Assembly: GCF_017798005.1 (NCBI RefSeq)
Contig: NZ_CP072548.1
Location: 1,178,001-1,242,000 of the forward strand
Length of the DNA stretch: 64,000 bases
Direction of reading: 5' to 3'
From: Aggregatibacter sp. 2125159857
GTDB taxonomy: Bacteria > Pseudomonadota > Gammaproteobacteria > Enterobacterales > Pasteurellaceae
The notes under the pieces are model-generated. The model saw nothing but the letters and a program-made list of their open reading frames with translations. It did not search any database and was not told the DNA's origin. Of the stretch, positions 1 to 64,000 are shown one piece after another. Within the stretch, counting starts at the first letter, position 1. Every line of letters starts with the position of its first letter. The translations under genes were made by a program, and so were the position numbers.

Positions 1-712
1 AAGAATGTTCGCGTAATTGATCCCAACAACGGGCGTTGGCGACTGCCGTGCCAATCATGACATCGGAATGACCCACTAAATATTTCGTGCCCGCCTGAAT
101 CGAAATATCAATATCATGTTCCAAAGCCTTGAACAACACACCGGCCGCCCACGTGTTATCGATCATAATAACAATCTCTGGGTTGATACTACGCACGGCA
201 GAAACGATTGCCGGAATATCCGCGACTTCCATGGTGAGAGAGCTTGGCGCTTCGAGAAATAATACTTTCGTATTCGGTTGGACGAGGTCGGCAATTTTGT
301 CGCCTAGCATCGGATCATAAAATGTTGTGTTTACACCTAATTTTTTTAATACGACATTACAAAAATCCTGTGTCGGTTCATAAGCTGCACCGGTCATTAA
401 CACATGATCCCCGTTTTTCACAAAAGAAAGAATGCTATTCGTGACTGCTGCCGCACCACAAGGGTATAAATAGCAACCTGCGCCGCCCTCTAATTCGGTC
501 ATCGCATCTTGCAAGGCAAAATGGGTTAAGGTGCCGCGACGGCCATAAAAAAGCTCACCTTTTGCGCGATGAAGGGTGGCGTGCTTTTTATCTTCTAAGC
601 AATCAAAGACAAGAGAGGATGCCCGTTGCACAACCGGGTTAACTGAGCCTTGGGTGTAGCGTTTTTTTCTTCCGGCGTGGACTAAGGCGGTGGCTAATGA
701 TTTTTTTGACAT
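1..712 (-). CDS. metC: cystathionine beta-lyase, 3' end outside window
   Basis: PLP-dependent lyase that cleaves cystathionine to homocysteine in methionine synthesis. The 237 visible residues cover the N-terminal and most of the PLP domain. [16 protein letters not shown] contains the lysine expected to hold PLP, and the order of motifs is that of MetC rather than MetB. The ATG at 712 is preceded by AGGA seven bases upstream. The gene runs off the left edge, so the C-terminal domain is not visible. It is divergent from pgsA across 185 bases that contain one uptake signal near 744. Identification is strong; the beta-lyase rather than gamma-synthase choice rests on motif resemblance. Confidence 0.9.
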
Positions 713-897
713 GATAATATCCTACAAAAAAGGGGAAAATGGATGAAAAGTGCGGTTGTTTTTTCGGGTAAAAATATTAACGCTAAATTTGTTTTGGAAC
801 TAGTTCCTTTTTACGCAAATTTACGCATAAGGCATTTAAAAATCACCAAATCTGATTTAGAATAACTTCATAATTCACCCTTGGTAGAACGCAAATC

Positions 898-1455
898 ATG
901 AAATTAAACGTCCCCATTTTTTTAACGATATTTCGAGTTATTTTAATTCCTTTCTTTATTATTGCTTTCTATCTTCCTTTTGATTGGGCGCCTTTTTTAA
1001 CCACCTTTATTTTCTTTATCGCCGGTGTCACCGACTGGCTGGACGGCTATCTCGCCCGCAAATGGAAACAAACCACGCGTTTTGGTGCATTTTTAGATCC
1101 GGTGGCGGACAAAGTGATGGTAGTTGCCGGGCTTGTTTTAGTGGTGGAGTACAATCATACCTTTTGGATTACGCTGCCGGCGATTGTGGTGATTTCCCGA
1201 GAAATTATTATTTCCGCTTTGCGCGAATGGATGGCGGAATTAGGCAGTCGCAGCAAAGTGGCGGTGTCTTGGTTAGGCAAAGTGAAAACCACGTCACAAA
1301 TGTTAGCCTTGGGTGGCTTATTGTGGCGTTATAACGTTTACATGGAAGTCGCTGCCATTATCCTACTTTATATTGCGGCGATTTTGACGATTTGGTCTAT
1401 GCTGCAATACCTCACTGCGGCAAAAGAGAGCCTCTTAGACGACTTACCCAAATAA
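898..1455 (+). CDS. pgsA: CDP-diacylglycerol--glycerol-3-phosphate 3-phosphatidyltransferase
   Basis: Makes phosphatidylglycerol phosphate, the committed step to phosphatidylglycerol and cardiolipin, in the inner membrane. The 185-residue protein has the CDP-alcohol phosphotransferase signature: D49-G50, A53-R54, G63, D67 and D71 (DGYLAR followed by [10 protein letters not shown]). Several hydrophobic segments surround it, as in the family, and the length is normal. The start codon lacks a strong ribosome-binding site, but the N-terminus MKLNVP fits family members. It is a single gene, convergent with the csdE-like gene. Confidence 0.95.
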
Positions 1456-1469
1456 TGTATTCATGACGT

Positions 1470-1494
1470 TAGGCTAACCTCGCAAGTTAGCCTA
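1470..1494. terminator. hairpin between pgsA and csdE
   Basis: A 9-bp inverted repeat, TAGGCTAAC and GTTAGCCTA, with a 7-base loop lies between the convergent 3' ends. The following T tract is weak, so it may act as a two-way terminator of modest strength. Confidence 0.6.
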
Positions 1495-1516
1495 GAATCT
1501 TGTCCTCAAATCGCTT

Positions 1517-1897
1517 TTACAAATGATGCAAAATCTGTTCAATGTGTTTTAAACCGTTCAGGCGGGTCGTGCTTAAACGTTGAGCAATGCCAAGTTGCGT
1601 GAAATAGGCGGTTAAATCAAAATGGCGTAATTGTTCTGCGCTTTTGTTTTCAATGTACTGCAATAAAATCCAGAGTAAACCATTCATAATCCGCGCTTCA
1701 CTATAGGCCTGAAAGTGAAAAGTGCGGTCGTTTTTTTCGGTAAATTTAAACCATACCTGTACTTCGCAACCCGGAATGCTGTCCATCTGGGCTAATTCAT
1801 TTTCATTTGGTATGGGGAGATTTTTACCGGCTTGAATAATCAAACGGTAGCGTTCTTCCCATGTTTTGGCGTTCATTAATTGTTGTTCAATGTTCAT
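1517..1897 (-). CDS. csdE: SufE/CsdE-type sulfur acceptor
   Basis: Accepts persulfide sulfur from a partner cysteine desulfurase and raises its activity. The 126-residue protein has the SufE fold signature, with the acceptor cysteine C44 in the motif SIPGCEVQVWF. It overlaps the stop of the upstream desulfurase gene by four bases (ATGA), so the two are translationally coupled and almost certainly work as a pair. An uptake signal lies inside the coding sequence near 1719. CsdE and SufE cannot be told apart with certainty; the pairing without a suf operon favours CsdE. Confidence 0.88.
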   Translation of the reverse strand: MNIEQQLMNAKTWEERYRLIIQAGKNLPIPNENELAQMDSIPGCEVQVWFKFTEKNDRTFHFQAYSEARIMNGLLWILLQYIENKSAEQLRHFDLTAYFTQLGIAQRLSTTRLNGLKHIEQILHHL

Positions 1898-3093
1898 CGT
1901 AATAATTCTAAACTTTTCTCTAAAGCCTTAAAAAATGCCTCAACATCCGAATCGATATTATAAGGGGCGAAAGATAAGCGCAGGGTCGCCGCTTGTCCTA
2001 ATCTTGCCAAATAAGGCTGAGCGCAATGTTCACCAACGCGTAACGCGATATTTTGTTCGGCTAATAGCGTGGCTAAATCAAACGCGTTGACATCCTCAAA
2101 GACAAAGCTGACGACCGAACTGGGTTGCGGTGAATTAAATAATTTGCATTGTTGATAAGAGGATAAACGTTGACGGGTCATTTCTGCCAAGTGTACGGCG
2201 TGTTCTTCCATTTCGCCAATATCCCATTGGCTTAACCATTCTAGCACGGCGTTAAAGCCAATCACGGCGGTAATATTTGGTGTACCGGCTTCCAAGCGAT
2301 AAGGCAGTTCGGCAAAGGTGATGTGTTGTTGGCTCACTTTGCTAATCATCTTGCCGCCGTACTGCAAGGGCTGTAATAAATTTAACGCCTCCAATTTTCC
2401 GCTTAACACGCCAAGTCCGGTCGGCCCGTAAATTTTATGGGCGGAAAAGGCAATAAAATCAGCATCTAATTCAGCCAAGTCTATTTTGATATGGCTAATG
2501 GCTTGTGCTGCATCCACTAAAATCAGTGCAGCACTGTGCGCACGAATCAATTCAATCAATCGTTTAACAGGTTGCAGCGTGCCTGTGACATTAGAGGCAA
2601 AATTTAACGCCACCAATTTGGTGCGAGGGCTGAGTTTTTGTAATAAGGCATTGGTGTCGATTAGCCAATTATCCAATATCGGCAAGACATGAATGATTGC
2701 GCCGGTTTTCTTTGCCACTTGGTGCCATGTGACGAAATTGGCATGATGATCCGCTTCACTGATTATGATTTCATCGCCGGCATTGAGATGCGGCAATAAA
2801 CCGTTTGCCACCGTGTTAATGGCCTGCGTTGTGCCGGATGTCCAGATCACTGCCTGTTCGCTTTCGGCATGAATAAGCTGTTTAACTCGGCGACGAGCCT
2901 GTTCATAGAGTGCGGTCTGTTTTTCGTCATATTGACTGCGATGCACCGAACCGGCGGATTGGTAAAAATCTACCGTTGCCTCGATTAAGCACTGCGGTTT
3001 GAGGGTGGTTGCGGCATTATCAAGATAAATCACCGCCTCTTCATGAGTGAAGTAGGGAAAGTCTTGACGAAATATCAGAGGATCAAAATGCAT
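1894..3093 (-). CDS. csdA: cysteine desulfurase (SufS/CsdA class)
   Basis: PLP enzyme that removes sulfur from cysteine as an enzyme-bound persulfide for iron-sulfur clusters and thiolated cofactors. The 399-residue form has the PLP lysine near residue 230 (SAHKIYGPTG) and a catalytic cysteine near residue 360 in RVGEHCAQP, the group II arrangement. I chose the ATG at 3093, two bases after the nuclease stop, because AAGAAGG sits five bases upstream. An ATG at 3120 would overlap the nuclease and has no ribosome-binding site. The genes nuclease, csdA and csdE appear co-transcribed. Confidence 0.92.
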   Translation of the reverse strand: MHFDPLIFRQDFPYFTHEEAVIYLDNAATTLKPQCLIEATVDFYQSAGSVHRSQYDEKQTALYEQARRRVKQLIHAESEQAVIWTSGTTQAINTVANGLLPHLNAGDEIIISEADHHANFVTWHQVAKKTGAIIHVLPILDNWLIDTNALLQKLSPRTKLVALNFASNVTGTLQPVKRLIELIRAHSAALILVDAAQAISHIKIDLAELDADFIAFSAHKIYGPTGLGVLSGKLEALNLLQPLQYGGKMISKVSQQHITFAELPYRLEAGTPNITAVIGFNAVLEWLSQWDIGEMEEHAVHLAEMTRQRLSSYQQCKLFNSPQPSSVVSFVFEDVNAFDLATLLAEQNIALRVGEHCAQPYLARLGQAATLRLSFAPYNIDSDVEAFFKALEKSLELLR

Positions 3094-3095
3094 TT

Positions 3096-3566
3096 TTACC
3101 TTCTTTGTTGTTGACGCCATAAATGGGGTTCAATAGGCGAGAGATCACGCCATAAACCGCGCCGATGTTCTCTTGCGGTTTGTTCTGCCTGTAAATAGGC
3201 AACATCCTGTAAATATTGCCGATAAGCCCACGCCATGCCTTGTTGTACCATGATTAAATTAATATTTTGCCCTTGTCTATCATACACCGTTGCTAAGGTG
3301 CGCTGATAGCGGTCGTAGCCTTGAATTGCCAAGGTGACATGGCGTTTGTGAATTAGTGAACCCAGCATTTGGCGGGATTTTTTCCCGAAAGGCTGTGCTT
3401 TTTCCGGTGCATCGATTTCGGCTAATCGCACTTTAATGGGGTTGAGATTCGCCGTTAAACAGGTGAACGTGTCGCCATCGCTAATCCCCACCACAAAACA
3501 ATCTGCCATGTGCGCTTGCAAGGCGAGGGGGAGAATAAAACAGAAAAAACACAGAAAATATCGCAT
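3096..3566 (-). CDS. secreted staphylococcal-nuclease-like (SNase) protein
   Basis: Predicted exported calcium-dependent nuclease of the SNase family. An N-terminal signal peptide (about residues 1-18, MRYFLCFFCFILPLALQA) is followed by the catalytic set: D30-G-D-T, R47, D52, E55 and R89 (DGDTF, RLAEIDAPE, YDRYQRTLA). These match the staphylococcal nuclease residues D21, R35, D40, E43 and R87. Length is 156 residues. It lies 14 bases after the sugar kinase stop and directly before csdA. A role in extracellular DNA degradation is inferred from the family. Confidence 0.85.
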   Translation of the reverse strand: MRYFLCFFCFILPLALQAHMADCFVVGISDGDTFTCLTANLNPIKVRLAEIDAPEKAQPFGKKSRQMLGSLIHKRHVTLAIQGYDRYQRTLATVYDRQGQNINLIMVQQGMAWAYRQYLQDVAYLQAEQTAREHRRGLWRDLSPIEPHLWRQQQRR

Positions 3567-3580
3567 CGTGAAGATATTTG

Positions 3581-4516
3581 TTACAATGCGACGTTGTCAC
3601 AAAATGCTGACAGTTGCGCCTTATTTGGCAAGGCAGACATCGCCCCTTTTGCAGTGGTCGCTAAGGCGCCACAGGCATTGGCTTGACGGAGAATTTGCTC
3701 AAGCACAGAAATTTCTTTCCAATCTGAATGTTGTGAAAGCCCGGCAAGAAGACCGCCAACAAAGGCATCGCCTGCACCTGTGGTGTCAACCGGTTTTAAG
3801 GCTTTGCCGGCAACCACGTCTTGTTTACCGGCTAAATGATAGCGTGCACCGTCTTTGCCCAAGGTCACAATGATCAATTTTTCCGGATAAAGTGCAGTGA
3901 TTTTTTCAAACGCGTCGTCTAGGGTTTGTGTGTCGGTGAGCAGCGTTAATTCTTCTTCTGAGAATTTCAATACATCTGCCAATGCCACCGCTTGCATAAC
4001 GGTTTGCTTCATGTCGTCAAAACTTGACCAAAGGGATTCGCGCAAATTGGGATCGAAAGAGAAGAATCCGCCCGCGGCTTTAATTCGGCGAATCGCTTCA
4101 AAGGTGGTTTCACGAGAAGGATTGTTAATTAAGGCAATGGAGCAACAATGGAGCCATTCGTTTGCTTGAAAATTCGGTAAATCCGCCACTTGTAAAAATT
4201 GGTCGGCACTTGGGTTCACCATAAAGGTAAAGCTCCGTTCGCCGTTATCTAACCCGACGATAACCGTTGATGTGCGTTGTTGCGGATCAAGAATCATGTG
4301 GCTGGTTTGTACGTTTTCCTGTTGTAGGGTTTGTTGCATAAATTCGCCCAAGGGATCTTTGCCCACGCGACCGATAAATGCACTTTCACCGCCTAAACGG
4401 GCTATGCCTACCGCCACGTTTGCCGGTGCGCCGCCTGCACAACGCAAGTAATGATTTTCTCCGTCGGGGATTAAATCAACCACGGCGTCACCTAATACCC
4501 AGATCTTTTGATGCAT
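3581..4516 (-). CDS. scrK: PfkB-family sugar kinase, probable fructokinase
   Basis: ATP-dependent kinase of the ribokinase/PfkB family. The N-terminal substrate region CAGGAPANVAVGIARLGG and the C-terminal DTTGAGDAFVGG motif, with the catalytic aspartate, are both present. The 311 residues match fructokinases of Pasteurellaceae. GGAG lies seven bases before the ATG. No sugar transporter is adjacent, so fructose as substrate is inferred from motif similarity only; another hexose is possible. A USS-pair hairpin separates it from tyrS. Confidence 0.82.
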   Translation of the reverse strand: MHQKIWVLGDAVVDLIPDGENHYLRCAGGAPANVAVGIARLGGESAFIGRVGKDPLGEFMQQTLQQENVQTSHMILDPQQRTSTVIVGLDNGERSFTFMVNPSADQFLQVADLPNFQANEWLHCCSIALINNPSRETTFEAIRRIKAAGGFFSFDPNLRESLWSSFDDMKQTVMQAVALADVLKFSEEELTLLTDTQTLDDAFEKITALYPEKLIIVTLGKDGARYHLAGKQDVVAGKALKPVDTTGAGDAFVGGLLAGLSQHSDWKEISVLEQILRQANACGALATTAKGAMSALPNKAQLSAFCDNVAL

Positions 4517-4558
4517 ATTCTGCTCCTTGTGTTAGCCCTAAAAAACGCAGATAAAAAT

Positions 4559-4589
4559 AACCGCACTTTATGAAGCCATAAGTGCGGTT
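4559..4589 (-). terminator. uptake-signal-pair terminator after tyrS
   Basis: AACCGCACTT (4559-4568) and AAGTGCGGTT (4580-4589) form a 10-bp stem from two opposed uptake signals, 17 bases past the tyrS stop. It is a typical Pasteurellaceae terminator that doubles as an uptake signal. Confidence 0.8.
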
Positions 4590-4605
4590 CGTTTTTATGA
4601 TGTTT

Positions 4606-5793
4606 TTATTTCACCGTGACCTTGGCGAATTTGCGTTTACCCACTTGGTAAACCGCAGTCGAAGTACTAATAACAAGTTTGGCGTCTTCTACTTTTTCAC
4701 CGTCAATTTTCACGCCACCTTGTTGTACCATACGGTTGGCTTCTGAAGTCGAAGCCACTAACCCGGCTTCTTTTAATAAGTTGGCAAGCCCAATTTCGCC
4801 TTCAAAGGTAAATTCAGGCATGTCATCCGGCATCGCGCCTTTTTGGAAGCGGTTGATAAATTCTTGTTCAGCCGCCTCTGCCGCTGCGTCATCATGGAAA
4901 CGGGCAATAATTTCTTTGGCTAATAAGATTTTTACATCCCGTGGATTTTTGCCGTTTGCCACATCTTCTTTCAGTTGGGCAATTTCTGCTAATGGACGGA
5001 AAGAAAGCAGGTTGTACCAATCCCACATTAAGTCATCAGAAATGGACATGATTTTGCCGAACATTTCGCTTGGTGCTTCGGTGACACCGATATAGTTGCC
5101 AAGGGATTTGGACATTTTTTTCTCGCCATCCAAGCCCACTAATAATGGCAGCGTGATTGCCACTTGTGGTTTTTGACCGGCAGATTTTTGTAATTCACGA
5201 CCCACTAATAAATTGAATTTTTGGTCGGTTCCGCCTAACTCAACATCGGCTTCCAACGCAACAGAATCATGACCTTGTAAGAGCGGGTAAATAAATTCAT
5301 GAATCGCAATCGGTTGATTGTTAGAGAAACGTTTTTTGAAATCATCACGTTCTAACATACGGGCAACAGTGTAGTTACTTGCTAAACGAATCATGCCTTC
5401 GGTGCCTAATTTACCCAACCATTCGGAGTTGAATACGATACGGGTTTTTTGTGGATCGAGGATTTTGTAAATTTGTTGTTTATAGGTTTCCGCATTGCGT
5501 AATACATCTTCGCGGCTAAGTGGCGGACGAGTCGCATTTTTACCGGATGGATCCCCCACCATGCCGGTGAAGTCACCGATTAAGAAATAAACTTCGTGGC
5601 CTAATTGTTGGAATTGACGTAATTTGTTTAATACTACAGTGTGACCTAAATGAATATCCGGTGCGGTTGGGTCTGCGCCGAGTTTTATGCGCAATGGGCG
5701 ATTTTCTTTAAGTTTTTCAATTAAATCCTGTTCAGAAAGAATTTCATCTACGCCGCGTTTTAGTTCTGCGAGAACGGTATTCATATCAGTCAT
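4606..5793 (-). CDS. tyrS: tyrosyl-tRNA synthetase
   Basis: Class I aminoacyl-tRNA synthetase that charges tRNA-Tyr. The 395-residue protein has the HIGH-type motif HLGH near residue 48, the KMSKS loop near residue 232, and a C-terminal S4 RNA-binding domain ([18 protein letters not shown]). It belongs to the longer TyrS form common in Haemophilus. The ATG at 5793 follows AGGAAAAG at good spacing; a second ATG three codons later is less well placed. A terminator upstream isolates it from sfsA and the candidate small RNA. Confidence 0.97.
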
Positions 5794-5889
5794 GTCTTTT
5801 CCTAATGTTATTCAATTTACCGAAAGGCTACATTATAGAGATTATTCACTAAATTTGAATTATTTTTAAGGGAAAGGGCTGATTTCAGG

Positions 5890-5924
5890 CGAAAAAAAAC
5901 GCCTCTTGTGGGGGATGAGGCGTT
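5890..5924 (-). terminator. intrinsic terminator of the candidate small RNA
   Basis: AACGCCTC (5898-5905) pairs with GAGGCGTT (5917-5924). On the minus strand the stem is followed by eight Ts. It also insulates tyrS from sfsA read-through. Confidence 0.85.
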
Positions 5925-5957
5925 GAAGTTGGAGTGATTATCTATTGTTGTTTGAAT
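5890..5957 (-). ncRNA. candidate Fur-regulated small RNA (RyhB/HrrF-like in role)
   Basis: A strong promoter (see 5964-6016) would start a transcript near 5957 on the minus strand, and the only element downstream is an intrinsic terminator at 5890-5924. The product would be about 68 nt. No convincing reading frame fits. The transcript has a C-rich single-stranded stretch before the hairpin and in its loop (CAUCCCCCACA), of the sort that pairs with ribosome-binding sites. It sits alone between sfsA and tyrS. The promoter and terminator are seen in the sequence; the RNA and its iron control are inferred from the Fur boxes. Confidence 0.6.
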
Positions 5958-5963
5958 GATTAA

Positions 5964-6016
5964 ATGATAATTATTCTCAAAATTAATGTCAAGCACTTTA
6001 ATGAAAATAATTCTCA
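5964..6016 (-). promoter_or_regulatory. sigma-70 promoter with two Fur-box-like sites
   Basis: On the minus strand TTGACA (5987-5992) and TATCAT (5964-5969) are separated by exactly 17 bases. A 7-1-7 palindrome at 5965-5979 matches the Fur core TGATAAT-N-ATTATCA at 13 of 14 positions and covers the -10 and spacer. A second at 6002-6016 matches at 12 of 14 and lies just upstream of the -35. Their centres are 37 bases apart. This arrangement predicts iron-dependent repression. Confidence 0.75.
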
Positions 6017-6026
6017 AATAATTTAC

Positions 6027-6758
6027 TTAAATCCCATTTAGCTTAAGTGGTACGACCTTTGTGAGATGAAGTGCGGTCGGAATTCCCTGCGTTTTCTCAA
6101 ATTCAGCGGCATACGCATATGCTTCTACGCCTTCTTTGAGGGCTTGCTGGAAAAGCGCGTCATATTTGGCATCAATGTGTTTCGCAATTTGGAAATGATC
6201 GAAGCCGTCGTGTAAGCCACAGAAGAAAATCACGGCGCGATGACCTTGCTTTTTCATGGCGATCAATTCGCGTAAGTGTTTTTGTCCGCGTGTCGTGACA
6301 GCATCAGGAAACATACCGAGTTTTTTGTCGTTATCCACATAAGTAATGGATTTCACTTCCACGTAACAATCAGGCAGATCTTTACCTTTCAGCAGAAAAT
6401 CAATGCGGCTGTTTTCTTCGCCGTATTTCACTTCCGGATGAATTTCATCATACATAGCCAGTTCGATAATTTGCTTTTTCTGTAAGGCATCAAAGGTGAG
6501 CTGATTAGAACGGTGCGTGTTAATGCAAACCATATTGCCATTGGCTAATTGTGTTAATTCCCATGAACTTGGGTATTTCCGTGTGGCACTATCGGAGGTG
6601 GAATACCAGACGGTGTCGCCTTCTGCACCACAGCCGATCATGGCACCGGTGTTGGCACAGTGCAACGTGGTGATATCACTGTTCGGCAGTTGCACATCCG
6701 CTAAAAAGCGTTTGTAACGGCGGATTAAAGTGGCAGATTGTAGAGAGGGTAATTGCAT
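6027..6758 (-). CDS. sfsA: sugar fermentation stimulation protein SfsA
   Basis: SfsA-family protein of 243 residues, full length. The N-terminal part carries NTGAMIGCG and the C-terminal part the nuclease-like core with [13 protein letters not shown] and RGQKHLREL, features typical of the family. E. coli SfsA was described as a DNA-binding factor affecting maltose metabolism, but the fold suggests a nucleic-acid enzyme; the molecular function is unsettled. The ATG at 6758 has AAGGT upstream. It is transcribed alone towards the candidate small RNA. Confidence 0.93.
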
Positions 6759-6901
6759 GGTGTTTGACCTTGTATATCAAAGTGCGGTTAAGTTTTTCCG
6801 TGTTTTTTACAGACCGAGTGTGAAGCGGCAGTAAAAATATTTGCGCGCTAAGATAGCAAAGCGAGGGATGAATTTCTAATTTTTTATGTGTTACCACAAA
6901 G

Positions 6902-6917
6902 TGTAATAGGGATCACA
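6902..6917. promoter_or_regulatory. CRP-like site upstream of pntA
   Basis: TGTAA-N6-TCACA matches the CRP consensus TGTGA-N6-TCACA at 9 of 10 positions. It lies 139 bases before the pntA start and 144 bases before the sfsA start, between the divergent genes, so either could be the target. Confidence 0.5.
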
Positions 6918-7055
6918 TATTGAATAAAAAGCCGAAAATTTTTTTTAGTTTTTAGAGGAACAATGATAGAGTGAGGGCTAATTTGACTGCCTAGAGGCGT
7001 CATTTCGGGCGGGTAAATTTGTTACCTAAATCTTAATCAATCAAAGGGAATCATT

Positions 7056-8591
7056 ATGTTAATTGGTGTACCTAGAGAACTGCTTGATAATGAAAGTCGT
7101 GTGGCGGCAACGCCGAAAACGGTTCAGCAAATTTTGAAGCTTGGCTTCGATGTGATTGTTGAACATGATGCGGGTTTCAAAGCCAGTTTTGAAGATCAGG
7201 CATTTGCAGCTGCCGGTGCGAAAGTCGGTGATGCCGCACAAGTTTGGCAAGCGGACATTATTTTTAAAGTCAACGCGCCGACTGATGATGAAATCGCTTT
7301 AATTAAAGAAGGGGCAACCTTAGTCAGTTTTATCTGGCCTGCGCAAAATCCGCAGCTCATGGAAAAACTGTCAGCGAAAAAAATCAATGTGTTGGCGATG
7401 GATGCCGTGCCGCGAATTTCTCGTGCGCAAGCCTTGGATGCATTAAGTTCCATGGCAAATATTGCCGGTTATCGTGCCGTGGTGGAAGCCGCACATGAAT
7501 TTGGCAGTTTCTTCACCGGACAAATTACCGCAGCAGGTAAAGTGCCACCGGCAAAAGTGTTGGTGATTGGTGCGGGTGTTGCCGGCCTTGCCGCGATTGG
7601 AGCAGCAAACAGTCTAGGTGCCATTGTACGTGCTTTTGACTCCCGTCCGGAAGTAAAAGAACAAGTAGAAAGTATGGGCGCCAGCTTCCTTGAAATCGAT
7701 TTCAAAGAAGAAGGCGGCAGTGGCGATGGCTATGCCAAAGTTATGTCTGAGGAATTCAATCGTCGCGCGCTTGCCCTTTACGCAGAACAAGCGAAAGAAG
7801 TGGATATTATCATCACCACTGCATTAATTCCGGGCAGACCTGCACCACGCTTAATCACCAAAGAAATGGTGGAATCCATGAAGCCGGGTAGCGTGATTGT
7901 GGATTTAGCCGCAGCGACCGGCGGTAACTGTGAATTGAGTAAAGCCGGCGAAGTGGTGGTCACCGATAATCAAGTGAAAATCATTGGTTACACCGATTTA
8001 CCAAGCCGTTTACCAACGCAATCTTCCCAACTTTACGGTACCAACCTTGTTAACTTATTGAAATTGCTTTGCAAAAACAAAGACGGTCAAATCGACATCA
8101 ATTTCGACGACGTGGTATTGCGTGGCGTAACGGTTATTCGTGATGGCGAAGTGACATGGCCGGCACCGCCGATTCAAGTTTCCGCTCAACCGCAACAACA
8201 AGCGAAAGCTGCAAGTACGGTCAAAAAAGAGGAAGAAAAACCAACGGATCCGCGTAAAAAATACGGCATTATGGCGGCAGTGGGTGTGCTTTTCTTATGG
8301 CTTACGTCTATTGCGCCGGCGGCTTTCCTTTCTCACTTAACCGTGTTCGTCTTGGCTTGTGTCGTGGGTTACTATGTGGTTTGGAATGTGAGCCATGCGC
8401 TACACACCCCATTGATGGCGGTAACGAATGCGATTTCAGGGATTATTATCGTGGGAGCGTTATTGCAAATCTCACAAGGTAATTTCTTCATTAGTGTGTT
8501 GGCGTTTATTGCGATTTTAGTGGCAAGCATCAACATTTTTGGTGGCTTCCGCGTCACTCAACGTATGCTTTCCATGTTTAGAAAAGGCTAA
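7056..8591 (+). CDS. pntA: proton-translocating NAD(P) transhydrogenase subunit alpha
   Basis: Catalyses hydride transfer between NADH and NADP+ coupled to proton entry. PntA carries the NAD(H)-binding domain I and part of the membrane domain. The 511 residues contain the Rossmann motif [13 protein letters not shown] near residue 170. After a charged linker (about residues 375-395) come four hydrophobic segments. AAAGGGAA precedes the ATG. It ends 10 bases before pntB, so the two form an operon. Confidence 0.97.
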
Positions 8592-8601
8592 GGAGAAAAT
8601 C

Positions 8602-10026
8602 ATGTCAGAAGGTTTTGTACAAGCTGCGTATATTGTTGCAGCGTTGCTCTTCATTATGAGCTTAGCCGGTCTTTCTAAACACGAAACGGCAAAAGCAGGG
8701 TGCTGGTATGGCATTATCGGGATGGGGATTGCACTCATCGCCACCATCTTCGGGCCAAAATCCGAAGGCACATTGTGGATCATCATTGCGATGGTGATTG
8801 GTGGGGCGATTGGTATTCAGCGTGCATTAAAAGTTGAAATGACGGAAATGCCGGAATTGGTGGCGATCTTGCACAGTTTCGTCGGTTTGGCTGCCGTATT
8901 GGTGGGTTATAACAGCTACGGTTTGCATGATATCCCAACTATGCCGAGCGGTTTAAATGACGTAGAACAAGCGAAATTCCTTGCAGAACAAGCCGCACTT
9001 GCCAGCGTACATAACGTGGAAGTGTTCTTGGGGATCTTCATCGGTGCGGTGACCTTCACCGGCTCTGTAGTGGCATTCGGTAAATTAAGCGGAAAAATTA
9101 ATTCCAAAGCCTTAATGTTGCCACATCGTCATAAATTAAACTTGGCAGCGCTTATTGTTTCCGCGTTATTAATGGTGGCGTTCTTAAGTGAACCGGAAAA
9201 TATCTTCCCGGTATTAATCATGACTGTGATAGCACTCGCTTTCGGTTGGCATTTAGTGGCCTCTATCGGTGGTGCAGACATGCCGGTGGTGGTGTCCATG
9301 TTGAACTCCTATTCCGGTTGGGCTGCAGCTGCGGCAGGTTTCATGCTTAGCAATGACTTGTTAATCGTGACCGGTGCGTTGGTGGGTTCTTCCGGTGCGA
9401 TCTTGTCTTACATCATGTGTAAAGCCATGAACCGCTCTTTCATCAGCGTTATTGCAGGTGGTTTTGGTAATGACATTCAAGTGTCTTCCGATACCGAACA
9501 AGGCGAACACCGTGAAACAACCGCAGAAGAAGTGGCGGAATTGTTGAAAAATTCCAGCTCTGTGATCATCACCCCAGGATACGGCATGGCAGTCGCACAA
9601 GCGCAATATCCAGTGGCAGAAATTACCCAAAAATTACGCGAGCGTGGCGTGAACGTGCGTTTCGGTATCCATCCGGTTGCCGGACGTTTGCCTGGCCACA
9701 TGAACGTGTTATTGGCAGAAGCCAAAGTGCCTTACGACATCGTGCTGGAAATGGATGAAATCAACGATGATTTCGCTGACACCGACACCGTATTGGTTAT
9801 CGGCGCGAACGACACCGTCAACCCTGCGGCGATGGACGATCCGCACAGCCCAATCGCCGGTATGCCGGTATTGGAAGTGTGGAAAGCGGCTAACGTGGTG
9901 GTATTCAAACGTTCCATGAATACCGGTTACGCCGGCGTACAAAATCCATTGTTCTTTAAAGAAAATACCCAAATGTTGTTTGGTGATGCGAAAGAACGTG
10001 TGGATGATATCTTAAAAGCCTTGTAA
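8602..10026 (+). CDS. pntB: proton-translocating NAD(P) transhydrogenase subunit beta
   Basis: Second subunit of the transhydrogenase, with the membrane channel helices in the first half and the NADP(H)-binding domain III at the C-terminus ([40 protein letters not shown]). I place the start at 8602, where AAGGAG lies seven bases upstream and the N-terminus [11 protein letters not shown] fits the family. That gives 474 residues, a normal length. Together with pntA it supplies NADPH from the proton gradient. Confidence 0.97.
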
Positions 10027-10054
10027 TTGGCTTTGGATGACAAGCTAAAAAATA

Positions 10055-10082
10055 AAAGTGCGGTTAATTTTGACCGCACTTT
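10055..10082 (+). terminator. uptake-signal-pair terminator after pntB
   Basis: AAAGTGCGGT (10055-10064) and ACCGCACTTT (10073-10082) form a 10-bp stem with an AT-rich loop, 28 bases after the pntB stop. Confidence 0.8.
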
Positions 10083-10103
10083 ATGTTTGTGAGGAACGAA
10101 AAT

Positions 10104-10841
10104 ATGTCGCAATTATCTGCATTGCCTTTTGAGGAATATGTTCAGCAAGTGCTTGCCGAGCATAAAGGTGAGCGCGTATATCATTTTACTTATAACGATA
10201 AAGATTTTTGGTTGAAACAACCGGAACAATTACACGGTGTGTGGCATTTTTTGAAACCAAAACCGAAACAAGCCTTTAAAAACGAAATTCAAAGTTTGCA
10301 ATATCTTGAGGAACATCAAGCGCCGGTGCCGCACCTTGAAATGTTTGGTGAGGATTTCTTAGTGTTGGAGGACGGCGGAAACAGTGTGGCCCATTGGATG
10401 GGGCTTCATCTTTCCAAACAACAAAAACGCGCGATTTTATTAGATGCGGCGGTGGCATTGGCGACTTTGCATCAACAAGGGGTGGTGCACGGACGTCCGG
10501 CAATTCGCGATATTCTATGGCGTGATGGTCAAGTGTTGTTTATTGATTTTGAAGTGAATGCGACCAAGCGGGCTTTAAGTAAGCAAAAAGCGCGTGATTT
10601 GTTGCTGTTTATCTATAATTTATGTCGTGAAGATGAATTGTCCGATGAGATCATTTGCGATGTTATGCGAAAATACCGTGAATGTTGCGAGCCACAGGAG
10701 TGGCTGGATATGTTGGCATCCGTAGAACATTATCGTTGTATTTACTATTTATTGTTGCCCTTTAAATCTATCGCCAAGCGCGATCTTATCGGGATTTATC
10801 GGCTATACCAGAATATTGAACAAGTGAAAAAAGAGGACTAA
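10104..10841 (+). CDS. kinase-fold protein (LPS kinase / RIO-like family)
   Basis: Protein of 245 residues with a remote protein-kinase fold, of the group that includes heptose/Kdo kinases and InaA-like proteins. The would-be catalytic loop reads HGRPAIRDILW and the metal motif reads FIDFE. In ordinary kinases these would be HxD...N and DFG; here the catalytic aspartate position is arginine and the asparagine is aspartate, a pattern I recall from InaA-like members. The ATG at 10104 follows GAGGAACG. A small lipoprotein gene starts at the next base. The substrate is unknown; phosphorylation of lipid A core sugar is one possibility. Confidence 0.65.
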   Translation: MSQLSALPFEEYVQQVLAEHKGERVYHFTYNDKDFWLKQPEQLHGVWHFLKPKPKQAFKNEIQSLQYLEEHQAPVPHLEMFGEDFLVLEDGGNSVAHWMGLHLSKQQKRAILLDAAVALATLHQQGVVHGRPAIRDILWRDGQVLFIDFEVNATKRALSKQKARDLLLFIYNLCREDELSDEIICDVMRKYRECCEPQEWLDMLASVEHYRCIYYLLLPFKSIAKRDLIGIYRLYQNIEQVKKED

Positions 10842-10857
10842 ATGAAAAAAAATTATC

Positions 10858-10971
10858 ATGACATTATTTATTGTTTGGACTCTCAGCGCCTGTTCCGTCG
10901 GTGTCGGTGTTGGTGGCGGTTCTAATGAAGTCGGTGTTGGCGTGGGTGTTGGCACTGGCGTTCGATTCTAA
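10858..10971 (+). CDS. tiny glycine-rich lipoprotein, possibly slippage-controlled
   Basis: From the ATG at 10858 a 37-residue peptide begins MTLFIVWTLSAC, a lipobox-like sequence, followed by a Gly/Val repeat (SVGVGVGGGSNEVGVGVGVG) and a stop. A better start, ATG at 10842 directly after the kinase-like gene, is out of frame by one base because of an A8 run (10845-10852). With seven or ten As the reading would be MKKIIMTLFIVW and so on, a complete signal peptide. The gene is therefore either frameshifted, expressed from the internal ATG, or switched by slippage. A strong hairpin follows the stop. Confidence 0.5.
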   Translation: MTLFIVWTLSACSVGVGVGGGSNEVGVGVGVGTGVRF

Positions 10972-10972
10972 A

Positions 10973-11006
10973 AAAATGCCCGATAATATTTCTTATCGGG
11001 CATTTT
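10973..11006. terminator. bidirectional terminator
   Basis: AAAATGCCCGATAA (10973-10986) pairs with TTATCGGGCATTTT (10993-11006), with A- and T-runs on both sides. It serves the lipoprotein gene on the plus strand and the DUF455 gene on the minus strand. Confidence 0.9.
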
Positions 11007-11011
11007 ATTTT

Positions 11012-11884
11012 TTACTGCTTAATGTACGACTTTAATGTCTGTTCCACTTCATAAATCCAATCTAATTCATGTTGCGTGAACCCGGCTTGTAAACGGGCAT
11101 CTGTGTTGATTACCCCTTTAAAAATCACAATACGATATTTATGTAGCAATTCGGTAAAGCATTTCATGGCATCCAATCCTCGTTTGGCGGAAAGTGCGTG
11201 ATACCAATGATTGCCGATATAAACGTGTCCGATTTCATCCGTTAAAATCACATCTAAAATCTTGACGGCAGCCATGTCTTTCCGTTGCGCAATTTTTTCT
11301 TGTAATACAGGCGTGGCATCCAGCCCTCGCGCTTCCAGTACACGCGGCACTAATGCCATACGTTCCCAAATATCATGCGCGGTTGCCTGTGCCATTTCCC
11401 ATAAACCGGCATGGGCTTCAAAATCGCCGTATTGATATCCAAGGGTCTGCAAATGCGCGTTGACTAAGGAAAAATGGGTGCTTTCTTCACGTGCGACACG
11501 TAGCCAATCCTTTACAAATGCCATGCCTTCGCCTAATTCTTGTTGCGCATTTCGGCCAAAACGCCAAGCGGCATCTAAGCCTAAATTAATGGCATTAAAC
11601 TCAATATGGGCAATAGCATGCAACGTTGCGGCATAACCTTCTTCTGTGGCGAAAGAACGTTTCGGCACATCTTTCGGTGCAACGAGCCGTGGCTTCTCCG
11701 GAATACCGGCAAGATCCATTTGTGGCGTGACTTCCGGAAAATCGGATAATTCCGTCAATTTAATCTGCGGTAATAGCTCATCATAAAGATGATTCACTAA
11801 GCGGCATTTTTCTAACGGATCCGTGGTTTGTAGTGCCGTGGTGACGGCATGCCAAAAATCTTGAGCAGCATAAAGTGCGGTCAT
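11012..11884 (-). CDS. DUF455 (COG2833) ferritin-like family protein
   Basis: Protein of 290 residues from a ferritin-like family of unknown function. Conserved metal-ligand-type residues lie in AIAHIEFNAINLGLDAAWRF, REESTHFSLV and LTDEIGHVYIG, spaced as in di-iron helical bundles. I place the start at ATG 11884, with GAGGGA upstream; an ATG at 11896 overlaps that ribosome-binding site. The first codons (M-T-A-L) are made of an uptake signal. It follows tesB by 16 bases in the same direction. Function is not known. Confidence 0.8.
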   Translation of the reverse strand: MTALYAAQDFWHAVTTALQTTDPLEKCRLVNHLYDELLPQIKLTELSDFPEVTPQMDLAGIPEKPRLVAPKDVPKRSFATEEGYAATLHAIAHIEFNAINLGLDAAWRFGRNAQQELGEGMAFVKDWLRVAREESTHFSLVNAHLQTLGYQYGDFEAHAGLWEMAQATAHDIWERMALVPRVLEARGLDATPVLQEKIAQRKDMAAVKILDVILTDEIGHVYIGNHWYHALSAKRGLDAMKCFTELLHKYRIVIFKGVINTDARLQAGFTQHELDWIYEVEQTLKSYIKQ

Positions 11885-11900
11885 TTTTTCCCTCATTTTT

Positions 11901-12767
11901 TTATTGTTCTTCCGGAACGTAACGAATTAACCCTTCTTGTTGTGTGGTGGCAATGAGTCTGCCATCTGCCGCAAAAAATTGACCACGTGCAAGGCCGCGG
12001 GCGGCATAGGCGTTGTTGCTTTCGATGGCATAGAGCAACCAATCATTCATATCAAACGGGCGATGGAACCAAATAGAATGGTCGATGGTGGCAACTTTCA
12101 TGCCTTTTTGTAAAAAGCCTTTTTCATGGGGATGAAGTGCGGTCAAAATGCAATGAAAATCGGAGAAGTAGGCAAGCAGGCATTGTTGAATGCGATAGTC
12201 TGTAGGTGCTTCGCCATTAGTGCGTACCCAAGAGTATTGTTGTGGAGGCAGTTTATGTCCGCGGAACGGATTATTTAAATATTTGGTGCGAATATCAAAT
12301 GGACGCTCTGCCGTAAATTTATCGCGCACGGCTTCCGGAATGGTTTGTGCCATTTGCTGAATGACTGAGCTTTCTGACATTAAAGCATCAGGTGCTTCTA
12401 CCTTTGGCATTTCGCTTTGGTGTTCAAAGCCTTGTTCCAAGGTTTGGAAAGAGGCAGTAATGTGGCAAATCGGTGATTTATGTTGAATGGCTTTTACCCG
12501 CATTGCCGTGAAATTTCTGCCCTCGCGTAAAATTTCGACATCATAAATAATCGGATATTGGCTGTCGCCCGGCGAGAGAAAATAGGCGTGGCAAGAATGT
12601 AAAAAGCGATCTTGAGGGGCAACTTGAATCGCAGCAGAAAGTGCCTGCGCCACGACTTGACCACCGAACACTTGGCGAAACCCGAGATCTTGGCTTGCGC
12701 CGCGAAAAAGTAAATCGTCGATTTTTTCCAGTTTTAACAGTTCGATAAGTTGGTTAAGTGCGGTCAT
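11901..12767 (-). CDS. tesB: acyl-CoA thioesterase II
   Basis: Hydrolyses medium- and long-chain acyl-CoA in the cytoplasm. The 288-residue protein has the double hot-dog arrangement: FRGASQDLGFRQVFGG near the N-terminus and the C-terminal half with ATIDHSIWFHRPFD, which holds the active-site aspartate region, followed by GLARGQFFAADGRL. Length matches E. coli TesB. The start ATG is fused to an uptake signal, so the protein begins MTAL like its downstream neighbour. AGGAAAA lies upstream. Confidence 0.95.
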   Translation of the reverse strand: MTALNQLIELLKLEKIDDLLFRGASQDLGFRQVFGGQVVAQALSAAIQVAPQDRFLHSCHAYFLSPGDSQYPIIYDVEILREGRNFTAMRVKAIQHKSPICHITASFQTLEQGFEHQSEMPKVEAPDALMSESSVIQQMAQTIPEAVRDKFTAERPFDIRTKYLNNPFRGHKLPPQQYSWVRTNGEAPTDYRIQQCLLAYFSDFHCILTALHPHEKGFLQKGMKVATIDHSIWFHRPFDMNDWLLYAIESNNAYAARGLARGQFFAADGRLIATTQQEGLIRYVPEEQ

Positions 12768-12823
12768 GATTTTCCTCGTTTGTTTAAAGTTCAGGCTGTT
12801 CTGATGTGATCCGGAGATAACAT

Positions 12824-12852
12824 TTGCAATTCAATAGGGCTTATTGCATAAT
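12824..12852 (+). promoter_or_regulatory. likely ffs promoter
   Basis: TTGCAA (12824-12829) and CATAAT (12847-12852) are 17 bases apart, about 44 bases upstream of the mature 4.5S RNA. A short 5' leader removed by RNase P would explain the distance, as in E. coli. Confidence 0.5.
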
Positions 12853-12895
12853 GCGAAACCTTAATCGCGCTATCAAATTTTGCGGTTAATTCAAT

Positions 12896-13009
12896 GGAAA
12901 CCTTTTCGGTCCCTCGCAATGAAGTCTGGTTTACCAGGTCAGGTTCGGAAGAAAGCAGCCAAAGTCAGAATTTTCGTGTGCCGAGACTAAGCCGGAAAGG
13001 TTTCCACCT
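12896..13009 (+). ncRNA. ffs: signal recognition particle 4.5S RNA
   Basis: RNA component of the bacterial SRP, which binds Ffh. The conserved apical domain is unmistakable: GTTTACCAGGTCAGG, then TTCGGAAGAAAGCAGCCAAAG with the GGAA tetraloop. The ends pair (GGAAACCTTTTCGG with CCGGAAAGGTTTCC) to give the long rod. About 114 nt, as in E. coli. It is convergent with cydC. The exact ends are estimated from pairing. Confidence 0.95.
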
Positions 13010-13025
13010 TTCCAGCCTCTTCCTT

Positions 13026-14759
13026 TTAAATACGTTGTGTCAGTTGCTTGAAAAAGCCATTTTCTTTATTGATCAATTCGCTGTACGAACCTTGTTCAAT
13101 TAAGCGACTGTTATCGATCACCACAAGTTGATCAAACTGCTCAATGGCGGTTAGACGGTGCGTCACCATAATCAAGGTTTTACCGACACTGTGAGCCAAA
13201 ATCGCTTGCAGAATATTGCGTTCGGTTTCGCGATCCAAACCTTCTGTCGGTTCATCTAAGAGTAAAATAGGCGCATCATTTAATAACACACGCGCTAAGC
13301 CTAAACGACGTTGTTCACCGCCCGATAACGGACGGCCGCCGTCTCCCAGCCATAAATCTAATCCTTTGTCTTGATTCACTAATTTTTCCAAGCCCACTTG
13401 TTGTAGCACAGCAGCCATTTTTTCATCGCTTAATGGCGCATGGGTAGCCAGTTGCAAGTTGTTACGCAACGTATCGCTAAACACATGCACGCGTTGCGTT
13501 AAGAAACAAAATTGTTGGCGTAAACTGCTTTCGCTATAGGCTTGAATGCGATTGCCGGCGAATAAGATTTCCCCTTGGTTGGCATCATAATTGCGTACCA
13601 ATAATTGAAGTAGCGTCGATTTGCCGCTGCCGGTTTTTCCTAAAATGGCCAATTTTTCACCGGCTTGAATATGGAGATTTAAGTCCACTAATGCCGGGTT
13701 ATCACGTTGCGGATAAGTGAAATGAACTTGATGAATTTGCAATAACGGCGCTTGAGTTTGGTTTTCAACAACTTGCGTGCCGGAAAAATCTACCAGTGGT
13801 TGCTGTTCGATAATATCCGTTACCCGTTCAGCCGACGCGACCATTTGCCCGATGTGCAAAAATGCAGCGCCGATAGGCATCAGAATTTCAAAGGAGGCGA
13901 GGGCGGCAAAAGCAAACAAGCCAATTAATGCAGCACGGTATTCATCGCTACCTAAATCTACTTGCGCAGCAAACCACATCACAATACATAACACCAAGCC
14001 GTTGGCGAACAACAAAAGTGCGGTGGAAAATCCCGATAAATTCGCTTCCTGTTGTTGATAGGCTTGCCATTGCTGTTCGGTTTGGCTTAATTTCCCTTTT
14101 AGTTTTTCTTCCCCGTTAAATAACAATAATTCTGCTTGAGCCTGAATAAATTCCACAAATTGCGTGCGGTAAAGGGCGCGGGATTGGGTTAATTTTGCGC
14201 CGAATTTATTGCCTAAATGGTAAAAAATGGTTGGAATCACCAATAATAATGTCAGTAACGTGAGACCAAGGAACAGCGCAAGTGGCACATGAACAAAACT
14301 TAATCCAATGGTAATGAATGTAATCACCACAATGGCACTGATAAACGGCGCAATCAGGCGAAGATAAAGTCCGTCCAAGGTATCGACGTCAGCAACCAAG
14401 CGGTTTAATAAATCACTGTTACGATAGCGATTGAGCACGCCCGGGCTTAATGGAATAATTTTGCTAAACACTTGCACGCGTAATTTGGCTAACACGCGGA
14501 AGGTGGCGTCATGGGTAACAACTTTTTCAAAATAACGCGCCACGGTACGCCCGATAGCTAAACCCCGTACGCTAGCGGACGGATAGAAAAAGTTAAACAG
14601 CGAACCCAAGCCGGCAATGGCGGTCGCCGCGAGGAACCAACCGGAAAGGGTAAGTAACCCGATGCTGGAGGCAAGTCCTAAAATCATTAACAAACCACCG
14701 AAAATTAACGGCAGTTTGGCAAATTTAAATAAACGAATAAAAGGCAATAAAGCACGCAT
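13026..14759 (-). CDS. cydC: heterodimeric ABC exporter subunit CydC
   Basis: With CydD forms an inner-membrane ABC exporter for cysteine and glutathione, needed for cytochrome bd assembly. The 577-residue protein has a six-helix membrane domain at the N-terminus and an ATPase domain with Walker A GKTGSGKST near residue 372, the signature LSGGE, and Walker B ILLLDEPTEG. Its ATG shares one base with the cydD stop, so the genes are translationally coupled. Confidence 0.96.
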   Translation of the reverse strand: MRALLPFIRLFKFAKLPLIFGGLLMILGLASSIGLLTLSGWFLAATAIAGLGSLFNFFYPSASVRGLAIGRTVARYFEKVVTHDATFRVLAKLRVQVFSKIIPLSPGVLNRYRNSDLLNRLVADVDTLDGLYLRLIAPFISAIVVITFITIGLSFVHVPLALFLGLTLLTLLLVIPTIFYHLGNKFGAKLTQSRALYRTQFVEFIQAQAELLLFNGEEKLKGKLSQTEQQWQAYQQQEANLSGFSTALLLFANGLVLCIVMWFAAQVDLGSDEYRAALIGLFAFAALASFEILMPIGAAFLHIGQMVASAERVTDIIEQQPLVDFSGTQVVENQTQAPLLQIHQVHFTYPQRDNPALVDLNLHIQAGEKLAILGKTGSGKSTLLQLLVRNYDANQGEILFAGNRIQAYSESSLRQQFCFLTQRVHVFSDTLRNNLQLATHAPLSDEKMAAVLQQVGLEKLVNQDKGLDLWLGDGGRPLSGGEQRRLGLARVLLNDAPILLLDEPTEGLDRETERNILQAILAHSVGKTLIMVTHRLTAIEQFDQLVVIDNSRLIEQGSYSELINKENGFFKQLTQRI

Positions 14760-16522
14760 TAGTTAATATCCTGTTGTCGTTGTGCCAATAATTCGGCGAA
14801 GAAACCTTGATGTTGCAGTTGGTCAAAATGCCCCTGCTGAATAATTTGTCCGTGGCGCATCACCAAAATAGTATCGCATTGTTTCAGATCTTCAATGCGG
14901 TGAGTGATCATCACGGTTGTTTGTTGGCGACTGATGTGTTGCAAGGCTTGTAATACTTGATTTTCCGATTGCGCATCAAGGCTGGCAGTCGGTTCATCTA
15001 ATAACAACAAATTGCCTTTACGCAGTAGCGCACGTGCAACGGCCAAACGTTGTGCTTGCCCGACGGACACGCCAATGCCACCTTCTTTAATTTCCGCCTC
15101 TAAGCCGAGACGGTCGGTAAATTCTTTCGCTTGCGCTAATGCCAACGCCTGATCAATTTCTTGCGCTGAAGCTTGAATGTCACCTAATAATAAATTCTCT
15201 TTGATCGTGCCTTGTAGCAATAACGGGTTTTGTCCAACCCACGCAATGTGTTTGCGCCATTGGGCTAAATCGACATCGCGCAATTCTTGCCCGTTGATTT
15301 TCAGGCTGCCTTCATAAGGTAAAAAGCCCAAAATGGCATTGATCAGCGAGGTTTTTCCGGCACCGCTTTGTCCTACGATAGCGATGTGGCTCTGCGCCGG
15401 AATATGGAAATTCAGCGCTTCTGTCAGCGGTTTGCCTTGTGGCGACAAGACCACTACATTTTCACCTGAAATTTCCACCGCACTTTGGCTTTCAAATGCC
15501 GCTTTGCTGTTGCCTTGAGCGATTAAATAATCTTCTTCCAAGAAATCCACGATGGCATCTGCCGCACCAATACCTGCTGCACGGTCATGATAATAAGTGC
15601 CAAGGTCGCGTAAGGGTTGATAAAACTCCGGTGCAAGAATGAGGCAGAAGAAACCGATAAAGAGCGTAATCGGCGTGCCGTAACTGCCGAATTCTACTTG
15701 CCCTAAATAACTGAAACCGAAATACACCGCCATTAATGCAATAGAAATCGAAGTGAAAAACTCAAGGACGGCAGAGGAGAGGAACGCCATTTTTAGCACA
15801 TCCATGGTGGTTTCGCGGAAATCTTCCGTGCTGTTTTCAATATGGCGGGTTTGCTCGGAAGTGCGGTCGAATAAACGTAAGGTTTCCAAACCGCGCAGAC
15901 GATCGAGGAATTGACCGCTTAACCGCGCAAGGGTATCCATGTTCTTTTGGCTGCTGTCTGCTGCCGCTTTGCCGACTAAAATCATGAAAATAGGAATCAG
16001 CGGTGCAGTGCCCATTAAAATCAAACCGGCTGCCCAGTTTAACGGGAACACGGCAATCAGGATAATCATCGGCACAATGGCGGAAAGCGCTTGTTGTGGC
16101 AAATAGCGGGCGTAGAAATTATGCAAGTTCTCTACTTGTTCCAACATGATGGTTGCCCAGCTGCCGGCAGGTTTATTGTTAATCGTTGCCGGGCCAACTT
16201 GATGGATTTTATCCAAAATTTGCTGACGAATAATATTCCGTAATAATTGACCGCACTTGAAGCCGATTTTTTCTCGGAACCACAAAATTAGCGCACGTAG
16301 TGCAAAGCCGACGACTAAGCCGATAAAGTAAGGCGCCAAGCCGGTGACCGGTTTGCCCAGAATAATGAGCTTATGCAGCAAAGAGGCCAAAAGATAAGTC
16401 TGCCCCACTAAAATCACTGAGGAGAACGTGGCGAGCAGAATATTGAGATTCAAATATTTTTTAATCGGCTTTTGCTGTGTGCGAAGCCATTGTTGCAAAT
16501 ATTTTTGACGAGATTTATCCAT
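14759..16522 (-). CDS. cydD: heterodimeric ABC exporter subunit CydD
   Basis: Partner of CydC. The 587 residues have an N-terminal membrane domain and an ATPase domain with Walker A GQSGAGKTS near residue 384, the less usual signature VSVGQAQR in place of LSGGQ, and Walker B LLLLDEPTAS. The degenerate signature is common in CydD and gives unequal ATP sites. The gene lies downstream of trxB with a 95-base gap. Export of reductant to the periplasm fits the redox theme of trxB. Confidence 0.96.
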   Translation of the reverse strand: MDKSRQKYLQQWLRTQQKPIKKYLNLNILLATFSSVILVGQTYLLASLLHKLIILGKPVTGLAPYFIGLVVGFALRALILWFREKIGFKCGQLLRNIIRQQILDKIHQVGPATINNKPAGSWATIMLEQVENLHNFYARYLPQQALSAIVPMIILIAVFPLNWAAGLILMGTAPLIPIFMILVGKAAADSSQKNMDTLARLSGQFLDRLRGLETLRLFDRTSEQTRHIENSTEDFRETTMDVLKMAFLSSAVLEFFTSISIALMAVYFGFSYLGQVEFGSYGTPITLFIGFFCLILAPEFYQPLRDLGTYYHDRAAGIGAADAIVDFLEEDYLIAQGNSKAAFESQSAVEISGENVVVLSPQGKPLTEALNFHIPAQSHIAIVGQSGAGKTSLINAILGFLPYEGSLKINGQELRDVDLAQWRKHIAWVGQNPLLLQGTIKENLLLGDIQASAQEIDQALALAQAKEFTDRLGLEAEIKEGGIGVSVGQAQRLAVARALLRKGNLLLLDEPTASLDAQSENQVLQALQHISRQQTTVMITHRIEDLKQCDTILVMRHGQIIQQGHFDQLQHQGFFAELLAQRQQDIN

Positions 16523-16617
16523 AAGTTATGTTTTATCAGAAACAGAAAAACGGAAGGTGGACGTTATTGCCCACCTTATATTGCATAATGTGTTGTCTTG
16601 GTACACCTACCGAACAG

Positions 16618-17583
<966 letters not shown>

Positions 17584-17627
17584 TTATCAACTTAATATTT
17601 GCGACCGCTATTATAGAAGATTTCCCA

Positions 17628-18485
17628 TCAGTACAACAACGAATAGAGCAATCGGCGGTATTTATTGGTTACCGGATCGTTGTTGCCGATGGCGGCTAAA
17701 ATGGATAAAAATTCCTGCTTGATTTTGCCGTCTTCGGCGCCTAAATCTTGACGTAAAATAGTAAACAATAAATTCAACGCTTCTTCATTGCGATTGGCTT
17801 GGTGTAATTGCAACGCTAATTTCAACGCAAGATCATGGGTTGGCTGTTTTGCAAATTCTTCCTGTAATTGTTGAATTTCCGGCGTATCTGCAGCTTTAAT
17901 CAACAAATCAATTTGTGCCTGTAAACCTTGCCAGCGACTGTCGCGATCTTGCAAGGGGATTTTGTTCAAAATCTGCTGTGCCGGCTCGGTTTTTTTCATG
18001 GCGATATAGGTTTCCGCATAGAGTAGCGCGATGTCGCTGTTTTTCTGATCAGACAACTCCCATGCTTCTTTCAGCAACGGCAATGCCTGCTCATAATTTT
18101 CCACCGCAAGCAGATCCAACGCCTGATTAAATTTGATTTCTTCCTCTTTCGGCAAAATCGCACTCAAACGCTGTTGCAAGGTGGTGTTATCCAACGCACC
18201 TTGAAAGGCATCCAACGCTTGCCCGTCTCTAAATAAATAAGTGGTCGGCAACGCTTGAATACGAAACTGCGCCGCCACCATTTGTTCTTTCTCACAATTC
18301 ACTTTGGCTAACACAAATTGCCCTTGGTATTGGTTGGCATAATTTTCCAAGGTTTTCACAAACGCTACAGAATCTGCATGGCTTGGCGCATAAAACGTGA
18401 TCACCAAAGGATGATGTTGTGAAAGCTGTAAAATTTCGTTGAGATTTTGTTCGTTGAGGTCACGAATGGCAGGAAAATCCGTCAT
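17628..18485 (-). CDS. cnoX: thioredoxin-fold/TPR protein, CnoX (YbbN)-like
   Basis: Protein of 285 residues with an N-terminal thioredoxin fold (about 1-110) and C-terminal TPR-like helices (about 115-285), the CnoX/YbbN architecture. CnoX is a redox chaperone that holds substrates for GroEL/DnaK. At the CxxC position the sequence reads APSHADS, so both cysteines are missing. E. coli CnoX keeps only one cysteine there. The only conserved fold cysteine left is C62 or so in VNCEKEQ. It should act as a holdase without thiol exchange at this site. It is followed by trxB. Confidence 0.85.
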
Positions 18486-18672
18486 ATTCTTCTCTTATTT
18501 TTAATGAAATGAATGCTGCGCATTATAGCAAAGTGCGGTGGGATTTTTTAGTGTTTTTCGGGAATAGCGTCTTAAAGGCTTGCAAGATTGGCGACTCGCA
18601 TAAAGTCGATCCGGATAGGGTTTAAATACGCAAAACATCCGAAAAATTGACCGGACTTTAAAATAAAAAGAT

Positions 18673-19626
18673 CTAAACATCCTCAATTTGAAACTGCTTA
18701 CGCCAGCGATTCGGTGAAATCTTATGTTTTTTCAAGAAGTGCTGACGCAAGGCGGTATCACTATGAAATCCACTTTGTTCTGCAATATCAGTAATAGATA
18801 AATCTGTGCTTTCCAAAAGCTCTCTTGCTCGCTGTAGCCTTGCTTCAATTAACCATTGATTTAATGACATTCCGGTTGCTTTGCGAAAATGTCGGGTGAA
18901 AGTGCTACGGCTCATTGACAAACGTTCTGCAAGACTATCAGTCGAATGAAGTGCGGTCAGATTTTCATTTAAATAAGCAAGCAACGCATTGATATTATGA
19001 TTAGGTGTGGAACGAGAAATAGGGCGTTCGATAAATTGTGCTTGTCCGCCTTCACGATGAGGGGGGATAACCAGTATTCGGGCAATATGATTGGCAATTT
19101 TCACACCATATAATTTACGGACAATAGAAAGGCAACAATCCATGGAAGCTGCCGTTCCTGCGGAGGTAATCAGTCGATCTTGTTCCAAATAAATAGGATT
19201 TAAATCCCATTTCACCTGCGGAAAGCGACTAGTAAAATCACTATCTCCTAGCCAATGTGTGGTTGCTTTTTTGCCGTTAAGTAAACCACTGCACGCTAAC
19301 ACATAGGCACCATAACATAAACCCACCACTGTCGCACCACGTTGATATGCTTGCCGTAACGCCGTTAATAAAGCCTCACTAGGCATCACTTGAGTATCAT
19401 GCCATCCAGTCATCACAACAATATCGGCATTCTCTAACCATTCTAAACCACCATCTAAATGTATGTGAAATAGCGAGTTTGTCAGGTTGTCCGAATCGCT
19501 AACGATTTTACAGTCAAATAACGGCTTGCCGTTTAAATCCGACATAGAAAAAACGGAATATGCCATCGCAAAATGAATGGGCATCATTTGTTCATACACA
19601 ATCAAAGCAACAGTGGGTTTATTCAT
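18673..19626 (-). CDS. GlxA-family regulator: DJ-1/PfpI domain plus AraC HTH
   Basis: Transcription factor of 317 residues. The N-terminal half (about 1-190) is a DJ-1/PfpI-like domain with the nucleophile-elbow-like segment GLCYGAYVLA. The C-terminal half has two AraC helix-turn-helices (SLAERLSMSRSTFTRHF and SITDIAEQSGFHSDTALRQHF). The ATG at 19626 follows AGGAGAAATAAA. It is divergent from the secreted metallo-beta-lactamase-fold gene, with 141 bases between starts, so that gene is the likely target. The ligand is unknown. Confidence 0.85.
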   Translation of the reverse strand: MNKPTVALIVYEQMMPIHFAMAYSVFSMSDLNGKPLFDCKIVSDSDNLTNSLFHIHLDGGLEWLENADIVVMTGWHDTQVMPSEALLTALRQAYQRGATVVGLCYGAYVLACSGLLNGKKATTHWLGDSDFTSRFPQVKWDLNPIYLEQDRLITSAGTAASMDCCLSIVRKLYGVKIANHIARILVIPPHREGGQAQFIERPISRSTPNHNINALLAYLNENLTALHSTDSLAERLSMSRSTFTRHFRKATGMSLNQWLIEARLQRARELLESTDLSITDIAEQSGFHSDTALRQHFLKKHKISPNRWRKQFQIEDV

Positions 19627-19767
19627 TTTATTTCTCCTACTTTGATATGAGCATAACACAGAAATGACCCGATTATTACGTTTATTGATTTTTTATCTAT
19701 TTTTGCGCAATTTTGTTCTCACTATAATATGTTTATTCATTCAATAACGTATAGAAAAGGAAAAACA

Positions 19768-20640
19768 ATGAACTTAAAAACCTTGATTAGCACTACAGCA
19801 TTGGCTATTAGCGCAAATACTTTCGCCGTAGATCTTGCCTCTAAAAACACTGATAGCTACCAACATATCCGCAATGCCACGGGTCGCCTGAACTACGCAG
19901 GGAAAACTTTTTTAATTGATCCGATGCTTGCTGAAAAAGGACGTTATGCAGGCTTTGAAGGGACATTAAATAGCCATTTGCGTAATCCACTTGTGGAATT
20001 ACCGATGAAAGCAGAAGATACTTTCAAAGATGTTGATGCCATTATTTTGACTCATACACATGAAGATCATTGGGATGAGGTTGCACAAAAAATTTTACCT
20101 AAATCCATCAAAATTTTTGTGCAGCATGAACGGGATGGCGACCTACTCAAAGCGCAAGGTTTTACTAACATAACCAGTTTATCGCTAGAAAAACCGGTGG
20201 AGTTCGAAGGTATTATTTTAAATAAAACCGGCGGTTCTCACGGCACAACGGAAATGTACGCTGTACCACAATTAGCTGAGATTTTAGATGAGGCGATGGG
20301 AGTAACATTCCAAGCGAAAGGTCATCCAACGGTGTACTTGGTTGGTGACACAATTTGGACTGCCGAAGTAAACAAAGCCATTAATCGTTATAAACCAGAT
20401 GTAATGATTATGAACACAGGTGATGCGCGTACCTTAGCTTTTCCGAATGACGGCATTATTATGGGGTTACAAGATGTTGCTCATGCTCGCCAAATGCTAC
20501 CGAATACAAAACTTATCACGGTGCACATGGATGCGGTAAACCATATGTCTGTGTACCGTAAGGATTTACGCCAATTTGTCCAAGCAAATAAGCTTGAAAA
20601 TGTAGCAATTCCAGAAGATGGTGAAACAGTGAAGTTTTAA
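19768..20640 (+). CDS. secreted metallo-beta-lactamase-fold hydrolase
   Basis: Protein of 290 residues with a signal peptide (about 1-20, ending NTFAVD) and an MBL fold. The metal motif is HTHEDHWDE near residue 95, followed by GGSHGTTEM, GDTIWTAE and VHMDAVNHM, which fit the UlaG/L-ascorbate-lactonase-like branch. AAAGGAAAAACA precedes the ATG at 19768; an earlier in-frame ATG at 19729 would mask the signal peptide. It is expected in the periplasm. The divergent GlxA-type regulator suggests induction by a small molecule. Substrate unknown. Confidence 0.8.
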   Translation: MNLKTLISTTALAISANTFAVDLASKNTDSYQHIRNATGRLNYAGKTFLIDPMLAEKGRYAGFEGTLNSHLRNPLVELPMKAEDTFKDVDAIILTHTHEDHWDEVAQKILPKSIKIFVQHERDGDLLKAQGFTNITSLSLEKPVEFEGIILNKTGGSHGTTEMYAVPQLAEILDEAMGVTFQAKGHPTVYLVGDTIWTAEVNKAINRYKPDVMIMNTGDARTLAFPNDGIIMGLQDVAHARQMLPNTKLITVHMDAVNHMSVYRKDLRQFVQANKLENVAIPEDGETVKF

Positions 20641-20645
20641 AAACA

Positions 20646-20735
20646 AGCGGTCAAGTTTTGATGGAGATTTGCAAAACACCTAAAAATTTGACCGCACTTT
20701 GTTATAAAAAAGCCGTCTGAAATTTCAGATGGCCT
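20646..20735 (+). terminator. uptake-signal hairpin followed by neisserial DUS hairpin
   Basis: AAGCGGTCAA and TTGACCGCACTT frame an imperfect hairpin after the MBL gene. It is followed at 20711-20735 by AGCCGTCTGAAATTTCAGAT and GGCCT, an inverted pair of Neisseria-type uptake sequences ahead of a T-rich stretch. A Pasteurellaceae and a Neisseria signal thus stand side by side at the start of the mosaic region. Confidence 0.65.
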
Positions 20736-20757
20736 TTGATTATAGCCAGGCAAAGTC

Positions 20758-20984
20758 AGGCTATAAAAACCATACGCTATGCGTATGGAGACAAATAGCT
20801 TAAGCGATGAACAGAAAAAAATCCTCGCTATATAATGAACAAGGCTGACAACCAAAATTCAACATATAGGAGGATTATTTACCCCTCGTAGCGTGCATCT
20901 TGATGCACGACCGAATCACGCACGGAACGTTATTTAACCCTTTCGGGCATTCACGATTTCGTGCAACAAGTTGCACGCTACAAT
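20758..20984. repeat. palindromic repeat cluster, copy A
   Basis: Starts with the palindrome CCATACGCTATGCGTATGG (20770-20788) and continues to the pair CGTGCATCTTGATGCACG and CGTGCAACAAGTTGCACG near 20894 and 20960. The same two palindromes in the same order recur at 48.57-48.85 kb, and the second pair also at 39.4 and 42.9-43.5 kb. It abuts an IS3-type transposase fragment. No gene is seen in it. Confidence 0.7.
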
Positions 20985-21328
20985 TCTTAAACCGACAGAA
21001 TGCCCGATTATTCATAGCGACCAAGGCGTATTGCATGGTTCGGCGGAATGGGTGAAAATGTTGGAGGGTAAAGCGGTTCAAAGTATGAGCCGCCGAGGAA
21101 ATTGCTACGATAATGCGGTGATTGAAAGTTTTTTTGCGATACTAAAATCAGAGTGTTTTTACTCACGGAGCTATCATTCAATCACTGAATTACAGGCTGA
21201 AATTGAAGAATATTTAGTGTATTACAACCAAAAACGAATTAAACTCGATTTAAAAGGATTGAGCCCGGTGCAATACCGAGCTCAATATTTAAGTTAACTA
21301 ACCTGTCCAACTTTTGGGGGGCAGATCA
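20985..21328 (+). mobile_element. 3' half of an IS3-family insertion sequence
   Basis: Encodes in frame about 100 C-terminal residues of an IS3-type transposase (integrase core: IIHSDQG, MSRRGNCYDNAVIESFF, then YYNQKRIKLDLKGLSPVQYR), ending at 21297. The right inverted repeat, TGTCCAACTTTTGGGGGGCA, begins at 21304. The 5' half is missing; the repeat cluster joins directly. It cannot be active. Its terminal repeat is the complement of the IS left end at 24054, so both may derive from related elements. Confidence 0.85.
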
Positions 21329-21362
21329 AAGTGCGGTCAATTTTTTATGTGTTTTTTAAAAA

Positions 21363-22070
21363 TTAATAGCTTGAGTTAATTAACACTTCTTCACCATATC
21401 CGCCAAGGGTTGGCATTGGTTGGTAAGTGGAGTTAGCAGCGCGCATGAGGCGGATGCCGCGAACGCCGGCTTCTTTGGCGGCAAGAATATCGTCGTCACT
21501 GTCGCCGTAGTGAATAGTAACTTTGTGTTCAATAATGCCAGGGGTTTTGTTGTATTTGGTGCTAAGCTCACGTCCGCCCATGAATTCAACCGGGTGCATG
21601 TCTTTAATATTGAAGGCTTTTTGTAATACTGGGGTAACGCCATCTTTATCGCCGGCAGTGCGTCCGGTGATGAAATAAATTTGGTCGCCACGGGCTTGGT
21701 GCATATTAATTAAATCTATGGCAATTTGTTTTGGAATGGAATATTGGTCACAACCGGCATTCACTTCATTCCAGAAATCCTGATTTTTTAAGTAATCATG
21801 CTTACCCGGAGAATATTTTTGTTGCCCATGGTAAAAACAAGGGCTACTGAATAGAACGGTATCGTCAATATCAAAACTTACATTAATCGGTGCTTTGCCT
21901 TCCAACTCTTTTTTCAGTTGCTCAACGGAAATCCAGTGGATTGGTTGTTCCACGAGCATTTCACGGGCATTGGTACCTTGATTGGTATAAGGTTCGGTTT
22001 TGGCCGCCATGGCGGGAATTGCTGCCACGGTTAAAAGGGCGACAAGAGAAAGTTTAACAAGATTTTTCAT
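21363..22070 (-). CDS. aphA: class B acid phosphatase
   Basis: Periplasmic non-specific phosphatase of the HAD superfamily (DDDD type) that hydrolyses nucleotides and other phosphomonoesters. The 235-residue protein has a signal peptide (about 1-22, ending AMA), the nucleophile motif FDIDDTVLFSSP, the second motif FITGRTAGD and the metal motif YGDSDDDI. In Haemophilus such a phosphatase helps with NAD/nucleotide use. A CRP-like site lies about 100 bases upstream. An uptake signal follows the gene at about 21330. Confidence 0.95.
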   Translation of the reverse strand: MKNLVKLSLVALLTVAAIPAMAAKTEPYTNQGTNAREMLVEQPIHWISVEQLKKELEGKAPINVSFDIDDTVLFSSPCFYHGQQKYSPGKHDYLKNQDFWNEVNAGCDQYSIPKQIAIDLINMHQARGDQIYFITGRTAGDKDGVTPVLQKAFNIKDMHPVEFMGGRELSTKYNKTPGIIEHKVTIHYGDSDDDILAAKEAGVRGIRLMRAANSTYQPMPTLGGYGEEVLINSSY

Positions 22071-22163
22071 AGTGACTCCCGATGAGATTGTGAATATATC
22101 GGCGGCAATCCTACCTTTTTTGTTCTATTACGCAATTTCAAGCAATCGTTTGCTATACAAAAT

Positions 22164-22179
22164 TATGATCGTGATCACA
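22164..22179. promoter_or_regulatory. CRP-like site upstream of aphA
   Basis: Read on the minus strand, TGTGA-TCACGA-TCATA matches TGTGA-N6-TCACA at 9 of 10 positions, 94-109 bases before the aphA start. CRP control of aphA is known in E. coli, which supports the call. Confidence 0.5.
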
Positions 22180-22224
22180 TTTTTATTATGTAATTGGTGA
22201 ATAAATAACCAATATTGTTTTTCT

Positions 22225-22583
22225 CCACGATAGCGCGCGTTTCCTAACGCGTGCCTGAAAATCAATTTCGTTTGATTCAGATTTTTACTATTTTCATGAA
22301 TAACTTCAATTTGCTTATTTTTTAGATAGATAAAACTACGCGTCAGAAGGGGGGCTATCTGGGGAGCCGTTGGCAAAGCCAACGTTCAGAATCCTTTTGA
22401 TTTTATGACCGCACTTTTTTGTCATTAGAAGAAAATGAAGAACTTAAACAGGTAATCACTTTATCGCCAAATATCACTTTTCCGGTAAACTTTATTCGTG
22501 AGCTTGCCTCGGGATTTTGCTAACTCTGAAACCACAATAGATTGTAATGGCACAAGCGAGGACGCTTGCGCTATCAGGGGGGA
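22225..22583. repeat. 359-base direct repeat, copy 1
   Basis: Nearly identical to 24271-24631 in the same orientation. It contains one uptake signal, short hairpins (GTTGGCAAAGCCAAC) and a short open frame without recognisable product. The two copies bracket the first neisserial segment. The left junction follows aphA upstream DNA; the right edge joins the azlD remnant. Confidence 0.9.
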
Positions 22584-22587
22584 AAGA

Positions 22588-22878
22588 ATGAAGGATTTGC
22601 TCTCTTGGTAGTCGTTCCTGCTGTTTGCCGGCATGCTGGCGGTAACGTATTCCACCCGCCTTATTGGTTTTTTCGCCTTGCGCAACCGTACCTTAAGCCG
22701 CCGCGCACAAATCGTGATGGAAGCTGCGCCGGGTTGCATGTTGATTTACGTCATCGCGCCTTATTTCGTGTCCAACAAACCGCACGAATTGATTGCCATT
22801 GCACTGACCGAGCTTGCCGGAAGCAGGTTTTCCATGTTGGTTACCGTGTTGATCGGCGTCGGCAGTTCTGGGCTGTAG
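22588..22878 (+). pseudogene. azlD-like branched-chain amino acid transport gene with an amber stop
   Basis: From ATG 22588 the frame reads MKDLLSW, then TAG at 22609-22611, then continues SFLLFAGMLAVTYSTRLIGFFALRN and on to a stop at 22878. The second part matches AzlD, the small membrane subunit that works with AzlC in exporting branched-chain amino acids. A single base change would restore the frame. No azlC is present. GC content and the adjacent uptake sequences point to Neisseria as donor. The ribosome-binding site lies in the edge of the direct repeat. Confidence 0.75.
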
Positions 22879-22931
22879 GGGTATTTGATGCGGTAGGCGG
22901 CTGCGTTTTCGTGATACCGGTTACACTTGTT

Positions 22932-22985
22932 TTCAGACGACCTTTCCCTTTCAGACGACCTTATCTTGTTATAATGTCGTCTGAA
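22932..22985. repeat. cluster of three neisserial uptake sequences
   Basis: TTCAGACGACCT at 22932-22943 and 22950-22961 (AGGTCGTCTGAA on the minus strand) and ATGTCGTCTGAA at 22974-22985. A TATAAT at 22970-22975 overlaps the last one and may be the -10 of the gene that follows. Confidence 0.85.
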
Positions 22986-23005
22986 ATTTTTTATAAAGCA
23001 AAATC

Positions 23006-23353
23006 ATGGCAAACCAAAGACTCATCTACGGCTTCCACGCCGTCAACGCCCGCCTGTGGCAAAACCCGAAATCGATTACCGAACTCTACGTCCAAGAAGG
23101 CAAAAACGATGCCCGCACGCGCGATGTGTTGGAGAAAGCGGCAAACGAAAACGTGCGCGTACACTTTGCCATCGCCGTCGCCATCACTACCTGTTGCGAA
23201 AGCTGCATCAGCGTACATGCCGCCGCAGCCGCCAAAGCGGGCGCGACTGAAAGCGAAATCGCCGGCGCGCTGGTAACCGCTATCGCCCTGAACGCAGGCG
23301 CAGCCTACACTTACTCCCTGCGCGCTTTGGAAGCGGTTGACGCGCAGCGTTGA
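23006..23353 (+). pseudogene. in-frame chimera: RlmB N-terminus joined to a carboxymuconolactone-decarboxylase-like C-terminus
   Basis: Residues 1 to about 55 ([20 protein letters not shown] onward to VRVHFA) are the start of a Neisseria-type 23S rRNA 2'-O-methyltransferase RlmB. From about residue 56 the frame continues as the C-terminal part of a CMD/AhpD-like protein with CESCISVH, the C-x2-C-x3-H motif. The join is in frame, at a short GCC-ATC-GCC stretch. Neither parent protein is complete, so I call it a pseudogene, although a 115-residue peptide with an intact redox motif could be made. Confidence 0.75.
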
Positions 23354-23363
23354 TTTTGTCTCA

Positions 23364-23403
23364 AAGGGTCGTCTGAAAACCACTCCCGTTTCAGACGACC
23401 CTT
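23364..23403 (+). terminator. inverted neisserial uptake sequences (terminator)
   Basis: AAGGGTCGTCTGAAA (23364-23378) and TTTCAGACGACCCTT (23389-23403) form a perfect 15-bp stem 11 bases after the chimera, the usual Neisseria DUS-terminator design. Confidence 0.9.
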
Positions 23404-23478
23404 TTGCTGACGGGCATTGCTTTTTGCCGCCGAACCGTTTAGATTTATGTCTTTATTCAACCGTTTGGAGAAACAACC

Positions 23479-24009
23479 ATGAAAAAATTACTGACTGCTG
23501 CGCTGACTGCCGCCGCACTCGTCCTTCCTGCAGCCGTATCCTATGCCGCGCCCGCTGCTAAAGCCGCCAGCGCTTCACATAGCGGCGATGCCGCCCGACA
23601 AACCGATTCCCGACAAAGTTCAGACATGAATCAAACCCATACCGCCGTCAGCAAATACAGCTTCGACGATACCGTCCGCCGTTTGGAAACCGCCGTTAAA
23701 GAAAAAGGCATGACCGTGTTCGCCGTCATCGACCACCAAGCCGCAGCGCGACAAAGTGGTTTGGACATGCAGCCCGCGAAAGTCATCGTTTTCGGCACGC
23801 CCAAAGCCGGCACGCCGCTGATGCAAAAAGACCCCGCCTTCGCCCTGCAACTGCCGTTGCGCGTCCTCGTTACCGAAGTCGACGGCGCAGTCCAAGTCGT
23901 ATTCAACGATACGCGCGCGCTGGTGTCGGGCAGCAAAATAGAGTTCGCCGAAGTGGAAAACACACTCGCCAATGCGGAAAAGCTCATCCGTAAAACGGTA
24001 ACGGAATAA
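23479..24009 (+). CDS. exported DUF302 protein (Neisseria type)
   Basis: Protein of 176 residues with a clear signal peptide (about 1-23, ending SYAAP), a low-complexity Ala/Ser/Gln linker, and a C-terminal DUF302 domain (from about residue 55; SFDDTVRRLETAVKEKGMTVFAVIDH and FGTPKAGTPLMQKDP). DUF302 function is not established. GC-rich codon use and an AGGTCGTCTGAA sequence 20 bases after the stop indicate neisserial origin. It is the only complete gene in the first neisserial segment. Confidence 0.8.
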   Translation: MKKLLTAALTAAALVLPAAVSYAAPAAKAASASHSGDAARQTDSRQSSDMNQTHTAVSKYSFDDTVRRLETAVKEKGMTVFAVIDHQAAARQSGLDMQPAKVIVFGTPKAGTPLMQKDPAFALQLPLRVLVTEVDGAVQVVFNDTRALVSGSKIEFAEVENTLANAEKLIRKTVTE

Positions 24010-24053
24010 AGTTAGCCAAAATCCGAAGGTCGTCTGAAAACCTGAGCAAACCC

Positions 24054-24270
24054 TGAACTGCACCCCAAAAGTTGGACATCCCCTCCAACTCACAAGGTGC
24101 AGTTTTTTTATGAGCAAATATACATTACACTTCAAATACCAAGCCGTACTACACTACCTGCATATACGCAGCCAACAGCGTACCGCAGATCATTACAGCA
24201 TCTCCCGAACCCACCTGCGACGATGGATACGCGCCTATCAAGAAGGCGGCATCGGCGCACTCGAACATCC
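24054..24270 (+). mobile_element. 5' end of an IS3-family insertion sequence
   Basis: The left inverted repeat TGAACTGCACCCCAAAAGTT begins at 24054. OrfA starts at 24110 (MSKYTLHFKYQAVLHYLHI, helix-turn-helix with SISRTHLRRWIRAYQEGG) and is cut at about residue 54 by the second direct repeat; the frame reads on to a stop at 24304. The rest of the element is gone. Its terminal repeat is complementary to the right end at 21304. Confidence 0.85.
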
Positions 24271-24631
24271 CCACGATAGCGCGCGTTTCCTAACGCGTGC
24301 CTGAAAATCAATTTCGTTTGATTCAGATTTTTACTATTTTGATGAATAACTTCAATTTGCTTATTTTTTAGATAGATAAAACTACGCGTCAGAAGGAGGG
24401 GCTATCTGGGGAGCCGTTGGCAAAGCCAACGTTTAGAATCCTTTTGATTTTATAACCGCACTTTTTTGTCATTAGAAGAAAATTGAAGAACTTAAACAGG
24501 TAATCACTTTATCGCCAAATATCACTTTTCCGGTAAACTTTATTCGTGAGCTTGCCTCGGGATTTTGCTAACTCCGAAACCACAATAGATTGTAATGGCA
24601 CAAGCGAGGACGCTTGCGCTATCAGGGGGGA
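24271..24631. repeat. 361-base direct repeat, copy 2
   Basis: Same orientation as 22225-22583, with a few differences: C/G changes and single added bases, for example one extra T in AAAATTGAAGAAC. It cuts the IS3 fragment on its left and a cadD fragment on its right. Confidence 0.9.
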
Positions 24632-24776
24632 CAAAAACACCAATATTGTCAGCACCACAACTTGCAAAAGTAATCATAGCGACTAGAAAAATCAGGTTTT
24701 TATTGTCTTTTCGCAAACCATCTTTTGCAATAGCTTCTCCATCAAAATATAGATAAGAAGGTAGTGTACCAAACAT
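24632..24776 (-). pseudogene. internal fragment of a cadD-type gene
   Basis: Residues from the middle of a CadD cadmium-resistance protein are readable: GEAIAKDGLRKDNKNL, then FLVAMITFASCGADNIGVFVP, where the direct repeat cuts in. The upstream side is also lost, at the hairpin at 24781. It is a different paralogue from the intact cadD at 32.6 kb, which reads LVGIVALVTVASCGADNIG at the same place. Not functional. Confidence 0.75.
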
Positions 24777-24780
24777 TAAA

Positions 24781-24811
24781 AAGCCCTGCCATCGAAATGA
24801 TAGCAGGGCTT
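24781..24811. terminator. hairpin beside the cadD fragment
   Basis: AAGCCCTGC (24781-24789) and GCAGGGCTT (24803-24811) form a 9-bp stem with A/T runs outside. Confidence 0.65.
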
Positions 24812-24908
24812 AACTTCAATATCCAGATGATATATTTATCTAAAAAAGGTAGAGAAAAAGGTAGAGTTTGGACTGAAATATAGTGAAATGTATTGAAATT
24901 GAAAAAAG

Positions 24909-24935
24909 AAAAAACGCTTGAAATCAGCGTTTTTC
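24909..24935 (-). terminator. terminator of the tetR gene
   Basis: AAAACGCT (24911-24918) and AGCGTTTT (24926-24933), 26 bases beyond the stop at 24961, with a long T tract on the minus strand. Confidence 0.8.
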
Positions 24936-24960
24936 TTATGTATTGATTCGTATTGAATGC

Positions 24961-25605
24961 TTACTTGACTTCTACTAATGCAAAAGACAGGCATTCAACT
25001 ATTTCTTTTACTGCCTCATCTATATCTAGATCCTCGTTATCATTCAACATCATTGGAAGAACATAAGAAAGACTCAAGGCTAAAATATAGCGAACTATTC
25101 TTTCATTTGACCAATTTCTAATGAGGCCCATTTCTTTAAACTGATTCAGGATTGGACTAATTGGCTTAATGATAGAGTCAACAATAACATTACCTAACTG
25201 GTTAGAAATAGTATTATCAATAAAAGAACGACTCAAGAGAATTTTAACTTGCATTTGATTCTCTCGAATAAAAACTAGTCTATCACGAACAATACTTCTC
25301 AAAAACACTGAAAAGGTCTCTTGGTTTTCTGTAAATTTCTTCTTAGAAAAATCAGCAATCACATCTGGAATAACTTGCTCAAGAAAAGTCGATAAAATTG
25401 CTTCTAAGATGCCTTCCTTGGTCTTAAAGTAACTAAAAACCGTCCCTTCTGAAACCCCAGCTTCCTTGGCAATAAGACTGGCTGTTGTGTTTTCAAAACC
25501 AATTTCTGAAAATAATTTTAGACTTGATAACAGTACTTGACGTTGTTTTAAACTCAAATTGTTGTTTTCTAGTATCTGGGCATATTTTTGTTCTAAACTT
25601 TCCAT
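24961..25605 (-). CDS. TetR/AcrR-family repressor
   Basis: Protein of 214 residues. The N-terminal helix-turn-helix is clear: QVLLSSLKLFSEIGFENTTA, then IAKEAGVSEGTVFSYFKTKE. The C-terminal ligand domain is variable, as usual. I place the start at ATG 25605, with AGGAG nine bases upstream. It follows the reductase gene by 16 bases and shares its promoter, where a perfect 10-bp palindrome is a likely operator. AT-rich codon use unlike the neighbours and the absence of any uptake signals point to transfer from a Gram-positive donor, possibly a streptococcus. Confidence 0.88.
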   Translation of the reverse strand: MESLEQKYAQILENNNLSLKQRQVLLSSLKLFSEIGFENTTASLIAKEAGVSEGTVFSYFKTKEGILEAILSTFLEQVIPDVIADFSKKKFTENQETFSVFLRSIVRDRLVFIRENQMQVKILLSRSFIDNTISNQLGNVIVDSIIKPISPILNQFKEMGLIRNWSNERIVRYILALSLSYVLPMMLNDNEDLDIDEAVKEIVECLSFALVEVK

Positions 25606-25621
25606 CACTAGCAACTCCTTG

Positions 25622-26626
25622 CTACTCTCTTACTTTTACAACTTTCTTACCTCGAGTGTGTCCCAGTTTCAGACTACGATATGCTTCTCTAACTGACTTT
25701 AGAGAGAAGTCATACACTTGATCAATATTTAGCTGAACCTTCCCATCCGAGACCATCTCCGCTAGAGCCTTAAAATCATCATATGTAGAGTGTCTCGGAC
25801 CCGTGAACTGAGCTCCTCTTATTATAACATATGGAGAAGGTACTAGAGTTCCGATCTCACTCCCCTTCAAACCTAGACTAAAAGCTAACTTAACGTAATC
25901 ACTTCCATAGCAATCCAAGAATTTTGTAATCGGCTTTGGAGTTGCTGATAGAAGAGCATTATGGATGTTCTCTTCGTAAGCTACTGGTATGGCACCTAAG
26001 GACTTCAGATATTCTGAATTCTTCTTACTTGCAATTCCGATAACCGTTGCACCTTTAGCAACCGCATACTGTACTGCAATACTTCCAATACCACCTGTCG
26101 CTGCTGAAATAACTACAACATCGTTAGAACTTAACTCAATTTTTCTAAAAGCACCACCCACAGTTAGAGAGGCTACTCCCATAGTAGCTGCGTGGTTCAT
26201 ATCAATCGTCTTTGGTTTCAATACAATTTCCGATTCATTGACACAAATTTCTGTTGCCAAAGCACCCCTTTTGGTCCCCAATCCAGGGTCACTGATTATT
26301 GTTCCAAAAACCTTATCCCCTACTGCAAACGTATTTACTCCTTCACCAATTTCTGTGATGACTCCAGCAAAATCCCTACCAACACCTCTTGGGAAAAGAG
26401 ATGATTTCGACTCAAACCAACTACTTGGATTCCTTAATTTCGTCATAAAAGATAAAAATCTAAGTGGTTTTGCACCCTCAAAAGTCTTGTAATCAATAGG
26501 ATTTAAACCAACGGCATGAACTTCTACCCTGACTTGATTCACTTTTAAAGAATCAGATTTAATATTCACTAAATCTAACACTTCTTCATTACCGAAACGA
26601 CTATATTGTATTGCTTGAATAACCAT
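25622..26626 (-). CDS. medium-chain (quinone-type) NAD(P)-dependent oxidoreductase
   Basis: Protein of 334 residues of the zinc-independent MDR family. It shows VHAVGLNPIDYKTFEG at the N-terminus, RGVGRDFAGVITEIG, and the NAD(P)-binding motif SAATGGIGSIAVQYAVAKGA near residue 150; structural zinc cysteines are not evident. ATG 26626 is preceded by AGGAG, an ideal ribosome-binding site. It is first in a two-gene operon with the TetR regulator. Likely role: reduction of quinones or reactive carbonyls under TetR control. Low GC and codon use suggest a Gram-positive source. Confidence 0.85.
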   Translation of the reverse strand: MVIQAIQYSRFGNEEVLDLVNIKSDSLKVNQVRVEVHAVGLNPIDYKTFEGAKPLRFLSFMTKLRNPSSWFESKSSLFPRGVGRDFAGVITEIGEGVNTFAVGDKVFGTIISDPGLGTKRGALATEICVNESEIVLKPKTIDMNHAATMGVASLTVGGAFRKIELSSNDVVVISAATGGIGSIAVQYAVAKGATVIGIASKKNSEYLKSLGAIPVAYEENIHNALLSATPKPITKFLDCYGSDYVKLAFSLGLKGSEIGTLVPSPYVIIRGAQFTGPRHSTYDDFKALAEMVSDGKVQLNIDQVYDFSLKSVREAYRSLKLGHTRGKKVVKVRE

Positions 26627-26658
26627 TTTATGAACTCCTTTGCCCCTCACGTATTGGG

Positions 26659-26709
26659 TGAGCGCTCAATCATTTCCTTGATTGTACGCTTATTCTTCAA
26701 AGATGTCAA
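26659..26709 (-). promoter_or_regulatory. strong promoter and TetR-type operator
   Basis: On the minus strand TTGACA (26704-26709) and TACAAT (26681-26686) are 17 bases apart. The perfect palindrome TGAGCGCTCA (26659-26668) begins near +6. A repressor there would block initiation of the reductase-tetR operon, a simple autoregulated design. Confidence 0.8.
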
Positions 26710-26806
26710 CTATACTGCTCCCACTCTCTGTGGCAGCTGATATTCATAAAGAAAATATGAATTCAAATATAGAGAAATATCTTTAAAAACAACGAGGAAA
26801 ATAAAA

Positions 26807-27105
26807 ATGTTTCCAACCAGGCTTTAAAATGTCCGTCATGCGGTAAACAACTCCGCAAACCAAAACGTACATTTATGGGCAAGGTTTTTAAATGCTTATT
26901 TATTTTATTTAATGTATTAATGGCAATTTGGCTGATTGGCGGTGTTGCTTCAAGTGCTTATGTGATTAATAATACTATAAGTAATACTGAAAGAGCAGGT
27001 ACGCTGCTTGGCACAGGATTAGGCGCAAGTATAATCCTTACACTTTGGGTAATTGGTGATGTGATTCTTGGTTTATTCGTTTTATTAACTCGCCCAAAAG
27101 CATAA
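26807..27105 (+). pseudogene. small zinc-ribbon membrane protein, frameshifted near its start
   Basis: A good ribosome-binding site (GAGGAAAA) leads to ATG 26807, but that frame stops after six codons. A frame shifted by two bases reads ALKCPSCGKQLRKPKRTF, half of a zinc ribbon, then two hydrophobic segments (about CLFILFNVLMAIWLIGG and LGASIILTLWVIGDVILG) to a stop at 27105. Removing two Ts at 26810-26812 would restore MSNQALKCPSCG. A 76-residue protein could still be started at ATG 26875 without the zinc ribbon. Function unknown. Confidence 0.55.
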
Positions 27106-27112
27106 TCCTTTT

Positions 27113-27140
27113 AATGCCTGTTTTACAACAGGCATTTTTA
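27113..27140 (+). terminator. terminator after the zinc-ribbon gene
   Basis: AATGCCTG (27113-27120) and CAGGCATT (27129-27136), followed by T-rich sequence. Confidence 0.85.
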
Positions 27141-27141
27141 T

Positions 27142-27248
27142 TTATTTCTTAACCTTCTTCACGTCTATTTCTTCATCTTCTACTTTCAATTCGTATTCAA
27201 TTTGACTGGTAAAACCGTCATCTGAAAGATAATGCATTAGTCTTGTTA
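27142..27248 (-). pseudogene. possible C-terminal remnant of a phage gpD-type tail protein
   Basis: About 35 codons read RLMHYLSDDGFTSQIEYELK and then a charged tail to a stop at 27142. Late control/tail protein D of P2-like phages typically ends in an LSDxGFTTxLELE-like segment, which this resembles. Upstream codons soon hit a stop. No other phage gene is nearby. The call is tentative. Confidence 0.3.
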
Positions 27249-27351
27249 GTAATCATAAATTACCGCTACCTAAAACGCACTTTTAAAAATTAAAGTAAAA
27301 AGGCATAATTGAAGCCCTCATTTTTCAGAATTATTTATTCTAGGAGTAAAA

Positions 27352-27930
27352 ATGAACATTTTATTATTAAACGGTGGAAAAGAATTCGGCCATTCGCATG
27401 GTGAGTTAAACAACACGCTTCACAAAAAAGCAAAAGAAGTTTTGACCGCACTTGGACACAATGTAAAAGAAACTGTGATTGATGCTGGCTATGATGTTGA
27501 GGCAGAAATCGAAAAATTCTTGTGGATGGATGCCGTGATTTGGCAGATGCCTGTTTGGTGGATGCACGAGCCTTGGACAGTGAAGAAATACATAGATGAA
27601 GTATTTATCGCTGGACACGGCAAGCTTTACCACAGTGATGGCCGTCATCGTGTTAGTCCAACTGAAGGCTTCGGTACAGGTGGTTTGTTGCAAGGCAAAA
27701 AACACATGCTTTCGCTTACTTGGAATGCGCCGATTGAAGCGTTCACCCGTGAAGGCGACTTCTTTGAAGGCAAAGATGTGGATGCTGTGTACATGCCTTT
27801 CCACAAACTCAACGAGTTCATCGGTTTGACCCGTCTACCGACATTTACATGTAACGATGTAGTTAAAAATCCACAAGTAGAACAATACTTCGCAGACTAC
27901 CAAGCACATTTGGAAAAAGTGTTCGGTTAA
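27352..27930 (+). CDS. mdaB: NAD(P)H:quinone oxidoreductase, MdaB family
   Basis: Flavodoxin-fold enzyme (192 residues) that reduces quinones by two electrons and limits redox cycling. The N-terminus MNILLLNGGKEFGHSHGELN and the FAD/substrate loops QMPVWWMHEPWTVKKYID and GFGTGGLLQGKKHMLSLTWN are typical of MdaB. TAGGAG lies upstream of the ATG. An uptake signal variant lies inside the gene near 27443, and the base composition suits the host, so it may be resident. It is followed by a broken aldo-keto reductase and then other redox genes. Confidence 0.92.
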   Translation: MNILLLNGGKEFGHSHGELNNTLHKKAKEVLTALGHNVKETVIDAGYDVEAEIEKFLWMDAVIWQMPVWWMHEPWTVKKYIDEVFIAGHGKLYHSDGRHRVSPTEGFGTGGLLQGKKHMLSLTWNAPIEAFTREGDFFEGKDVDAVYMPFHKLNEFIGLTRLPTFTCNDVVKNPQVEQYFADYQAHLEKVFG

Positions 27931-27987
27931 TGATAAAACATCAACTTTAAGCGGTGGGCTTTTGCCCACCATTTTGTCAGTCGCTAA

Positions 27988-28235
27988 TTGGTACGAAATA
28001 TGGCAAATCCGTGGCGCAAGTGATTACCCGCTGGCTGGTGGAACGCGACATCATCGTGGTGGCAAAATCCACCAAACCCGAACGCATGGCGGAAAACTTG
28101 AACATCTTTGACTTTGCACTTAGCGATGAAGACAAAGCAGAAATTACCAAACTGGACGGCACGTTTGCCACCATCGTCAATCACGACACGGTGGATAATT
28201 TGAAGCGCATCTCTGCGTGGAAAATGGGCGTGTAA
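27988..28235 (+). pseudogene. C-terminal fragment of an aldo/keto reductase
   Basis: About 80 residues in frame: KYGKSVAQVITRWLVERDI, VVAKSTKPERMAENLNIFDF and a normal C-terminus to the stop at 28235. This is the last third of an AKR of the 2,5-diketogluconate reductase type; the TIM-barrel catalytic Asp/Tyr/Lys/His are absent. The change to GC-rich codons here marks the left edge of the second neisserial segment. Confidence 0.8.
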
Positions 28236-28281
28236 GTGTAGCGAAAAACCATCTGCAATTCATCATATGAAAGGACAAAAC

Positions 28282-28782
28282 ATGATTAACGGGTTAGATA
28301 TCGAACGTTTTCGAACTACCATGGCAGCGGTTGAAAACGACCATACAAAAGGCAAGGCAGCATTACGCGCCGATTCGCGCTGGGTATCCGGCACGAAGAA
28401 CGAAATCTCCGTGCGCCGCTTCCCTGCCTTTACCACAGACGAACCGAAAAACATGGGCGGTGAAAACGCCGCCCCAAGTCCGATGGAATACCTGATCGGC
28501 GCTGCTGCAGGCTGCTGCTCCATAGGTTTCGAGTTGCAAGCAGCACAGGCAGGCGTGAAACTGGAACAGTTTGAAATATCCGCAAGGGGCGGTATCGACA
28601 TGGCCAAACTGTTCGGCATGGAAGATGGCTACGGCGGACTGGATAATCTGGTGCTAACCGTAAAAGTAAAAGCCGACGCCGACCTTCCTACTCTGCAAAA
28701 TTTCGCCGACCGCTCCGCCGCCAACTCGCCAGTGTTGAATAGCCTGAAAGCGCGGGCAAAAGTGGTTGTGGAAAAAATCTAG
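28282..28782 (+). CDS. OsmC-family protein
   Basis: Protein of 166 residues of the OsmC/Ohr superfamily, thiol-dependent peroxidases or related stress proteins. The conserved core is GGENAAPSPMEYLIGAAAGC, with two adjacent cysteines in GCCSIGFELQAA; the classical second redox cysteine far downstream is not evident. ATG 28282 has AAAGGACAAAAC upstream. It is followed by a hairpin and then the thioredoxin-like gene. GC-rich codons suggest Neisseria origin. Confidence 0.82.
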   Translation: MINGLDIERFRTTMAAVENDHTKGKAALRADSRWVSGTKNEISVRRFPAFTTDEPKNMGGENAAPSPMEYLIGAAAGCCSIGFELQAAQAGVKLEQFEISARGGIDMAKLFGMEDGYGGLDNLVLTVKVKADADLPTLQNFADRSAANSPVLNSLKARAKVVVEKI

Positions 28783-28818
28783 ACGACTCAAACCGTTTTC
28801 TTGTTTTCATTTCGTTAA

Positions 28819-28851
28819 AAGCCCCTTTTCTGGACAACTAGAAAAGGGCTT
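28819..28851 (+). terminator. terminator after the osmC-like gene
   Basis: AAGCCCCTTTTCT (28819-28831) pairs with AGAAAAGGGCTT (28840-28851). It ends only 24 bases before the thioredoxin-like gene. Confidence 0.8.
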
Positions 28852-28874
28852 AATCGCTCAAAGGAGTACATGAC

Positions 28875-29210
28875 ATGCAACAACTACACACTCTGAAAGA
28901 CATCGAACAGGCCATCGCCACACACCCTTTAGTATCACTGTACATCAAAGCCCCAATCTGCGGTGTTTGTACGGTCGTGGCCGCCCAGCTTGACTCAGCT
29001 TTGGCGGTGGAAGGAAATGTGTATGCCGTAAAAGCCGATATTGCTGAAATACCCGAAATGGCTGGACGTTTCCACGTGCTGACCGCACCTGCATGGCTGC
29101 TGTTTTATCAAGGCAAGGAAGTAGAACGAATGGCCCGCTTCATCCCTCAGACACAGATGAAGCAGACATTAGCAAAATGGACAAAAGTAGCAGAAAGCGG
29201 GCATCAGTAA
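28875..29210 (+). CDS. thioredoxin-family protein
   Basis: Small cytoplasmic thioredoxin-fold protein of 111 residues with the active site CGVC (in KAPICGVCTVVAAQLD) and the cis-proline region LTAPAWLLFYQGKE. AAGGAG lies nine bases before the ATG. It sits between the OsmC-like gene and an ArsR regulator, so a role in reducing the OsmC protein or in peroxide/electrophile defence is plausible. The TrxA signature WCGPC is not present, so it is a specialised member. Confidence 0.82.
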   Translation: MQQLHTLKDIEQAIATHPLVSLYIKAPICGVCTVVAAQLDSALAVEGNVYAVKADIAEIPEMAGRFHVLTAPAWLLFYQGKEVERMARFIPQTQMKQTLAKWTKVAESGHQ

Positions 29211-29254
29211 CCGGTCTATCAATGTTTCAGACGGCTGCGGTCTTGATAATGATG

Positions 29255-29313
29255 CAAGTGGTCAAGTTTTTAAGATGATTTGCAAAACACTTAAAAATTT
29301 GACCGCTCTTTAT
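29255..29313. terminator. imperfect uptake-signal hairpin
   Basis: GTGGTCAAGTTTTT and AAAAATTTGACCGCTCTTT are inverted around a loop that reads like the ones at 20646 and 31100. It is a degenerate USS terminator; an AGGTCGTCTGAA sequence follows at about 29321. Confidence 0.55.
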
Positions 29314-29411
29314 TACGAAAAGGTCGTCTGAAACGGCTTGCAGACTGAGATGATTATTGATGAAACGCTGTGATTTGTACGCTAAAACCATCTTCTGAAA
29401 ATTCCCTTTGA

Positions 29412-29441
29412 CATTCCCCCTCATTCCCCCTCATTCCCCCT
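29412..29441. repeat. 10-base unit CATTCCCCCT repeated three times
   Basis: Three perfect copies lie 46 bases upstream of the ArsR gene, within its presumed promoter region. Confidence 0.9.
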
Positions 29442-29486
29442 AAAATGCGTTCAAGTTTTTAAACATATAAACTCAAGAATCCGAAT

Positions 29487-29798
29487 ATGCCGCAACAAAC
29501 GATGAATCTAATGCGCGAGTGCATTCCCATCTTTACCGTGTTGAGCGATGAAAATCGCCATCAAATCCTGCGCGTGCTGTGGGAACATGGCAGGATGAAT
29601 GTGAATGAGCTGGCCGAGCATCTGCATCTGTCGCGCCCTGCTGTGTCGCATCATTTGAAAATCATGCTGCAAGCTGGTGCGGTGGCGGTAGAGCAGGTCG
29701 GCAAAGAGCGGTTTTACAGTATTGCCATGGCGGATGCGGTGGCGAGGTTGAAACAGCTTGCCGATTTGATGGCTCAAAATTGCCCGCTTTCAAAATAG
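29487..29798 (+). CDS. ArsR-family regulator
   Basis: Winged-helix repressor of 103 residues: TVLSDENRHQILRVLWEHG, MNVNELAEHLHLSRPAVSHH, then the wing VAVEQVGKERFYSI. The metal site ELCVCDL of classical ArsR is replaced by NELAEHL, so it is not an arsenic/cadmium sensor of that kind. Cysteines at residue 12 and near residue 98 could form a redox switch. It lies 73 bases before the Old Yellow Enzyme gene and probably controls it. Neisserial in codon use. Confidence 0.85.
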   Translation: MPQQTMNLMRECIPIFTVLSDENRHQILRVLWEHGRMNVNELAEHLHLSRPAVSHHLKIMLQAGAVAVEQVGKERFYSIAMADAVARLKQLADLMAQNCPLSK

Positions 29799-29871
29799 GG
29801 TTATCCATTAACTCTTTATTTTTACCTAAATACGTTTACATTTTTAAACTTATCAACTTAAAGGAACGATT

Positions 29872-31083
29872 ATGTTATTCACGCCATTCACTTTTCAAAA
29901 CGGCAAAACCGCCAAAAACCGTATCTTCAAATCCGCCATGGAAGAGCAACTTGCCCAAAATGACCAGCCGTCTGAAAAACTCGTCCGCCTGTACGGCACT
30001 TGGGCGCAAGGCGGCGCAGGCGTGTTGGTTACGGGCAATGTGATGGTTGCCGAAAGCGGCAAAGGTTCGATAAATGATGTGGTGATTTCAGACGACCGCG
30101 GGCTTGAGATGCTGAAAAAATGGGCGAAAGCCGGCACGCAAAACGACACGCTGCTCATCATGCAAATCAACCATGCGGGCAAACAGTCGCCTGCGGTGGT
30201 CAATAAAACACCGCTTGCGCCAAGCGCCGTGCCGTTGGTGGGCATGGACGGCTTCATCAATCCGCCGCGCGAATTGACTGCCGATGAAATCAATGGGCTG
30301 ATTCAGCAATTCGTACAAACCGCGAAAATTGCCGAACAAGCAGGCTTTTCAGGCGTACAAATTCACGCCGCGCACGGCTATCTCATCAGCCAATTCCTCT
30401 CGCCACACCACAACCGCCGCCAAGACCAATGGGGCGGCAGCTTGGAAAACCGTATGCGCTTCCTTTTGGAAACCTACACCGCCATCCGCGCCGCCGTGAG
30501 CAAAGATTTCTTGGTAGGCGTAAAACTCAATTCGGCGGATTTCCAAAAAGGCGGTTTTGACGAAAGCGAATCGGTGCAGGTGGTGCAAAAACTGTCAGAA
30601 ATGGGCATTGATTTTATTGAAGTTTTCGGTGGCAACTACGAAAGCCCGCAAATGCTAGCCGCCAAAGACAGCACCCGCAAACGCGAAGCCTTCTTCATCG
30701 ATTACGCCGAAAAAGCCCGTGCAGTCAGCCAAGTTCCGCTGATTATCACCGGCGGTTTTCGTTCACAAAGAGCAATGGAAGACGCCTTATCCAGCGGCCA
30801 TTTGGATTTGGTCGGCGTCGCCCGTCCGTTTGCCTTAGTGCCTGATTTAGCAAACAAAATGCAAAACGGCACCTACCAAACCGTGCAAACCGACCGCATC
30901 AAAACTGGCGTAGCATTTGTTGATAAAAAAGCGGGCGCAATGTTGGAAATGAACTGGTATATGACGCAAATGGACCTGATCGGACAAGGCAAGCAGCCCA
31001 ATCCCAAATTGTCGGCGTGGAAAGTATTGCTGAAAACCTTGTGGGAAAACGGCAAGGCAAGTTTGAGTACGGGCAGGGCTTGA
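29872..31083 (+). CDS. Old Yellow Enzyme family NADH:flavin oxidoreductase
   Basis: FMN enzyme of 403 residues that reduces activated alkenes such as enones and N-ethylmaleimide. Features in order: FTFQNGKTAKNRIFKSAMEE, GVLVTGNVMV, QINHAGKQSP, the catalytic-type HAAHGYLISQFLSPHHNRR, GVKLNSADFQKGG and the phosphate-binding TGGFRSQ. Neisserial uptake sequences occur inside the gene near 29966 and 30088. AAAGGAACG precedes the ATG. With the ArsR gene upstream it resembles inducible electrophile-detoxification pairs. Confidence 0.9.
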   Translation: MLFTPFTFQNGKTAKNRIFKSAMEEQLAQNDQPSEKLVRLYGTWAQGGAGVLVTGNVMVAESGKGSINDVVISDDRGLEMLKKWAKAGTQNDTLLIMQINHAGKQSPAVVNKTPLAPSAVPLVGMDGFINPPRELTADEINGLIQQFVQTAKIAEQAGFSGVQIHAAHGYLISQFLSPHHNRRQDQWGGSLENRMRFLLETYTAIRAAVSKDFLVGVKLNSADFQKGGFDESESVQVVQKLSEMGIDFIEVFGGNYESPQMLAAKDSTRKREAFFIDYAEKARAVSQVPLIITGGFRSQRAMEDALSSGHLDLVGVARPFALVPDLANKMQNGTYQTVQTDRIKTGVAFVDKKAGAMLEMNWYMTQMDLIGQGKQPNPKLSAWKVLLKTLWENGKASLSTGRA

Positions 31084-31180
31084 TGATGAAAGTGGTTGGG
31101 TTTGAAAGAGGATTTGCAAAAACTCTTGAAAATCTGACCGCTCTTTTGTGTATCCAATGCGCCCTTGCCGTTTAGAACCA

Positions 31181-31214
31181 AGAGGTCGTCTGAAACCATT
31201 TTCAGACGACCTCT
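31181..31214 (+). terminator. inverted AGGTCGTCTGAA pair (terminator)
   Basis: AGAGGTCGTCTGAAA and TTTCAGACGACCTCT form a 15-bp stem after the Old Yellow Enzyme gene, the standard neisserial DUS-terminator. Confidence 0.92.
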
Positions 31215-31231
31215 TGTACTAAGAAACTGTT

Positions 31232-31321
31232 TTAATCAATCCCTTGCACCAAAACGGCACGGCCGGTTGTTGCGCCCAAGCGGATAGATTTGAATTGTTT
31301 ATATTCCGGGCTGTGGTACCA
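31232..31321 (-). pseudogene. possible C-terminal fragment of a DUF1330 protein
   Basis: About 29 residues read WYHSPEYKQFKSIRLG and then TTGRAVLVQGID before a stop. This resembles the C-terminus of DUF1330 proteins. It is cut at about 31321 where the ABC permease fragment begins. Confidence 0.35.
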
Positions 31322-31937
31322 TGATCGTGCGGATGCCATATCAGGAAAACGAAATCGGGATTTCGCTGTGGAGGTCGGTGGTGGGGATTTCGGTTGCGCT
31401 GGTAGCGGGATTGGCTGCGGGGCTGGTGGTGGGCAGTTTTAAGACGGCGATGGCGTTGCTCAAGCCTGTGATTACGATTTTGTTGGCGATGTCGCCGATT
31501 ATTTGGGTGGTGATGGCGTTGTTTTGGTTTGGTTTCGGCAATCCGAGCGTGTTGTTTACCATCATTGTGTTGGTTGCGCCGCTGACGTTTGCGAGTGCGG
31601 CGGTTGGGATGGCGAGCGTGAACAGGCAGCATGAGGAATTGTTTGACGCTTATAAGTTAGGCCGTCTGAAAAAATCCGTTATCTGTATATCCCGCATCTG
31701 ACGGGCTATGTGATTTCCAGCATCGGCGTGGCGGTGGCGATGGGGGTGAAAGTGGTGATTATGGCGGAACTCTTGGGCGCGAGCGAAGGCGTGGGCGCGC
31801 GGATTGCGGACGCGAGGGCGATGCTGGAGACTTCGATGGTGATGGCTTATGTTGTGTTGGTTATCGTGTTTGTGTCACTGTTTGAATACCTGATTACCAA
31901 GCCTTTGGAAATTTTGTTTATGCCGTGGAGAAGGTGA
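31322..31937 (+). pseudogene. TauC/SsuC-type ABC permease, truncated and frameshifted
   Basis: The first part (SLWRSVVGISVALVAGLAAG, AMSPIIWVVMALFWFGFGNP) is a binding-protein-dependent permease lacking its N-terminus. The frame breaks in an A6 run at 31668-31673; one more A would join it to IRYLYIPHLTGYVISS and the rest to 31937. The break lies in AGGCCGTCTGAA, an uptake sequence inside the gene. Parent protein would be about 250 residues. Neisserial origin. Confidence 0.8.
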
Positions 31938-32614
31938 TGCTCTGTCTTGAAAACATGCGTTTTGAAATTCTCCGCGACCCCATCGTGCGCGATTTCAGTT
32001 TGAACCTGCAACATGGCGAAGTGAAAGCTTTGTTCGGGCCGAGCGGCTGTGGCAAGACGACGGTTTTGCGTTTGATTGCGGGCTTGGAAACGCCGAAATC
32101 GGGCACGATACGCAATACTTTCCGCAAAACGGGTTTTCTGTTTCAGGAAAACCGCCTGCCGGGAAACTTGACCGCGATGCAGAATATCGCTATTTTTATG
32201 GACAAACCCGATGAAGGCGAAATCATCGCGCTGGCGGCGAAAGTCGGGCTGACTGCGGGCGATTTGAACAAATATCCGACCGAATTGTCCGGCGGCATGG
32301 CGAAACGGGTAGCATTTTTGCGCCTGCTGCTGTGCGGCTGCGACCTTGCCTTGCTGGACGAGCCGTTCGTCGGTTTGGACCGCGATTTGCGCGATATTTT
32401 GGTCGCCTGCTGATGGAAAAAATCGAGCGGCAGGGCATGGCGTGTATGCTGGTAACGCACGACCGCTTCGAAGCCGCACGCCTGAGCCATGAAATCATGC
32501 TGCTTTCCACTAAGGGCATGAACGTGCAAAACGTGATTACCCTGCCTACGCCGCTGTCCGAACGCGATTCGGCTTTTGAAAAAGCCGTGGTGCCAAGGGG
32601 GCAGGGGATTCATT
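31937..32614 (+). pseudogene. TauB/SsuB-type ABC ATPase, frameshifted
   Basis: Overlaps the permease stop (TGATG). Walker A GPSGCGKTT, signature LSGGMAKR and Walker B LALLDEPFVGLD are intact. After RDLRDILVAC a stop occurs at 32411-32413, while another frame continues LLMEKIERQGMACMLVTHDR to the usual C-terminus. A single-base insertion near 32395-32405 explains it. The 3' end runs into cadD without its own stop. With both ABC genes broken the transporter is dead; no substrate-binding protein is seen. Confidence 0.8.
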
Positions 32615-33241
32615 ATGAGGTACTTTATGTTTTCGACTGTGATTACTGCTGCTGTTTTATATATTGCTACAGCAGTAGATTTGTTGGTAATACTATTAAT
32701 ATTTTTTGCTAGAGCAAATACTAGAAAAGAATATCGAGATATTTATATCGGACAATATTTAGGTTCTGTAATTTTAATATTAGTTAGTTTATTTCTAGCT
32801 TTTGTTTTGAATTATGTTCCGGAAAAATGGGTGTTGGGTTTATTAGGTTTAATACCGATTTACTTAGGTATTAAAGTTGCTATTTACGACGATTGTGAGG
32901 GCGAAAAAAGAGCTAAAAAAGAATTGGATGAAAAAGGGTTGTCAAAATTAGTCGGTATTGTTGCTTTGGTTACAGTTGCTAGTTGTGGTGCAGATAATAT
33001 TGGACTTTTTGTTCCTTACTTTGTGACTTTAGATCTTGTCGACTTATTAGTTACTCTTCTTGTATTTTTAATATTGATTTTTGTTTTAGTATATACAGCA
33101 CAAAGATTGGCTAATATTTCAGGTATTGGTGAAATTGTAGAGAAGTTTAGTCGTTGGATAATGGCTGTTATTTATATTGGTTTAGGGTTATTTATTATTA
33201 TTGAAAATAATACAATTCAAACAATAATATCAATAATATGA
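32615..33241 (+). CDS. cadD: CadD-family cadmium resistance transporter
   Basis: Integral membrane protein of 208 residues with about six hydrophobic segments, close to CadD of staphylococci and streptococci: LYIATAVDLLVILLIFFARA, then the conserved VASCGADNIGLFVPYFVTLD. It is thought to confer cadmium resistance. The gene is much AT-richer than its neisserial flanks and lacks uptake signals. Only the first few residues differ from the usual MIQTVVTAAVLY start, showing that the 5' end was replaced at the junction; ATG 32615 or 32627 may be used. No cadC/cadX regulator is adjacent. Confidence 0.88.
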   Translation: MRYFMFSTVITAAVLYIATAVDLLVILLIFFARANTRKEYRDIYIGQYLGSVILILVSLFLAFVLNYVPEKWVLGLLGLIPIYLGIKVAIYDDCEGEKRAKKELDEKGLSKLVGIVALVTVASCGADNIGLFVPYFVTLDLVDLLVTLLVFLILIFVLVYTAQRLANISGIGEIVEKFSRWIMAVIYIGLGLFIIIENNTIQTIISII

Positions 33242-33361
33242 ATGATACGGGCATGTGAGTATCTGACAAACCTTCGGCTTGCTTCTTCAATACAAGATAC
33301 AACCCTGTCCGCCCAATAAATCCATATCCGAAAGCATCTTCATGCAGAATTAAGCCAAACC
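33242..33361. other. junction DNA between cadD and nnrS fragment
   Basis: No gene, hairpin or uptake signal was recognised in these 120 bases. Confidence 0.4.
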
Positions 33362-33475
33362 ATGAATAAGTTTTTCACCCATCCCATGCGGCCGTTTTTC
33401 GTCGGTGCGGCGGTGCTTGCCATACTCGGCGCGTTGGTGTTTTTCATCAGCTCCGGTGCCGTCATTTTGAAATGA
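33362..33475 (+). pseudogene. N-terminal fragment of nnrS
   Basis: 37 residues, MNKFFTHPMRPFFVGAAVLA and then ILGALVFFISSGAVILK, match the first transmembrane segment of the heme/copper membrane protein NnrS of Neisseria, linked to nitric oxide stress. The remaining ten or so segments are gone. The frame stops at the junction with the ohr fragment. Confidence 0.75.
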
Positions 33476-33568
33476 AACCAAATCAAAGCCGATTGAACCA
33501 TCGTCCACTTGGGTACGACCATCACGTCCGCCGGTTGCTGTTGCTGATGTTTTGTAGAAAATTTTCAT
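33476..33568 (-). pseudogene. N-terminal fragment of an organic hydroperoxide resistance gene
   Basis: About 31 residues read MKIFYKTSATATGGRDGRTQ and VDDGSIGFDLVS, the start of Ohr. AGGAAAAC stands upstream. The catalytic cysteines are missing. It is head to head with the AraC regulator, perhaps its former target. Confidence 0.75.
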
Positions 33569-33698
33569 AATGTTTTCCTCATTTAATGTTGGTTAATATG
33601 GTTTGGCGTACCGCCGTTAAAAGTGAGTTCATTATATTGAACGGCAATATTAAGTGTTATATGATTTATCCAAATTACTTGCCTATTCCTACAAAATT

Positions 33699-34562
33699 AT
33701 GTTCTCAACTGAAATGATAGAACGATTATTAAAGGTTATTCCACATAACGAACTCTATTCATCATCGATTAAAGGCTTATTTCTTCGCCATTCAGATCAA
33801 CCATTTTGTTACGAAGGTATTATTCAAGAGCCGAGCATTTGCATCGTGTTAAGCGGAGAACGTGAAGTGCAGCTAGGCGAACAATGCTACCGATTTGATA
33901 ATCAACATTTTATGTTTTGCCCAGTAAACATACCGATGCGTGGCGAGATTAAATATGCAGAGCCGCAAAAGCCGTTTTTAGTGATGTCGATGAAAATTGA
34001 TATTGAAATCGTTAGCAAGATTTTATTAGCAAATCCAAACCTTGTAGATGATGTCCAACAGGGCGACGAAGGTTTTGCACAATGGCATCTAGATGAATCT
34101 CTCAAAAATGCTGTTGAACGTCTATTGCTCTTGCACGAAAATCCAAAAGATATTGAGTTTCTTGCACCGCTTATCCAACAAGAAATATATTATCGACTCC
34201 TTACAGGCGAACAAGGTGGCAAATTTAAAGCCATGGTAAGCAATGGATCGAATACCAAAAAAATCGCCCAAGCCACCTACTATCTGCAACAACATTTTAG
34301 TGTAACCATCACCGTGGAAACCTTGGCAAATCTATGTGGTATGTCGATATCTGGCTTTCATAGTCATTTTAAGAAGATAACCAGCCTTTCACCGCTGCAA
34401 TATCAAAAATCCTTACGTTTGATGGAAGCCAGACGACTGATCGCACAAGAAGGGCGAGGCATTACCGAAACTGCTTACCAAGTTGGCTACGAGTCACCTA
34501 GCCAATTCAGCCGTGAATACAAACGGTATTTCGGGCATGCGCCCAAGGGGGATATTAAATAG
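33699..34562 (+). CDS. AraC-family regulator (AraC_N type)
   Basis: Protein of 287 residues: N-terminal cupin-like effector domain (PSICIVLSGEREVQLGEQCY) and C-terminal double helix-turn-helix (TVETLANLCGMSISGFHSHF and ITETAYQVGYESPSQFSREY). ATG 33699 is chosen; a GTG at 33654 would add 15 residues and neither has a strong ribosome-binding site. The ohr remnant lies divergently upstream, and a reductase gene lies downstream, so regulation of an oxidative or aldehyde stress gene is possible. Base composition suits the Pasteurellaceae host. Confidence 0.85.
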   Translation: MFSTEMIERLLKVIPHNELYSSSIKGLFLRHSDQPFCYEGIIQEPSICIVLSGEREVQLGEQCYRFDNQHFMFCPVNIPMRGEIKYAEPQKPFLVMSMKIDIEIVSKILLANPNLVDDVQQGDEGFAQWHLDESLKNAVERLLLLHENPKDIEFLAPLIQQEIYYRLLTGEQGGKFKAMVSNGSNTKKIAQATYYLQQHFSVTITVETLANLCGMSISGFHSHFKKITSLSPLQYQKSLRLMEARRLIAQEGRGITETAYQVGYESPSQFSREYKRYFGHAPKGDIK

Positions 34563-34923
34563 ATGGGGCTTAAAGATAGGTTTAAAAACACCTAAAAATT
34601 TGACCGCACTTTTGTATTTGTTATTCAAAAATCGTTCTACCACGATCTATCTAGGGATGAAATTCAGATAAATACCGAATATTTTTTTATTTTAATCAAT
34701 GGCAGGAAATGCTCAATGTGGTCATGATTCCTCTTTGGAGGCACGAGAATAGACCTGTACCGACACGGGATTGGAGGTGTTACTTTCCGGTGATGCTACA
34801 CCATTGATAGAAAATATGACCAATTGCGTGTTGTTTTGCCTGAATGCAAACTTCCTACTACCCTAAAGCTACTTTTTCAGCTACCCTTATCCTATATCTA
34901 CACAGTTCTCCAAGGAGTTCCTC
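34563..34923. other. 361-base gap without a recognised gene
   Basis: Contains one uptake signal (TTTGACCGCACTTTTG near 34599) and the ribosome-binding site AAGGAG of the next gene. Codon-like stretches give no recognisable product in any frame. Confidence 0.5.
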
Positions 34924-35781
34924 ATGAACATCGCCATCACCGGTTCCATCGGCAACATTGGCGGCATGGTCGCCCGTCATCTGAACACATGCGGCCTGTC
35001 GCTAATTCTGCCGCTGCGCAACCCCGCCAAAGCGCCCGACCTGTCGAACTGCGAGGCGCGGCGGTTTGCCTATGGTGATTTGGAGCTTGCCAAGCAGGCG
35101 TTAAACGGGGTGGACGTGCTGTTTATGGTGTCTACTGCCGAAAGCCCAACACGCGAGCAGGAGCATTTGACTTTTGTGCAGGCTGCTTCGGAAGCGGGCG
35201 TGCAACACATGGTCTATCTCTCTTTTGCGCAGGCGGCGTTGGACAGCACCTTCACGTTGGTGCGTACCCATGCGGTGGCCGAAAATGCGATCCGACAAAC
35301 AAATATGCGCTACACCTTTCTGCGCGACAATTTTTACAGTGAGATGATGGCAACGATTGCCAACGCGCCCATCATCGCAGGCCCTCCCGACGATGGGCGC
35401 GTTGCCTGCGTTTCACAGCGTGATGTCGCCAAAGCGGCGGCAAACGTCATCGCCGACATCGCATGCGGCAACCACCGCCACGATAATCAGACCTACACGT
35501 TGACAGGTTCCCAATCATTAAGCTTCACTGAAATAGCCGCCGTCCTAACCGAAATCACCGGCAAACTGCACCGCTATCACAATGAAACCCTAGAAGAAGC
35601 CTTCGCCAGCCGTAAAGCTGAGTATTCTGACACGCCCGATTGGCAGATTGAAGCGTGGGTTTCTACCTATACCGCCATTGCCAAAGGCGAACTTGCCGCC
35701 GTTTCAGACGACCTGCCACAGTTGTTGGGACGCGCACCGCTTAATTTTGAAGACGTAGTAAGGGCACAATATGCAAAATAA
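34924..35781 (+). CDS. NmrA-like NAD(P)-binding oxidoreductase
   Basis: Atypical short-chain dehydrogenase of 285 residues with the dinucleotide motif TGSIGNIGG, HMVYLSFAQA, TFLRDNFYSEMM and TYTLTGSQSLSFTEIAAVL, as in the QOR2/YtfG-like NmrA branch. AAGGAG lies seven bases before the ATG. Its 3' end overlaps the following ABC ATPase gene by 11 bases. A minus-strand AGGTCGTCTGAA lies inside near 35703, supporting neisserial origin. Possibly a quinone reductase; substrate not determined. Confidence 0.82.
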   Translation: MNIAITGSIGNIGGMVARHLNTCGLSLILPLRNPAKAPDLSNCEARRFAYGDLELAKQALNGVDVLFMVSTAESPTREQEHLTFVQAASEAGVQHMVYLSFAQAALDSTFTLVRTHAVAENAIRQTNMRYTFLRDNFYSEMMATIANAPIIAGPPDDGRVACVSQRDVAKAAANVIADIACGNHRHDNQTYTLTGSQSLSFTEIAAVLTEITGKLHRYHNETLEEAFASRKAEYSDTPDWQIEAWVSTYTAIAKGELAAVSDDLPQLLGRAPLNFEDVVRAQYAK

Positions 35782-36595
35782 TCTTGTCTCGTTTATCGAA
35801 TTTCGTGGCGCAGGCAAGCAGTATGACGGCAAATATGCCGTGCGCGATTTGGATTTAACCATTTATCAGGGGGAATTTTTCGTGTTAGTGGGCGGTTCGG
35901 GCAGCGGAAAATCCACTACTTTACGCATGATTAACGCGCTAATTGAACCTACCGATGGCAACGTTTATCTGCACGGCAAACGGATTAAAGACTACGACAT
36001 CCGCCAACTTCGCCACCAAATTGGTTACGTATTGCAGCAAATCGCGCTTTTTCCCACGATGACCGTAGCGGAAAATATCGAACTCATGCCTGACGTACTG
36101 GGCTGGCCGAAAGCCGAACGCAAAACGCGTGTGAATGAATTATTGGAGCTGGTGGAACTTGACCCTGCGCACTACCGCGACCGCTATCCGCACGAACTTT
36201 CCGGCGGTGAACAGCAGCGCATCGGCATTTTGCGCGCCATTGCCGCCAAGCCCCAAGTGCTGCTGATGGACGAACCGTTTTCAGCACTTGACCCGCTGGT
36301 ACGCACCGTGCTGCAAGACCAAATTGCTATGATTCACCAAAAATTTGGCACCACTATCGTTTTCGTTACCCATGATATGCAGGAAGCCGCCAAACTCGCT
36401 TGCCGTATCGGTGTAATGCATAATGGCAAACTGGTACAAATCGGCACACCTGAAGAAATCAAAAAGCAGCCGGCAAATGATTATGTGCAATCGCTGTTTT
36501 CCACCGCCGACACACCCGATGCCGAACGCATCATCCACCAATTCTTACGGTTGGATAAACAAGGACAGGAAGCGGTGAGAAGGGCGGTGTTATGA
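35771..36595 (+). CDS. ATPase of an osmoprotectant-type (OpuC/ProV) ABC transporter
   Basis: ATP-binding subunit of 274 residues: Walker A GGSGSGKST, Q-loop YVLQQIALFPTMT, signature LSGGEQQR, Walker B VLLMDEPFSALDP and H-loop VTHDMQEA. The closest family is that of glycine betaine/choline importers. The CBS domains of OpuCA-like proteins are absent; the protein ends after a short tail. It overlaps the preceding reductase gene and is followed 101 bases on by the permease/binding protein gene, with AGGCCGTCTGAA at 36602 between them. Confidence 0.88.
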   Translation: MQNNLVSFIEFRGAGKQYDGKYAVRDLDLTIYQGEFFVLVGGSGSGKSTTLRMINALIEPTDGNVYLHGKRIKDYDIRQLRHQIGYVLQQIALFPTMTVAENIELMPDVLGWPKAERKTRVNELLELVELDPAHYRDRYPHELSGGEQQRIGILRAIAAKPQVLLMDEPFSALDPLVRTVLQDQIAMIHQKFGTTIVFVTHDMQEAAKLACRIGVMHNGKLVQIGTPEEIKKQPANDYVQSLFSTADTPDAERIIHQFLRLDKQGQEAVRRAVL

Positions 36596-36601
36596 TGGTG
36601 A

Positions 36602-36613
36602 AGGCCGTCTGAA
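36602..36613 (+). repeat. neisserial uptake sequence AGGCCGTCTGAA
   Basis: A single 12-base AG-DUS in the gap between the two ABC transporter genes. It lacks an inverted partner, so it is not a terminator. Confidence 0.85.
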
Positions 36614-36696
36614 ACCTCTTTCAAGGCGCTAACACCTTGCTGTAAAGCGAACATAAACATCTATTATTCAACATACTAACTATAAAATTTAAAACT

Positions 36697-38214
36697 ATGT
36701 TCTCATCCCTAAACGTTACCCCAGCAGAACTCTGGCAAATGCTGCTTACGCATTTATGGCTTTCCGGACTGGCTTTGCTTGCGGCCGTGGCGATTGCCGT
36801 GCCCGCCGCCGTATTGTTTGCGCGCAGACAGCGGGCAGCGGAAGCGGTATTGCAGTTCACCAATATATTGCAAACCATCCCGTCTTTGGCACTGCTGGGT
36901 TTGCTGATTCCGTTTGTCGGTATCGGTTCGCCGCCCGTCTTGATTGCACTCACGCTATACGCACTGTTGCCGATTTTTCAAAATACCTATTTGGGGCTGA
37001 CCCAAATCGACCAATCGATTCAAGATGCGTACACCGCATTCGGCCTGTCGCGCTGGCAATCATTGTGGCGGATTGAGCTGCCGATGGCTTTGCCTGCCAT
37101 GATTTCAGGCATTCGCACGGCGGCGGTGCTGATTGTCGGCACGGCAACTCTGGCGGCGCTAATTGGCGCAGGCGGCTTGGGTAACCTGATTCTGCTCGGC
37201 ATTGACCGCAACAACATGACAATGACGTTTACCGGCGCATTGCTCTCCGCATTACTGGCTGTCGGCGTAAGCGGCATTATCGGGCTGTTGCAGAAATCGC
37301 GACGCAAGTTGGCGATTATTCTTGCATTGGCGGTGGGCTTCGGCGCACTCGGTATGTCGCAGATTTCATTTACACCTGCTACAAAAAACGTGGTGGTTGC
37401 CGGCAAAATGGGGAGTGAGCCGGATATTCTGATTAACATGTATAAATTATTGATTGAACGTGAGAATTCGAACGTGAAAGTCACAGTCAAACCTAATTTT
37501 GGCAAAACCACTTTCCTGTTTAACGCACTGAATAGTGGCGAAATCGACATTTATCCTGAATTCACCGGTACAGTGTTGGAAGCCTTAGTACAAGTGCCAA
37601 CTGAACAGAAGAACCGCCATCTGTCGCCAGATGAAACCTATCAACGGGGCAAACAATTATTGGCGGAACAATATCAGCTAGAGTTTCTACCACCGATGTC
37701 TTATCAGAACACTTACGCGTTGGCAGTCAAAGAAAGCTACGGTGCATCGCACCAACTGAAAACAATCAGCGACTTGAAGCAGGTAGCGCCCGATATCCGA
37801 GCAGGTTTCTCACTGGAATTTATCGACCGAGCAGACGGCTACAAAGGCATGCAGGCAGCCGGTATCACGCTAAAACATATTGTTAGCTTGGAACCAGCCT
37901 TACGCTATACGGCATTGTTGAATGACAAAATCGACCTAGTGGAAGCCTTTTCCACCGATGCAGAATTGAAACAATATCAATTGCGCCTGCTGAAAGATGA
38001 TATTTCCCTGTTTCCTGCTTATCAGGGTGCACCATTGATGAAAGCAGAATTTGCCGAGAAAAATCCTCAAATTGTGACCGCACTTAACCGACTGGCGGGA
38101 AAAATCAGCGAAGAGGAAATGAGCGAGATGAACTACCGCGTGAAAGTGCAAGGCGAAAGTGCGGAAAATGTAGCGCGGGATTATTTGGAGAAAAATGGGT
38201 TGTTAGGAAAGTAA
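36697..38214 (+). CDS. fused permease and substrate-binding protein of osmoprotectant ABC transporter
   Basis: Single chain of 505 residues. The first 205 or so are a permease with the EAA-like loop DAYTAFGLSRWQSLWRIELP and about six membrane segments. The remainder (from about residue 230) is an OpuAC-type binding domain starting VVVAGKMGSEPDILINMYKL, with GEIDIYPEFTGTVLEAL. The fusion tethers the binding domain to the membrane and is known for OpuB/OpuC relatives. With the upstream ATPase it makes a complete importer, probably for betaine, choline or carnitine. An uptake signal of Pasteurellaceae type (GACCGCACTT near 38077) lies in the 3' part. Confidence 0.88.
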   Translation: MFSSLNVTPAELWQMLLTHLWLSGLALLAAVAIAVPAAVLFARRQRAAEAVLQFTNILQTIPSLALLGLLIPFVGIGSPPVLIALTLYALLPIFQNTYLGLTQIDQSIQDAYTAFGLSRWQSLWRIELPMALPAMISGIRTAAVLIVGTATLAALIGAGGLGNLILLGIDRNNMTMTFTGALLSALLAVGVSGIIGLLQKSRRKLAIILALAVGFGALGMSQISFTPATKNVVVAGKMGSEPDILINMYKLLIERENSNVKVTVKPNFGKTTFLFNALNSGEIDIYPEFTGTVLEALVQVPTEQKNRHLSPDETYQRGKQLLAEQYQLEFLPPMSYQNTYALAVKESYGASHQLKTISDLKQVAPDIRAGFSLEFIDRADGYKGMQAAGITLKHIVSLEPALRYTALLNDKIDLVEAFSTDAELKQYQLRLLKDDISLFPAYQGAPLMKAEFAEKNPQIVTALNRLAGKISEEEMSEMNYRVKVQGESAENVARDYLEKNGLLGK

Positions 38215-38261
38215 AATTGGCAGCAGGTTACCTGAAAGCATCAGATTCTTAGGGAGATATT

Positions 38262-39215
38262 ATGAAAGCTGTAAAAATTTACCAAGCCGGCGGTCCGGAG
38301 CAACTGATTTATCAAGACGTGCCAACACCTGATATCAAAGAGGGTTGGTCACTGGTAAAAATCAAAGGCTTCGGCATCAACCATTCCGAGATTTTCACGC
38401 GCGAAGGTAAATCGCCGTCTGTCCAATTTCCGCGCATTTTGGGCATTGAATGTGTAGGCGAAGTGGCGCAAAGTTCCACGCCCGCGCTGGCGGTCGGACA
38501 AAAGGTCGTCTCTATTATGGGCGAAATGGGGCGCGCCTTTGACGGCAGCTACGCCGAATATGTGTTGCTGCCCAACGAGCAAATTTACCCCGTTCATACC
38601 GACTTGGATTGGACAACCCTTGCCGCAATTCCCGAAACCTACTACACCGCATTCGGCTCATTGCAGCAGCTTCGTATCGCGCCGCAAGATCGTGTGCTGG
38701 TGCGTGGTGCAGGCAGCGGCGTGGGCGTGGCGTTTGCCCAGTTGCTTAAAGCGCAGTTTCCGCACATTGTGCTGAATGGTTCAACGCGTAATCCTGCCAA
38801 AGCGGCCCGTTTGCAGGCGGTCGGATTTGACGAAGTGATTACCGAAGCGGGCGGCAAACTGAAAACTGACCAAAGCTACGACAAAATTCTGGAATTGGTA
38901 GGGCCGGCAACCCTGCGCGATTCCTTCTCCCACATCAACGAGCATGGCATCGTCTGCAATACGGGGCAACTCGGCAATTTGTGGTACGTGAATGATTTCG
39001 ATCCGATTATCGAACTCAAAAACAACAGCTATCTCACCGCCTTTTATTCGGGCAATGTGTCGCAAGCCAAGCTGGATGCGATGTTTGACTATATCCGGCG
39101 GTTTGATGTGAAAATCTTAATTGAACGCGTGTTTTCATTGGAACAAGTTCCCGAAGCCCACAGCTTTTTGCAAAGCGCGGCCGGATTTGGGAAAGTAGTG
39201 GTGGTCAATGAATAG
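38262..39215 (+). CDS. zinc-independent medium-chain dehydrogenase/quinone reductase
   Basis: MDR-family protein of 317 residues: GFGINHSEIFTREGKSP, ILGIECVGEVAQ, the NAD(P) motif VRGAGSGVGVAFAQLLKA near residue 150, and a C-terminus ending FGKVVVVNE. GGGAG stands upstream of the ATG. Likely an NAD(P)H-dependent reductase of quinones or enones. It follows the ABC transporter by 47 bases. GC-rich codons suggest neisserial origin; it is the last clearly foreign gene of the segment. Confidence 0.85.
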   Translation: MKAVKIYQAGGPEQLIYQDVPTPDIKEGWSLVKIKGFGINHSEIFTREGKSPSVQFPRILGIECVGEVAQSSTPALAVGQKVVSIMGEMGRAFDGSYAEYVLLPNEQIYPVHTDLDWTTLAAIPETYYTAFGSLQQLRIAPQDRVLVRGAGSGVGVAFAQLLKAQFPHIVLNGSTRNPAKAARLQAVGFDEVITEAGGKLKTDQSYDKILELVGPATLRDSFSHINEHGIVCNTGQLGNLWYVNDFDPIIELKNNSYLTAFYSGNVSQAKLDAMFDYIRRFDVKILIERVFSLEQVPEAHSFLQSAAGFGKVVVVNE

Positions 39216-39344
39216 GCCTATCTAAAATTCCATCAAATCAAATTTTTAGGCATAGATTTATACAGCTGTTTGCTATTAGGGATAGCCAAGCGGTAAAGTT
39301 TTGAAGAAGATTTACAAAAATTCTTTGAAATTTGATCACTCTTT

Positions 39345-39640
39345 CACGATTTCGTGCGTAGCGTGCAACTTGTTGCACGAATAATTAACCTCGATGTGTA
39401 ATTCATGATTTCATGCGTAGCGTGCATCTTGATGCACGACCAAATTACACACGGAACGTTATTTCACCCTTTCGGGTATTCACGATTTCGTGCAACAAGT
39501 TGCACGCTACGATTTACTAAAATGGTGATATGAAAATAAACAGGGTTACCAGTTTTCATAATCCCCTTGAGGAGCTTGTGAAGTATAAGTCCTTATAGGA
39601 GAGCCTAAAAACTGCACGTTTTACGTGCGGATTGTTATTT
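39345..39640. repeat. palindromic repeat cluster, copy B
   Basis: Contains CGTGCAACTTGTTGCACG (about 39362), CGTGCATCTTGATGCACG (about 39423) and CGTGCAACAAGTTGCACG (about 39489), then the tail AGCTTGTGAAGTATAAG and a final hairpin GCACGTTTTACGTGC (39614-39628). The same order is found at 43.3-43.58 kb and 48.6-48.94 kb. Upstream (39216-39344) only a degenerate uptake-signal hairpin is seen. Confidence 0.75.
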
Positions 39641-39770
39641 TGTCGTAAAGCCAAAAAATATTCATTATTTTCTATCAGTAAAAAATGTTGTTCATAAAGT
39701 GCGGTTTATTGCTTAATCATTTATCCGTACAATCTGCCTCATCAGATATTAAGGAGGCAACGATGAAAAA

Positions 39771-40547
39771 ATGCCTGTATTGTTTGTCGGGCATGGCAGT
39801 CCGATGAATGTGTTGGATAAGGAAAATCCCTTCAATCAAAATTTCAGCCTGATTACGCAAAAGTTTGCCAAACCAAAAGCTATTTTGATGATTTCGGCGC
39901 ATTGGTACAGCAGTAGTTTGCAAGTGACATCGGGTGAACGCCCTGAAATGATTTATGATTTTTACGGCTTTCCTGAAGAACTCAGCCAGGTGCAATATCC
40001 CGCGCCCGGTTCGCCTGAGTTGGCGGAACAAGTGCGGTCGTTATTGCAGCCGGAAAATGTGGAGCTGAACCCGACGCGCGGTTTTGATCATGGCGCATGG
40101 GCGGTGTTGAAGTTTCTCTATCCCGATGCTGATATCCCTGTGGTACAACTCAGTCTTAACCGCTTACAACCGGCACAGTGGCATTTCAATTTAGCGAAAA
40201 AGTTGTCTGTTTTACGCGAACAAGGCGTGTTGATTATCGGCAGCGGCAACATTGTGCATAATCTGAGAGCCATAAGCTGGGAACATATAGATCAAATCGG
40301 TGCGGGATACGACTGGGCGTATGCGTTCCGTGATCGCATTAATCACGCCATGACCACGCAAAATAACGATGAATTGGTGCATTATGAGCAATTTGGCGAA
40401 GGTCCGGCACTTTCCGTACCCACACCTGATCACTATTTGCCCCTCTTGTATGTGGCGGCACTACGAGAGCCGGATGAAAAAGTGGCATTCTTCAATGACA
40501 ATTTGATTGCCGGTTCATTGAGTATGACCTCTGTGTTGGTGGGTTAA
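39771..40547 (+). CDS. LigB-family extradiol dioxygenase (YgiD-like)
   Basis: 258 residues matching 4,5-DOPA dioxygenase YgiD: metal ligands in VGHGSPMN near the start and ISAHWYSS, then TRGFDHGAWAVL and GSGNIVHNLRA. Zinc-dependent ring cleavage of catechols is the family reaction; the natural substrate is unknown. Only the short A6 run separates a well-placed ATG at 39763 (AAGGAGG five bases upstream) from this frame. One extra A would give MKKMPVLFVGHG. As read, translation must begin at ATG 39771, 13 bases from the ribosome-binding site. Confidence 0.85.
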   Translation: MPVLFVGHGSPMNVLDKENPFNQNFSLITQKFAKPKAILMISAHWYSSSLQVTSGERPEMIYDFYGFPEELSQVQYPAPGSPELAEQVRSLLQPENVELNPTRGFDHGAWAVLKFLYPDADIPVVQLSLNRLQPAQWHFNLAKKLSVLREQGVLIIGSGNIVHNLRAISWEHIDQIGAGYDWAYAFRDRINHAMTTQNNDELVHYEQFGEGPALSVPTPDHYLPLLYVAALREPDEKVAFFNDNLIAGSLSMTSVLVG

Positions 40548-40713
40548 AATGAACGCAACACTTTATGTTGAAATCTATAAATTGGTGTTGTAATGGGGCG
40601 GGGTGGTGGCGAGCATTTCGCTTTCAGTTGCCGAGTTTGAGGCACCGTTCACGCATGGATCCGCCCGGTAAAATAATAAGAAAGGTGACAACAATTACGT
40701 TATGTTCTGAAAA

Positions 40714-41043
40714 TTAGTGATTCGTTGTTGAAAATAGATTAATCACCAGCACGCCGGAAATAATTAGGGCAATTCCTAACATAGCGGGCATATCGAGTTT
40801 TTGTCCAAAGGCAAAATAGGCAACCATCGCTGTCAAAATGATCCCCACGCCGCACCAAACGGCATAGACCAAGCCGACAGGCAGGCTGCGGAAGACGATG
40901 GAGACCAAATAAAACGATAAGGCATAAATCAATAACGCACTTATGGTAGGAAGTGGTTTGGTAAAACCATCGCTTAATTTCAGCAAATTGGTGGCGATGA
41001 CTTCTAAGCCGATCGATCCACCCAGTAAAAGCCAAGGATTCAT
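40714..41043 (-). CDS. small multidrug resistance (SMR) family transporter
   Basis: Four-helix inner-membrane exporter of 109 residues. The essential membrane glutamate is E14 in GGSIGLEVIATNLLK, and the pattern SLPVGLVYAVWCGVGI fits the EmrE/Smr quaternary cation subgroup. ATG 41043 has GGAGAG upstream. It stands alone. Dual-topology antiport of cationic drugs or guanidinium-like compounds with protons is the family activity; its specificity is unknown. Confidence 0.9.
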   Translation of the reverse strand: MNPWLLLGGSIGLEVIATNLLKLSDGFTKPLPTISALLIYALSFYLVSIVFRSLPVGLVYAVWCGVGIILTAMVAYFAFGQKLDMPAMLGIALIISGVLVINLFSTTNH

Positions 41044-41281
41044 ATTTTCTCTCCGTTTGTAAAATCTTTCTAAAAAATGACCGCACTTTAGAATGCGATT
41101 GAACCATTCATGAAAAAACGACAATTTTGAGCGGAATATAGCAAATTTGCATTACGCCGTCGCAATTCTTTTTTAGATAGGGTTTTTAAATTGATTTGAT
41201 AGTTTTTAATCGGTAAAACCTTTCTGTATTATGCTTGGCGATATTTACTTCAAGCTAATACTATTTATTAAGGAGTTTTCT

Positions 41282-42808
41282 ATGAGTGCTAAATGCCCTT
41301 TTTCTCATCTAACCAGCACGCCTTTAACAATGGGTAACGGCGCGCCTGTTGCCGATAACCAAAACAGTTTAACTGCCGGCCCACGTGGTCCGTTACTTGC
41401 GCAGGATTTATGGCTAAATGAAAAATTAGCGGATTTTGTGCGTGAAGTGATTCCGGAGCGTCGTATGCATGCGAAAGGTTCCGGTGCATTCGGGACGTTT
41501 ACTGTGACGCACGATATTACTCAATACACCCGCGCAAAAATTTTCAGCGAAGTCGGCAAAAAAACGGAAATGTTTGCACGCTTTACGACCGTTGCCGGTG
41601 AACGTGGTGCTGCGGATGCAGAACGTGATATTCGTGGTTTTGCTTTAAAATTCTATACCGAAGAAGGGAACTGGGATTTAGTGGGGAATAATACGCCAGT
41701 ATTTTTCTTGCGCGATCCGCGTAAATTTCCTGATTTAAATAAAGCGGTAAAACGCGATCCTCGCACGAATATGCGTTCTGCCACCAACAACTGGGACTTT
41801 TGGACATTATTGCCTGAGGCATTGCACCAAGTCACCATTGTTATGAGTGATCGCGGGATTCCGGCAAGCTATCGCCATATGCACGGTTTCGGTTCACATA
41901 CTTACAGTTTCTGGAACGAAGCAGGCGAACGTTTTTGGGTGAAATTCCACTTCCGTACGCAACAAGGCATTAAAAACTTAACCGATGCAGAAGCGGCTGC
42001 CGTTATCGCAAATGACCGTGAAAGTCATCAACGCGATCTGTATGAAGCGATTGAACGGGGTGATTTCCCGAAATGGACGTTATACGTACAAATCATGCCG
42101 GAAGCCGATGCGGAAAAAGTGCCTTACCACCCATTCGATTTAACCAAAGTATGGCCGAAAAAAGACTATCCATTAATTGAAGTAGGGGAGTTTGAACTTA
42201 ACCGCAATCCGGAAAACTTCTTTGCTGATGTGGAACAATCTGCCTTTGCACCGAGTAACTTAGTGCCGGGGATCGGTGCAAGCCCGGATAAAATGTTGCA
42301 AGCGCGTCTATTCAACTATGCGGATGCACAACGTTATCGTTTAGGGGTGAACTACCGTCAAATTCCGGTCAATCGTCCACGTTGTCCGGTGCATAGCAAC
42401 CAACGTGATGGTTTCGGTCGTGTGGACGGTAACTACGGTAGTTTACCGCACTATGAACCGAATAGTTTTCAACAGTGGCAACAACAACCGGATTTCGCCG
42501 AACCACCACTTCGTATTAATGGCGATGCGGCGCACTGGGATTTCCGTCATGATGATGACGACTACTTTAGCCAACCGCGTGCATTATTTAACCTCATGAA
42601 TTCGGCGCAAAAGCAAGCGTTATTCAACAATACGGCTGCCGCGATGGGGGATGCACCTGATTTCATCAAATATCGTCATATTCGTAACTGTCATTGGTGT
42701 GATCCGGCCTATGGTGAAGGAGTTGCGAAAGCCTTGGGCTTAACCGTGGAAGATGCGTTAAACGCGCGTGAAGTGGATCCGGCATTAGGTCAACCGGGGC
42801 TATTGTAA
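41282..42808 (+). CDS. katA: monofunctional heme catalase
   Basis: Small-subunit clade catalase (508 residues), cytoplasmic, converting hydrogen peroxide to water and oxygen; orthologue of H. influenzae hktE. Catalytic histidine region [15 protein letters not shown], distal asparagine region [13 protein letters not shown] and proximal heme tyrosine in [14 protein letters not shown] are all intact. AAGGAG stands seven bases before ATG 41282; an in-frame ATG at 41231 has no ribosome-binding site. A USS-pair terminator follows. Presence of an intact catalase may help identify the species. Confidence 0.96.
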
Positions 42809-42846
42809 TCTGCGATACCGTACACAATAAAAAACATCTGAAAATC

Positions 42847-42885
42847 TGACCGCACTTTTGACTGTAATGCAAAAAAGTGCGGTCA
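42847..42885 (+). terminator. uptake-signal-pair terminator after katA
   Basis: TGACCGCACTTTT and AAAAGTGCGGTCA form a 13-bp stem, 39 bases after the katA stop. Confidence 0.85.
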
Positions 42886-42904
42886 TTGTTATATGATCGT
42901 CAGC

Positions 42905-43549
42905 TTTTCGCGGACGTTTATTAACCTCAATGCGTAATTCACGATTTCGTAGCGTGCAACTTGTTGCACGAATGAATTAACCTCAATGCGTAAATTTATG
43001 ATGTCGTAGCGTGCATCTTGATGCACGACTAAATCACGCAGGGAACGTTATTTAAACCCTTTTAGGTCTTCACGATTTCGTGCAACAAGTTGCACGCTAC
43101 AATTCAATAAAAAATAGACAAGACTGCCAGTTTTCACAAGCTCCTTTAGCACGAATGATTAACCTCAATGCGTAATTCACGATGTCGTAGCGTGCATCTT
43201 GATGCACGACCAAATCACGCAGGAAACGTTATTTAACTCTTTTGGGCATTCACGATTTCGTGCAACAAGTTGCACGCTACGATTCACTAAAAAATAGACA
43301 CGGTTGTCAGTTTTCACAAGCTCCTTTAGCACGAATGATTAACCTAAATGAGTAATTTATGATGTCGTAGCGTGCATCTTGATGCACGACCAAATCACGC
43401 AGGGAACGTTATTTAACTCTTTTGTGCATTCATGATTTCGTGCAACAAGTTGCACGTTACGATTCACTAAAAAATAGACACAGTTGCCAGTTTTCACAAG
43501 CCCCTTGAGGAGCTTGTGAAGTAGAGGGGCTTAGCTTAATAGGGGAATT
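42905..43549. repeat. tandem array of about three palindromic repeat units, cluster C
   Basis: Units start at about 42950, 43148 and 43328, spaced close to 180 bases. Each has CGTGCATCTTGATGCACG, an ACGTTATTTAA segment, CGTGCAACAAGTTGCACG and the tail AAAAATAGACACGGTTG / AGTTTTCACAAGC. The copies differ by a few bases. This fills the 770-base gap between katA and bamC; no gene is seen in it. Confidence 0.8.
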
Positions 43550-43577
43550 TAAAAACCGCACGTTTTACGTGCGGATT
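43550..43577 (-). terminator. terminator at the end of repeat cluster C, after bamC
   Basis: CCGCACG and CGTGCGG (43556-43574) form a stem; on the minus strand it is followed by Ts. It lies directly after the bamC stop. The same hairpin ends clusters B and D. Confidence 0.75.
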
Positions 43578-43578
43578 G

Positions 43579-44589
43579 TTATTGATTGAGTAAACGTTGG
43601 AGTGATTGATAAATAATTTGCGCTTGCTCATTTGCCAGTGCTGATTTTTTTTCTTCTGAAATCACGACCGCACTTTGTTGTTTATTCAACGCGGCAAGTT
43701 GCATTTGATAGCTGCCTTTGCCTAGATTCGGTAATGCTTGCGAACTAATTTGCTGCCAGGCTTTTTGCGATAATGGTTTGTAATAAAGCTCTCGAATCCC
43801 GCGGGCGCTCATGTCTTTTTTGATTTCAAACCCAAGTTTTGGGAGTGTTTCGCCTAATTTTTCCCACGCAGCATCAAACGGTGCAGACAGAATGAGTGCG
43901 GTTCTGCCATTGGTATCCGTTGCGATATGCGAGGCGATAGGCGCAGTGGTGGATGCACTCAGATCCTGTTGTTGTTTTTGGTAGGCGGCATTTAATTCGC
44001 CGATAAGTTGATTTAGGCGATCAGAGGCATACCGTTGTTTATCCGTAATGGAAGGCGTGTAAATGGTCTCATTGCGTTTCATTTGCAAAACAGAAACCAT
44101 CAATGCTGCGGCTTGTTCCGTATCGACTTCTTCAATTTGATAGCGAATTTGCGTGTTTTTCAAATCATCGCTTCGCCCGGTGGCAGCCCAATCAGTGAGC
44201 AGTTTTCCATTCTCTCGTGTGTATTGGATATTTTGCTCTTTGAGTAGGCGTTCAATTTGTTTTAAATTGTAAATTTTTTGCTGATCTGACGTATAGGCAA
44301 TAAGCGCGCGTTCGCCATCAAATCGTGTAATGGAGTCATGAATGATGGCTAAAGGAATAGAAGGTGGGCGAATATCGACCTTATCATCTTTGTTCACTTT
44401 AATCTGTGGCAATTGATATTCTGTGCTGGCAGTCGGTAACTTGACACCGCCGCTGGCAAGCGGATTAAGGCGAGGCAAGTCCACATTGGATTTTTGGTAG
44501 GTATCTCCAGCTTGTTGTTTGCTTTCATTGCTTGCAGAGCAGGCGGTTAGCGTAGAAATCACGGCAACCGTTAATAGCCATTTTTTCAT
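43579..44589 (-). CDS. bamC: outer membrane assembly lipoprotein BamC (NlpB)
   Basis: Lipoprotein component of the BAM complex that inserts outer membrane proteins. The 336-residue precursor has the lipobox LTAC at residues 14-17, the unstructured N-terminal stretch that contacts BamD (VDLPRLNPLASGGVKLP), and two helix-grip domains. It follows dapA with a 100-base gap, the dapA-nlpB order known from E. coli. Length is normal. Confidence 0.93.
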   Translation of the reverse strand: MKKWLLTVAVISTLTACSASNESKQQAGDTYQKSNVDLPRLNPLASGGVKLPTASTEYQLPQIKVNKDDKVDIRPPSIPLAIIHDSITRFDGERALIAYTSDQQKIYNLKQIERLLKEQNIQYTRENGKLLTDWAATGRSDDLKNTQIRYQIEEVDTEQAAALMVSVLQMKRNETIYTPSITDKQRYASDRLNQLIGELNAAYQKQQQDLSASTTAPIASHIATDTNGRTALILSAPFDAAWEKLGETLPKLGFEIKKDMSARGIRELYYKPLSQKAWQQISSQALPNLGKGSYQMQLAALNKQQSAVVISEEKKSALANEQAQIIYQSLQRLLNQ

Positions 44590-44654
44590 AAATTATCCTT
44601 GATTATGACAACTGAAAAGTTAAACGTCTGTTTTGGACAGATAAATCATAAAGG

Positions 44655-44683
44655 CGTTCAAGGCCTGATGACGGCCTTGAGCG
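44655..44683 (-). terminator. hairpin between dapA and bamC
   Basis: CGTTCAAGGCC (44655-44665) and GGCCTTGAGCG (44673-44683) form a GC-rich stem without a strong T run. It may attenuate read-through from dapA into bamC rather than stop it. Confidence 0.5.
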
Positions 44684-44689
44684 TATATT

Positions 44690-45583
44690 TTAGCGTAATC
44701 CGGCAAAGTTTAATGCATCTAACACAACAGGTTGGGCGGATTCACTGAGTAGGGTAAGTGGCAAACGCAATGTTGGATCGGCAATCAGACCCAGTTTATA
44801 GCATGCCCATTTCACCGGAATTGGGTTGGATTCAATAAATAAGTTTTTGTGTAACGGCATTAAACGTTGGTTAATGGTTTCTGCTTCGCTAAATTGACCT
44901 TGGCGGGCTAAGCGACACATTTCAGCCATGGCTTTTGGCGCAACGTTAGAGGTAACGGAAATCACCCCTTCTGCCCCTAATTTCATGGCTTCTAAACAGG
45001 AAGCGTCATCGCCACTAAAGACGAAGAAATCTTTTCCGGCAAGTTGTTTAATCTTTTGCACGCGGCTAATGTCGCCGGTTGCTTCTTTGATGCCAATGAT
45101 ATTCGGAATGGCGGACAATCGCCCCACGGTTTCAGGGAGCAAGTCGCTGCCGGTTCTGCCGGGAACGTTATAAAGAATTTGAGGAATATCTGTGCATTCC
45201 GCAATGGCTTTGAAGTGTTGATACATTCCTTCTTGCGTCGGTTTGTTGTAGTAAGGCACGACGGATAAACACCCTACGATGCCACTGTTATTTAATAATT
45301 TCGTCATGGTCACAGCTTCGCTGGTGGCGTTGGCACCGGTGCCTGCAATAACCGGAATTCGGCCGGCAGCAAATTCAACTGTTTTTAAGATCACTTTAAC
45401 ATTTTCTTCAATGCTTAATGTCGCTGATTCACCGGTGGTTCCCACAGAAACGATAGCATCCGTACCGGCTTGAACGTGATATTCAACCAGTTGTTTTAAG
45501 TTTTCAAAATCCACTTCGCCATGATTATTCATTGGTGTGACCAAGGCAACGATACTGCCTTGCAGTAAAGGCGCATTTGACAT
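44690..45583 (-). CDS. dapA: 4-hydroxy-tetrahydrodipicolinate synthase
   Basis: Condenses pyruvate and aspartate semialdehyde in lysine/diaminopimelate synthesis. The 297-residue protein has the catalytic tyrosine in LYNVPGRTG and the Schiff-base lysine in GIKEATGD, with GTTGESATL near the N-terminus. GGAGGC lies upstream. dapB, the next enzyme of the pathway, is at 52.4 kb in this window. Confidence 0.97.
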
Positions 45584-45721
45584 AAAAGCCTCCGATTATT
45601 GTTATTCTATTATGCTAATTAAGTATGAAAGATGAGGGTTGCTTGCTAAGGTTCGCTTAAGATCGCTAAAATAGCCATAATTTGCAAGCAATTTTTTTAT
45701 TTTTTAGAGGAGTTAACCTAG

Positions 45722-46195
45722 GTGTTAAAGCAATTAAATAGAGGTGATGATGCACCATTATTTACATTATTAAATCAAAATGGTGAGCCTGTTTCTTTGG
45801 CGCAATTTCGTGGAAAGAAAGTGCTAGTTTATTTTTATCCGAAAGCCTTAACGCCCGGATGTACAACACAAGCTTGCGGCTTACGTGATAGCAAAGCCGA
45901 ATTGGATAAATTTAATCTTATTATTTTAGGCATCAGTCCGGATAAGCCACAGAAATTAGCACAATTTGCCGATAAAAAAGCGTTAAATTTCATGCTATTA
46001 TCGGATGAAACCCACGAAGTCGCCGAACAATTCGGTGTGTGGGGAGAAAAGAAATTTATGGGGCGCACATTTGATGGCATTCATCGCGTCAGTTTTTTAA
46101 TTAATGAGCAGGGAAAAATTGAACAGGTTTTTGATAAATTCAAAACAACCCAGCATCATGAAGTCATATTGAACTACCTGAGCTCAAATTCATAA
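45722..46195 (+). CDS. bcp: thiol peroxidase Bcp (peroxiredoxin)
   Basis: Cytoplasmic peroxiredoxin of the Bcp/PrxQ group, reduced by thioredoxin. 157 residues; the peroxidatic and resolving cysteines are in TPGCTTQACGLRD, five residues apart. The start is GTG at 45722, with GAGGAG 11-16 bases upstream; no ATG is available nearby. It is divergent from dapA by 138 bases. Confidence 0.94.
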   Translation: MLKQLNRGDDAPLFTLLNQNGEPVSLAQFRGKKVLVYFYPKALTPGCTTQACGLRDSKAELDKFNLIILGISPDKPQKLAQFADKKALNFMLLSDETHEVAEQFGVWGEKKFMGRTFDGIHRVSFLINEQGKIEQVFDKFKTTQHHEVILNYLSSNS

Positions 46196-46274
46196 TAAAA
46201 TCAAATGACATCATTAGACTTAATATGAGATTTTGTTTAGACTTGTAACATTTTTTTGACAAACGGAGAAAACA

Positions 46275-47540
46275 ATGTCGTTAAATGGTTCGGATCAAGA
46301 TCCTTGGAGCAAACCAAAGCAAAACGGGCAATCATCGGAGAATAACACGTCCGACCAAAATGAAGGCCGCTCGAATTGGGATCGTTCTTCCAATTCACAA
46401 AAAGACAATCAACAATCCCCACCGGATTTAGAGGATATTTTCAATAATTTATTGAAAAAATTAAGCGGCAAGAGCGGTGCAAATAATACGAATTCGTCAA
46501 ACGCCTTTTCCGGGGGCGTTGGTAAGCTGTTGCCGATTGCCATTGCAGCAGGTGTCATTTTATGGGGCGCTAGCGGTTTTTATACGGTCAAAGAAGCCGA
46601 ACGTGGAGTTGTCTTGCGTTTAGGGCATTTTCATTCCATTGAACAACCCGGCTTAAACTGGAAACCGACCTTTATCGATCGCGTCATTCCGGTGAACGTA
46701 GAACGCGTATTGGAGTTAAAAACTCAAGGCGCGATGCTGACGCAAGACGAAAATATGGTCAAAGTCGAAATGACCGTGCAGTATCGCATTCAGGATCCGG
46801 CGAAATATTTATTTAGTGCCGTCAACGCCAATGACAGCTTGAATCAAGCGACAGACAGCGCATTGCGTTACGTAATTGGGCACATGACGATGAACGATAT
46901 TTTAACGACCGGTCGTTCAGTGGTGCGTGAAAATACTTGGAAGGCATTAAATCAGATCATTGAGCCATATAACATGGGATTAGAAGTGATTGATGTGAAC
47001 TTCCAGTCTGCCCGTCCACCGGAAGAGGTGAAAGATGCCTTTGACGATGCGATTAAAGCCCAAGAAGACGAACAGCGTTACATTCGTGAAGCAGAAGCCT
47101 ATGCTCGTGAGAAAGAGCCGATTGCGCGTGGTAATGCTCAGCGTATTTTGGAAGAGGCGACTGCGTATAAAGATCGCGTCGTGTTGGATGCTAAAGGGGA
47201 AGTTGAGCGCTTCCAACCGCTTTTAGCGGAATTTAAAGCGGCACCGGAAGTTTTCCGCGAGCGCTTGTATATTCAATCCATGGAAAAAGTGATGGCGAAT
47301 ACGCCGAAAGTGATGCTAGATAGCGGTAGCGGCAATAATTTAACCGTACTACCGTTGGAGCAATTATTGAAAGGAAAAGTCTCTAACGTTCCTTCAAATA
47401 GTCAGAGTGTGAATGAAACACATGAGACACAACAAAGTGCGGTCAATTCCGGCAATGTTTCTCGTCCACACGAACAAGCAACAACGCTCAGACCGGTGGA
47501 ATCAAGAGGAGATAATGGCCGTCAAGGGAGAACTTACTAA
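46275..47540 (+). CDS. hflK: HflK, modulator of FtsH protease
   Basis: Inner membrane SPFH/band 7 protein of 421 residues that forms a cage around FtsH with HflC. The N-terminal cytoplasmic tail is rich in Asn/Ser/Gln, one transmembrane segment is near residues 80-98 (LLPIAIAAGVILWGASGFY), and the SPFH domain follows (VKEAERGVVLRLGHFHSIEQ). CGGAGAA precedes the ATG. Its stop shares a base with the hflC start, so the pair is coupled. An uptake signal lies near its 3' end. Confidence 0.96.
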   Translation: MSLNGSDQDPWSKPKQNGQSSENNTSDQNEGRSNWDRSSNSQKDNQQSPPDLEDIFNNLLKKLSGKSGANNTNSSNAFSGGVGKLLPIAIAAGVILWGASGFYTVKEAERGVVLRLGHFHSIEQPGLNWKPTFIDRVIPVNVERVLELKTQGAMLTQDENMVKVEMTVQYRIQDPAKYLFSAVNANDSLNQATDSALRYVIGHMTMNDILTTGRSVVRENTWKALNQIIEPYNMGLEVIDVNFQSARPPEEVKDAFDDAIKAQEDEQRYIREAEAYAREKEPIARGNAQRILEEATAYKDRVVLDAKGEVERFQPLLAEFKAAPEVFRERLYIQSMEKVMANTPKVMLDSGSGNNLTVLPLEQLLKGKVSNVPSNSQSVNETHETQQSAVNSGNVSRPHEQATTLRPVESRGDNGRQGRTY

Positions 47541-48427
47541 TGCGTAAATTTGTATTACCGATCATTTTTATTATGATTGCTGTGGTGTATTCCAGCATTG
47601 TGGTTGTCACCGAAGGCACGCGAGGCATCATGTTACGCTTTGGCAAAGTACAACGCGATGCCGATAATAAAGTGGCTATTTATGCGCCGGGATTGCATTT
47701 TAAAATCCCATTCATTGATAACATCAAAGTGCTTGATGCGCGCCTACAAACCCTAGACGGTCAAGCGGATCGCTTTGTGACCGTAGAGAAAAAAGACCTG
47801 TTGGTGGATTCCTATGTAAAATGGCGTATTAATGACTTCGGTCGTTTTTTCACCTCTACCGGTGGTGGCGACTATGCACAAGCCGCGAATTTACTGCGTC
47901 GTAAAGTCAATGACCGGTTGCGTTCCGAAATTGGTTCACGCACGATCAAAGACATTGTCTCCGGTACACGAGGCGAACTCATGGAAGGGGCGAAAAAGGC
48001 GTTAAATAGCGGACAAGACAGCACAGCCGAGCTAGGCATTGAAGTGCTTGATGTGCGAATTAAGCAAATTAACTTGCCGGATGAGGTGTCTTCTTCCATT
48101 TATCAGCGGATGCGTGCAGAACGTGATGCCGTTGCTCGTGAACACCGTTCGCAAGGTAAAGAAAAAGCTGCATTTATTCAAGCAGACGTGGATCGTAAAG
48201 TGACATTGATTATCGCCAATGCAGAAAAAACTGCCCAAGAATTACGCGGGGAAGGGGACGCTACAGCGGCGAAGATTTTTGCAGAAGCATTTGGTAAAGA
48301 ACCGGAATTTTATGGATTTATTCGTAGCCTTAAAGCCTATGAAAGCAGCTTTGCCAATTCCGATAACTTGCTTATTCTAAAACCGGACAGTGATTTCTTC
48401 CGTTTTATGCAATCGCCAAGTAAATAA
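47540..48427 (+). CDS. hflC: HflC, modulator of FtsH protease
   Basis: Partner of HflK, 295 residues, with an N-terminal signal anchor (about residues 4-22) and an SPFH domain beginning VTEGTRGIMLRFGKVQRDAD. GEGDATAAKIFAEAFGKEPEFY near the C-terminus is typical of HflC. The ATG overlaps the hflK stop codon. A USS-pair terminator follows 72 bases downstream. Confidence 0.96.
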   Translation: MRKFVLPIIFIMIAVVYSSIVVVTEGTRGIMLRFGKVQRDADNKVAIYAPGLHFKIPFIDNIKVLDARLQTLDGQADRFVTVEKKDLLVDSYVKWRINDFGRFFTSTGGGDYAQAANLLRRKVNDRLRSEIGSRTIKDIVSGTRGELMEGAKKALNSGQDSTAELGIEVLDVRIKQINLPDEVSSSIYQRMRAERDAVAREHRSQGKEKAAFIQADVDRKVTLIIANAEKTAQELRGEGDATAAKIFAEAFGKEPEFYGFIRSLKAYESSFANSDNLLILKPDSDFFRFMQSPSK

Positions 48428-48499
48428 TCAAACATAAAATCGCCGCTCAACATTGTGCAGATACCTCCAAAAATAAAGGGCGGCTTACGTAAATAATAA

Positions 48500-48549
48500 A
48501 AAAGTGCGGTGAGATTTTTGAAAATTTTTCAGAATCTCACCGCACTTTT
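48500..48549 (+). terminator. long uptake-signal-pair terminator after hflC
   Basis: AAAAGTGCGGTGAGATT and AATCTCACCGCACTTTT form a 17-bp stem with a 16-base loop, then T-rich sequence. Confidence 0.88.
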
Positions 48550-48551
48550 AT

Positions 48552-48910
48552 TATAGCCACCCAAAGTCTGACTATAAAAACCATACGCGATGCGTATGGA
48601 GTCCTCCCTCGTAACGTGTAACTTGTTGCACGAATGATTAACCTCAATGCGTAATTCACGATTTCATGCGTAACGTGCAACTTGTTGCACGAATAATTAA
48701 CCTCGATGCGTAATTCACGATTTTGTGCGTAGCGTGCAACTTGTTGCACGACTAAATTATGCACGGAACGTTATTTAACCCTTTCGGACATTCCCGATTT
48801 CGTGCAATAAGTTGCACGCTACGATTCACTAAAAAATAAACACGGTTACCAGCTTTCACAAGCCCTTTGAGAGACTTATGAAGTATAAGAGCCCTTATAG
48901 GGGAGCTTAA
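48552..48910. repeat. palindromic repeat cluster D
   Basis: Begins with the CCATACGCGATGCGTATGG palindrome also seen in cluster A, then several CGTGCAACTTGTTGCACG-type palindromes (about 48617, 48675, 48736) and a last inverted one near 48801, then the common tail with AGACTTATGAAGTATAAG. It fills the gap between hflC and the PMP3-type gene; no gene is seen. Confidence 0.75.
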
Positions 48911-48911
48911 A

Positions 48912-48936
48912 AAACCGCACGTTTTACGTGCAGATT
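48912..48936 (-). terminator. terminator at the end of cluster D
   Basis: CCGCACG and CGTGCAG around TTTTA, 18 bases past the stop of the minus-strand gene; same hairpin as at 43550. Confidence 0.7.
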
Positions 48937-48953
48937 GTTATTTTGCGCTGAAA

Positions 48954-49151
48954 TTACTTCGCTTGTTGATTTAGCGCTTTTTCAATTTTTTTATCTGTTT
49001 TGTATTGAGATAACGCATAAACCGCCCAAAGTGTTGCTGGAATCCAGCCGATAAGCGTAATTTGTAGGATAAGGCAGATAATACCGGCAAAGGGACGTCC
49101 GATAGTGAAAAAGGTTAGCCAAGGTAAAAGTAAGGCAATAATGAGTCTCAT
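48954..49151 (-). CDS. YqaE/PMP3-family small membrane protein
   Basis: 65-residue protein with two hydrophobic segments (LIIALLLPWLTFF and GIICLILQITLIGWIPATLW), the hallmark pattern of the PMP3/YqaE family of stress-linked membrane peptides, followed by a charged C-terminal tail. In yeast Pmp3 influences membrane potential; in bacteria the role is not defined. GGAGAA stands upstream. Repeat cluster D lies directly at its 3' end. Confidence 0.8.
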   Translation of the reverse strand: MRLIIALLLPWLTFFTIGRPFAGIICLILQITLIGWIPATLWAVYALSQYKTDKKIEKALNQQAK

Positions 49152-49322
49152 GGTGTTCTCCTATTTATTCCATGTGGGTTTGAAAATTATCGGAAGGAAG
49201 CTGTAATTTGATTCTAGATTTGCAGTGTTTTTAACCGCACGTTGACTTTTCTTACTGCTGATAGCGGAATTCTATGCTAGAATCCGCACGCAATTTTTTA
49301 TTACGACAATGTAGGAAAGTAT

Positions 49323-49796
49323 ATGAACATTTTAGAGGGGCAGATTGCTGCACCAAATGCAAAAATCGCCGTGGTTATCGGGCGTTTTAACAGCTTTATT
49401 AATGAAAGCCTTTTGGAAGGTGCATTGGATGCGTTGAAACGCATCGGTCAAGTAAAAGATGAAAATATTACATTGGTTCGTGTGCCGGGTGCGTATGAAT
49501 TGCCATTAGTTGCCCGTCGATTAGCGGAAAGCAAAAAATTTGATGCAATCGTTGCATTAGGCACGGTGATTCGTGGTGGTACAGCGCATTTTGAATATGT
49601 GGCAGGTGAGGCTAGCAGCGGTTTAGGCAAAGTGGCGATGGAATCTGACATTCCTGTGGCATTCGGCGTATTAACCACTGAAAACATTGAGCAAGCCATT
49701 GAACGTGCCGGTACAAAAGCCGGTAATAAAGGCGCAGAGGCCGCACTGGTTGCGTTAGAAATGGTGAATCTTTTAAATCAAATTCAGGCGGTGTAA
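49323..49796 (+). CDS. ribE: 6,7-dimethyl-8-ribityllumazine synthase
   Basis: Penultimate riboflavin enzyme (also called ribH). 157 residues, with [28 protein letters not shown] and the phosphate/catalytic region [16 protein letters not shown], where H is the general base. First gene of a run ribE-nusB-thiL-pgpA, the usual gammaproteobacterial order. No FMN riboswitch was recognised in the 170 bases upstream. An uptake-like site lies near 49233. Confidence 0.96.
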
Positions 49797-49802
49797 CTTA
49801 CG

Positions 49803-50228
49803 ATGACCGAACAAGTGAAAAAAATTTCTCCTCGTCGCCGTGCCCGTGAATGTGCCGTACAAGCCCTATATTCTTGGGCAATTTCGCAGAACTCACCGGA
49901 AATCATCGAACTTAACTTCATGACCGAACAAGACATGAAGGGCGTAGATACCCCGTATTTCCGTAAATTATTTCGCCAGACCGTAGAGAACGTAGAGGCG
50001 GTGGAACGTACCATGCAAGGCTATTTGGATCGCAGTTTAGCGGAATTAGATCCGGTTGAGAAAGCCGTTTTGCGTTTAGCGGTGTATGAGCTGCAATTTG
50101 AGGTAGATGTGCCGTATAAAGTGGTAATCAACGAGGCGATTGAAGTTGCCAAAGTGTTCGGCGCAGACGAAAGTCATAAATACATTAATGGTGTATTGGA
50201 TAAAATTGCACCACTCGTACGACGTTAA
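49803..50228 (+). CDS. nusB: transcription antitermination factor NusB
   Basis: Helical protein (141 residues) that binds boxA RNA with NusE for rRNA antitermination. The N-terminus has the arginine-rich [15 protein letters not shown] and the C-terminus [20 protein letters not shown], both family hallmarks. It starts six bases after ribE. Confidence 0.96.
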
Positions 50229-50252
50229 TTTTCATTGAGACAGGGAGGCGCA

Positions 50253-51245
50253 ATGAGAGAAGGGGAGTTTGATATTATTCAACGTTATTTTACTGCCTCT
50301 AAGCGTGCGCCTCGCAAAGATGTCCTCCTTTCGGTCGGTGATGATTGTGCCGTTACCGAACTGAATCGCAATCAACACCTTGCCATTACAACAGACACGA
50401 TGGTTGAAGGCGTGCATTTTTTACCGGGTATTCGACCTGCGGATTTGGCTTATAAAGCTGTGGCGAGTAATTTGAGTGATCTTGCGGCGATGGGTGCAGA
50501 ACCGGCTTGGATGTCCTTAGCCTTGACGATACCCAACATTGATCATGTGTGGTTGACGGAATTTAGTGAGAGTTTTTTTTCGATTCTCGATCACTATAAC
50601 GTGGATCTCATTGGCGGAGATACGACCAAAGGCCCGTTAAGCATTACCATTACCGCGCAAGGCATTATTGCGAAAGATAAAGCACTGTGTCGCCACAATG
50701 CCAATGTTGGCGATTGGATCTATGTATCCGGCACCTTGGGCGATAGTGCAGGCGGATTGTCTTATTTATTGCAAGGTAAAAGTGCGGTGAATTCGGCACA
50801 AGAATTTCTGATTCATCGTCATCTGCGTCCAACGCCGAGAGTGTTGCTGGGCATGGCGCTTTCTTTAACACGCTTAGCCAGTTCAGCGATTGATATTTCT
50901 GATGGTTGTGTGGCGGATTTGACGCACATTTTAGAACGTAGCCAATGTGGTGCGGTAATTGAGTTAGATAAATTGCCGCTATCGGCTGAATTAGTCAGTG
51001 AATTTGGTTTGGCACAGGCGGAGCAATATGCTTTGAGTGGCGGCGAAGATTACGAACTTTGTTTTACTGTGTCGGATAGCAACAAAGCCAAATTAGCTAA
51101 GGCATTGGCGCATATTGGTGTGAACTATACTTGCATTGGACAAATTCGTGCGATTCACCCTAAAAATAAAAATCGCATTCAATTCCAACGCCATGGTCAA
51201 CGGGTAGAAGTCGAATTCGTTGGCGGTTTCGATCATTTTAAATAG
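50253..51245 (+). CDS. thiL: thiamine-monophosphate kinase
   Basis: Phosphorylates thiamine monophosphate to the pyrophosphate cofactor. 330 residues: GEFDIIQRYF at the start, metal-binding SVGDDCAVT, TTDTMVEGVHF, and AIDISDGCVADLTH. ATG 50253 follows GGAGG; an in-frame TTG at 50235 is less likely. It lies 24 bases after nusB and 10 bases before pgpA. Confidence 0.95.
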   Translation: MREGEFDIIQRYFTASKRAPRKDVLLSVGDDCAVTELNRNQHLAITTDTMVEGVHFLPGIRPADLAYKAVASNLSDLAAMGAEPAWMSLALTIPNIDHVWLTEFSESFFSILDHYNVDLIGGDTTKGPLSITITAQGIIAKDKALCRHNANVGDWIYVSGTLGDSAGGLSYLLQGKSAVNSAQEFLIHRHLRPTPRVLLGMALSLTRLASSAIDISDGCVADLTHILERSQCGAVIELDKLPLSAELVSEFGLAQAEQYALSGGEDYELCFTVSDSNKAKLAKALAHIGVNYTCIGQIRAIHPKNKNRIQFQRHGQRVEVEFVGGFDHFK

Positions 51246-51255
51246 GTCTTTTATT

Positions 51256-51747
51256 ATGACTGCACCACAAAATCCCATTGAACGGGTGACGTTGCGCAAT
51301 CCTATTCATTTTCTCGCATTGGGTTTCGGTTCCGGTTTATTGCACCCAGCGCCCGGTACTTGGGGAAGTTTGGTGGGCGTTATCGTTGGCGCATTATTAT
51401 TGCCTTGGCTGGGTGCAAAAACATTTTTTATATTGACCGCACTTTGTTTCTTTCTTGGCATTTGGTTATGCGAACGCACCAGCCACGACATGGGCGTACA
51501 TGATCACGGTAGCATTGTCTGGGATGAAATTGTCGCCGTTTTCTTGGTGTTGTTAGCCGTGCCGCACGTGTCCTTATTTTGGTGCACCATTGCGTTTGTG
51601 ACCTTCCGTTTGTTTGATATCTTAAAGCCTTATCCGATTCGCTATTTTGATGAGAAACTCACCAATGGCTTCGGCATTATGGTGGATGATATTTTGGCGG
51701 CAGGTTATAGCATTCTCGTCATTCTTGCCTTAGCGCATTTTATCTAG
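51256..51747 (+). CDS. pgpA: phosphatidylglycerophosphatase A
   Basis: Removes phosphate from phosphatidylglycerol phosphate, the step after PgsA (0.9-1.5 kb in this window). 163 residues with GFGSGLLHPAPGTWGSL, HDHGSIVWDEIVA and FDILKPYPIRYFDE, the conserved acidic motifs, and several membrane segments. ATG 51256 is used; the ORF could start earlier inside thiL but without a ribosome-binding site. Confidence 0.94.
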   Translation: MTAPQNPIERVTLRNPIHFLALGFGSGLLHPAPGTWGSLVGVIVGALLLPWLGAKTFFILTALCFFLGIWLCERTSHDMGVHDHGSIVWDEIVAVFLVLLAVPHVSLFWCTIAFVTFRLFDILKPYPIRYFDEKLTNGFGIMVDDILAAGYSILVILALAHFI

Positions 51748-51754
51748 CGACATC

Positions 51755-52366
51755 ATGTTACATTTAATGTTCGTTCATTTGATGGGATTGCTTTCGCCAG
51801 GGCCCGATTTCTTTTATGTCAGCCGTGCTGCGGCAATGCATTCTCGGCGAACCGCAATTTATGGTGTGATTGGCATCACGATTGGTGTCACCATTTGGGC
51901 GACGGCTGCGGTGTTAGGTTTGGCGATTGTGTTTAAAACGATGCCGGCGTTGCAAGGCATTGTCATGGCATTGGGCGGTAGCTATTTGTTTTATCTCGTG
52001 GCTCGTATCACAACCAATGCGGTATTTGATGAAAGCAATTTGGTACAAAACACAGCGTCTAAAAATGAAATCCTCAAAGGTTTGTTGGTGAATTTATCCA
52101 ATGCCAAAGTGGTGATTTATTTCAGCAGCGTGATGTCTTTTGTCCTCGTCAACATTACTGAAACGCGGCAAATATTGACCGCACTTTTTCTTATCACGAT
52201 AGAAACCTTTGTTTATTTCTATGTGATTTCCCTCTTATTTTCACGTCCCTTTGCAAAACGTTTTTATAGCCGATATAGTCGCTATATGGATAACGCGTCA
52301 GGCGTGATTTTTATTTTATTTGGCGCGTACCTCATTTACAGTGGTGCGTTGAAAATCATAGATTAG
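51755..52366 (+). CDS. LysE/RhtB-family amino acid exporter
   Basis: Inner-membrane exporter of 203 residues with about five or six hydrophobic segments. The family hallmark LSPGPDFFYVSR lies near residues 13-24. The RhtC-type homoserine/threonine subgroup is closest by resemblance, but substrate is not certain. It starts seven bases after pgpA and ends 18 bases before dapB. An uptake signal is embedded near 52178. Confidence 0.88.
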   Translation: MLHLMFVHLMGLLSPGPDFFYVSRAAAMHSRRTAIYGVIGITIGVTIWATAAVLGLAIVFKTMPALQGIVMALGGSYLFYLVARITTNAVFDESNLVQNTASKNEILKGLLVNLSNAKVVIYFSSVMSFVLVNITETRQILTALFLITIETFVYFYVISLLFSRPFAKRFYSRYSRYMDNASGVIFILFGAYLIYSGALKIID

Positions 52367-53197
<831 letters not shown>

Positions 53198-53222
53198 GCT
53201 AAGAAAAAAAACGCATAATTGA

Positions 53223-53282
53223 ACCGCACTTTGAGAATTTTGAGAGAATGGCTTCACTTGAAAGAAGGGCTTAAAGTGCGGT
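53223..53282. terminator. wide uptake-signal pair between dapB and kdsC
   Basis: ACCGCACTTT (53223-53232) and AAAGTGCGGT (53273-53282) are inverted with a 40-base spacer that can form weak internal pairing. It separates the convergent genes. Confidence 0.6.
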
Positions 53283-53299
53283 CGTTTTCAAAGGCGTTT

Positions 53300-53854
53300 T
53301 TACTGCGCCATCTTTTTCGCCGTCTTCAAAAATCCTTGCGCTGAATTGTAAATTTCCGCTTTGCCTTGGGCGTTTAGAATCATATCGGACATTTCACGGA
53401 AGGCGCCTTTGCCACCGCCTAACCCTAAGGTGTAATCGGCGCAGTTTTTGACATATTCCGGCGCATCGGCAACCGCGAAGGAAAGTCCACAAACAGCGAA
53501 AGCGGGGAGATCAACGCTGTCATCGCCAATGTAAGCTGTTTGCTCCGGCTCAACACCGGCTTGGCTGCATAATTCAAAACAGGCGCTTTCTTTTTCCAGC
53601 TTGCCTAAAAAAGCGAGTTTAATGCCTAAATCGGCAATGCGTTTGCGCAAAATGGCCGAATCACGCCCGGATAACACGGCGACTTGAATGCCGGCTTCCA
53701 TCAACATCCGAATGCCTAAACCATCGCGCACATGAAAACTTTTGAGCGCTTCGCCGTTAGCATCGTAGTGCAGTAAACCGTCTGTTAATACGCCGTCCAC
53801 ATCGGTGATAACAAATTTCACCTGTTTTAATTTTTCTTGTAATTCTGTTGTCAT
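53300..53854 (-). CDS. kdsC: 3-deoxy-D-manno-octulosonate 8-phosphate phosphatase
   Basis: HAD phosphatase producing Kdo for lipopolysaccharide. 184 residues: nucleophile motif ITDVDGVLTDG, VAVLSGRDSAILRKR, the lysine in LGKLEKES and YIGDDSVDLPAF, all typical. Its ATG shares one base with the kdsD stop, so the two are translationally coupled. Confidence 0.96.
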   Translation of the reverse strand: MTTELQEKLKQVKFVITDVDGVLTDGLLHYDANGEALKSFHVRDGLGIRMLMEAGIQVAVLSGRDSAILRKRIADLGIKLAFLGKLEKESACFELCSQAGVEPEQTAYIGDDSVDLPAFAVCGLSFAVADAPEYVKNCADYTLGLGGGKGAFREMSDMILNAQGKAEIYNSAQGFLKTAKKMAQ

Positions 53855-54789
53855 TAGCTTGAGAACTCCACTAAACCCACGACATTTTGCGCATCATCCA
53901 CCACAACCAAAGAGTGAATTTTATGTGCTTTCATATAATTTTCCGCTTCGGATAAATAGGTATCCTGATGAATGGTTTTCGGATGAGAGGTCATCAATTC
54001 TTGTGCGGTTTTGCTAAGCGTATTGGCACCGTTGGCCGTTAATGCACGACGAATATCGCCATCGGTGATGATGCCGCGTAATTGCTGTTGCTCCATGACC
54101 AACGCCACGCCCATACGCCCTTCGTTCATAATGGTTAAGCAATCGGTGAAGGAGGTCGTTAAGGCGGCAATCGGTAAACGGGTTTGCATTTGATCTTTCA
54201 CGCGGCATAACAAACGGCGGCCTAAGCTGCCGCCCGGATGGAATTTCGCAAAATCTTCCGGTTGGAAATCGCGGGCGCGCATTAAACAAACCGCTAACGC
54301 ATCGCCCAATGCCATGGTCACAACCACGGAGGTGGTCGGGGCAAGATTGTTCGGGCAGACTTCCCGTTCTACGCGAATGTCCAACACATAATCCGCATGA
54401 CGCGCTAACGTCGAGTTTTTGTTGGACGTGAGCGCAATGATTTTGTTGCCGAAGTTTTTTAGGCTTGGAATGAGTTTGTTGACATCATCGGTTTCGCCGC
54501 TGTAGGAAATGAGCATCACCACATCAATGGGTTTCAGCATGCCTAAATCGCCGTGAAAGGCTTCCGTAGGATGTAGGAAAAAACTCGGTGTGCCGGTGGA
54601 AGCAAAGGTAGCGACCATTTTTTTCCCTACCAAGCCGGATTTGCCGATACCACCGATCACCAAACGTCCTTTGCAATTTAGAATTAAATCAACAACCTCA
54701 GTGAAGGTACCGTCTAATTTTTCTCTGAGTTGCCCGAGGGCTTTTTCTTCAACGCCCAGCGTTTCCCGAGCGATCTGTAAATAATCCAT
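53854..54789 (-). CDS. kdsD: arabinose-5-phosphate isomerase
   Basis: Converts ribulose 5-phosphate to arabinose 5-phosphate, the first step to Kdo. 311 residues: SIS domain with GIGKSGLVGKKMVATFASTG, active-site histidine regions, and two C-terminal CBS domains (GRMGVALVMEQQQLRGIITD and HKIHSLVVVDDAQNVVGLVE). ATG 54789 has AAGGAA nearby; a farther in-frame ATG at 54810 is less likely. Forms an operon with kdsC. Confidence 0.95.
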   Translation of the reverse strand: MDYLQIARETLGVEEKALGQLREKLDGTFTEVVDLILNCKGRLVIGGIGKSGLVGKKMVATFASTGTPSFFLHPTEAFHGDLGMLKPIDVVMLISYSGETDDVNKLIPSLKNFGNKIIALTSNKNSTLARHADYVLDIRVEREVCPNNLAPTTSVVVTMALGDALAVCLMRARDFQPEDFAKFHPGGSLGRRLLCRVKDQMQTRLPIAALTTSFTDCLTIMNEGRMGVALVMEQQQLRGIITDGDIRRALTANGANTLSKTAQELMTSHPKTIHQDTYLSEAENYMKAHKIHSLVVVDDAQNVVGLVEFSS

Positions 54790-54913
54790 GGAAGTTTCCT
54801 TATGTGGCACAAAAGTGCGGTGTTTTTTAGGCCTGTTTTTGTGGCGTTCATTCTAGCCCAACTTTTTATGTAACACTATATTTCACTTTGAATTTACGCT
54901 ATACTTCGCGCCT

Positions 54914-55297
<384 letters not shown>

Positions 55298-55466
55298 CTT
55301 TTTCTTTTCAAAAAAACATCGTCAAAATCCACCGCACTTTTCTCTTTTTCCAAGAAAACAAACATTTTTTCTCATTGAATTCATTGGCATACTTGATTTT
55401 TCTCTTTTTGCCGCCATTATAGCCAAGCGTGTTTTTATTACTGTTTTATTGAGGAGTTTTTCATCG

Positions 55467-56336
55467 ATGATGCGCATTTTACTTTTCCTTGCGACCAACA
55501 TGGCAGTATTGTTGGTTTTTAACATCATTTTATCGTTAACCGGCATTCAATCTCGTGATGCGAGCGGTTTAATGCTGTTTGCCGCATTATTTGGTTTTGC
55601 GGGTTCGATTATTTCGTTATTTATGTCCAAAACCATGGCAATTCGTTCTGTGGGTGCTGAAGTGATTCAACAACCACGCAATGAAACAGAACGTTGGTTG
55701 TTGGATACCCTGTATTCACAAGCAGATCGTGCCGGTTTGCCGCGCCCGGAAGTCGCTATTTATCATTCTGCTGATGTGAACGCGTTTGCCACCGGCGCAA
55801 GCAAAAACAATTCGTTAGTGGCGGTGAGTACCGGATTGTTAAATAAAATGACCCGTGGCGAAGCAGAGGCAGTTTTAGCGCACGAAGTTAGCCACATTAA
55901 AAATGGTGATATGGTGACTATGGCGTTACTACAAGGTGTTCTCAATACCTTCGTGATTTTCTTATCACGCATCATTGCCAACGTGGTGGCGAACTCCCGC
56001 AATCAAGGCAATGAAAGCTCAAGCAATTCCGGGATCTATTTCTTAGTTTCGATGGTGCTTGAAGTCGTATTTGGTTTCTTGGCAAGCATGATCGCCATGT
56101 GGTTCTCTCGCCAACGCGAATTCAGAGCCGATGCAGGTTCGGCGAATTTAGTGGGTAAGCAAAAAATGATTGATGCGCTAAAACGCTTACAAAACTTGCA
56201 TGAGCCGGAAGAGCTTGAAGGTTCCACCTTGGCGGCATTTGCCATTAACGGTAAACGTGGTGGCGGCTTAAAAGAATTATTCTTAAGCCACCCACCGTTG
56301 GAAAAACGGATTGAAGCGTTGCAGCAGTTACCTTAA
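55467..56336 (+). CDS. htpX: membrane zinc metalloprotease HtpX
   Basis: Inner-membrane protease (M48) for misfolded membrane proteins. 289 residues with the zinc motif HEVSH, four hydrophobic segments and [20 protein letters not shown], with the third zinc ligand just before. The N-terminus [18 protein letters not shown] matches the family, so ATG 55467 is chosen, with AGGAG about 12 bases upstream; a frame open since 55254 runs over the RNase P RNA and is not coding there. Confidence 0.95.
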
Positions 56337-56360
56337 TAATAAAATGTATTTTTAATCAAT

Positions 56361-56390
56361 AGAGGCTTTTTTAAGCCTCTATTTTTTTAT
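56361..56390 (+). terminator. terminator after htpX
   Basis: AGAGGCTT and AAGCCTCT (56361-56380) followed by ATTTTTTT. Confidence 0.9.
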
Positions 56391-56562
56391 CCAAAGAAAA
56401 TGGCTGAAAAGTTTCAGTCGAAGTGTAAACGGAAGAATAAAGTGTGGTCATTTTTCCCAATAAATCTTCGTTTTATGACAGAATAATTTCTGCAGGTATG
56501 GATAAATTGCGTGATTTTCTAAACAGTTAGTATTATTATTGACAAAATTTTAGATAAATTAA

Positions 56563-57570
<1,008 letters not shown>

Positions 57571-57589
57571 TTTTGAGTGAGAGATAAGT

Positions 57590-59980
57590 ATGAAATTTAG
57601 TGAACAATGGGTACGCGAATGGGTTAATCCGGCGATTTCTACGGAACAACTTTGCGAACAAATTACCATGTTAGGCTTGGAAGTTGACGGAGTAGAAAAA
57701 GTTGCCGGCGATTTCACCGGTGTTGTCGTAGGCGAAGTTGTGGAATGTGCACAACATCCTGACGCTGATAAATTACGCGTAACCAAAGTGAATGTGGGCG
57801 GTGAGCGTTTGTTAGACATCGTGTGTGGTGCACCGAATTGCCGTCAAGGCTTGAAAGTCGCTTGTGCGGTAGAGGGTGCTAAATTACCGGGCGATTTCAA
57901 AATCAAGAAAACCAAATTACGCGGCCAACCTTCCGAAGGCATGCTTTGCTCATTCAGCGAACTGGGTATTGAATCTGATGCCAATGGGATTATCGAATTG
58001 CCACAAGATGCGCCAATCGGTACCAATCTACGCGATTATTTAACATTAGACGACAGCGCTATTGAAATTAGCTTAACGCCAAACCGTGCGGATTGCTTAA
58101 GCATTGCCGGCGTGGCACGTGAATTGGCCGTGGTGAATAAACTTCACGAAAATCCACCGCACTTTGAGGTGGTTAAACCGACCATTAGCGATAAAGTTCA
58201 AATTGATGTTCAAGCAGCCGAAGCGTGCCCGCGTTATTTATTGCGTGTGATTAAGAATGTCAATGTTAAAGCGCAGTCGCCAATGTGGATGCAAGAAAAA
58301 TTGCGTCGCTGTGGTATTCGTTCTATCGATCCCATTGTGGATGTTACGAACTACATTTTGCTTGAACTCGGTCAACCAATGCATGCTTTTGATATGGCAA
58401 AAGTGGCGCAGCCGGTACAAGTTCGTATGGCGAAAGAAAATGAAGAGCTTGTATTGTTAGATGGCACCACAGCGAAACTTCAACCGAATACTTTAGTGAT
58501 TGCCGACCAAAATGGTGCATTGGCAATGGCCGGGATTTTTGGTGGTGAAGCCAGTGGTGTGAATGTAGAAAACACAAAAGATGTGATTTTAGAAGCGGCA
58601 TTTTTTGCGCCATTAGCGATTACCGGACGTGCTCGTCAATATGGCTTGCATACAGATTCATCTCATCGTTTTGAACGTGGTGTGGATTTTGAGCTGCCAC
58701 GCAAAGCAATGGAAAGAGCGACCGCACTTTTATTGGATATTTGTGGAGGTGAAGCCGGTGAAATTTGTGAAGTAACAAATGAAGCGCATTTACCAAAACG
58801 TCAACAAGTCACATTACAACGTCACAAATTGGATGCGTTACTTGGGCATCATATTGAAACAGAAACGGTAACGGATATTTTACAACGCCTTGGTTTACAG
58901 GTTTCTTACGCTAACAACAGTTGGACTGCGGTTGCGCCATCTTGGCGTTTTGATATTGAAATTGAAGAAGATTTAATTGAAGAAGTGGCGCGTATTTATG
59001 GTTATAACAGTATTCCAAATAATGCACCGTTAGCGCATTTGCGTATGCGTGAACATAGCGAAGCGGATATTGAATTATCGCGAATCAAAGCGGCATTAGT
59101 GAGTTGCGATTTTTATGAAGCTATTACTTATAGCTTTGTTGATCCGAAAATTCAAAGTTTGTTACATCCGGAAATTAAACCGTTTATTCTACCGAACCCG
59201 ATTTCTGTTGAAATGTCCGCAATGCGGGTTTCTTTGTTAACCGGTTTACTTGGCGCAGTGATTTATAACCAAAATCGTCAACAAAATCGCGTGCGTTTAT
59301 TTGAATTTGGTTTACGTTTTATGCCGGATGAAAAAGCCGAATTTGGCGTACGCCAAGAGCAAGTTTTTGCGGCAGTGATGACCGGTTCTAAAGCGAATGA
59401 ACAATGGAGCGAAAAATCAGCACCTGCCGATTTCTATGATTTAAAAGGTTATATTGAAAACTTACTTTCATTAAGTTCTGCTGGAAATCGCGCAAAATTT
59501 GTAGCAAAATCATACACAGCGTTACATCCGGGCCAATCTGCTGCGATTATGCTAGACGGTGAAGAAATTGGTTTTATCGGTCAACTTCATCCGACGATTG
59601 CACAAAAAATCGGTATCAACGGCAAGGCGTTTGTATGTGAAATTTCTATTGCTCATATTTCTCGTCGTGATATTGTGAAAGCCAAAGAAATTTCTCGTTT
59701 CCCGGCTAACCGTCGTGATTTAGCCCTTGTGGTTGCGGAGAGTGTGGCGGCAGACGATGTATTAGACGCTTGTCGTGTTGCCGGCGGTGATAAATTAACG
59801 CAAGTGAATTTATTTGACGTTTACCAAGGTAGTGGCGTCGCAGAAGGTCATAAGAGCTTAGCGATAAGCCTCGTGATTCAAGACAATGAAAAAACCCTTG
59901 AAGAAGATGAAATTAACGCAGTAATTTCAGCGGTATTATCTGAGTTAAAACAACGTTTTAATGCTTACTTGAGAGATTAA
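57590..59980 (+). CDS. pheT: phenylalanyl-tRNA synthetase beta subunit
   Basis: Second subunit, 796 residues. N-terminal tRNA-binding EMAP-like domain ([20 protein letters not shown]), B3/B4 editing domain in the middle, B5 domain ([14 protein letters not shown] nearby) and the C-terminal anticodon-binding domain ([14 protein letters not shown]). Begins 19 bases after pheS and is followed by ihfA after 3 bases, the classic pheST-ihfA operon. Confidence 0.97.
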
Positions 59981-59983
59981 ACT

Positions 59984-60280
59984 ATGACATTAACTAAAGT
60001 AGAACTCGCCGAGAATCTGATTGAGAAATTTCATTTCAGCAAGCGCGAAGCCAAGGATTTGGTTGAAAGTTTCTTTGAAGAAATTCGCGTTGCGTTAGAA
60101 ACAGGGAATGACGTAAAATTATCCGGATTTGGTAATTTTGAGTTGCGCGATAAAGCCTCTCGCCCGGGACGGAATCCAAAAACCGGTGAAAGCGTGCCGG
60201 TTTCTGCCCGCCGTGTTGTGGTATTTAAACCGGGACAAAAATTGCGCAATCGGGTCGAAAAAGTTAAACCGAAAGCCTAA
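59984..60280 (+). CDS. ihfA: integration host factor alpha subunit
   Basis: DNA-bending nucleoid protein, 98 residues, acting as a heterodimer with Ihf[21 protein letters not shown], then [20 protein letters not shown], is the conserved DNA-contacting region with the intercalating proline arm. Starts three bases after pheT. A hairpin follows. Confidence 0.97.
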
Positions 60281-60287
60281 TCAATAT

Positions 60288-60320
60288 AAGCTATCAATAA
60301 TCCTCTTGTTGATAGCTTTT
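60288..60320 (+). terminator. terminator after ihfA
   Basis: AAGCTATCAA (60288-60297) and TTGATAGCTT (60309-60318), then Ts. Confidence 0.85.
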
Positions 60321-60340
60321 TAGTTTGAGATCACTCATCA

Positions 60341-60826
60341 ATGCGTATTTTAAAATCTTTAGTGTTTTGCGGTTGCGTACTGGCGTTAAGTGCCTGTTCC
60401 GGCAGCGGGTATCAGTCTTCAAAGCTTAATTACAAAGGGCAAATTAATGATCCCATCATGGCGATTGCTTTATTAAGCGAACAACAACATGAATGGGCGG
60501 GAACGCCTTATGTGCTTGGTGGACGGGGGCGTAAGGGCGTGGATTGTTCCGGTTTTGTACAGACCACGTTTTTTGATCGCTTTGGCATAAAATTGCCTCG
60601 TCAAACTAAAGATCAAGCCAATTATGGGCAATATATCGAAAAAGAAGATATTCAAACCGGGGATTTGGTTTTCTTTAAAACTGGGCGTGGGCCAAATGGC
60701 TATCATGTCGGCATTTATGTCAAAGAAGACAAATTCTTGCACGCCTCAACAAAAGGCGGAGTGGTTTATTCTTCCTTAAACAGTGATTACTGGCGAAAAA
60801 CCTATTGGCAAGCGAGACGAATCTAA
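60341..60826 (+). CDS. NlpC/P60-family lipoprotein, cell-wall endopeptidase
   Basis: 161-residue lipoprotein precursor with lipobox LSAC (cysteine 19) and a C-terminal NlpC/P60 domain. The catalytic cysteine is in GVDCSGFVQTTF, the histidine in NGYHVGIYV and the third residue in FLHASTKGG. Family members such as MepS and NlpC cut peptide crosslinks in murein. The length and single domain fit NlpC or MepS; orthology is not settled. It lies 20 bases after the ihfA terminator. Confidence 0.88.
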   Translation: MRILKSLVFCGCVLALSACSGSGYQSSKLNYKGQINDPIMAIALLSEQQHEWAGTPYVLGGRGRKGVDCSGFVQTTFFDRFGIKLPRQTKDQANYGQYIEKEDIQTGDLVFFKTGRGPNGYHVGIYVKEDKFLHASTKGGVVYSSLNSDYWRKTYWQARRI

Positions 60827-60919
60827 AATACCGCTTTTCTCACCACTGCAAACAGATCAGGGCGAACAGATCTTCGTCGTAAGACTCGCCATGTTTATAT
60901 CACAAGAAAGTAGTACAAC

Positions 60920-62374
60920 ATGAAATTTATTATCAAATTATTTCCTGAAATTATGATTAAAAGCGAATCCGTGCGGAAACGGTTCGTGAAAATTCTGACC
61001 AGCAATATTCGTAATGTATTAACAAAATATGATGATACAGTCGCGGTAATAAAGCATTGGGATTACATCGAAGTGCGGTCGAAAATCGACGCAAATTTAC
61101 CGATGCTTATCGAGCAGTTACAACGCATTCCAGGCATTCACCATTTTCTGCAAGTGGAAGAGAAGCCCTTCGCGAACTTGCATGAGATTTTTGAGCAAAC
61201 ACTGTCAGATGTGGCATCCCAATTAGAAAATAAGACTTTTTGCGTGCGTGTGAAACGTAAAGGCAAACATGAATTTAATTCACTGGAAGCTGAGCGTTAC
61301 ATCGGTGGCGGATTGAATCAACATATTGCCAGCGCCAAAGTACAACTGAAAAATCCGGATGTGACGGTGCGTATTGAAATTGAAGACGACAAAATGATGC
61401 TGGTGCGTGCCCGTTATGAAGGTATCGGCGGTTATCCGATCGGCACACAGGAAGATGTATTGTCGCTGATTTCCGGCGGGTTTGACTCCGGCGTGTCTAG
61501 TTATATGTTGTTACGTCGCGGTTCACGCGTGCATTATTGCTTCTTTAATTTAGGCGGTGCGGCACACGAAATTGGCGTAAAACAAATGGCATATCACATT
61601 TGGCAACGTTACGGTAGCTCCCACAAAGTGCGTTTCGTGGCGATCAATTTTGAAGGCGTGGTAGGCGAGATCCTGGAGAACGTGGATAACGGGCAAATGG
61701 GCGTGGTGCTTAAACGTATGATGGTGCGCGCAGCGTCTAAAATCGCGCAACGTTTCGACATTCAGGCGATTGTGACAGGAGAGGCGCTAGGACAGGTTTC
61801 CAGTCAAACCTTAACCAATTTGCGTTTAATTGATGAAGCCGCTGAGGTGTTGGTGTTACGCCCATTAATTACACACGACAAAGAAAAAATCATCGCCATG
61901 GCAAAACACATCGGCACCGATGATATCGCCAAATCTATGCCGGAATTTTGCGGCGTGATTTCCAAAAATCCGACAGTGAAAGCGATCAAAGCGAAAATTG
62001 AACAGGAAGAAGGCAATTTCAATTTTGCCGTGCTAGAAAGTGCGGTGGAAAATGCGCAATATTTAGATATTCGCCAAATTGCCGAGCAAACGGAGAAAGA
62101 CGTCGTTTCCGTGGATGCCGTGTCTGTGTTGGGGGCAAATGATGTGATTATTGATATTCGTAGCCCGGAAGAAATCGACGAAACCCCGTTGCACATTGAA
62201 AATCAAGCGATGATTCAGCTGCCGTTCTATAAACTTTCCGGTCAATTCGCCGAGTTGGATCAAAGTAAGCATTATGTGCTGTATTGCGAACGTGGCGTGA
62301 TGAGCAAATTGCAGGCGCTGTATTTGAAAGAAAGTGGATTTAATAACGTGAGTGTGTTTAAAAAATCACGTTAA
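60920..62374 (+). CDS. thiI: tRNA 4-thiouridine synthase / thiazole sulfurtransferase ThiI
   Basis: 484 residues. N-terminal ferredoxin-like and THUMP domains, PP-loop ATPase motif [17 protein letters not shown] near residue 183, a cysteine in MPEFCGVIS, and a C-terminal rhodanese domain with the persulfide cysteine in [12 protein letters not shown]. Both cysteines needed for 4-thiouridine formation at tRNA position 8 are present. It would receive sulfur from a desulfurase such as IscS, or possibly CsdA. Confidence 0.96.
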
Positions 62375-62408
62375 AATCGACCGCACTTTAAAGGATGGCG
62401 GGATAGTG

Positions 62409-63341
62409 ATGAGAGATTATCATGCCTATCCCGTCGATAAATACAAAAAATGCTTGAGAATTATGTTAAAACCGCTTTTCTTCACTGCGCTTTTCTTTCC
62501 GACTTTGGTCATGGCGCAGTCTTATATTGTCTATGATTTTACCAATAACCGAATGCTGGAAACCCACCAACCAAACAGCGTGCAACCTATCGCCTCTGTG
62601 ACAAAGTTGATGACGGCGATTGTCTTTCTAGAACATAATCGAAATGCGCGTTGCACAACGTCCATTACCGGTGAGGATATCGACCATATCAAAGGCACGC
62701 ACACGACCTTACCCAAAGGCACACCCATTGCCTGCCATGAATTATTAAAAGCTATGTTGGTGCATTCCGATAATTACGCCGCCCATGCATTGTCCCGTTC
62801 GGCAGGTATGAGCCGTGCGCAATTTATTCAAAAGATGAATGAAAAGGCACGAACATTGGGCATGACATCCACTCATTTTAGCGACAGTTCCGGGTTATCT
62901 ACCGGCAATGTGTCCAGCGCGTTGGATTTAGTCAAATTGGCTAAATATTCGCTGAATAAAGCCGAAATTAACTCCCTTTCCAACCTTTCCTCAACCCACA
63001 TCAACACGGGAAAGCGCCGTGTTTTTGTGAAAAATACCAACAAATTGGTGCGGGATGAAATATTCAGTGCGGCAGTGAATAAAACCGGTTACATCCGCGA
63101 ATCAGGATACAATTTGGTATTCGTCAATAAAGTGCCTTGCAATCAAGCCATCATCGGCGTGATAAGCCTGAATAACGCCTCTTCCGCTTCGCGTTCTAAT
63201 TTCACCAAGAATAAACTGGAAAAATACGGCTGCACCGCATTAAATAATAAAGTGCTCAGTGATTTTGTTGAGGATGTGCAATACGAAGAAGGCTATGATG
63301 AAGAAGGGATGGACGCCTTGATCAAAAAGGTGACAGAATAA
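62409..63341 (+). CDS. pbpG: D-alanyl-D-alanine endopeptidase (PBP7)
   Basis: Periplasmic low-molecular-weight penicillin-binding protein cutting murein crosslinks. The serine motif SVTKLM, SDN and KTG are present in order. The hydrophobic stretch MLKPLFFTALFFPTLVMAQS forms a signal peptide. ATG 62409 (GCGGGA upstream) gives 310 residues with a longer N-region; ATG 62463 would give a compact signal and 292 residues. Both are possible. It follows thiI after a single uptake signal. Confidence 0.9.
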   Translation: MRDYHAYPVDKYKKCLRIMLKPLFFTALFFPTLVMAQSYIVYDFTNNRMLETHQPNSVQPIASVTKLMTAIVFLEHNRNARCTTSITGEDIDHIKGTHTTLPKGTPIACHELLKAMLVHSDNYAAHALSRSAGMSRAQFIQKMNEKARTLGMTSTHFSDSSGLSTGNVSSALDLVKLAKYSLNKAEINSLSNLSSTHINTGKRRVFVKNTNKLVRDEIFSAAVNKTGYIRESGYNLVFVNKVPCNQAIIGVISLNNASSASRSNFTKNKLEKYGCTALNNKVLSDFVEDVQYEEGYDEEGMDALIKKVTE

Positions 63342-63476
63342 TCGGCATTGATCTGCTGAGTGGTGGAAACGTGGCTTTTTTTGACCGCACTTCCTACTTT
63401 CAAGCTGTTAGAAAGCACAAATTCCTGTATAATTCCCGCAATTTTTTGTTGATATAACACTGCTGTGAGATCCCTA

Positions 63477-64000
63477 ATGCTTGACACATCACAAACCATT
63501 CCTGAACTGGTCTCTTGGGCGAAAGAACGTGAATTTTCTTTAAATTTACCGACAGAACGATTGGCATTTCTATTGGCGATTGCAATTTATAACGATGAAC
63601 GTTTTGACGGTGAAATCTTGGAAAGCGATTTAATTGATATTTTTCGCCATATTTCCACCGCATTTGATTTATCGAAAGACATGGTCGCCACACGTGCCAA
63701 TAATGCCATTAACGAATTAGTAAAACAGCGTTTTCTTAATCGCTTTAGTAGTGAGTTTACTGAAGGATTGGCGATTTATCGCTTAACGCCGTTGGGAGTA
63801 GGGGTCTCTGATTATTACATTCGTCAACGCGAATTTTCTGCTTTACGCCTTTCGGTTCAGCTCTCCATTGTGGCCGATGAAATCCAGCGTGCGTCTGAGG
63901 CTGCCGAAGAAGATGGCGATGAGCATTATTGGCGTCGTCATGTGTTTGCTCCATTAAAATATTCTGTTGCTGAAATTTTTGACAGCATTGACTTGTCACA
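63477..64000 (+). CDS. mukF: chromosome partition protein MukF, 3' end outside window
   Basis: Kleisin subunit of the MukBEF condensin. The 174 visible residues match the N-terminal winged-helix dimerisation domain of Muk[60 protein letters not shown] and [24 protein letters not shown]-like -10 lies at 63428. The gene runs off the right edge; mukE and mukB would be expected next. Confidence 0.95.

What the first reader, a model, noticed from the sequence alone, without database searches (positions are those of the whole stretch)
5890..6016. Fur-box-covered promoter driving an orphan terminator: candidate iron-regulated sRNA
A near-consensus promoter (TTGACA, 17 bases, TATCAT) lies downstream of the sfsA stop, with Fur-like palindromes at 5965-5979 and 6002-6016. 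An intrinsic terminator ends the unit about 68 bases after the predicted start and there is no open frame. This is the layout of RyhB-type sRNAs, and a Fur-controlled sRNA (HrrF) is known in Haemophilus. Whether this is the HrrF orthologue or another RNA I cannot tell.
Basis: partly seen in the sequence, partly recalled or inferred. Interest (0 to 1): 0.72.

Follow-up and report, generated by a model that had tools for sequence, protein, structure and literature searches.

The report
Iron-starvation small RNA of Pasteurellaceae
Between two ordinary genes lies what looks like a gene for a roughly 65-letter regulatory RNA, controlled by the iron sensor Fur and kept by almost the whole Haemophilus/Pasteurella family, which probably shuts down iron-rich respiratory enzymes when iron is scarce, much as RyhB does in E. 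coli.

Summary
It is not chance. A covariance model of the unit matches 137 of 140 family genomes; among 295 genomes of the order its 24 matches are all in this family. The terminator stem covaries strongly (score 0.725 vs 0.210 shuffled). A Fur box covers the -10 in 92 of 93 copies.

It is not HrrF, which lies elsewhere in the same genome; the locus reaches no Rfam family's threshold.

New here: two conserved unpaired segments, UAAUCACUCCAA and the terminator loop CCCCACA, are antisense to ribosome-binding sites of heme/Fe-S respiratory genes (nrfA, fdnG, hybO, napB, rnfC). nrfA and fdnG use opposite segments in different genera. In H. influenzae the nrf, fdn and nap operons supply 14 of the 20 core genes expressed less under iron/heme limitation. 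A 2016 A. actinomycetemcomitans study reports an unnamed Fur-bound, iron-induced sRNA predicted to target nitrite reductase, probably this one. Expression and pairing are inferred, not shown.

The parts
5987..5992 (-). -35 hexamer TTGACA
   Evidence: TTGAC(A/T) in many genera, poor in Actinobacillus-like ones
5964..5969 (-). -10 hexamer TATCAT, 17 bases from the -35
5965..5979 (-). Fur box 1 (13 of 14 letters), overlapping the -10
   Evidence: 12-14 of 14 letters in the same register in 92 of 93 copies (five of the 14 letters are shared with the -10 by which copies were located)
6002..6016 (-). Fur box 2 (12 of 14 letters), upstream of the -35
   Evidence: weaker elsewhere, 8-13 of 14
5892..5957 (-). 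predicted sRNA, about 65 nt; start inferred from promoter spacing
   Evidence: model R1 matches 5892-5956 with 60.7 bits; no start codon
5929..5940 (-). segment A, UAAUCACUCCAA, mostly unpaired, complementary to ribosome-binding sites
   Evidence: present in 30 of 30 loci found by blastn without the motif; 8-12 of its 12 letters unpaired in 59 predicted folds
5898..5924 (-). intrinsic terminator hairpin (8 bp, 11-nt loop) followed by a U-run
   Evidence: covariation
5907..5913 (-). segment B, terminator loop CCCCACA, complementary to TGTGGGG sites
   Evidence: the longer loop complement lies at nrfA starts of G009, G012, G018

Best explanation
This is the gene of a Fur-repressed, trans-acting, iron-sparing sRNA found in Pasteurellaceae. 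With iron, Fe-Fur covers the -10 and blocks transcription. Without iron, a ~65-nt RNA is made that ends at its own terminator. Its single-stranded segment A (UAAUCACUCCAA, anti-Shine-Dalgarno) and its C-rich terminator loop (segment B) pair with ribosome-binding sites of mRNAs for heme- and Fe-S-rich anaerobic respiratory proteins (nrfA, fdnG, hybO, napB, rnfC, less surely norB and ccmD), blocking translation and probably destabilising the mRNAs. Shown here by sequence: anatomy, conservation, covariation, Fur-box register, complementarity and its excess over controls. Inferred: transcription, Fur binding at this locus, pairing in the cell, direction of the effect.
For: 137 of 140 family genomes carry it. 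Stem covariation 0.725 against 0.210 shuffled and at most 0.174 slid. Fur box in constant register in 92 of 93 copies. All four exact copies of the segment A complement outside the sRNA gene in 10 genomes lie at ribosome-binding sites, three of them of nrfA, fdnG and a hydrogenase small subunit. nrfA: 9 of 28 start regions with 13-14 bases of segment A complement and 3 with 11-12 bases of loop complement; fdnG: 17 of 30 with >=9; hybO: 5 of 7 with >=9; control start regions: 1 of 339 with 9, none more. Segment use is swapped between nrfA and fdnG in different genera. Duplex energies in the window's genome for nrfA, napB, hybO and rnfC are reached by 0 of 339 controls. nrf, fdn and nap make up 14 of the 20 core genes expressed less under iron/heme limitation in H. 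influenzae (PMC3879429, passages); an unnamed Fur-bound, iron-induced sRNA predicted to target nitrite reductase in A. actinomycetemcomitans (PMC5156373, section 6).
Against: No transcript, Fur binding or pairing measured here. The HrrF study calls HrrF the single Fur-regulated sRNA of its NTHi strain. Many orthologous start regions have no long match: 11 of 28 nrfA at most 7 bases, 13 of 30 fdnG at most 8, 2 of 7 hybO at 6. Segment A contains the anti-SD CUCC, and about 16 of the 60 pattern rows read look like starts of non-iron genes. norB is matched in energy by 7 of 339 controls, more than the non-iron yhcB with 4. The same operons are under FNR/HlyX, ArcA and other control, so their iron response need not be due to an sRNA; in chinchilla ears many of them were not lowered (passage).
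Confidence: 0.82

Rival explanations
1. It is HrrF or another already catalogued sRNA (JA01-JA04, AaHKsRNA, RyhB, PrrF, NrrF).
For: HrrF is Fur-regulated, conserved in Pasteurellaceae and of similar layout.
Against: RF02728 hits another place in the same genome over its cut-off. No Rfam family reaches its threshold here, and the seven matches at E<=10 are unrelated families with chance-level scores. In the five loci scanned, two of A. actinomycetemcomitans and one of H. influenzae among them, no Rfam match at E<=0.5 overlaps the unit (coordinates).
Confidence: 0.03
2. It is a cis element: the 5' leader/attenuator of tyrS, or the 3' end of sfsA, with a Fur-controlled promoter.
For: tyrS lies about 100 bases downstream in the same direction, sfsA directly upstream.
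Against: Of 61 pattern loci 43 have enough flank on both sides: 15 have both genes, 11 only sfsA, 16 only tyrS, 1 neither, yet unit and Fur box are kept. The conserved letters are antisense to other genes' ribosome-binding sites.
Confidence: 0.05
3. It is a Fur-regulated sRNA, but the target matches are mostly a by-product of its anti-SD letters; its real targets are different.
For: Segment A contains CUCC; start regions of apparently non-iron genes (UxaB-like, glpF-like, yhcB, SirB2-like) also match.
Against: Matches are far longer than in 339 control start regions with the same SD bias. A permuted GGAG pattern gave no clear iron-protein start in 30 loci (one, L430, unidentified) against 7 of the first 30 for the real pattern. 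The loop complement TGTGGGG is not a usual SD, and the swap of segments between nrfA and fdnG is hard to explain by SD drift. The candidates coincide with published iron/heme-lowered operons.
Confidence: 0.09

Closest known systems
HrrF (Rfam RF02728), H. influenzae
   Same: Fur-controlled sRNA of Pasteurellaceae ending in an intrinsic terminator
   Different: Other locus (pmbA-hpt by PMC4144887), ~97 nt, other sequence, separate copy in this genome; reported targets modABC, asnA/asnC, nrdB, which its authors say do not fit iron sparing
RyhB / PrrF / NrrF
   Same: Works alike if correct: Fur-repressed RNA pairing with start regions of iron-protein mRNAs (acnB, a known RyhB target by recall, is among the candidates in G018)
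   Different: No Rfam match at this locus
IsrR of Staphylococcus and IsaR1 of cyanobacteria
   Same: C-rich unpaired segments against G-rich ribosome-binding sites; IsrR acts on nitrate/nitrite respiration genes (recalled; for IsrR only the search listing of PMC9410917 and PMC11257911 was seen; IsaR1 recalled only)
   Different: Unrelated organisms; no sequence comparison made beyond the Rfam scans
Unnamed second iron-induced sRNA of A. actinomycetemcomitans 624 (PMC5156373)
   Same: Iron-induced, promoter bound by Fur in ChIP-seq, predicted to target nitrite reductase (sections 6 and 9)
   Different: Probably the same RNA; its coordinates are in a supplement not opened, so identity is unproven

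Membership tests
HrrF (RF02728) | Matches the Rfam covariance model | tested here: not met
   No match here at E<=10; the genome's HrrF is at C1:633379-633510
HrrF (RF02728) | Lies between pmbA and hpt | tested here: not met
   Lies between sfsA and tyrS; flanks of the genome's own HrrF copy were not checked
JA01-JA04 (RF02729-RF02732 by PMC5753348) | Matches the Rfam covariance models | tested here: not met
   Absent from the E<=10 list and, over the unit, from the E<=0.5 list for five loci including two of A. actinomycetemcomitans
RyhB, PrrF, NrrF sequence families | Matches an Rfam covariance model | tested here: not met
Fur-repressed iron-sparing sRNAs (functional class) | Promoter covered by a Fur box | tested here: met
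   Sequence only:
Fur-repressed iron-sparing sRNAs (functional class) | Fur binding and induction on iron loss | not testable with these tools
   Suggested by PMC5156373 if its second sRNA is this one
Fur-repressed iron-sparing sRNAs (functional class) | Antisense to start regions of iron-protein mRNAs more than control genes | tested here: met
Fur-repressed iron-sparing sRNAs (functional class) | Represses those mRNAs in the cell | not testable with these tools
   Needs deletion and reporters
Hfq-dependent sRNAs | Binds or needs Hfq | not tested
   An 8-T run at the terminator is present; terms for this locus were not found in the main text of the H. somni Hfq study

The most novel reading that the evidence does not exclude
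This RNA is the missing RyhB of the Pasteurellaceae: one Fur-controlled ~65-nt RNA whose two seeds, a linear anti-SD segment and the terminator loop itself, coordinately silence nrf, nap, fdn, hyb, rnf, nor and ccm, and so explain most of the 'iron/heme-replete' core genes of H. influenzae. The two seeds are interchangeable in evolution: a target can swap from one to the other between genera while staying in the regulon.
Probability: 0.6. Interest if true: 0.85.

Novelty: new member of a known kind. Interest (0 to 1): 0.78.

Why it matters
A 2010 study of A. pleuropneumoniae left open whether a RyhB-like RNA acts in Pasteurellaceae (PMC3091793, passage), and HrrF's reported targets did not fit iron sparing. 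A family-wide RNA with long antisense matches in the very operons that fall under iron limitation would close that gap for Haemophilus, Aggregatibacter, Pasteurella, Mannheimia and relatives, and makes the question testable with one deletion and a few reporters. The apparent exchange of seed sites between nrfA and fdnG would be a natural record of how an sRNA regulon is kept while its sites turn over.

Tried and rejected
HrrF and other Rfam identities: rejected. tyrS leader or sfsA 3' end: rejected on synteny breaks. EvsRna13 of A. pleuropneumoniae (gloA2-sfsA, 248 nt; PMC10708910, passage): probably different, because the Actinobacillus-like loci here have the unit by tyrS without sfsA directly upstream; not proven. 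RNAalifold on the first MAFFT alignment gave no structure because stems of different length were misaligned; solved with a same-length subset and a covariance model. A first reading of nrfA start regions ignored locus strand and was redone. The loop pattern with one mismatch mostly hit coding sequence and was uninformative. Literature: the core letters occur in no paper of the open-access library; searches pairing sfsA or tyrS with sRNA terms found nothing on this locus; a last search on iron-sparing sRNAs of the family listed none beyond HrrF among the 20 of 71 papers shown. UxaB-like, glpF-like, yhcB and SirB2-like matches are left as possible chance or extra targets (names recalled from sequence, except SirB2, which has a weak NCBIfam match below its cut-off). 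ccmD: the strong match lies in codons for a conserved W-S-D, so protein constraint cannot be excluded.

Full report
What is there. On the minus strand, after the sfsA stop (6027), lie TTGACA (5992-5987), a 17-base spacer and TATCAT (5969-5964), then a hairpin with a U-run, and then tyrS (4606-5793, minus). The promoter and terminator scans as such find no more sites than shuffles do, so the case does not rest on them. The hairpin folds with z = -4.8. The stretch 5957-5888 contains no ATG, GTG, TTG or CTG. Two matches to the Fur 7-1-7 consensus (recalled) lie at 5965-5979, overlapping the -10, and at 6002-6016, upstream of the -35; with up to two mismatches the window holds 3 matches against 0.35 expected.

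Conservation. A blastn search with 151 bases matched 39 of 61 genomes at E<=0.001. Of the 37 genomes of the window's own family 36 had a hit; that in G033 was a 26-base match elsewhere, and the covariance model later placed the unit at another position there. Three genomes outside the family had hits of 27-55 bases at E 4.7e-4 to 6.8e-4, which I take as chance. All 30 loci fetched by that search, which used no motif, carry G(A/G)TAATCACTCCAA. A motif scan of GTDB species genomes gave 61 records, whose names I recognise as Pasteurellaceae except one labelled Pseudomonas stutzeri NCTC11607, which carries the same sfsA and tyrS neighbours; H. influenzae, [H.] ducreyi, A. actinomycetemcomitans and M. 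haemolytica are among them. The window's genus holds genomes whose contig lengths equal those of Aggregatibacter segnis records. A covariance model from 14 sequences found the unit in 137 of 140 family genomes; G019, G144 and G154 gave none. In 295 genomes drawn from the order, 24 matched, all of this family; the other 271, most of which are not listed by name of family and may include G019, did not. In genus g65 several genomes have inserted sequence between start and core and lower scores; Fur-like sequence, core and loop are visible in those read, while G033 and G153 have altered cores.

Structure. In 59 distinct transcripts the hairpin forms with 6-7 of the 7 loop letters CCCCACA unpaired and 8-12 of the 12 letters of UAAUCACUCCAA unpaired. 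On 60 distinct rows 96.6% of cells pair (66.7% shuffled), and the covariation score is 0.725 against 0.210 shuffled and at most 0.174 slid; all 10 pairs show changes on both sides, but shuffles reach that in 214 of 500 cases, so this count says little by itself. The alignment was fitted to the structure, which favours it. The stem changes freely while loop and segment A do not, as expected if the stem is only a terminator and the unpaired segments are read by something. For the motif-selected loci the constancy of the motif is partly by construction; for the blastn and model hits it is not.

Promoter. In 92 of 93 copies in 91 loci (some loci are duplicates of one genome) the best Fur box near the -10 has 12-14 of 14 letters, always in the same register; L022, with a variant -10, was not scored. 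Copies were located by TATCAT or TATCAA, which fixes five of the 14 letters. The upstream box is weaker (8-13 of 14 in 91 scored copies). The -35 is near consensus in most Haemophilus/Pasteurella/Aggregatibacter-type copies and poor in Actinobacillus-like ones.

Not a cis element. Of the 61 motif loci, 43 have enough flank on both sides: 15 lie directly between sfsA and tyrS, 11 keep only sfsA, 16 only tyrS, 1 neither. Two genomes have tandem copies (L014, L093), each with its own Fur box.

Not HrrF. RF02728 matches G000 once over its cut-off of 77 bits, at C1:633379-633510 with 94.4 bits. The window locus reaches no family's threshold, and at E<=10 the scan lists seven unrelated families with chance-level scores. 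In five further loci no Rfam match at E<=0.5 overlaps the unit.

Candidate targets. The complement of segment A, TTGGAGTGATTA, was sought in 10 genomes with up to one mismatch; the row list is cut, but exact matches come first among the fetched loci. Exact copies outside the sRNA gene number four and each is a ribosome-binding site: nrfA in the window's genome (a 14-base match ending at the GTG start), a hydrogenase small subunit in G110, formate dehydrogenase alpha in G123 and a UxaB-like gene in G032. NCBIfam or Pfam support NrfA, hydrogenase 2 small subunit, formate dehydrogenase-N alpha, NapB, RnfC, AcnB, YtfE and a NorB-like nitric oxide reductase for one representative each; several pieces were incomplete and so below NCBIfam's cut-offs. 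Further copies were named by likeness.

Orthologous start regions. nrfA (28 of 32 genomes): 9 carry 13-14 contiguous bases of segment A complement; 5 more have the same site with one interruption; 3 instead carry 11-12 bases of loop complement, namely G009 and G012 (contig lengths equal to the Bibersteinia trehalosi and [H.] ducreyi records) and G018; the other 11 have at most 7 bases. fdnG (30 loci fetched of 32 matches in 31 of 32 genomes): 17 carry >=9 bases on the segment A side, one of them (L253) only through its 5' extension; the Aggregatibacter genomes G000 and G004 instead carry 8 and 7 bases of loop complement; 13 have at most 8. So G000 and G004 have segment A on nrfA and the loop on fdnG, and G009, G012 and G018 the reverse. 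hybO (9 of 32 genomes; 7 analysed, L300 dropped for a short locus and L302 for an in-frame stop): 5 carry >=9 bases, 2 carry 6. Among 339 control start regions from held loci and the window (first ATG of long ORFs), 1 has 9 bases and none more; one of the five with 8 bases is itself an fdnG. The three genes were picked because one genome each gave an exact match, so only the other genomes are independent tests, and they are related to one another.

A less biased scan, GGAGTGAT followed within 0-9 bases by ATG or GTG in 6 genomes, gave 78 rows. I read 60 of them: 12 are starts of iron proteins (napB in four genomes, fdnG, nrfA and norB in two each, ytfE and an LldE-like Fe-S protein in one each); about 16 look by eye like starts of other genes; the rest are ccmD codons, other internal sites or no ORF. 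Four of the 18 unread rows are iron-protein starts by coordinate (hybO twice, fdnG twice). A permuted pattern keeping GGAG gave 55 rows; in its 30 fetched loci I see no clear iron-protein start, one (L430, a cysteine-rich protein with 126 open bases upstream) being unidentified, against 7 among the first 30 loci of the real pattern. The loop pattern TTGTGGGG gave 118 rows, of which 40 were read: rnfC in G000 and G103, acnB and nrfA in G018, the others non-iron or not starts; fdnG of G000 is an unread row known by coordinate. In the window's genome, duplex energies to nrfA (-21.7), napB (-17.0), hybO (-15.2) and rnfC (-15.1 kcal/mol) are each reached by 0 of 339 controls, fdnG (-14.9) by 1, norB (-13.2) by 7, and the non-iron yhcB (-13.6) by 4, so norB alone does not stand out.

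Published expression. In H. influenzae 20 genes form the core expressed more in iron/heme-replete cells; the authors state that fdnGHIE, napDAGHBC and nrfABCD make up 14 of them, and ccmF and the ferritins are also there, though not every gene responds in every isolate and many of these operons were not lowered in chinchilla ears (PMC3879429, passages; PMC2627913, passages). In A. pleuropneumoniae nrfA heads the energy-metabolism list of lowered genes under iron restriction in one study, and fdn, hya, nap and ykgE/lldE fall in these or later ones (PMC1832192, PMC3091793, PMC12507848, passages). Those authors discuss FNR/HlyX and ArcA, and one group adds that a RyhB-like RNA would fit. In A. 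actinomycetemcomitans two sRNAs rise under iron restriction and are bound by Fur: one homologous to HrrF, the other unnamed and predicted to target nitrite reductase, one of the most lowered products (PMC5156373, sections 6 and 9). That second RNA is probably this one; its coordinates are in a supplement that I could not open.

Against. The HrrF study calls HrrF the single Fur-regulated sRNA of NTHi 86-028NP (PMC4144887; read: outline, passages, section 4 part 1, sections 24 and 26, section 28 part 1). Its candidate regions came from cells grown in sBHI and TruSeq libraries, a setting in which a ~65-nt Fur-repressed RNA could be missed; that is my inference. Many orthologous start regions lack a long match. 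No tool here measures RNA, Fur binding or pairing.

Verdict. The best reading is a Fur-repressed iron-sparing sRNA of the Pasteurellaceae, without an Rfam family, that works like RyhB without belonging to it. What I did not find in the papers seen is the family, its two pairing segments, the target set and the apparent exchange of sites. What is probably not new is the RNA itself, seen once, unnamed, in A. actinomycetemcomitans.

Noticed in passing
L142, L144, L145 (G094, G078, G095): Weak second hits of the model: a short unit with TATGACTCCAAAT, a hairpin with T-run and a promoter-like stretch but no visible Fur box; possibly a sibling sRNA sharing ACUCCAA.
   Followed up: no
L014 (G029) and L093 (Pasteurella bettyae): Two tandem copies of the sRNA gene, each with its own Fur box, as in PrrF1/PrrF2-type twins.
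   Followed up: partly
L134, L139, L141 and other genomes of genus g65: An insertion with a further hairpin-like repeat lies between the -10 and the core.
   Followed up: partly
L092, record CABDVE010000001.1: Labelled Pseudomonas stutzeri NCTC11607, but 1.9 Mb and with the Pasteurellaceae unit, sfsA and tyrS; the label is probably wrong.
   Followed up: no
window 60921-60935: A third Fur-like box (2 mismatches) in the window.
   Followed up: no
L049:6685-6782 and L046:2336-2504: Rfam AaHKsRNA22 (over its cut-off) and AaHKsRNA41 (below its cut-off) match elsewhere in the fetched A. actinomycetemcomitans loci, not overlapping this unit.
   Followed up: no
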